Made by a program: the position numbers and the translations under genes. From IMG/VR virus record IMGVR_UViG_3300033149_002500, positions 1-21,963 of that record: DNA of 21,963 nucleotides; one strand, 5' to 3'. The notes beneath the pieces are model-generated. The model did not search any database. It was not told the DNA's origin and was given only the letters and a program-made list of their open reading frames with translations. This document shows, one piece after another, positions 1 to 21,963 of the stretch. How positions within the stretch are numbered: the first letter of the stretch is position 1; each line of letters begins with the position of its first letter. This DNA comes from a virus.

Positions 1-23
1 TTTTCTAAATCTTCTTTTTTCAT
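1..23 (-). CDS. Start of the next downstream gene, cut by the window edge
   Basis: An ATG lies one base after the TAA of the 776-aa fibre-like gene and opens a frame beginning MKKEDLE that runs off the left end. Only seven codons are visible, so no function can be given. The one-base spacing fits continuation of the morphogenesis operon. It could be a chance ATG in A-rich DNA. Confidence 0.4.
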
Positions 24-24
24 T

Positions 25-2355
25 TTATTTTATTAACTCAATTGCTTCTTCTTTTAAGACCTCTTGTCCTTCTTTGTCGTAAAACTTTCCTGTTTTTCTA
101 TCAAACCTTATCCCTTCCTTAATCTTGTATTTTTCCGCTTTTGCTTTTTGCGTCTGCTTTACTTTGCCTGTCATAGTATCAAAATAGTATTCTGTCTCAT
201 AACTCACATTAAACTTGTCTGGCAACTGGTAGGTTGCTATTTTGTTCATCTGAATTTCGTAGACATCTAAATTCTTTCCGTCTTGCGAGGTCAAGCCAAA
301 CAATTTATTTCCGTTCCACCACAAGGCAAGTCCGCCGTATTTGTCTATGGGAACTTCAAACTTAATTCTGTCTAAAAGTTCGTCTTTCGTTAATTTATCT
401 AAAAGAATATATGGCGGGTCGTAGCCACCCCAACTTGTTATTTTGCCAGCAATACCCAAATCAGATGAACCATAAATATCTCCATAGGTAAATACTGAAT
501 AACTACCATCTGCCAAATAAACATCATTTCCAGAGCCGTCTGTAAAATATCCTGCTTGCGTATTGTTGTCATCTCCCAATGTGGCTGTATAATTGTTCCC
601 GAAACTTCCTTTGCCTGTTGTAGTAATGTTATAACTTTGAAAATCTGCGTTTCCATACCAAGTAGAAGCACCTGTTCCGTCCACCATAAACAAGTTATTC
701 TGATTATTATCTCTAACAGCAAAAAATTGAGAAGTCGTAGCCCCGCCAATATCGCAAGTTATATCGTCTCCCGCTCTCATAGTAAAGTCGCCAGCAGAAT
801 AAAAATCTAACCTTGGCCCCCAAGCAGTAAAGAACATTCTATTGTCTGCTGAAATATAGGCGTCATCATTATTCATATATATTTTCAATTCATCATTCCC
901 CGCAGTATCAAAAAGATGTATTCCGTGGTCTCCATCTGCTCCCTGCGTTAACTTTAAAGTATATCCGCTCGCATCGCCTGTAATTGTTGTTTCTCCTACT
1001 GTTAATGTTCCTGTTGTAATTATATTCGTATCCTGAAAGTTAGCAGTTTTACTTGTATATCCCGAAAATTGTAAATAAGTTTCTTCGCCATTCGCATTTG
1101 AGCCAAAAAAGTTTATCGTTTGGTTATTTATATCATTTCTTGACCAACCAATTTTTAAATTATCATTTAAACTATCAAAGATTTGATTTGAGCCACCATC
1201 TTCATAGAATCTTGAATTAAAAAATTGTAATTTTCCAGTAGAGGAAGGTTTAAAAACAATATCATCATCAGTTTTTGCTATAACCAATCTATCATACTGG
1301 TCTATATAAATATCTCCCGAAGTGTTCTTTTCTCCTATTCTATATATTCTTAATTTTTTTCCGTCAGTTGAACCACTCGCTACCGCCGTATCCTGAAACA
1401 ATGTCATATCGCCTTGAATATCAGGCATTATTTTTAAATCGCCACCAGAATTATATACTTCCGAAGCATTTATCCCGCCAGTAGTAGTTAAGTTCTTGCT
1501 TCCCAAATCCACATTTTTCTTTGCTCCCTCATAAGGCACAAAAATGTTAGTCAAAACCTCTGTATTTGCTGGAATTTCCCACCTGCTTGAGGTATTACCC
1601 TGATAATAAACTCGGACAGTTGGGGCACTTCCTCCGCCTGAAACATCAGCATAAAGTTTTCCTACAATCCTGCTTCCTGCTTCTGGTAAATAATCCTCGT
1701 CTAACTGTAGAGGAACAAGATAAGTTGCTTTCCCGTCTATCTCGTTTGAATTTGAACTCGTAGCAATAACAACTTCACTATTATCTGATTTCCTTTCCAC
1801 TAATTTCCAATAAACTCTTAAATCTTTTGTGCCTGTTGTTTTTTCTAATGTAATATACCAATCATAAACCCCTTTTAAAAGTTTTGCGGGTTCTTCTCCG
1901 CTTGCTGAAATCCAACCGCCTATATAATCGTCATCAGCCAAACCTGATTTTTCTATGTAAGTCTCTGCGTCAGAAGAGGGGTTTAAATAGCAGGTTTTAT
2001 ATCCTGTCGCATCGTCTTCATCGTGCATATAATAAGTCGCTCCTAAAGAAGTTACAGCCAAATCCACATATTCTTTGTTAACCAAACTCTTAATATCCGC
2101 TGAACCTGTCGGGGTTGTCCCTAATATCCCCCCAGTTATATCTACATCAGAAAACCAGCCCTTCGCTATTCTGTCCGAAGAGCTTCCAATTTCCCAGCTT
2201 GACCCTCTTAACTTTACATAAGAATTGTCAACTAATTGAAACGGAGGCAAAACTGGAATTCCCCAGCCGAGATTTAAACCTAAAATATTTAAAAAACTAA
2301 CTCCGCCTATACATATTAAAGCTCCAGTTATAATAAAAAATTTTTTTATCTCCAT
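25..2355 (-). CDS. Large fibre-like, membrane-anchored virion or surface protein (776 aa)
   Basis: Probable tail-fibre or appendage-type protein; no family assigned with certainty. Residues 7-29 form one hydrophobic segment after a short basic stretch (MEIKK), resembling a signal anchor. The rest is rich in Gly, Thr, Asp, Asn and aromatics, as in beta-rich fibres. The segment NKEYVDLAVTSLG near residues 93-105 resembles a motif common in phage fibre proteins. A recurring unit of the form N-(L/I)-(T/I)-T-T-G appears three times (NLTTTGG, NIITTGT, NITTTGK), suggesting repeated shaft-like elements. The last ~100 residues are charged and Lys/Glu-rich. The ATG overlaps the stop of the upstream coiled-coil gene by 10 bp (ATGGAGATAA), which fixes the start and suggests translational coupling. 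A signal anchor is unusual for a fibre, so a host-surface-displayed protein is an alternative. Being a structural or surface protein is fairly likely; the exact role is uncertain. Confidence 0.7.
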   Translation of the reverse strand: MEIKKFFIITGALICIGGVSFLNILGLNLGWGIPVLPPFQLVDNSYVKLRGSSWEIGSSSDRIAKGWFSDVDITGGILGTTPTGSADIKSLVNKEYVDLAVTSLGATYYMHDEDDATGYKTCYLNPSSDAETYIEKSGLADDDYIGGWISASGEEPAKLLKGVYDWYITLEKTTGTKDLRVYWKLVERKSDNSEVVIATSSNSNEIDGKATYLVPLQLDEDYLPEAGSRIVGKLYADVSGGGSAPTVRVYYQGNTSSRWEIPANTEVLTNIFVPYEGAKKNVDLGSKNLTTTGGINASEVYNSGGDLKIMPDIQGDMTLFQDTAVASGSTDGKKLRIYRIGEKNTSGDIYIDQYDRLVIAKTDDDIVFKPSSTGKLQFFNSRFYEDGGSNQIFDSLNDNLKIGWSRNDINNQTINFFGSNANGEETYLQFSGYTSKTANFQDTNIITTGTLTVGETTITGDASGYTLKLTQGADGDHGIHLFDTAGNDELKIYMNNDDAYISADNRMFFTAWGPRLDFYSAGDFTMRAGDDITCDIGGATTSQFFAVRDNNQNNLFMVDGTGASTWYGNADFQSYNITTTGKGSFGNNYTATLGDDNNTQAGYFTDGSGNDVYLADGSYSVFTYGDIYGSSDLGIAGKITSWGGYDPPYILLDKLTKDELLDRIKFEVPIDKYGGLALWWNGNKLFGLTSQDGKNLDVYEIQMNKIATYQLPDKFNVSYETEYYFDTMTGKVKQTQKAKAEKYKIKEGIRFDRKTGKFYDKEGQEVLKEEAIELIK

Positions 2356-3119
2356 TTTCTTAAGGGTTTAATTTCTTCTTTATTTTTAAAATCTATTTTT
2401 ATTATTTTTTCGTCCGTATTCTTTTTTATTTTCTCCAGCTTCTCCAGCAATTCTTCATTCATTCTAATTAAAAACATTTTTAATCTCTCCAGCTCTTTTA
2501 CCACTGGAGACAAATCAGTTTCCGGCATTTTAATTTCTTGCACATTATTTTTTACTTCCTCAATCTTTTCAACTAAAGCGGATAAATTAATTTCTTTCGG
2601 CTTGGGAATATCAATCTTTTTAATTTCCTCTTTTATTTTCTCTATTTCCCTCTTTAAAGGACTTAAATCAATCTCAACCTTTTCTCTCACCGTATTATAT
2701 TTAACAACATTTTTCGGCTTGGGAATTTTTATTTTCTTTAACTCCTCTTTTACAATATCCCTAATTTTTGAATAAGAAACACCGCTTCCACCCCCGCCTC
2801 CAAAAACTGGGTTCCATCTTTCCTGAACTAAATATATCTGCTCTGTCCGGGCATAAATAGGACTTTCCTGCGTATAATTCGCATCTGTAAACACTTTCGT
2901 TAAAACACTGATAAAATACCCTTCGCCGGAAGGATCTGCCTGCACTTCCCAAGTCCCATAAAACCTCTGATCGCCCTTATCTTCCAAATCAATCGTCGCC
3001 AGCAAGGTATCGGTCTTCAAATTTCTAATATATGCTCTTACATAATAAGTATTCTCGTCTGTCGGATCTTCCAATTGACGACTGATTGGAAATATCTCTG
3101 TAGGTCTTAATTGAAGCAT
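2346..3119 (-). CDS. Beta-domain plus long coiled-coil protein, probable virion component (257 aa)
   Basis: Not recognised as a named family. Three parts are visible. Residues ~1-105 form a compact, beta-rich domain with alternating hydrophobic and polar residues (YYVRAYIRNLKTDTLLATIDL). A flexible linker follows (FGGGGGSG, about residues 105-112). The remainder is a long Lys/Glu-rich helical region with heptad-like spacing of Ile, Leu and Val, that is, a coiled coil. This layout fits an oligomeric neck, fibre-attachment or baseplate-type protein, which is inference from architecture and position between capsid and fibre genes. The ATG is 9 bp after the 130-aa gene. No SD is seen upstream, only an A-rich tract. 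Confidence 0.7.
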   Translation of the reverse strand: MLQLRPTEIFPISRQLEDPTDENTYYVRAYIRNLKTDTLLATIDLEDKGDQRFYGTWEVQADPSGEGYFISVLTKVFTDANYTQESPIYARTEQIYLVQERWNPVFGGGGGSGVSYSKIRDIVKEELKKIKIPKPKNVVKYNTVREKVEIDLSPLKREIEKIKEEIKKIDIPKPKEINLSALVEKIEEVKNNVQEIKMPETDLSPVVKELERLKMFLIRMNEELLEKLEKIKKNTDEKIIKIDFKNKEEIKPLRKWR

Positions 3120-3128
3120 ATTTTATTT

Positions 3129-3521
3129 TTATCTTGGGCTATAAAGCAAAGTAGTATTCGTCTGGTTCGTCACGGTAATAATAATCCCTCTCGTGAAATA
3201 AGCATTCACATCATAAACTCCAGCAAGCGAATCTCCAATCAAATGAAACACAACCCGATCAGACGGTGTAGCGGTATCATCAATCACCCTAACTTCGCTC
3301 CCGGCCACATTTTTTCCAATCACCAACTTATGCAATACAGCTGGACCAGAAACAACCCTTCTGTCAACCGCACCTGCCGAATACTGATAAGTAGCTTCAT
3401 CTGTCCCGCCAAGTATTTCTCTTTCCACTTCTTTTCTTTCTTGAGAAACAACCAAAACCTCAAAAGCCACTATTAAGACAAAGATAATTAAACAAAGACC
3501 GAAGCTTAATTTTTTTATCAT
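3129..3521 (-). CDS. Membrane-anchored beta-domain protein, possible head decoration-like (130 aa)
   Basis: Residues 5-26 form a strong transmembrane or signal-anchor segment (LSFGLCLIIFVLIVAFEVLV) after the basic start MIKK. From about residue 45 the protein is a beta-rich domain with the pattern VLHKLVIGKNVAGSEVRVID, then a hydrophobic strand and a TVTNQTNTTLLYSP end. That pattern resembles small all-beta proteins often encoded next to phage capsid genes, sometimes annotated as decoration proteins. The family match is from memory and untested. The anchor is unexpected for a capsid-decorating protein, so display in a membrane or cleavage of the signal is possible. It sits two genes downstream of the capsid gene. 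Confidence 0.7.
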   Translation of the reverse strand: MIKKLSFGLCLIIFVLIVAFEVLVVSQERKEVEREILGGTDEATYQYSAGAVDRRVVSGPAVLHKLVIGKNVAGSEVRVIDDTATPSDRVVFHLIGDSLAGVYDVNAYFTRGIIITVTNQTNTTLLYSPR

Positions 3522-3544
3522 ATTTTTAATTTATAACAATTAAT

Positions 3545-3832
3545 TTATTTACCACCGCAAGCTGAAGGAATAGTAAATGTACCTGCCGCTCCGCCAGTAG
3601 CGGTTAATACACCATCTAAAGCAGTCACATAAGTATATCCGCCTCTATCGGTATCCATAATTTTAAAGCACGGAGCTTGTTCTTCGTCTCCCAAAGTAAT
3701 TCCAGAACTAAATGTCGTCTGAAGCGGTTCTACAAATCCGCCTAACCTCGCTGTCTGCCTGCCGATAAAGTAAAACGCAACGGCAAATACAATTAATACT
3801 CCAACAACAAATATTTTATCTTTTTTAGTCAT
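3545..3832 (-). CDS. Short membrane-anchored protein downstream of the capsid gene (95 aa)
   Basis: Function unknown. The basic start MTKKDK is followed by one hydrophobic segment at about residues 7-24 (IFVVGVLIVFAVAFYFIG). The next ~65 residues are small, Gly/Thr-rich and beta-prone, with two cysteines (in APCFK and SACGGK) that could form a disulfide if the domain is outside the cytoplasm. With the 130-aa and 776-aa products it makes three anchored proteins in a row with similar layout: short basic tail, anchor, beta-rich ectodomain. It is the first gene after the capsid gene and the folded intergenic element at 3876-3943. Confidence 0.65.
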   Translation of the reverse strand: MTKKDKIFVVGVLIVFAVAFYFIGRQTARLGGFVEPLQTTFSSGITLGDEEQAPCFKIMDTDRGGYTYVTALDGVLTATGGAAGTFTIPSACGGK

Positions 3833-3875
3833 ATTATTTTTTTAATTCTTTTTATTAATTCTTAATTAATCCGGT

Positions 3876-3943
3876 CGGGACAGAGGAGGGGTCAGAATTC
3901 TCTGACAAAAGAGCACAAGGAACTCTCCCCCCTCTATTTCCCG
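3876..3943 (-). other. Nested stem-loop between capsid gene and 95-aa gene
   Basis: Three nested inverted-repeat arms are visible: CGGGA (3876-3880) with TCCCG (3939-3943); AGAGGAGGGG (3882-3891) with CTCCCCCCTCT (3925-3935), one mismatch plus a wobble; and TCAGA (3892-3896) with TCTGA (3901-3905) closing on ATTC. In the transcribed (minus) sense it follows the capsid stop codon by about a dozen bases. No U-tract follows the stem, so it is not a classical terminator. It may reduce readthrough or protect the abundant capsid mRNA; either role is inference. Confidence 0.5.
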
Positions 3944-3954
3944 TTATTTAATCC

Positions 3955-5163
3955 CTAAAAGGCGTCAGATCTAATCTGAACATCAACCATAGCATCTTTT
4001 CCTTCCGAGAATGTCTTTAGACCGTATAAGATCCAAGTGACAAAATCTTTTCCAATGTATCCGCTTCTGTCTTTAATCTCAAGTTTAGGATATTTCTGAA
4101 TAACCAGATCAATCGGTTTGCCTTGACCAAACAAGCAGTGTTGAATTTGTTTGGAAGCTGTCCAGACATCAGCACTGGCGGTCAAGGTTTCAGAAACTGT
4201 AACATATCCAACTCCTTCACCCTTTACGGTCATATAGCCAGATCCAGCAGTAGCGGTAATTCCGGTCAAGAGATTTCTGTTAGCTTCTGATAACTCATAA
4301 TAATCAGTTCCATCTCCTGTACCTGAGCCGTTAATCGCAGCTACTAAATTAGCCAAGCTCGCTGCTGCGTTAGCACCAATCTTAACTTCGCCGGCACTAT
4401 CCGCTGTATTTTGGAATGTAAATGTTACACCGTTAATAGTAACGGTATCACCGGCGGTAGGATTAGTGCCAAATTCCAATCTGGCTGACCACCCTAAACC
4501 TTCTGAAACATATAAATCAAAACCGCCATATCTTCCAATGTGTCCATTCTCTCCAGTTCTATCTCCGAGTTGACTTTCTTTACCAGCTAAAAACTGATAA
4601 AGAATATCCTCAAACTCTGGAGAAATAATAGCCCATCTTCCTTTGGTTGGAATATGTTTGTTTTTAAGAGCTCTTCTGGCTTTACCAAAAACTTTCAAAA
4701 TATTTGAAGTTGTTAAGGTAAAACCGACTCCATCTCCGCTGGACCCGCTTCCTGTTATTTCATAGTTTCCAATAACAGAACTTGCTTGATCATATTCGCC
4801 GAGGACATCACCATCAATCCAGTTATATAAATCTTTCCCTACATCGTCAGCATATTCATTCGCAATTCTGTAATTGTGCTGAATAGCATCGTAATCCTCA
4901 AGATAAAAACTAATCTCTTTCTTAACATCTATGGTTAAATATTCATCGGTATCGGTAATATCCTGTCTGGTATAAGCTCCGCCAGCTCCTACGGTTTTAA
5001 CATACAGAGTTGATCTGTATGGTCTGTGAACCGTATCTCCCTTCTTTAAAACGGCTTTCTCTTCAAAACTACAAATAACAGGATAGACATTCTCTCTCTT
5101 TCTCTTCACCTGCATTCGTCTGCTCCAATATTCAGGGAAGGAAGCACTTAAACTATTCGCCAT
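3955..5163 (-). CDS. Major capsid protein, HK97-fold type, with an inserted domain (402 aa)
   Basis: Forms the head shell. The call rests on position right after an acidic scaffold and on its own pattern: an N-terminal region with basic and aromatic residues (EYWSRRMQVKRKRENVY), a P-domain-like part with YLEDYDAIQHNYRIANEYADDVG near residues 87-110, TSNILKVFGKARRALKNKHIP near 152-172, WAIISPEFEDIL (177-188), and a closing IGRYGGFDLYVSEGL. Residues ~226-338 look like an insertion: GDTVTINGVTFTFQNT followed by AAASLANLVAAIN, a pattern resembling the flagellin/hook IN-type and phage Ig-like surface domains. The capsid sequence then resumes with QIQHCLFGQGKPIDLVIQ. ATG start; the upstream region is A-rich without a clear SD. 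An AAGGTCG motif lies 40 nt upstream. Confidence 0.88.
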   Translation of the reverse strand: MANSLSASFPEYWSRRMQVKRKRENVYPVICSFEEKAVLKKGDTVHRPYRSTLYVKTVGAGGAYTRQDITDTDEYLTIDVKKEISFYLEDYDAIQHNYRIANEYADDVGKDLYNWIDGDVLGEYDQASSVIGNYEITGSGSSGDGVGFTLTTSNILKVFGKARRALKNKHIPTKGRWAIISPEFEDILYQFLAGKESQLGDRTGENGHIGRYGGFDLYVSEGLGWSARLEFGTNPTAGDTVTINGVTFTFQNTADSAGEVKIGANAAASLANLVAAINGSGTGDGTDYYELSEANRNLLTGITATAGSGYMTVKGEGVGYVTVSETLTASADVWTASKQIQHCLFGQGKPIDLVIQKYPKLEIKDRSGYIGKDFVTWILYGLKTFSEGKDAMVDVQIRSDAF

Positions 5164-5226
5164 TTCTTTTTTAAATTCTTACTTTCTAATCTACTGATGC
5201 CCCCGACCTTCCAAGCATAAAAATTG

Positions 5227-6159
5227 CTATTTCTCCAAATATCTGCTGTCTTTTTCCGCCTGCTCTTCTGACCATTTCTCAAATTCTTCGTCCGTCATTT
5301 CTGAGATTGACTTTTCTCTATCTTCTCCAGCGTGGGTAATTCTTCCTCCGCTCTCTGCTGATTTTTTACCTTTTCTTCTAAATGTCTCAAAAGTTTCATC
5401 TCCTCTGTAAATCACTTTAAGCGGGGTTCTCGCATATTCCTCTGTAAAAGCCAGAGCCCGGAGCGTCTCCATAATCTCATTCTTTTTATCCGCAACACCT
5501 TCTTGTTCCAGTAGAGGCAAAACCTCTTTTTCAAATTCCTTTTCAAAAAGACGGTTTTGTCTCATTATCTCCGCTTCTTCTTTGCTTTTCTGCAGAGTTC
5601 CTTTTAAATCCTCAATCTCTTTTCGGAGCTGGGATATATGACCTTCTTCAACAATATTTATAAGTCCTTTTACCAGCTCCTCGTCCAGACCCTGTTCTTC
5701 AGCAAATTTTTTAATCGCATCAGAACGATCTGCTTGAGATTGAGTTCTACCCTGCATTTCAAGTTCTTTTATTCTCTGCTCCAGCTCTTGCTTTTCTCTT
5801 TCCCACTTCTTTTCAGCAATTTTATGCTTGTAAATGGGCATCAGGCGAGGAGTTCTTTTTGGTTTTTTAATCTCCTCTTCTTCTTCCTCCTCCTCTTTCT
5901 CTTCTGGCTCTTCTTCTTTAGTTTTAATTTCCTCTTCTTCCTCTTCCTCTTTCCCTTTAGTTTCAGTCCCGCCGGCTTCCTCCTCGCTTTCTTCCGGCTC
6001 GGATTCTGACCCTTTTTCGGGTTCTGATGGAGCTTCCTCTTCTGAGGAGCTCTCTTCTTTTTCTTTTTGAATTTCCTCAGCAATTTTTTTTGATACCTCA
6101 TCGGCATCGGGAGGAATGCTGAGAATTTCCTCCTCTTTTTTTTCTTTTTCTTCTGGCAT
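5227..6159 (-). CDS. Acidic, coiled-coil scaffold protein (310 aa)
   Basis: Probable internal scaffold guiding capsid assembly. The N-terminal ~100 residues are extremely acidic, with long Glu runs. A basic patch (KKPKRTPRLMPIYKHK) follows near residues 98-113, then Glu/Lys-rich helices with coiled-coil spacing (about 114-210). The tail contains TPLKVIYRGDETFETFR and ends in a charged helix. High charge, predicted helix and a place immediately before the capsid gene are the usual marks of scaffolds; no protease motif is seen. The Glu-rich coding DNA creates long Ser/Phe- or Lys-rich shadow frames. The ATG has no SD; a 6-bp perfect hairpin ends 8 nt upstream of it. Confidence 0.82.
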   Translation of the reverse strand: MPEEKEKKEEEILSIPPDADEVSKKIAEEIQKEKEESSSEEEAPSEPEKGSESEPEESEEEAGGTETKGKEEEEEEEIKTKEEEPEEKEEEEEEEEIKKPKRTPRLMPIYKHKIAEKKWEREKQELEQRIKELEMQGRTQSQADRSDAIKKFAEEQGLDEELVKGLINIVEEGHISQLRKEIEDLKGTLQKSKEEAEIMRQNRLFEKEFEKEVLPLLEQEGVADKKNEIMETLRALAFTEEYARTPLKVIYRGDETFETFRRKGKKSAESGGRITHAGEDREKSISEMTDEEFEKWSEEQAEKDSRYLEK

Positions 6160-6167
6160 ATTTTTTA

Positions 6168-6258
6168 TACGCCTTGCTCGCTGGCGTAGGTTAATTTATT
6201 ATTTTGCGATGACCAGTCGCAAACGGCGGTTTTTTTATGCTGACCGCTCAAACAGCAT
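6168..6258 (-). other. Tandem hairpins in the leader of the scaffold gene
   Basis: The 103-nt gap before the scaffold start holds several perfect inverted repeats: TACGCC (6168-6173) with GGCGTA (6183-6188); TTTGCGA (6203-6209) with TCGCAAA (6217-6223); and ATGCTG (6237-6242) with CAGCAT (6253-6258). A further pair, GCGGT (6226-6230) with ACCGC (6243-6247), interlocks with the last, so both cannot form together as simple hairpins. The first hairpin ends 8 nt before the scaffold ATG, where an SD would be expected. Likely RNA-level control; not demonstrated. Confidence 0.55.
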
Positions 6259-6262
6259 TATT

Positions 6263-6613
6263 TTATTTAACCGGGACTACTGTCCCTACAATAGCATTTC
6301 CTTTTTTATTAAGAATTCTTGACGCTCTTTTCAATGCTTTCTCCCAGAAATCAACCCCATCGTTCTCTTCAGTAAATGTAGCCACAACTTGGCCAGTTTC
6401 ATTATTAACTACCTCCACAGCGGTCACTCCCTGATACGGGTGATCAACGATTTTTCTTCCCTTATTCTCCTCTGGAGCATTCGGGTTTTCTTTAACAAAC
6501 TCTTCTGCTAACTTCAAAAAATCCTTTCCGTGTCTCTCTTCATCATAAGTTCTAATATACTGGCCGTGTTTATCAATAACATCAACAGCTTTAACTTTTT
6601 TTTTCTTTGTCAT
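6263..6613 (-). CDS. Conserved-looking small head-region protein of unknown function (116 aa)
   Basis: No family recognised. The start was set at the ATG at 6613 (MTKKKKVKAVDV), not the upstream TTG at 6631, because ATG is the usual start here. The protein has a basic N-terminus and then a mixed alpha/beta domain: VDVIDKHGQYIRTYDEERHG, a helix (KDFLKLAEEFVKENPNAP), GVTAVEVVNNETGQVVATFT, and a helix (VDFWEKALKRASRIL). The two halves each pair a strand hairpin with a helix, suggesting an internal duplication (VDVIDKHGQYIRTY versus VEVVNNETGQVVATF). It starts inside the end of the preceding gene (23-bp overlap) and lies before scaffold. Confidence 0.65.
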   Translation of the reverse strand: MTKKKKVKAVDVIDKHGQYIRTYDEERHGKDFLKLAEEFVKENPNAPEENKGRKIVDHPYQGVTAVEVVNNETGQVVATFTEENDGVDFWEKALKRASRILNKKGNAIVGTVVPVK

Positions 6614-6980
6614 AATTCTTCTTTTTTTCAATTAACTTATTATTATTTTTAGCCGACCTTTTATTAATTTTATGAGCCAAGTTCCATAAAAATGCGTCCA
6701 TTACGTGCAATACTCTATTAATGTTTCTATCTACATTCTTTCCCTTTAAAATTTCCCTAACAACATGAACTTTTCTTTTTAAAAATTTCGTCCTGATATT
6801 CACCAAACTGTAATGTTTCCCATACGCTGCGATAATATCGTCTTTCTTCGGATCAAGTATTAAAATTATTACTTTCGCATTCTCATCAGCAAACTTTAAT
6901 GCTTTTGACATCAAATCTTTTTCTCTTGGCGTTATCAAAACATCTTTTAATTTCTTTTTAACGTCTTTTAGTTTAATCAT
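6591..6980 (-). CDS. Lysine-rich protein of unknown function (129 aa)
   Basis: Not recognised. The sequence is very basic and mixed alpha/beta: an amphipathic N-terminal helix (LKDVKKKLKDVL), a hydrophobic strand (AKVIILILDPKKDDIIAAYGKH), then helices (VHVVREILKGKNVDRNINRVLHVMDAFLWNLAHKI, split over about 75-108) and a Lys/Asn tail. The basic tail could bind nucleic acid; this is inference from composition only. The ATG overlaps the TAA of the upstream 55-aa gene (ATGATTAA), indicating coupled translation. It lies between portal-associated genes and scaffold. Confidence 0.6.
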   Translation of the reverse strand: MIKLKDVKKKLKDVLITPREKDLMSKALKFADENAKVIILILDPKKDDIIAAYGKHYSLVNIRTKFLKRKVHVVREILKGKNVDRNINRVLHVMDAFLWNLAHKINKRSAKNNNKLIEKKKNYDKEKKS

Positions 6981-7140
6981 ACCTTTTGCTTTTCTTTTTT
7001 ACTTCGCCCCGATACATTTTTTTCCCTAAAAAGCAGATATGCATATATTCATCTGCTTTTAATCCAAATTTTTTGTTCGGACCAGAAATTGTCCTTACTC
7101 TTCCTCCTCTTTTTACACAATCTAAAAATGCTTGAGGCAT
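6973..7140 (-). CDS. Small protein with basic, beta-rich sequence (55 aa)
   Basis: A gene shorter than the usual 60-aa cut-off, supported by packing. Its ATG is two bases after the stop of the 98-aa gene and its TAA overlaps the next ATG. The product starts MPQAFLDCVKRGGRVRTISG and continues with GLKADEYMHICFLGKKMYRGEVKKK before a basic tail. The order CVKRGGRVRT, then a lysine-rich turn, then a hydrophobic strand and RGEVK looks like a small beta barrel. Similar short proteins are common beside phage head genes, but I cannot name a family. Role unknown. Confidence 0.65.
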   Translation of the reverse strand: MPQAFLDCVKRGGRVRTISGPNKKFGLKADEYMHICFLGKKMYRGEVKKKSKRYD

Positions 7141-7142
7141 AA

Positions 7143-7439
7143 TTATTCGTATCTTTTAACCGTTGGCTGGCAATGAGAAGAATATAATTTACGAGCTTTC
7201 TCCTGCACTTTTGCATATCCATATTGTCCGGCTCTTCTAATCGCCGCCAAAAGCAACTTACAACTTATTTTCCCCCCAATTTTATATGGAAACTTTCTCT
7301 CTTTTGGCAAAAGAAAATCTGAAGCTTTAGCTCTTTCTCTTCTTCTTTTAGGGGTTGAATATTTTCCGCCTCTCTTTCCATAAGCAAAAGCTGATTCTTC
7401 TCTTTCGCCAAATTTTGCTTTTTCTCCTCTTTTTGCCAT
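7143..7439 (-). CDS. DUF6582-like small phage protein (98 aa)
   Basis: The central segment SDFLLPKERKFPYKIGGK followed by LAAIRRAGQYGYAKVQEKARKL resembles the short domain often placed in DUF6582 (pattern LP-x-ERKYP, then a helix with a run such as ALARVAQHGTPEEKARV, then a terminal basic residue). That domain is common in phage minor head and protease-associated proteins; its function is not established. The N-terminal ~40 residues are basic and low in hydrophobics (KRGEKAKFGEREESAFAYG, then KRGGKYSTPKRRRERAK), so nucleic-acid contact is possible. The family call is from memory of the motif. An AAGGTCG motif lies 38 nt before its ATG, inside the previous gene. Confidence 0.6.
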   Translation of the reverse strand: MAKRGEKAKFGEREESAFAYGKRGGKYSTPKRRRERAKASDFLLPKERKFPYKIGGKISCKLLLAAIRRAGQYGYAKVQEKARKLYSSHCQPTVKRYE

Positions 7440-7442
7440 AAA

Positions 7443-7814
7443 TTATTTTTGCTCTTTTAAATTTTCTATTTCTTCTTCGACCTTTTTTTGGACGCTGGCT
7501 AAAACTTTATCGGGATCGGTAAAGAACGCCAGCAAATAACAATAACAATCTCTTTCAACAAACATTCTTTCCCTTTGATCTTTATTCTCGTCTTTTAACA
7601 ATTCTCTATCCCAAGCCAAGCTTAAAGTTATTCTCAAAATCTTTTTTTCCATTTCAGCAATCAAATCTTTTATCGCAGCGTGGTTCTGCAAATCTTTTCT
7701 AATAATCGCTTTCCTAACTTCCTGCTCAATCAAACTCATTTCCCTTTTATGAATTGGCAAAGTATATTCTTCTCTAATTTCCGCTAATTTGTTTAAAAGA
7801 TCTGAATAAGCCAT
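7443..7814 (-). CDS. All-helical protein next to portal, unknown function (123 aa)
   Basis: No family recognised. The sequence reads as amphipathic helices throughout: SDLLNKLAEIREEY, SLIEQEVRKAIIRKDL, AAIKDLIAEMEKKILRITLS, and a Glu-rich C-terminal helix (VLASVQKKVEEEIENLKEQK). A short aromatic/cysteine patch, DCYCYLLAFF, sits near residues 88-97. Size, helical content and position immediately after portal suggest a portal-associated or minor head protein, which is inference. This is one of the few genes with a plausible SD (AGAGGAATAAT before ATG). It begins one base after the portal stop. Confidence 0.65.
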   Translation of the reverse strand: MAYSDLLNKLAEIREEYTLPIHKREMSLIEQEVRKAIIRKDLQNHAAIKDLIAEMEKKILRITLSLAWDRELLKDENKDQRERMFVERDCYCYLLAFFTDPDKVLASVQKKVEEEIENLKEQK

Positions 7815-7815
7815 A

Positions 7816-8961
7816 TTATTCCTCTAAATTACTTTTACCTTGTAAAATATTAGTTGCTTTTTGACTTAAACCTTTTATTCCACTCGGACTTCCAAGCACC
7901 GGTTCTTCTACCATTAAGTTTTCTGAAATTCCGATCATCGGTTTTTTCTCTTCTATCCCCGGTACTCTTTCTTTACTAATAACAATTTTTCTTGATATAT
8001 TTTCTATCGCTATCGGAATATGAGCATTCGCATAATCCATTAGCTTTTTAAAAATCTCAAAATTAACATCTGAATCAATAGCGTAATCAACAATTTTTTG
8101 TATAAAAGCAGTATTCGCTCCTCTATTAAGCTTTGGCGTTTTTCCTCTTAAAATCTGCTGTATCGCTTTTGAAGCTTCAGACATTAACTCCAAATTTACT
8201 GTCTCTTTACTCAAAGCCATTCTAATTTCCTCTTCTTCAAACGCACCGTGTTTTAAAATCTGCTGAATTAACCATTGCTGATTTAATTGAGCAGACAAGT
8301 CCGGTCTCTTTAACAGCATCATCAACGCATTTTCTCTTTTCTTGGCTTTAGCTTCATTCGCAGCAATTTCAGCAGAGCCGGCAGAAATCTCTATTTCCAG
8401 CTCTGGAGCTTTTTGAACTTCATCTCTCCTCAATTCGTCCCACTCAACCCCAGTTTCTCCGATCATCTTAACCATCATCTTTTCTGTCATATGCTCTTTT
8501 AATCCCCACGCATATCTTTCTCCTAACCTTTCCCAAGCTTCACGATAAGATTTATTATACAGCCCTAATCTATCAGCAACCTGCTGTAGATTTCCAAAGT
8601 AAATTCCAACCTTTTCGGTTTCTTCTCCAGCCCCTTGAGCTTCAGGCGTAATCCCGGTTTTCCTTCCTAAAAAGCTGTCCATAAAAGCAATCAAATCAAT
8701 CGTTCCTGAAATCTCTGGCGTCTCAAAAGTATAAATTCCGCTGCTAATTGAACCTTTTGAAGTATCAGCCCTTACCAATCCGTCTGGTCTCCAATACAAC
8801 TCAGACGGATCAGGGAATATTTTAGGATCATACGCTCTCTGTAAATAATTTCTTTTCTGTCTATTCTCCAACGCCTGATTAAACAAAGTGTCCATCGCAT
8901 CAGCAATCGGTCTAACATCATCACACGGAGCTTTTGACCAGAAATTTCCCGGATCTTCGTG
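7816..8961 (-). pseudogene. Portal protein, C-terminal part in a shifted frame
   Basis: Continuation of the portal protein in the -1 frame relative to the N-terminal part. The frame opens just after a TAG (8962-8964) and reads HEDPGNFWSKAPCDDVRPIADAMDTLFN onward (shown in parts: HEDPGNFWSKAP, then CDDVRPIADAM). It continues through YDPKIFPDPSELYWRPDGLV and a long helical region (VADRLGLYNKSYREAWERLG). Phage portals have a matching stretch in which N-F-W, D-D-x-R-P-I-A-D and F-P-D-P-x-E-L-x-W follow each other, so this is the second half of a single gene and not a separate protein starting at the MDTLF methionine. The last ~60 residues are a flexible Pro/Gly-rich tail. Either the gene is broken or the sequence has an error at about 8960. 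Confidence 0.75.
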
Positions 8962-9725
8962 CTATATTCAAAGAGCAAATAAAATTTTTCGCCTTCATAA
9001 TCCATCACCCATTCCACAAACCTATAAATCGGCTGTCCCACATAAGTATTGCTATCCAGATCCAATCCCAACTGCTTTAACCGAGCTGACTTTGATCTCC
9101 ATAAATCTTCATTCCTTTTATAATCCTCATCAGAAAAAGCTTTTACCAATTTATTAACTTGGTTCGGCTCATATAATTGAGATTTGATAAGATCAGCTTT
9201 AGTCCTAAAAATATTATCCTGTCCACAGAAAAGATGTTTCTCTAAATCTCCACCGCCCATCGGTTCGCAATGAAAGTCCTCGTGATCCACCACTTCTAAA
9301 TAACTCCTATATTTAGGATCTGACTCTGCAAAAATTTTAAAAGTCGCTCTACCAGAAAAACAGGCCAGTTTTTTAGCCCATCTATCTTTTTGAGCCCAGT
9401 TTCCACGTCTTGGAGATTTTTCTATCTGCCACGCTGCTGAAACTTTTTGAGCAACTTTTAAATCAGCAATATCTTTATAGCCGTAAGTTATTACGGGCGG
9501 ATCGTCTATCTTTGACATCAACGTATCAACAAACCCGGACATTACAGGCAAGGGCACAGCAAACCTTCCCTTCGGCACTTTTATTTTTCGTCCCTGATAA
9601 AACTCCTCATTCTTCCTGATTTCCTCTAATCGTCCCTTTTTAAATTTAACACTTGTCTCATATTGCTTAATTGCAATATCTACAAGTTTATTCGCAAATT
9701 GTTCTGGTAAATGTTTTATTGGCAT
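8772..9725 (-). CDS. Portal protein, N-terminal part, frame lost near 8960
   Basis: Portal of the DNA-packaging vertex. The start was set at the ATG at 9725 (MPIKHLPEQFANKLVDIAIK); an upstream TTG at 9755 lies inside a hairpin and is unlikely. Early features are a helix followed by the segment RKNEEFYQGRKIKVPKGRFAVPLPVMSG, DTLMSKIDDPPVITYG, and DRWAKKLACFSGRATFKIFAESDPKYRSYLEVVDHEDF (given in parts). Meaningful sequence runs to about VEWVMDYEGEKFYLLFEYST (near residue 255). The frame then reads into unrelated Arg-rich residues before a stop at 8772. The matching downstream sequence is in the -1 frame from 8961. Comparison with remembered portals suggests a few tens of residues are also missing at the junction. 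No SD precedes the ATG; a stem-loop ends 7 nt upstream. Confidence 0.78.
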   Translation of the reverse strand: MPIKHLPEQFANKLVDIAIKQYETSVKFKKGRLEEIRKNEEFYQGRKIKVPKGRFAVPLPVMSGFVDTLMSKIDDPPVITYGYKDIADLKVAQKVSAAWQIEKSPRRGNWAQKDRWAKKLACFSGRATFKIFAESDPKYRSYLEVVDHEDFHCEPMGGGDLEKHLFCGQDNIFRTKADLIKSQLYEPNQVNKLVKAFSDEDYKRNEDLWRSKSARLKQLGLDLDSNTYVGQPIYRFVEWVMDYEGEKFYLLFEYSTKIREISGQKLRVMMLDRLLMRWTLCLIRRWRIDRKEIIYRERMILKYSLIRLSCIGDQTDW

Positions 9726-9732
9726 ATTAAAA

Positions 9733-9790
9733 AAGGCGGACAACGCAACAGCCAACCAAAAAACTGATTAGCTTCTGCGTTGCCCGCCTT
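9733..9790 (-). terminator. Terminator-like stem-loop in the portal leader
   Basis: A 15-bp stem with one wobble position joins AAGGCGGACAACGCA (9733-9747) to TGCGTTGCCCGCCTT (9776-9790) with a 28-nt loop. In the transcribed minus sense it is followed directly by six T, as in Rho-independent terminators, and then after only three bases by the portal ATG at 9725. It lies about 35-90 nt downstream of the expected start of the 9831-9859 promoter. It may be an attenuator or a translation-controlling leader; the long loop makes strong termination less certain. Confidence 0.6.
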
Positions 9791-9830
9791 ATTCAGGTAG
9801 GGCAAATTAAAAATATTTAATTGTTATCTT

Positions 9831-9859
9831 ATCTTAACAAAATCAAAAATCCCTGTCAA
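9831..9859 (-). promoter_or_regulatory. Sigma-70-like promoter before the portal/head operon
   Basis: On the minus strand a perfect TTGACA (9859-9854) is followed after 17 bp by TAAGAT (9836-9831) with an extended TG one base upstream of the -10. Transcription would start near 9824 and read into portal, scaffold and capsid genes. It overlaps the 3' end of the 69-aa gene, so it is internal to the larger operon. Confidence 0.65.
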
Positions 9860-10052
9860 GAGGTTCTGGCTCATAATAATGAAATTCCTTTTTTCTAATT
9901 TCTCCTTTATTATTCAAATGTAGAGTTATTTTTCCATTCCTCATTTCAAACATTTTCTCCCAAATATTTTGATATCTCCTAAACCATTTAAAAACTTTTG
10001 CTTCTTTTTCGGTTAATTCAATTTTAACAAGTTTTTTTTCAAGTTCCCTCAT
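9843..10052 (-). CDS. Small helical protein between terminase and portal (69 aa)
   Basis: Function unknown. The product has an N-terminal helical part (LEKKLVKIELTEKEAKVFKW), a second helix (RRYQNIWEKMFEMR), and a short beta end (GKITLHLNNKGEIRKKEFHYYE). Small proteins of this general form often sit between terminase and portal in phage genomes, and I recall similar ones in phage-like contigs, but no role is known to me. Its ATG lies inside the terminase 3' end (14-bp overlap), supporting coupled translation. A promoter for the next gene overlaps its last codons. Confidence 0.65.
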   Translation of the reverse strand: MRELEKKLVKIELTEKEAKVFKWFRRYQNIWEKMFEMRNGKITLHLNNKGEIRKKEFHYYEPEPLDRDF

Positions 10053-11454
10053 ATTCTGATATTGGTTGATAAGGAGATTTCGGTTGATAATTTTTTTTCT
10101 TTAGTTTTTCCTCTCTCGCAAAAGTCAAGGCCAAAGCATCAGCAACATCAGGCGACAAAATTCCTTCTCTCAACATCTCTTCTTTACTCTTCATCCTGAT
10201 TTTTCTATCAGACATCACCTTATACTTTACATCTAATAAGTCATCAAACTCTCCTTTTCCTTCCAGTCCGCCTCCACTTCTTATCCATTGAGCCAGTCGC
10301 CAATAACATTGAGCTTTTAAATTAAAAAACTCCTCTTCTTCAAACTCTGGCTTCTCGCCCCAAATCACTCCATTTATCCCTTCTTTTTGTTCATTCAATC
10401 TATCAAAAACCCCCTTTCCCAAGCCAATCGCATCTACAAAAACATTTCTCGGATCTACTCTGTATCTTTCCATCGCTTCCAAACCTTTTCCAACTACCAG
10501 CATTGTATCCGGCGTATTACTCCTAAATAAAATTCTTGCTCCATTCTCTCCTCTCAAAACAATCACAGATTTATTTCTACCGCCACCGGCCGTATCTATT
10601 CCTAACCTCAATTCTCCAAACAGCTCAATCTTTTCTCTATACGCCATATCTAATTCTCTTTCATTAACCAACGGAAGATATCCTTTTTCATCAATCCCTT
10701 CCTCTTCTGGGAATCGACATTCATACAAAATAGCAAACATCTGTTCTGGCATATCCTCTTTGGCCTCTTCAACAAATTCCTTTGTTATTCTTCCTTCCTC
10801 AATTCCTTGACGATAATCAATCACAATTTTATGATATCTTGGGCTTCTAAAACTTTTTAAAAAATGATTTCTCTTAAACGGATTTCCAATCTTCATTAAA
10901 AAAGCATCTTTCTGCCCCCCAATCATTCTCAACACGGTAGCAAAAATTTCATCGTTCGCCAACGGAGCATCATCTAAAACTACATTTTGAGCACCAAATC
11001 CAATTAAAGCCCTTTCAAAATCTCTTATCCTTTTAACATCTGCTGATAAAATTTGAACTTCTCCAAGCAGATTTCCTTCTACTCTAAACGTCAATCTTTC
11101 TTTACTTCTTTCTCTTCTTATTTTCTCCAAACTCTCATCTCTCCCGATCCTAAACTTTGACAGCGTATAGGGATTATCAAAAATATGATCTATCAAATAT
11201 CCGCCTATAATTTGAGCTTTCTTTTTCGTCCCGCCGATAATAGTCCATTTTTCCGGGAACGTCGTCACTCTTGTTAAAATAGCCATTGAGGTCACATCTG
11301 ATTTTCCATATTGCGTATAAGTCATTAAATGAACTCTCGGATAAAGTTTTTTGAAAATTACATCAAAAATCTCACATTGCCCTTTTGTCATTTCAAAAGG
11401 ATTTCCATCTCTGGTCTTATACATTTTTCTAACTAACTCATAAGTTTTGGTCAT
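10039..11454 (-). CDS. terL: Large terminase subunit, ATPase plus RNase H-like nuclease (471 aa)
   Basis: Motor that translocates DNA into the prohead and cuts it. The ATPase half shows a P-loop-like segment MTYTQYGKSDVTS at about residues 44-56 (Gln-Tyr-Gly-Lys-Ser, without the usual leading Gly/Arg) and a Walker B-type strand NVVLDDAP (157-164), with Asp where Glu is more usual. The C-terminal nuclease half has the acidic set expected of an RNase H-like fold: RLGIDTAGGGRNKSV (Asp287), FVDAIGLGKGVFDRL (Asp341) and SPDVADALALTF (Asp436/Asp439). Length is typical. Start fixed by the ATGA overlap with the small-terminase candidate. It ends in TGA, one proof that TGA is a stop here. Confidence 0.9.
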   Translation of the reverse strand: MTKTYELVRKMYKTRDGNPFEMTKGQCEIFDVIFKKLYPRVHLMTYTQYGKSDVTSMAILTRVTTFPEKWTIIGGTKKKAQIIGGYLIDHIFDNPYTLSKFRIGRDESLEKIRRERSKERLTFRVEGNLLGEVQILSADVKRIRDFERALIGFGAQNVVLDDAPLANDEIFATVLRMIGGQKDAFLMKIGNPFKRNHFLKSFRSPRYHKIVIDYRQGIEEGRITKEFVEEAKEDMPEQMFAILYECRFPEEEGIDEKGYLPLVNERELDMAYREKIELFGELRLGIDTAGGGRNKSVIVLRGENGARILFRSNTPDTMLVVGKGLEAMERYRVDPRNVFVDAIGLGKGVFDRLNEQKEGINGVIWGEKPEFEEEEFFNLKAQCYWRLAQWIRSGGGLEGKGEFDDLLDVKYKVMSDRKIRMKSKEEMLREGILSPDVADALALTFAREEKLKKKNYQPKSPYQPISEYEGT

Positions 11455-11861
11455 TTTTGAGCCAATTTTTTAATTGCTTCTGACAATTCTTTTATATCCT
11501 CTGATTCAAATTCTATCTCTGACTTTGGCTTTCCATACGCTGAATCCAGCAAAGCATTATACGCTTGAACATCTCCTGTTATAATCGCTTTTTGACATAA
11601 TCTAATCGTCATTAAGAATTCATTTGTCCATTTTTCCCCTTTCTTTTCAAAAAATTGAGGATACATCTCTTTCAAATTTCTCAAAATATTTGCTGGCGGT
11701 TGGGCTATCATTTCTAAAACATATCTGGCAATAGTAGAACGGTTAGGAGTTCCCTTCGGTCTTCCCTTCGGATTTCCCGACTCCCCGGGTTTCCATCTTG
11801 GCTCTATTTTTCCTCTTCCCCCACTTTTTATTTTTCGTTGTTTCTTTGTTGTTTTTTTCAT
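11451..11861 (-). CDS. DUF5681-containing protein, small-terminase candidate (136 aa)
   Basis: The N-terminus carries the DUF5681 signature WKPGESGNPKGRPKGTPNRS near residues 23-42, preceded by a very basic tail. DUF5681 proteins are frequently encoded directly before large terminases and are often taken as small terminase subunits that recognise the packaging site. The rest is helical (TIARYVLEMIA, FLMTIRLCQKAIITGDVQAYNALLDSAYGKP in parts), ending with ELSEAIKKLAQK. It overlaps terL by 4 bp (ATGA). The DNA-recognition role is inferred from position and family. The ATG lies in A-rich DNA without a clear SD. Confidence 0.75.
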   Translation of the reverse strand: MKKTTKKQRKIKSGGRGKIEPRWKPGESGNPKGRPKGTPNRSTIARYVLEMIAQPPANILRNLKEMYPQFFEKKGEKWTNEFLMTIRLCQKAIITGDVQAYNALLDSAYGKPKSEIEFESEDIKELSEAIKKLAQK

Positions 11862-11896
11862 AATTTTTATTTTTAAATTTTCTTAAAAATTTAGTT

Positions 11897-13312
11897 TTAC
11901 AAAAGCGGAAAAGGAATTAAATTTAACCTTTTCTCTGCTAACCTACAATACTCCTCTGAAATCTCAATACCAATAAAATCTCTACCTAACTTTTTAGCAA
12001 CCATTGCTGTTGTTCCGCTTCCCATAAAAGGGTCTAAAACTACTCCGCCTTTAGGACATCCAAACTTAATAGGAATTTCTATTAACGCTTCAGGGAAAAT
12101 AGCAAAATGCTCTACATCTACTCCTAATTCCTTTTTGAAATTGTGCGGTTCAGGGTTAATCTGCCATATTGTTGGGATATTCTTTCCTTTTGAGTTAAAA
12201 GCATGTGGCTCACCTGGCTCTGGTGCTTGTCTTAATCCTTTAGCGTTGGGGTCTTTAATTGTTTTATTCCGCCATTCTTTATTAGGTACCATTCCTGTAT
12301 TCGGTCTAATTCCTAATCTTACTTCACTTAATAATTTTTTTATGTTATATGCTCTGCTTTGCTTTGTGTTTTTATCTTTTGTATCTTTCATTCTTTCCTC
12401 TAAAGATTTCCTCTGCGTTCTCTCTCTCGGACTATTAAACATTTCAGCATCTTTTCTACCAGCAAATTTCCCGTGATATTCTCTTATTTCTTTCTCTGTT
12501 GCTCTAAATTGTGGCTGTCCTTTTTTTCTTATAGCATCTCTAACTCGGTAGTTAAATTTATTATACTTGCTTTCAGGATATAATCGTTGTCTTAAAATCC
12601 CATCTGGTCTTAAATCTGTAACTCCCACTACCTGATGTGGTAATCTCACCGCATCCAAATCGCTCCAATATTTTTTATTTTTAACAAAGAAATACAATTC
12701 TTCTCCACTTTCATTAAATCTATCTTTTACACTTGTCGGCATCACACTGCCGATTGTTCTGCTCTCTTTTTTAATTAAAACCTGCTTTGCCCACTTTATT
12801 TTATTTCTTAATATCAGTCCCACTTCATCTATACATCTAATAGCAAAGCGTTCTGGTTGCATTAGAAGACATTTCTGTTTAGCAGTTTGTTTCAATCTAC
12901 TATTATTAGATTTTCCACTAAACATTCTTTCGTTGTCCGGTGCCGGGACAAAACTTTTAGCACCTCTACTCCTCTCCATTACTCGTGCAAAATAACCATC
13001 CTTTCCTATATTGGCTTTACTAATTGTCTTATTTCCTGCTGGCGGTCCTCCATAGCAATCTCCCATATTTATCCAAATCTGACCTGTCTTTTTAACTACT
13101 CTTTTAATTTCCCACATTATCTCAATCAATTTATCCAGATATTCCTCAAAAGTTTCTTCTAAACCTATCTGTCCTTCCACGTGGTAATTTCGCAAGCCAT
13201 AATAGGGTGGGGAAGTAATAACACAATCTATACTTTCAGTTGGAAACTTTTTTAATTCTGAAAGAACATCTCCACAAATTATTTTATTTTTTATTTTATC
13301 TATCTGATACAT
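11897..13312 (-). CDS. DNA methyltransferase, amino-type, beta-class order (471 aa)
   Basis: S-adenosylmethionine-dependent DNA methylase modifying an exocyclic amino group. The catalytic motif IV is TSPPYYG at residues 33-39, preceded by ICGDVLSEL. The SAM-binding motif I is DPFMGSGTTAMVAKKLG near 427-443, followed by FIGIEISEEY. Motif IV before motif I with a long middle region is the permuted beta-class order. Ser-Pro-Pro-Tyr is frequent in N4-cytosine methylases, but N6-adenine is not excluded. The ~280-residue middle is Lys/Arg-rich and probably holds the target-recognition region. A GGAG SD lies 13 nt before the ATG. It overlaps the upstream 116-aa gene by 13 bp. Likely role: protecting phage DNA from host restriction. 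Confidence 0.88.
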   Translation of the reverse strand: MYQIDKIKNKIICGDVLSELKKFPTESIDCVITSPPYYGLRNYHVEGQIGLEETFEEYLDKLIEIMWEIKRVVKKTGQIWINMGDCYGGPPAGNKTISKANIGKDGYFARVMERSRGAKSFVPAPDNERMFSGKSNNSRLKQTAKQKCLLMQPERFAIRCIDEVGLILRNKIKWAKQVLIKKESRTIGSVMPTSVKDRFNESGEELYFFVKNKKYWSDLDAVRLPHQVVGVTDLRPDGILRQRLYPESKYNKFNYRVRDAIRKKGQPQFRATEKEIREYHGKFAGRKDAEMFNSPRERTQRKSLEERMKDTKDKNTKQSRAYNIKKLLSEVRLGIRPNTGMVPNKEWRNKTIKDPNAKGLRQAPEPGEPHAFNSKGKNIPTIWQINPEPHNFKKELGVDVEHFAIFPEALIEIPIKFGCPKGGVVLDPFMGSGTTAMVAKKLGRDFIGIEISEEYCRLAEKRLNLIPFPLL

Positions 13313-13650
13313 TTTTTTCTGTTCTCCATTTCATAATACTTTAATTCATTTATTTTTATTTTTTTAAATTCTTTAGTTTTTTTATCAAAGCCGAAAATAT
13401 AAATTAACATCTCTAAAAAAGGCAATTGATTTTCAGCCAGCCATTTTTCTATCTTTCTCCTGCGAGCAGAAATATTGGACTTTGTCGTCAACTGGACAAA
13501 TCCAACTTCTCCACTCCTCTTTATTATTATCACATCAAACACTCCAAAAATATCAACTTTTTTAAACCTGTTTCTTATAGGAAACCAGCAAAGACAATTA
13601 TTCTCTTTACACCACCTTTTAAAATATTTTTTTATTGTCTCTTCTTTCAT
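13300..13650 (-). CDS. PD-(D/E)XK-like nuclease-fold protein with variant catalytic motif (116 aa)
   Basis: The core FGVFDVIIIKRSGEVGFVQLTTK (given in parts: FGVFDVIIIK, GEVGFVQLTT) matches the strand-turn-strand of Hjc/VRR-NUC-type endonucleases, where Asp is followed by Glu/Gln-x-Lys. Here the second motif reads Gln-Leu-Thr instead of Glu-x-Lys. RRRKIEKWL follows as the usual basic helix. Short phage proteins with QVT-type motifs exist, so this may be an active variant or an inactive DNA-binding relative. Good SD (GGGAG, ~8 nt before ATG). The overlap with the methyltransferase suggests a functional pair, possibly DNA modification plus DNA processing; a restriction role is not shown. Confidence 0.6.
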   Translation of the reverse strand: MKEETIKKYFKRWCKENNCLCWFPIRNRFKKVDIFGVFDVIIIKRSGEVGFVQLTTKSNISARRRKIEKWLAENQLPFLEMLIYIFGFDKKTKEFKKIKINELKYYEMENRKKCIR

Positions 13651-13688
13651 TTCTTTCTCCCTCTTATTTTTTTTGTTTAAGGGCTGAA

Positions 13689-13841
13689 TTAAGACATTCT
13701 TCCGCGACCTTTGCCTCGACCTCCGCCTCTTCCATAACCACGCCCTCCTCTTTTACAAGCACCCCTGTTTCTATTGCGTCGACCTCCGCCTCTCATACCT
13801 CGACCTCGTCCAGCCCCTCTTTTTAAACCATATGTTGCCAT
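13689..13841 (-). CDS. Arg-Gly-rich (RGG-type) miniprotein (50 aa)
   Basis: Short gene with ATG at 13841 and TAA at 13689. The product begins MATYGLKRGAGRGRG and consists mainly of Gly and Arg in RGG, RGRG and GRG repeats with one Cys, ending GRGRMS. Such sequences are nucleic-acid-binding, usually RNA, by family knowledge of RGG regions; the specific job here is unknown. Local DNA is about half GC, well above its surroundings, and the opposite strand shows a Ser/Thr-rich shadow frame. It lies between a possible three-way-junction RNA (13867-13924) and the nuclease-like gene. No SD: the leader is AT-rich. Confidence 0.6.
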   Translation of the reverse strand: MATYGLKRGAGRGRGMRGGGRRNRNRGACKRGGRGYGRGGGRGKGRGRMS

Positions 13842-13866
13842 AAATTTAAAATTTTAGTTTTTATGT

Positions 13867-13924
13867 AAGGGCTGGCTTTAAGCGAAAGAGCCATTTAACA
13901 ACCGACCGCTTTGGTTGCACCCTT
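13867..13924 (-). other. Possible three-way-junction RNA in the leader of the RGG gene
   Basis: An outer stem AAGGG (13867-13871)/CCCTT (13920-13924) encloses two hairpins: GGCTTT (13874-13879) with AAAGAGCC (13885-13892, one bulge) and CAACC (13899-13903) with GGTTG (13913-13917). The stems are short, so chance is possible, but all three nest without conflict. No other function for the 104-nt gap is seen apart from an AAGGTCG motif beside it. Confidence 0.35.
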
Positions 13925-13945
13925 GACCGACCTTTTTCATAAGAG

Positions 13946-14149
13946 TTATTCAGGAGTTTGAGATGGGTTTTCTTCAGTTCGGGCTATATAAGCATCTAAT
14001 TCATTTGCCACATCTATAAATCGTTGATATACCCTTCTCCAATCAGGGTTAAGTCCTTCTGTCTTTACCATTTCTCTTGTTTTTTCTCTTAATTGTTGAA
14101 GAAAATTTCTATCTTCTAAATTTATATTGTATTCCTTTTGTGTTTTCAT
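13946..14149 (-). CDS. Small helical protein, unknown function (67 aa)
   Basis: Not recognised. The sequence is charged and helical: LEDRNFLQQLREKTREMVK, then WRRVYQRFIDVANELDAYIAR, ending in a Pro/Thr tail. The pattern suggests a two-helix hairpin, perhaps dimerising. It belongs to a run of short genes between the replication region and the methyltransferase, a place where phages often keep host-takeover or anti-defence genes (inference). An AAGGTCG motif lies 23 nt before the ATG and another 11 nt after the stop. Confidence 0.6.
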   Translation of the reverse strand: MKTQKEYNINLEDRNFLQQLREKTREMVKTEGLNPDWRRVYQRFIDVANELDAYIARTEENPSQTPE

Positions 14150-14191
14150 AAATTTTATTATTTTTGTTTGACCGACCTTTGAAAATAGTTT

Positions 14192-14470
14192 TTATTTAGT
14201 TTCTTCCACTTCTTTATACTTTGATTTTTCAAATTTACCAGTAGCTATTTTACAAATCTTTTTAAGAGTAGGTAAACTAATTGTCACTTCTTTAAACTCT
14301 ATTCTACGAGGCCAATCACTATATTTCATCCATATTTCACAAACTTTAACTTCATATTCTTCTGGAGCAAATCCAGGAGTATTCTTTTGAGTTTCAAAAA
14401 CTTCTACAAAATATCTGTATCCCCAAAATGATTTTTCTTTTTTGTATTCTACTCTTATTTCTTTTTTCAT
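14192..14470 (-). CDS. Small mixed alpha/beta protein, unknown function (92 aa)
   Basis: No family recognised. The visible order is a beta-rich first half (KEIRVEYKKE, YRYFVEVFETQK, EYEVKVCEIWMKYSDW), then a strand (IEFKEVTISLP) and a helix (TLKKICKIATGKFEK). Two cysteines are far apart and do not form a CxxC knuckle. It looks like a small cytosolic protein with a beta sheet packed on one helix. It is part of the accessory small-gene run. The ATG lies five bases after the stop of the next upstream gene, supporting cotranscription. Confidence 0.6.
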   Translation of the reverse strand: MKKEIRVEYKKEKSFWGYRYFVEVFETQKNTPGFAPEEYEVKVCEIWMKYSDWPRRIEFKEVTISLPTLKKICKIATGKFEKSKYKEVEETK

Positions 14471-14475
14471 AAGGT

Positions 14476-14676
14476 TTATTTAGGTTTTTTTGGTTGGTTT
14501 TTTACTAATACATAATCCCCATTAGTAGGGTCTTTGTAAAAGACATAACCATCTTGTAATCTATTTTCAACAACTGTTTCATACCAACTTAGAGGGGCAT
14601 AGAACCTTTGTAATTCTGTTATTCTTATTTCTTTTTTATTTTTCTTTTCTTTTTTCATAGGTTTTCTTTTAGCCAT
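14476..14676 (-). CDS. Small protein with duplicated N-terminal leader, unknown function (66 aa)
   Basis: Function unknown. The core reads IRITELQRFYAPLSWYETVV, then RLQDGYVFYKDPTNGDYVL, a small aromatic-rich alpha/beta unit, and it ends KNQPKKPK. The first codons spell MAKRKPM, produced by a 23-nt sequence that also occurs at 14897-14919, where the neighbouring gene begins. A second in-frame ATG at 14658 (MKKEKKNKK) is an equally possible start. The identical leader in two otherwise unrelated genes suggests a local duplication. Confidence 0.55.
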   Translation of the reverse strand: MAKRKPMKKEKKNKKEIRITELQRFYAPLSWYETVVENRLQDGYVFYKDPTNGDYVLVKNQPKKPK

Positions 14677-14677
14677 T
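14655..14677. repeat. 23-nt direct repeat, copy 1 (copy 2 at 14897-14919)
   Basis: An exact 23-nt match on the same strand, 242 bp apart. In the minus sense it contains ATGGCTAAAAGAAAACCTATG, read here as the start MAKRKPM. In copy 2 the same bases also encode the last residues WLKENL and most of the stop codon of the 78-aa gene. A direct repeat flanking one small gene (14688-14900) could allow its loss or duplication by recombination. Confidence 0.75.
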
Positions 14678-14687
14678 TTGCTTGGGT

Positions 14688-14900
14688 TTATTTATTAGTT
14701 GTTCTATCTTGCCATCTATCGCCAGTTTGCCAATTATCCCAATAAACTGGCGGTGTTGATGCTTTTTTATATTCTCCTAAACAAGAAGGACAAATATAAC
14801 AATTCAATTCTTGAAAGAAATAGTTGGTTGGTCGTCCGCAAAAAGCACATTTATTAAAGGATTCGCTTGTTGAAAAGGTTTTCGTGTTTAGTTCAGTCAT
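14688..14900 (-). CDS. Small zinc-ribbon protein (70 aa)
   Basis: Probable zinc-binding protein. Two knuckles are visible, CAFCGR and CPSCLG, about 18 residues apart, a four-cysteine ribbon spacing, followed by a Trp-rich tail (VYWDNWQTGDRWQDR). The start is placed at the ATG at 14900, where ATGA overlaps the TGA of the upstream gene. An upstream ATG at 14918 would add MAKRKP from the 23-nt repeat and cannot be excluded. Zinc ribbons in small phage proteins often bind nucleic acid or host polymerase, which is family knowledge, not shown here. Confidence 0.65.
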   Translation of the reverse strand: MTELNTKTFSTSESFNKCAFCGRPTNYFFQELNCYICPSCLGEYKKASTPPVYWDNWQTGDRWQDRTTNK

Positions 14901-15133
14901 AGGTTTTCTTTTAGCCATTGTTGTAAGAAGTTCTCAATATCTTTTTTAAATTCTTTCGCCCATTTATCTTTTATCTTTGATTTTGTTTTTAGGTTTCCTT
15001 TACTTGTAAAAAATCGTTTGGCATTATAGAAATTATTACTCCAAATATCCCATAAAGTTATCCCTTCCTTAATTTTCTTTTCGTGAGTTTCTTCTATTTT
15101 CTCTTTAATTGTTTTCTTTTGTTTTTTAGGCAT
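14897..15133 (-). CDS. Basic helical small protein, unknown function (78 aa)
   Basis: Not recognised. The N-terminus is strongly Lys/Glu-rich (KKQKKTIKEKIEETHEKKIK). A central aromatic stretch follows (ITLWDIWSNNFYNAKRFF), then a basic helix and a terminal amphipathic helix (KDIENFLQQWLKENL). High positive charge suggests contact with nucleic acid or an acidic partner, inferred from composition only. Its last codons lie inside the 23-nt repeat and its TGA overlaps the next ATG. Confidence 0.6.
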   Translation of the reverse strand: MPKKQKKTIKEKIEETHEKKIKEGITLWDIWSNNFYNAKRFFTSKGNLKTKSKIKDKWAKEFKKDIENFLQQWLKENL

Positions 15134-15139
15134 AGTTAA

Positions 15140-15382
15140 CTAATTTTTTAAATACTTATCTATTATTTTTTCACAAGCCTTTAAAAATTCTTTCTTTAAA
15201 ATTTTTTTGGGCATTCTTATCATTCCTTCTTTCATAGGATTTCCAATTAAATCCGAAATCACAAAATCGCAATACCATCTTCTCTCATATTTATCTATTC
15301 TTTCAATTGAAAGACGATAAATTTTTACATTTACAAATTCTTTCTCTACCTCCTTTTTAATTGTTTTCTTTTCTTTTTCCAT
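15140..15382 (-). CDS. Small alpha/beta protein, unknown function (80 aa)
   Basis: No family recognised. After a Lys/Glu-rich lead (MEKEKKTIKKEVEKEF) comes a beta section (VNVKIYRLSIERI, RRWYCDFVISDLIGNPM), then EGMIRMPKKILKKEF and a C-terminal helix (LKACEKIIDKYLKN). The strands followed by a basic helix could be a small nucleic-acid-binding fold, but no diagnostic residue is visible. Six bases separate it from the next downstream gene, so it is in the same transcript. Confidence 0.6.
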   Translation of the reverse strand: MEKEKKTIKKEVEKEFVNVKIYRLSIERIDKYERRWYCDFVISDLIGNPMKEGMIRMPKKILKKEFLKACEKIIDKYLKN

Positions 15383-15409
15383 AAAAATTTATCTGTAAAA
15401 ATTTACCTG

Positions 15410-15790
15410 CTAATTTTCTCCACAATTTTTCCAATCTTTAACCAACTTACTAACAACTGAAAGTGCTTCAGACAAAACCCTCTCTTCTATCTTGCGTTTC
15501 GCCTTCATCGCTTCCTGACGACTTCTAAAAATCAAACTATTTGAAACTTTTATTATTATATTGTCTTTTTTAACCATCACCTTAGAAATATCTATATACC
15601 CTTCCGCTGGACAAACAAAAAAACACTCCCAAACACCACACGGATAAACAAAATCAGTATGATTTATAAAAGATATTTCCTCTATTATTCTCCTATCAGA
15701 AGATAAATGCCAAGGCAAAACACAATACACCTTATCTCCAATTTTTAATTCTTCTCTTTTTGGCATAGTTTTTAATTTTTTAATATTCAT
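15410..15790 (-). CDS. Beta-rich protein of unknown function (126 aa)
   Basis: Not recognised. The region around residues 18-45 (IGDKVYCVLPWHLSSDRRI) has the look of a small SH3-like barrel start (I-G-D-x-V-Y), continuing with FVYPCGVWECFFVCPAEGY and a strand DNIIIKVSNSLIFRSRQ. The last ~35 residues form a helix (AMKAKRKIEERVLSEALSVV) and a polar tail. Three cysteines cluster near the middle without CxxC spacing. The ATG at 15790 overlaps the stop of the zinc-ribbon gene; a second ATG at 15766 (MPKREELK) is possible. Confidence 0.6.
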   Translation of the reverse strand: MNIKKLKTMPKREELKIGDKVYCVLPWHLSSDRRIIEEISFINHTDFVYPCGVWECFFVCPAEGYIDISKVMVKKDNIIIKVSNSLIFRSRQEAMKAKRKIEERVLSEALSVVSKLVKDWKNCGEN

Positions 15791-15953
15791 ACTCTATAAA
15801 AATTCTTTTACATTTCGGACAATAATGAATATGTCCAACCCCCCGATCAGCCCGCCAAGGCAATCTTTTTAGTGGTCGCATTGAACATTTACATTTTTTA
15901 CAATGATAATGTCCATAAATTGGTTCTTTATCTATATCTTTTTCTTTTTTCAT
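15780..15953 (-). CDS. Zinc-ribbon miniprotein (57 aa)
   Basis: Short gene below the usual size cut-off. ATG at 15953, TAA at 15780, overlapping the 126-aa gene by 11 bp. The product has HYHCKKCKCS near residues 15-24 and HIHYCPKCKR near 41-50, two CxxC knuckles with extra histidines, about 24 residues apart. This is a clear four-ligand zinc ribbon. Between the knuckles is a basic segment (RPLKRLPWRADRG), suggesting nucleic-acid binding. The upstream DNA holds a G-rich tract on the coding strand (15972-15985). Confidence 0.7.
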   Translation of the reverse strand: MKKEKDIDKEPIYGHYHCKKCKCSMRPLKRLPWRADRGVGHIHYCPKCKRIFIEYEY

Positions 15954-15995
15954 ATTATTTTAATTTTTAATCCCACCCACCACCCTTTTTCATTC

Positions 15996-16193
15996 TTACT
16001 CCTCTTTTGTTTCAGGTTCTTGTGAAGTTTCTTCGGTCTCTTCTGTTTCGGTTTCTTCCTCTGGAGTTTCTTCGGTTTCCGAAGTTTCAGGAGTTTCTGG
16101 AGTTTCTTGCATTTCATCAGGATATTTTTCAGGTTCAGGAGTGTCTACGGTTTGGTCTTCTGTCGGAGGCACTTGGTTTTTTAATTCAATCAT
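15996..16193 (-). CDS. Highly acidic low-complexity protein (65 aa)
   Basis: The product is mostly Glu, Thr and Pro in repeats such as ETPETPETSETEETPEEE, with almost no hydrophobic residues after the first ten (MIELKNQVPP). It is certainly disordered. Negatively charged phage miniproteins can act as DNA mimics, but the low complexity and lack of order do not support a specific claim. Composition alone leaves open a spurious ORF. In favour of a gene are the ATG, the tight fit between neighbours and an AAGGTCG motif 32 nt upstream, two bases after the preceding stop. Confidence 0.5.
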   Translation of the reverse strand: MIELKNQVPPTEDQTVDTPEPEKYPDEMQETPETPETSETEETPEEETETEETEETSQEPETKEE

Positions 16194-16234
16194 ATTCTTT
16201 TAATTTTAATTTTTAATAATATTGCCGACCTTTT

Positions 16235-16435
16235 TTATTTTGTTTTCTCATAATTTAAATTTTCTTTTTCTTTAATCACAAGCATTTCTTCACAATCAAA
16301 ATTCTCTTTCAAAACTTTTAAAATCTTGCTTCTTATCTTTAACTGCGACATAAAAACCAAGCAATCTTTGATAAAAATATCGTCTCCATCTTTTCCGTTC
16401 TCTTTTAATTTTCTTAATTCTTCTTTATTTGACAT
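16235..16435 (-). CDS. Small helical protein, unknown function (66 aa)
   Basis: No family recognised. Polar N-terminus (MSNKEELRKLKENGKDGDD), then IFIKDCLVFMSQLKIRSKIL and VLKENFDCEEMLVIKEKENL: probably two helices and a strand. It is the first gene after an 80-nt gap holding a -10-like box, a palindrome and a plus-strand terminator-shaped hairpin, so it may begin its own transcript. Confidence 0.55.
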   Translation of the reverse strand: MSNKEELRKLKENGKDGDDIFIKDCLVFMSQLKIRSKILKVLKENFDCEEMLVIKEKENLNYEKTK

Positions 16436-16464
16436 TGTAATATTTTTATGTTTTTTTCGTCTTA

Positions 16465-16489
16465 ATTATAAAACTAAAGGTTGACCTTT
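16465..16489 (-). promoter_or_regulatory. -10 box with adjacent palindromic site, possible regulated promoter
   Basis: On the minus strand a perfect TATAAT (16470-16465) sits 30 nt before the ATG of the 66-aa gene. Immediately upstream is the dyad AAAGGTTGACCTTT (16476-16489, six-base arms). The -35 position is poor (GAACAA), so an activator binding the dyad could be needed, or the dyad could be an operator. Inference from layout. Confidence 0.4.
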
Positions 16490-16492
16490 GTT

Positions 16493-16517
16493 CCCGGCGT
16501 TAAGCCGGGATTTTTTT
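16493..16517 (+). terminator. Rho-independent terminator shape on the plus strand
   Basis: CCCGGC (16493-16498), a five-base loop, GCCGGG (16504-16509), A, then seven T (16511-16517). The T-tract lies 3' only on the plus strand, so it would stop rightward, antisense transcripts. No plus-strand gene is seen before it. It abuts the TAA of the minus-strand 128-aa gene. Confidence 0.65.
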
Positions 16518-16902
16518 ATCCAAAATATCCTTCTTGAGCCATTTCTTTTAATTCTCCTTCTTCCGTAATCTCCGGGATCTCTATTATCCCCACTCTATCA
16601 AAAGCCCGGTTTAATCCTTTCACCGCCTCTCTTTGCGATTTAATTCTTTTTTCCAAAGCAACTATAAACTTTGCCAATTCCTCTTTTGTTTGAGCCAAAT
16701 AATATCCCTTATCTGAAGCACAAATAGGCCAGCCATTAGTTCTTAATCTATGAATAATCGCTCTCATATCAGCTCCCTCTTTTCCGCTCCTGCGTTCTGG
16801 CAAATTTATTTCCTCTGCTAAATATTTCCCAGTAATGGGGTTTTCTTTCCCTTTATGATTTAATAATACTTTTAAAGTTTTTTTCTCGTAATAACTCAAC
16901 AT
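16516..16902 (-). CDS. Winged-helix-like phage protein, possible regulator (128 aa)
   Basis: The first ~75 residues fit a winged helix: YEKKTLKVLLNHKGKENPIT (helix 1 and turn), GKYLAEEINLPERR, GADMRAIIHRLRTNGWPICA (recognition helix), and SDKGYYLAQT (wing). The pattern of a helix, then R-x-I-I-H-x-L-R-x-x-G-x-P-I, then G-Y-Y-x-A is common in small phage proteins of replication or regulation regions. A C-terminal helix (KFIVALEKRIKSQREAVKGL) may mediate dimerisation. DNA binding is likely; whether it is a repressor or a replication accessory is unknown. It overlaps the zinc-ribbon gene upstream by 7 bp. Confidence 0.65.
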   Translation of the reverse strand: MLSYYEKKTLKVLLNHKGKENPITGKYLAEEINLPERRSGKEGADMRAIIHRLRTNGWPICASDKGYYLAQTKEELAKFIVALEKRIKSQREAVKGLNRAFDRVGIIEIPEITEEGELKEMAQEGYFG

Positions 16903-17198
16903 AGTAAATCTTTTAAATCTTTTATTCTACAATAGTTAGGCAAACTTTTAATTATCTCTTCTCTTTTTTTAATCATCTTTTTCATTTTTTTTATTTCTTC
17001 TATCGTTAATCCAATCTTTTTCCATCTTTCTGTAAGATTATTAATCTTCGCTGTTAATAAAGCCAATCTATTCGCTGCTCCACTGCACATCTTACAATAA
17101 TTCCCATACTCGTTATAATATTCTTCTGTTCCCGGCAATTTATATCCACAAGACACACAACGTTTTTTAATTTTAAATTTTATTTTTTCTTTTCTCAT
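16896..17198 (-). CDS. Zinc-ribbon plus coiled-coil protein (100 aa)
   Basis: N-terminal zinc ribbon: RCVSCGYKLPGTEEYYNEYG then NYCKMCSG, with CxxC pairs near residues 14-17 and 35-38. After this comes a helical region (ANRLALLTAKINNLTERWKK, EEIKKMKKMIKKREEIIKSL) with heptad-like spacing. Layout suggests a small DNA- or RNA-associated protein; no family named. Its leader (17199-17320) contains two tandem dyads and a long pyrimidine-rich, AT-rich stretch, so its expression may be under operator control. No SD is visible (AATCATTATG). Confidence 0.65.
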   Translation of the reverse strand: MRKEKIKFKIKKRCVSCGYKLPGTEEYYNEYGNYCKMCSGAANRLALLTAKINNLTERWKKIGLTIEEIKKMKKMIKKREEIIKSLPNYCRIKDLKDLLC

Positions 17199-17320
17199 AA
17201 TGATTTTAATTTTCTTTCTTTTTCTTTTTTATATTTTTCTTTTTCTTTTATTTTGTTTGATTAATATTTTGTTTGTGCTGTTCATTTTCGTGAACACCCC
17301 CTGTTCATTTTCGTGAACAC
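17199..17320. promoter_or_regulatory. Tandem dyads beside an AT-rich tract: operator or replication origin candidate
   Basis: Two exact copies of TGTTCATTTTCGTGAACA lie at 17279-17296 and 17302-17319, 23 bp apart in the same orientation, each a dyad with arms TGTTCA/TGAACA. Next to them, 17205-17275 is almost purely T with scattered C on the plus strand. The dyads end right at the stop codon of the winged-helix gene (17321). Tandem iterons plus an AT-rich element near an initiator-like gene is the usual layout of a theta origin; paired operators for the same protein are the alternative. Confidence 0.5.
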
Positions 17321-17710
17321 CTATATCCAACCAAGTCCTTCTATAAAAACCTTGCCATTTTTCTCTTTTTTACTGAATTCTAAATCTTTTACTTTTTCGG
17401 TTAATCTAACATACAAACTTCTATCTGGGGCTCTAAAAACTTTAATATAACCTGCTTTTTCTATTTTCTTAACCCGAGAAGTAATTGCTCCTTTACTTTT
17501 AATTCTTAACAAAGGCATTTCTTTTATCAGATGATGATAATTTATCCAAGTATAGCGATAACTTGTTCCACCCTCTTTTATTTCCAGTTGTCTAATTTTT
17601 TTATCGTCCGCCTGACACCATGCCTTTAAATAGTCCAGAATTGCCGCATCAATCAAATCTAATTTGGTTTTATTCAGTGCTACTTGGTTGATAAAAATAA
17701 AGTATTTCAT
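17321..17710 (-). CDS. Winged-helix protein, replication-initiator-like (129 aa)
   Basis: Likely DNA-binding. The sequence LIDAAILDYLKAWCQADDKKI is followed by SYRYTWINYHHLIKEMPLL, then SKGAITSRVKKIEKAGYIKV as a recognition helix and a wing (RAPDRSLYVRLTEKVKDL). This is a winged-helix pattern like the N-terminal domains of phage replication initiators and related regulators. It is shorter than full initiators, with no second domain. Two tandem dyads follow its stop codon within one base, so it may bind them; that link is inference from position. ATG start; a competing 44-aa frame overlaps the first 41 nt. Confidence 0.65.
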   Translation of the reverse strand: MKYFIFINQVALNKTKLDLIDAAILDYLKAWCQADDKKIRQLEIKEGGTSYRYTWINYHHLIKEMPLLRIKSKGAITSRVKKIEKAGYIKVFRAPDRSLYVRLTEKVKDLEFSKKEKNGKVFIEGLGWI

Positions 17711-17804
17711 AAATTATTCTACAGTGGGTTTTGTTTATTTGTCCCACCTTCAACGACTTTCTTCTGCCGTCAAATCCCAGTTCGCCGATCTCAAGCTTCT
17801 CCAT
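17670..17804 (-). CDS. Possible small ORF in a GC-rich spacer (44 aa)
   Basis: ATG at 17804 opens MEKLEIGELGFDGRRKSLKV and continues to a TAA inside the winged-helix gene. Codon choice in its first half (GAG, CTT, ATC, GGC, CTG) is richer in GC than neighbouring genes; the 100 bases 17761-17860 are 54% GC by count. Two still shorter frames (14 and 12 codons) chain into it from the end of the nuclease gene by overlapping starts and stops. The 41-nt overlap with the next gene argues against it, so this may be a remnant or a structured spacer. Confidence 0.25.
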   Translation of the reverse strand: MEKLEIGELGFDGRRKSLKVGQINKTHCRIIYEILYFYQPSSTE

Positions 17805-17862
17805 TTTCTCTAATTGCCACGTCAGCCATTAGCCGGAGAAGCCGGACGCACGAACTCGGAAA
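17711..17862 (-). other. GC-rich folded spacer between nuclease and winged-helix genes
   Basis: Inverted repeats here nest: AGTTCG with CGAACT on the outside, GCTTCTCC with GGAGAAGC inside. A separate GTGGG/CCCAC pair lies nearer the winged-helix start. Base composition differs from the flanks. It may fold as RNA between two cistrons or be the remnant of another gene. Confidence 0.4.
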
Positions 17863-18585
17863 TCATTTTTTACTCAACTCTTTTAATCTTCTTTTTAAAG
17901 TTAAGCAGGCCAGAAAAGCTTTCTTATCCTTCTCATCATCATTCAATTCAAATACTTCAAACTCTCCATCATTTTTCCCAAATCTTAAAATTAATCTTTT
18001 ATCAAACTTTTTCCCTGTTTCTTCTTCCCACGCAATCTGATATCCAGCAACTTGGAATCTCATTTCCTCATAAATCCCATTACTGCTTTTAAAATCAACC
18101 AGCAATAAATCTTTTCCCTGTTTCCCTACCGCATCTAATATCCCAGCAAATTTATATTTTCTTGAGTAAACAATTCTTTCTGATTCTAACCATTTAATCT
18201 TATGCTCTTTTTGGAACTTCAAAAAAGCAGTTATTCCATTAATCACTCTTTCATCGTCCGGCATTTCCGGTTCTTTTCCCAAAATCCAATCAGAAACCCA
18301 TTCGTGAATTAAACTTCCCACGTCCGCCGCTTCTCTTTTAATTCTCCTATATTCTTTTTTAGCTTTCTCAATTATTTCCTGAGTTATCTTTTTTTTGCCA
18401 CTATTTAGCAAATAATCTCCCATCTGATTTACAGCCCAACCCATCAAGGCCGGCGATTTATCTACCACTCCAGTAATAGCCGTAACCGATAAAAGAGGAT
18501 TTCCTTTCCCGTCGTAAAACCAATGTCTTTCATCATCAAACCTTATTAATTCTTTTCCTTTATAAAGTTTATATTCCTTTAACAT
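17863..18585 (-). CDS. PD-(D/E)XK nuclease, RecB/exonuclease-like (240 aa)
   Basis: Probable DNA exonuclease producing 3' single strands for the neighbouring annealing protein. Motifs in order: VGSLIHEW (His94) before the core, ERIVYSRKYKFAGILDAVG (Glu136, Asp151), LLLVDFKSS (Asp164, Lys166), and RFQVAGYQIAW (Gln178, Tyr182). This His, Glu, Asp, D-x-K, Q-xxx-Y series is typical of the RecB/Cas4/phage exonuclease group (PDDEXK_1). Size is normal. The SD AAGGTG sits just before the ATG, next to the TAA of the Rad52 gene (6 bp apart), so the two are co-expressed. It differs from lambda Exo and is closer in motif layout to Cas4-like nucleases; assignment by motif only. Confidence 0.82.
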   Translation of the reverse strand: MLKEYKLYKGKELIRFDDERHWFYDGKGNPLLSVTAITGVVDKSPALMGWAVNQMGDYLLNSGKKKITQEIIEKAKKEYRRIKREAADVGSLIHEWVSDWILGKEPEMPDDERVINGITAFLKFQKEHKIKWLESERIVYSRKYKFAGILDAVGKQGKDLLLVDFKSSNGIYEEMRFQVAGYQIAWEEETGKKFDKRLILRFGKNDGEFEVFELNDDEKDKKAFLACLTLKRRLKELSKK

Positions 18586-18591
18586 AGCACC

Positions 18592-19299
18592 TTATTTTTT
18601 ATTAATTTCACTATTAAGCAATGAAGCAATCAGAATTTTAGCGTGCTTTTCTGTAATCTCAAAACTATCAAGCACAATCCCAGTTCTTTTCTTTAGATCC
18701 TCTAATTTTTCCTTATCTGTCTTTCCCTTCAATCTTTTCTTTAATTCCTCAACCTTTTCTCCACCGGTTTTTATTTCCTCTTTATTATTTTCTTTCGGAG
18801 GAATAAAACCTTTATCTACCATCTGAATTTCCTTAAATTCATTCTTTCCATAAACATCAGACGCAATACCTAATTCTGAAGCACACTTTTTCAACGCATC
18901 AGTCGCTGCCGCTTTCAGATCATTTCCAAAATCCAACGGTATTTTACTTCCTCTTTTAAACTTAATATCTGCTCTCCCAAACTGTTCCTTTACAATCATC
19001 GGATTTCCTTTTTTATCTTTAATAGTCAACCTTCCCAATACCCAAACCAGATCTCCTTCTCTTCCGTGTTCTTTTATTTCAAAGTCCCACAACCAGCCAA
19101 AAACAAAATTCAAAACCTTTTTCACATAAACACCCGTAACGTATTCCCATTCACCACCACCTTTCGCTGGCCTGCGATAAATATGATTTTTCGGAGTTCT
19201 CTGCAAAATATACAGCAATTGTTCTTTTGTTAAAGGAGCAGAAACTAAACTTAAATTATTTTCTTTTGTATTTTTTTTGACAACTTTTTTAGTAGCCAT
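18592..19299 (-). CDS. Rad52/Rad22-family single-strand annealing protein (235 aa)
   Basis: Anneals complementary single strands in phage recombination. The Rad52 core runs through EWEYVTGVYVKKVLNFVFGW, WDFEIKEHG, LVWVLGRLTIKD, FGRADIKFKRGSKIPLDFGN and LKAAATDALKKCASELGI, with GNDLKAAATDALKK as the best-known signature. The C-terminal third is Lys/Glu-rich and probably a disordered protein- or DNA-contact tail. Start taken at ATG 19299 (MATKKVVKKN); an in-frame ATG at 19338 would add 13 residues but lies inside a folded element (19310-19378). Paired with the nuclease downstream, it forms a Red-like recombination module. Confidence 0.85.
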   Translation of the reverse strand: MATKKVVKKNTKENNLSLVSAPLTKEQLLYILQRTPKNHIYRRPAKGGGEWEYVTGVYVKKVLNFVFGWLWDFEIKEHGREGDLVWVLGRLTIKDKKGNPMIVKEQFGRADIKFKRGSKIPLDFGNDLKAAATDALKKCASELGIASDVYGKNEFKEIQMVDKGFIPPKENNKEEIKTGGEKVEELKKRLKGKTDKEKLEDLKKRTGIVLDSFEITEKHAKILIASLLNSEINKK

Positions 19300-19309
19300 A
19301 GTTTTTGAA

Positions 19310-19378
19310 GAGGTGAGAGCTCCGACAAGGGTATCCATAACGAAGCCCCACCGAGAGCCCTCACCTCTATACCCTTGT
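19310..19378 (-). other. Interlocked inverted repeats before the Rad52 gene
   Basis: Two inverted repeats overlap like links. ACAAGGGTAT (19325-19334) pairs with ATACCCTTGT (19369-19378), 10 bp perfect. GAGGTGAGAGCTC (19310-19322) pairs with the 13 bases from 19355 to 19367, 12 of 13. Order on the transcript is A1-B1-A2-B2, so the two hairpins exclude each other or form a pseudoknot. The B arm contains GAGGTGA, an excellent SD core, and its partner CACCTC masks it; the element ends 10 nt before the ATG at 19299. Possible translational switch. Confidence 0.6.
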
Positions 19379-19563
19379 TAATAATTAATTTGTCTATATT
19401 CGTCTTCAAGAGCATCTATCGCTCTTGCTTTCGCCAATTCTTTTTCTTTCTCTTTTTGGCGAATAATGGTGGGGATTTCTAACCTTCCAGAAACTTCTTC
19501 TCTACAATCACTACACCACTCAAATCCTTCTTCGTCAATATAAGTTGTTTTATGTTCACACAT
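19378..19563 (-). CDS. Small CxxC protein, possible zinc-binding (61 aa)
   Basis: The N-terminal half reads MCEHKTTYIDEEGFEWCSDC, giving Cys2, His4, Cys17 and Cys20: a plausible C-x-H plus CxxC zinc site. The second half is a charged helix (IIRQKEKEKELAKARAIDAL). Similar small proteins occur in phage early regions without known function. It is the second gene after the 19812-19840 promoter. Its leader has an inverted repeat (CGCCAG with CTGGCG around 19599-19631) that encloses an AAGGTCG motif, 41 nt before the ATG. Its TAA overlaps the folded element before Rad52. Confidence 0.65.
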   Translation of the reverse strand: MCEHKTTYIDEEGFEWCSDCREEVSGRLEIPTIIRQKEKEKELAKARAIDALEDEYRQINY

Positions 19564-19634
19564 ATCTTTTATCTATTAAGTTTTTAATTTGCTTTTCGCC
19601 AGCCCGACCTTTTTAAAAATAAAAACTGGCGAAC

Positions 19635-19781
19635 CTATTTTTCCTTTTTCTTTTGTTTTCTAATGTTCGCCATTAAAACTCTATTATAAAAACGATAGTA
19701 TTCTTTTTTTCTTTGCTTTAAAATTTCCCGGCACTTCGGACAAAGCTCATTATACGGAATTCTGAATTTTGGCTTTTTCAT
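19635..19781 (-). CDS. Basic CxxC miniprotein, first gene after the early promoter (48 aa)
   Basis: A gene below the usual cut-off: ATG at 19781, TAG at 19635. The product begins MKKPKFRIPYNELCPKCREI, with one CxxC knuckle, then a strongly basic helix (KQRKKEYYRFYN) and a Lys-rich end. A single knuckle could bind zinc as a dimer. Basic charge suggests nucleic-acid contact. Support for it being real is its location 24 nt after the expected start of a strong promoter. SD weak (GGAAAACT before ATG). Confidence 0.55.
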   Translation of the reverse strand: MKKPKFRIPYNELCPKCREILKQRKKEYYRFYNRVLMANIRKQKKKEK

Positions 19782-19811
19782 AGTTTTCCACAATTACTTA
19801 CTACTACTTTT

Positions 19812-19840
19812 ATATTATCAAATCCAAGACCCTTTGTCAA
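19812..19840 (-). promoter_or_regulatory. Strong sigma-70-like promoter for the early/recombination operon
   Basis: Minus strand: perfect TTGACA (19840-19835), 17-bp spacer, TAATAT (19817-19812) with an extended TG element one base upstream. Start expected near 19805, about 24 nt before the ATG of the 48-aa gene. It begins 3 bases after the T-run of the terminator at 19844-19868, so it insulates early from lysis transcription. Confidence 0.75.
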
Positions 19841-19843
19841 GCG

Positions 19844-19868
19844 AAAAGGCGTCTGATAAACAGACGCC
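19844..19868 (-). terminator. Rho-independent terminator at the end of the lysis module
   Basis: Minus strand: GGCGTCTG (19868-19861), a five-base loop, CAGACGCC (19855-19848), then TTTT (19847-19844). Perfect 8-bp stem. It follows the second holin-like gene stop by 27 nt. The T-run is short, so efficiency may be moderate. Confidence 0.75.
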
Positions 19869-19895
19869 CCGCACATATTCTATTACTTACATCTC

Positions 19896-20096
19896 TTATT
19901 CTCCTTTTCTCCATTCACGAATAGCATTTATCAAAACAGATAAAATACCAACCACCACTGGAGTTGCTTCTCCAAAGTCCAGTTTAGCCAACCCTTCTAA
20001 TAAATACAAAAGAGCAACCGCACCCCCAGCAATCAAAGCACCTTTTCCGATTTTAATTAAGCTTTCTTTATCAAATTTATTCTTTACTTGAGCCAT
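19896..20096 (-). CDS. Holin-like membrane protein (66 aa)
   Basis: Probable holin or small lysis-associated membrane protein. After a basic start (MAQVKNKFDKESLIKIG) comes a hydrophobic helix (ALIAGGAVALLYLLEGLA), a short loop with KLDFGEATP, a second helix (VVVGILSVLINAIREW), and a charged end RKGE. Two short membrane helices with a charged C-terminus is the usual small-holin layout. ATG 20096 chosen; an upstream TTG at 20114 also has a GAGAGG before it. It directly follows endolysin, supporting the role. The exact holin family is not identified. Confidence 0.68.
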   Translation of the reverse strand: MAQVKNKFDKESLIKIGKGALIAGGAVALLYLLEGLAKLDFGEATPVVVGILSVLINAIREWRKGE

Positions 20097-20168
20097 AATA
20101 CCTTTTTTCGCCAAAAACCTCTCAAAATGGCTTCTGGCTTGAATAAATTTTTAAAAACGACCTTTAAA

Positions 20169-20594
20169 TTAAATCTTAAAACTCTTTGGCAAATACTTTC
20201 TATATTTACCAAATTTATAACAAACCCAATCCATTGCCCTTCCTTTTTTAAACTGCTGGCACATAACCCTTACTGCTTTTTCAGGATTATTCAACGCTTC
20301 TTCCGGACTTATAATGTTTCTATACCACCAATCATTAAATTGACACAATCCATAATCTGTCGTGCCATCTCTGTTCCGGTTTATCGCTCTGGGATTTAAA
20401 CCGCTTTCGCATTTAATTACAGCAACCAAAATCTCTTCCCACGCTCGGCTCAATCCTTCCTCTCTGGCAATTGTCCTAATCATTATTTCCATTTCCATTC
20501 TTTCTTTCCATCTCAAAAGTTCCAGTAATCTCCTTAATAGATTTATTTTTGAAACAATTTCTTTTATTTTGTTTTTTATTTCTTTTGCTGTCAT
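20169..20594 (-). CDS. Endolysin, lytic-transglycosylase-like (141 aa)
   Basis: Cell-wall-degrading enzyme. The catalytic domain begins with ILVAVIKCESGLNPRAINRN, where Glu63 in C-E-S-G-x-N-P is the expected acid of SLT-type transglycosylases, followed by DGTTDYGLCQFN (the GLxQ motif) and a helix ending AVRVMCQQFKKG, then DWVCYKFGKY. A helical, charged N-terminal ~50 residues precede it. No signal peptide, so release depends on holins such as the two neighbours. Start set at ATG 20594; the upstream TTG at 20615 lies in a stem region. A GC-rich inverted repeat ends 10 nt before the ATG. Confidence 0.82.
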   Translation of the reverse strand: MTAKEIKNKIKEIVSKINLLRRLLELLRWKERMEMEIMIRTIAREEGLSRAWEEILVAVIKCESGLNPRAINRNRDGTTDYGLCQFNDWWYRNIISPEEALNNPEKAVRVMCQQFKKGRAMDWVCYKFGKYRKYLPKSFKI

Positions 20595-20604
20595 TTTTAT
20601 TTTT

Positions 20605-20674
20605 GGGAGGGGCAAGTCCCTTTATGCAAGTATAGGCGTAGAGCCCTGTCAAATTTTTTTGAACCGCCCCTCCC
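20605..20674 (-). other. GC-rich inverted repeat before endolysin, enclosing a -35-like box
   Basis: GGGAGGGGC (20605-20613) and GCCCCTCCC (20666-20674) are perfect nine-base arms 52 nt apart. Between them, on the minus strand, is TTGACA (20652-20647), followed by TATACT only 12 bp downstream, too close for a standard promoter. Either a weak promoter lies inside the loop or the arms control endolysin translation, as the stem ends 10 nt before ATG 20594. Confidence 0.5.
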
Positions 20675-20680
20675 TTGTTT

Positions 20681-20866
20681 TTATAGGAGACAAACTTTCA
20701 CGACCAACCTTTTGTTTTCGCTATCCGCTATCATTAAAAACCTTTCAAGATATCTGGGGAAATAGAGAGAGAACTCCTCTATTCTCATTTTTGACCTTAA
20801 AGTTTCTTGATAAACCACATCTTCTGTTCCGTGAACCCTCACTCTCCTTCTCACCGTAGGTCTCAT
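20681..20866 (-). CDS. Small basic protein, unknown function (61 aa)
   Basis: Not recognised. The first half is Arg-rich (MRPTVRRRVRVHGTEDVVYQ); the second half is amphipathic (IEEFSLYFPRYLERFLMIA) and ends in a hydrophobic strand (RLVVKVCLL). It has a strong SD (AGGAGG then four A before ATG), unlike most genes here. ATGA overlap with the 55-aa gene upstream shows coupled translation. Located between the first holin-like gene and endolysin, so it may belong to lysis control, but this is only positional. Confidence 0.6.
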   Translation of the reverse strand: MRPTVRRRVRVHGTEDVVYQETLRSKMRIEEFSLYFPRYLERFLMIADSENKRLVVKVCLL

Positions 20867-21030
20867 TTTTCCTCCTCCGTGAAAAAGAAGCGAACTTGAA
20901 CTACTTGACCTCTTGCCTTTGCCAAATCTATCAATACCAATGCCTTTTCAGCCAGTTTCCTCACATCTTTGTATTCTTTCAAAGTTAACTGGTACAAGCG
21001 GATATCGTTCGGAGCGGTGCGGGCTTTCAT
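20863..21030 (-). CDS. Small helical protein with strong SD (55 aa)
   Basis: Gene below the usual cut-off: ATG at 21030, TGA at 20863. The best SD of the window (AGGAGG, seven A, ATG) precedes it. The product begins MKARTAPNDIRLYQLTLKEY, continues with a helix (VRKLAEKALVLIDLAKARG) and a strand VVQVRFFF, and ends TEEEK. No family known. With the 61-aa gene it forms a two-gene cassette whose codons and SD strength differ from those around it, suggesting separate origin. Confidence 0.65.
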   Translation of the reverse strand: MKARTAPNDIRLYQLTLKEYKDVRKLAEKALVLIDLAKARGQVVQVRFFFTEEEK

Positions 21031-21059
21031 TTTTTTGCCTCCTAAAAAGAACGACCTTT

Positions 21060-21296
21060 TTAAGATAATTTATTTTTAATATCTCTTATGTCTTCTCTAA
21101 TTTCAATTAACTCATCTCTTATATGCTGGATATGATTATCAACCTTTTGGTTTAACAACATCAATTGAAATTTCACTTCTTCTTTATTATTGTTATTTTT
21201 TTTATTTTTCAACCACTGAAAAAATTCTTTGATAAAGAAAAGAAAAATTATTCCTACCGCTCCTAATTGTAATAATTCTGGATTTGGACTTGACAT
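21060..21296 (-). CDS. Holin-like protein with one anchor and coiled coil (78 aa)
   Basis: Possible holin or holin-associated protein of the BhlA/UviB or XhlA type. N-terminus outside (MSSPNPELLQLG), one transmembrane helix (AVGIIFLFFIKEFFQWL), a basic stop-transfer run (KNKKNNNNKEE), then a coiled coil (VKFQLMLLNQKVDNHIQHIR, ELIEIREDIRDIKNKL). One anchor plus a cytoplasmic coiled coil of this length is the BhlA layout. Family call is from layout, not a verified match. The gene is preceded by the folded element 21337-21469. Confidence 0.65.
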   Translation of the reverse strand: MSSPNPELLQLGAVGIIFLFFIKEFFQWLKNKKNNNNKEEVKFQLMLLNQKVDNHIQHIRDELIEIREDIRDIKNKLS

Positions 21297-21336
21297 ATAT
21301 TTTTGTTTAATTTATTTTTAAATTAAGGATAAAAAT

Positions 21337-21387
21337 CATTCGGCAGAATCCCTTTAGGTTTGTTTGCCGAATGTTCCTAAAGGGATT
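21337..21387 (-). promoter_or_regulatory. Attenuator-like pair of mutually exclusive hairpins
   Basis: Minus-sense order A1-B1-A2-B2. A: AATCCCTTTAGG with CCTAAAGGGATT (21376-21387 and 21347-21358), 12 bp perfect. B: CATTCGGCA with TGCCGAATG (21365-21373 and 21337-21345), 9 bp perfect, followed by ATTTTTA. B has terminator form; A would prevent B. This is the layout of a transcription attenuator before the 78-aa holin-like gene. Confidence 0.55.
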
Positions 21388-21437
21388 TTGCTTTTAGAGA
21401 AGAGGGCGGGGGGGTTGACTTTTGAACTGTTTGCCAT
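21354..21437 (-). CDS. Possible 27-codon leader peptide
   Basis: ATG at 21437, TAA at 21354. AGGGAGGAGA immediately precedes the ATG, a strong SD though close. The peptide begins MANSSKVNPPALFSKSK and its stop codon lies inside arm A1/A2 of the adjacent hairpin pair. A short translated ORF overlapping alternative hairpins is typical of leader-peptide attenuation. Chance is possible; 27 codons is short. Confidence 0.4.
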   Translation of the reverse strand: MANSSKVNPPALFSKSKIPLGTFGKQT

Positions 21438-21469
21438 TCTCCTCCCTGCTCTCTTCCCTAAAAGCAAAA
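21386..21469. repeat. 22-bp inverted repeat with 40-nt loop in the divergent intergenic region
   Basis: Arms 21386-21407 and 21448-21469 match at 20 of 22 positions, beginning TTTTGCTTTTAG. The loop holds a run of seven G (21408-21414 area), the SD and start of the 27-codon ORF on the minus strand. Beside it, ATTATATAAT supplies TATAAT on both strands for divergent starts. It could be a regulatory RNA fold, a replication or packaging site, or a bidirectional operator. Confidence 0.6.
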
Positions 21470-21494
21470 TATATTATATAATTTTCAAAGAACT

Positions 21495-21692
21495 ATGTTT
21501 CAAAAAATCTTTAAAATTATTTTTCTTCCAATTACTTCTTTTCGGAAACTTCCTTTTGAAAGAAAATGTCTTTTGCTAATCACCCTTGCTATTTTGATAG
21601 GAATTGCGTTTTATTGCTGGGATGTATGGGAGAAACAAATGTATTTTAAAGAGCAGTCTCAATGGTGGAACGAAATTCCGTCTCACAAATAA
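21495..21692 (+). CDS. Lone plus-strand membrane protein, possible moron gene (65 aa)
   Basis: The only convincing rightward gene. A basic N-terminus (MFQKIFKIIFLPITSFRKLP) precedes one transmembrane helix (CLLLITLAILIGIAFYCW, about 29-46) and a polar tail ending QWWNEIPSHK. A TATAAT box lies about 20 nt upstream, leaving a very short leader with no SD. Being opposite to all neighbours, with its own -10 and an inverted repeat over its 3' end, it resembles a moron (an extra gene with its own signals). Single-pass phage membrane proteins can block superinfection or act in lysis; neither is shown. Could be non-coding, but codon pattern and helix look real. Confidence 0.5.
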   Translation: MFQKIFKIIFLPITSFRKLPFERKCLLLITLAILIGIAFYCWDVWEKQMYFKEQSQWWNEIPSHK

Positions 21693-21730
21693 TTATCTCT
21701 TCTTTTTAGGCGGAATTTCTTCCCACCATT
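21661..21730. repeat. Inverted repeat joining the 3' ends of two convergent genes
   Basis: Arms 21661-21680 and 21711-21730 match at 18 of 20 positions, loop 30 nt. Each arm is the end of a coding region, giving WWNEIP on the plus-strand gene and WWEEIP on the minus-strand gene. It can also fold as a hairpin on both transcripts, with a T-rich tract after it on the plus strand, so it may act as a terminator. Confidence 0.7.
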
Positions 21731-21963
21731 CATCTTTTTCTTCTTTTTCCGCTTTTTCCGCTTCTTCTACTCTCCATTCTCCCCAAATTAATATTTTCAA
21801 CCACTTGTCTATATTTTCTTCTCCAAAAGCAGAAATCGCCTCATAAAACCTTTTTCCTTGAATCACCGGCAACCCCGTGACATATCCTACTAACATCGGC
21901 ATTTCTTTTAACGCTTTTTCCCATTGCTTTTTACTCAAATTATACGTAACATCTGCTAATTCT
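21693..21963 (-). CDS. C-terminal end of a gene cut by the right edge, unknown virion-type protein
   Basis: The frame is open to the window end (ELADVTYNLSKKQWEKAL...), so the TTG at 21938 is probably not the start. The visible 89 or so residues include an apolar stretch (MPMLVGYVTGLPVIQGKRFY), then AISAFGEENIDKWLKILIWG, and a Glu/Lys-rich tail ending DEWWEEIPPKKKR. A G-L-P-x-x-Q-x-x-R pattern and an acidic tail recall C-termini of very large phage structural or ejection proteins, from memory and uncertain. It would be the last structural gene before the lysis module. Confidence 0.6.
   Translation of the reverse strand, partial: ELADVTYNLSKKQWEKALKEMPMLVGYVTGLPVIQGKRFYEAISAFGEENIDKWLKILIWGEWRVEEAEKAEKEEKDEWWEEIPPKKKR

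Follow-up and report, generated by a model that had tools for sequence, protein, structure and literature searches.

An orphan candidate RNA element with three competing helices at the entry of a probable phage lysis cassette

The stretch of DNA analyzed here (the window) is 21,963 bases long. It is a fragment of a virus record, as a near-identical contig (L028) extends past its left end into more genes. For the same reason, a circular genome that would place the element described below right after the tail gene is ruled out: L028 runs beyond position 1 into other genes. Nearly all genes are on the minus strand, where a probable lysis cassette accompanies genes for a terminase, a capsid protein, a Rad52-like protein, and an exonuclease; several of the small proteins were named by their look. 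Compared with L028, the 776-aa tail gene (25-2355) keeps residues 1-78 and 438-776 and differs in the middle, a module swap, probably in a receptor-binding protein. The portal gene (8772-9755) is interrupted; relative to the open copy in contig L003, the window lacks 76 nt, with a frame change. The capsid protein matched none of 395 Bacteroidota genomes, a result that is uninformative on the host.

The probable lysis cassette comprises hol78, two small ORFs, an SLT-type transglycosylase (20169-20615, minus), and a 72-aa membrane protein (19896-20114, minus). It ends at an intrinsic terminator (19868-19848, minus; the whole rest of the cassette occupies 19848-20615), and a promoter-like site lies directly past this terminator. 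The first gene of this probable cassette, hol78 (21060-21296, minus), encodes a 78-aa protein with an N-terminal membrane span followed by a coiled coil, both recognized by eye, and its match to a PHROG holin family is weak (E = 0.0015). The only likely plus-strand gene in the window, o65 (21495-21692), is predicted to encode a 65-aa single-span membrane protein. Its start context is the best among 102 plus-strand ATGs, and its codon score is the highest of 33 plus-strand ORFs yet falls under those of all 23 reference genes. GC skew near the element and o65 climbs to about zero from -0.15 to -0.5 on either side. We consider o65 a probable gene. If so, the element sits in a 198-nt intergenic gap between divergent genes, and the functional RNA may be that of either strand. 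When o65 is ignored, the gap becomes 396 nt, well beyond any other that separates minus-strand genes (the next is 152 nt).

Three helices can be drawn in this gap. Two of them, perfect stems of 12 and 9 bp that interlock, had been pointed out in a first-pass annotation of the sequence, and both are present as described. The 12-bp stem (21347-21358/21376-21387) is the core of helix B (21343-21391), which extends to 16 pairs on the plus RNA. The 9-bp stem (21337-21345/21365-21373) forms helix C (span 21337-21373), with 11 pairs on the plus RNA including one G-U. On the minus strand A-TTTTT-A follows immediately 3' of helix C, and on the plus strand a T-rich tail follows helix B. The third and largest, helix A (21385-21414/21441-21470), was absent from that annotation and extends beyond its coordinates. 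Helix A has 30-nt arms and a 26-nt loop, with 26 of 30 positions Watson-Crick paired (87%) and 29 of 30 paired on the plus RNA when G-U is included. Its 3' arm on the minus strand shares 7 nt with the extended 5' arm of helix B. The octamer TGTTTGCC occurs just twice in the window, in an arm of C (21361-21368) and in the loop of A (21428-21435); the copy in the loop is a possible additional pairing partner for the other arm of C.

Within 220,344 nt (14 records), helix A has no counterpart among hairpins with 25-nt arms of 85% or higher complementarity, and its estimated energy is -40 to -45 kcal/mol. The window has no perfect stem of 12 bp or more with a loop of up to 40 nt other than helix B, but such a stem appeared in 13 of 200 shuffled windows, so helix B by itself is just mildly unusual. 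Interlocked perfect stems of 9 bp or more, in contrast, were absent from all 200 dinucleotide-shuffled versions of the window, and the pair is unique to the element in 460,765 nt of window and fetched loci, where each record was counted once, without its copies or sub-loci. The 191-nt region from 21290 to 21480 folds at -60.4 kcal/mol on the minus strand and -69.8 on the plus strand, with z scores of -7.42 and -6.69, respectively, which no shuffle equaled on either strand (0/200 each). Helices A and B depart from Watson-Crick pairing at five positions, each of the G-U/A-C type, and none of these clashes on both strands. Across A, B, and C, five of the six non-Watson-Crick positions form G-U on the plus RNA and one on the minus RNA, a bias that is not significant (P of at least five = 0.11). 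The Rfam search of the window returned no match over the gathering cut-off; the matches below it were generic hairpin models.

The helices compete. With A present, C is favored over B by 1.25 kcal/mol on the minus strand and 2.25 kcal/mol on the plus strand (37 C), whereas shortened leaders unable to form A favor B, by 2.74-3.08 kcal/mol (minus) and 5.10 kcal/mol (plus); these are nearest-neighbor estimates without kinetics, and differences of 1-2 kcal/mol are inside their error. Folding of successive prefixes gives A, then A+B, then A+C for a growing minus transcript, and C, then B, then A+C for a growing plus transcript. By calculation, mutually exclusive helices thus decide the last hairpin. 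The first-pass annotation held that only one of B and C can form. For the full-length stems this stands: the linkers (21346, 21359-21364, and 21374-21375) measure 1, 6, and 2 nt, and such linkers cannot span the 12- and 9-bp stems of an H-type pseudoknot. A trimmed B/C pseudoknot may still form. The helices, their exclusiveness, and their near-equal energies are features of the molecule as calculated, and the chain in which A excludes B and B excludes C is a switch-like anatomy, better supported than the earlier reading knew.

That reading had gone further and proposed a leader-peptide attenuator, in which translation of a 27-codon ORF with a strong Shine-Dalgarno (SD) sequence controls a terminator. 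The ORF exists (MANSSKVNPPALFSKSKIPLGTFGKQT, 21437 to 21354, minus), has GGAGG upstream, and has its stop inside the 12-bp stem. Although GGAGG is present, it is a weak signal here, as just 3 nt separate its end from the ATG and helix A takes it up in pairing. No SD match of at least 5 nt precedes any of the 24 window ORFs of at least 90 aa, and among 13 related loci there are 0 to 3 per locus, of 7 to 21 ORFs each. An SD was found at 3 of 35 named starts (exo, o61, and o55), with AGGAGG on the small cassette genes o55 and o61. Starts in this genome instead have an A-rich context, the preferred bases being A at positions -3 and -6 and T at position -1. A start model was built on 32 starts, with o359 and rad52 excluded as uncertain and hol78 and the 27-codon ORF reserved as test cases; leave-one-out scores of the training starts ranged from -6.2 to 6.6. 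The start of hol78 scores 5.0, equaled or exceeded by 6 of 399 other minus-strand ATGs (symmetric background), and conforms to the start grammar of the genome. The 27-codon ORF scores -5.9, with a lower value at only one of the 32 training starts, and is matched or beaten by 66% of the 399 other minus ATGs; when the background is made symmetric, 159 of the 399 do so. Its codon score, -0.382, is in the range of the 33 plus-strand ORFs, as expected of a spurious ORF, and outside that of the 23 reference genes (0.056 to 0.233). Judged by these signals, the ORF is probably not a gene. A comparable A-rich, SD-less start context is described for Flavobacterium (PMC6847099), and the Bacteroidota-like context is a hint of host that is suggestive only.

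When a ribosome-sized mask is moved along the 27-codon ORF, helix B arises only with codons 9-11 (Pro-Pro-Ala) covered; masking codons 1-8 or 12-18 yields C, and masking codons 19-28 yields neither B nor C. The Pro-Pro pair at codons 9-10 would thus be placed as control codons of an attenuator should be, at the deciding stall position, but these codons derive from a C-run that forms helix A.

Helix C followed by ATTTTTA had been likened to a terminator, a comparison that proved weak. Using a hairpin-and-T-tail score (d; devised for other bacteria), helix C on the minus strand scores -35.5 and helix B on the plus strand -8.0 at best, versus 33.7, 7.2, and 45.3 for the clear terminators of this phage at 9788-9735 (minus), 19868-19848 (minus), and 16492-16510 (plus). 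Measured against the terminators of this genome, helix C is thus a poor one. The very strong minus-strand terminator at 9735-9788 overlaps the portal gene at its listed start, and translation of that gene therefore probably begins at a more internal position. The strong terminator at 16492-16510 is directed along the plus strand, though both flanking genes are on the minus strand.

No promoter was established at the element on either strand. A TTGACA-17-TATTTT site on the plus strand (21290-21318) scores 10/12, and the element region holds 10 promoter matches versus 7.2 in shuffles. The Bacteroidota promoter consensus, TTTG-N17-23-TANNTTTG, occurs twice in the window (1.64 expected) and not at the element; loose TANNTTTG and TATAAT words occur nearby.

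Searches turned up no homologs for the element, hol78, or the 89-aa ORF upstream, so that no helix draws support from covariation. An exact 20-mer across C and B occurs in no stretch of viral_contigs, the element had no match in phage records, and of 18 related records, 5 shared no more with it than short stretches of 12-21 nt. A match to an Aeromonas plasmid ParM gene (96 query bases, 74.5%) covers the first part of o65 and not the helices, and was attributed to chance. A host repeat or mobile palindrome was likewise considered: a 20-mer from one arm of helix A occurs in four genome_contigs stretches, but the complementary arm is near none of them, again pointing to chance. The closest lysis cassettes are in loci L024 (transglycosylase 61% identical) and L008 (40%), where the first gene of the cassette trails the preceding gene by 1 nt and 6 nt, respectively, and the leader element is absent. 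L003 and L028, near-identical to the window elsewhere, end short of the element. A literature search around the element returned nothing relevant, by which absence is not proven. The element is an orphan, and no more than a well-founded candidate known from a single example.

Our leading interpretation, which we hold tentatively and at somewhat short of an even chance, is that 21337-21470 is a cis-acting structured RNA leader element just ahead of the lysis cassette. The element would be located in the 5' leader of the hol78 message, the o65 message, or both. Whether A is formed, or is held open or cut, would determine the choice between B and C, and this outcome could set the amount of downstream message made or kept, with no need for a peptide. 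Cutting is conceivable given that a near-perfect 30-bp stem is an RNase III-type substrate. The strand preference is a slight lean either way, to plus by pairing and to minus by the known downstream genes.

An unlikely alternative, if one that carries some weight, assigns the function to the plus strand: the structure would belong to the o65 leader or to a small RNA of ~70-80 nt, with a promoter near 21290 and an end at B, antisense to the hol78 leader. The wobble pairs, the 10/12 promoter-like site, the start context of o65, and the value of B on plus RNA as a better terminator candidate (d of -8.0) than C on minus RNA (-35.5) are consistent with it, but the wobble bias lacks significance, promoter matches are near shuffle level, the d of B is under zero, and o65 scores below 23 of 23 reference genes in codon use. 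Unlikely too, and by our estimate a little more so, is a role at the level of DNA, where a palindrome cluster between divergent promoters would act as an operator, replication start, or cruciform. Both strands do fold strongly, and the location between divergent genes and the local rise in GC skew would be expected; a plus-strand gene accounts equally well for the skew change, however, and the motifs of the element do not recur in the window as an operator set. Moreover, the interlocked c-b-c'-b' order is not that of a simple palindrome, and every mismatch in A and B is of a type tolerated in RNA.

We regard as rather improbable that the locus is an RNase III processing site alone, at which A divides late from lysis messages and B and C are stabilizing end hairpins. 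Helix A, with its 30-nt arms and -40 to -45 kcal/mol, is longer than two helical turns and long enough for such cleavage (which calls for a duplex of ~20 bp or more), and it is just upstream of a cassette that has its own downstream terminator, but the B/C interlock and the near-equal energies are left unexplained. The leader-peptide attenuator, by which translation of the 27-codon ORF would select B as antiterminator or C as terminator on the minus RNA, is in our judgment very unlikely. The ORF overlaps A and B, masking of codons 9-11 alone yields B, and AGGAGG is used by two small cassette genes; set against this are the absence of an SD from all 24 long ORFs, the pairing of the ORF's own SD within A, and the start, codon, and terminator scores. 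What finds support in the proposed layout is its switch-like A-B-C anatomy, and not the peptide or the termination. Least probable of all, if only by a little, is a two-way RNA lysis timer. Here the same overlapping inverted repeats would fold in both the hol78 and o65 leaders, which are mutually antisense, and folding together with RNA-RNA pairing would choose which product is made, the lysis protein or a membrane protein from the divergent gene with a possible opposing action.

Parts of the favored leader element resemble known systems. Like trp/his-type attenuators, it has three mutually exclusive helices (compare 1:2, 2:3, and 3:4), a short ORF over the first, and U residues after the last. 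Unlike in those attenuators, B and C interlock and have no common arm (the extended arms overlap by just 3 nt), the SD and start are inside A, the U-tract is weak, and the ORF is without the genome's start and codon signals. Intercistronic RNase III hairpins of the T7 type are also long, near-perfect, and upstream of a gene block, whereas here two interlocked helices are added after A, and cleavage is putative. The arm order b, c, b', c' is that of H-type pseudoknots, although with the short linkers the full stems cannot coexist. Structured and possibly overlapping leaders of divergently encoded small membrane proteins are also a feature of type I toxin-antitoxin and phage sar-like loci; in the present case a second RNA, a promoter, and toxicity are hypothetical. 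A functional element would mean that a phage of a lineage without SD use has an RNA switch bordering its lysis cassette, and folding or processing alone would have to replace the usual ribosome-coupled logic. The case also illustrates that a sequence may seem to show a textbook attenuator if it is read without checking which start and stop signals its genome uses.

Other repeats were identified in the window. Between two genes, a 21-nt sequence that is itself an inverted repeat (GTTCA-TTTTCG-TGAAC) occurs twice without change (17278-17321), resembling tandem operator sites. An exact 23-nt repeat (14655-14677 and 14897-14919) coincides with the starts of two adjacent small genes, both of which begin MAKRKPM. 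Where the ends of o65 and of the 89-aa ORF converge, a 28-nt inverted repeat (21661-21730, 82%) encodes a similar tail on each strand, WWNEIP and WWEEIP.
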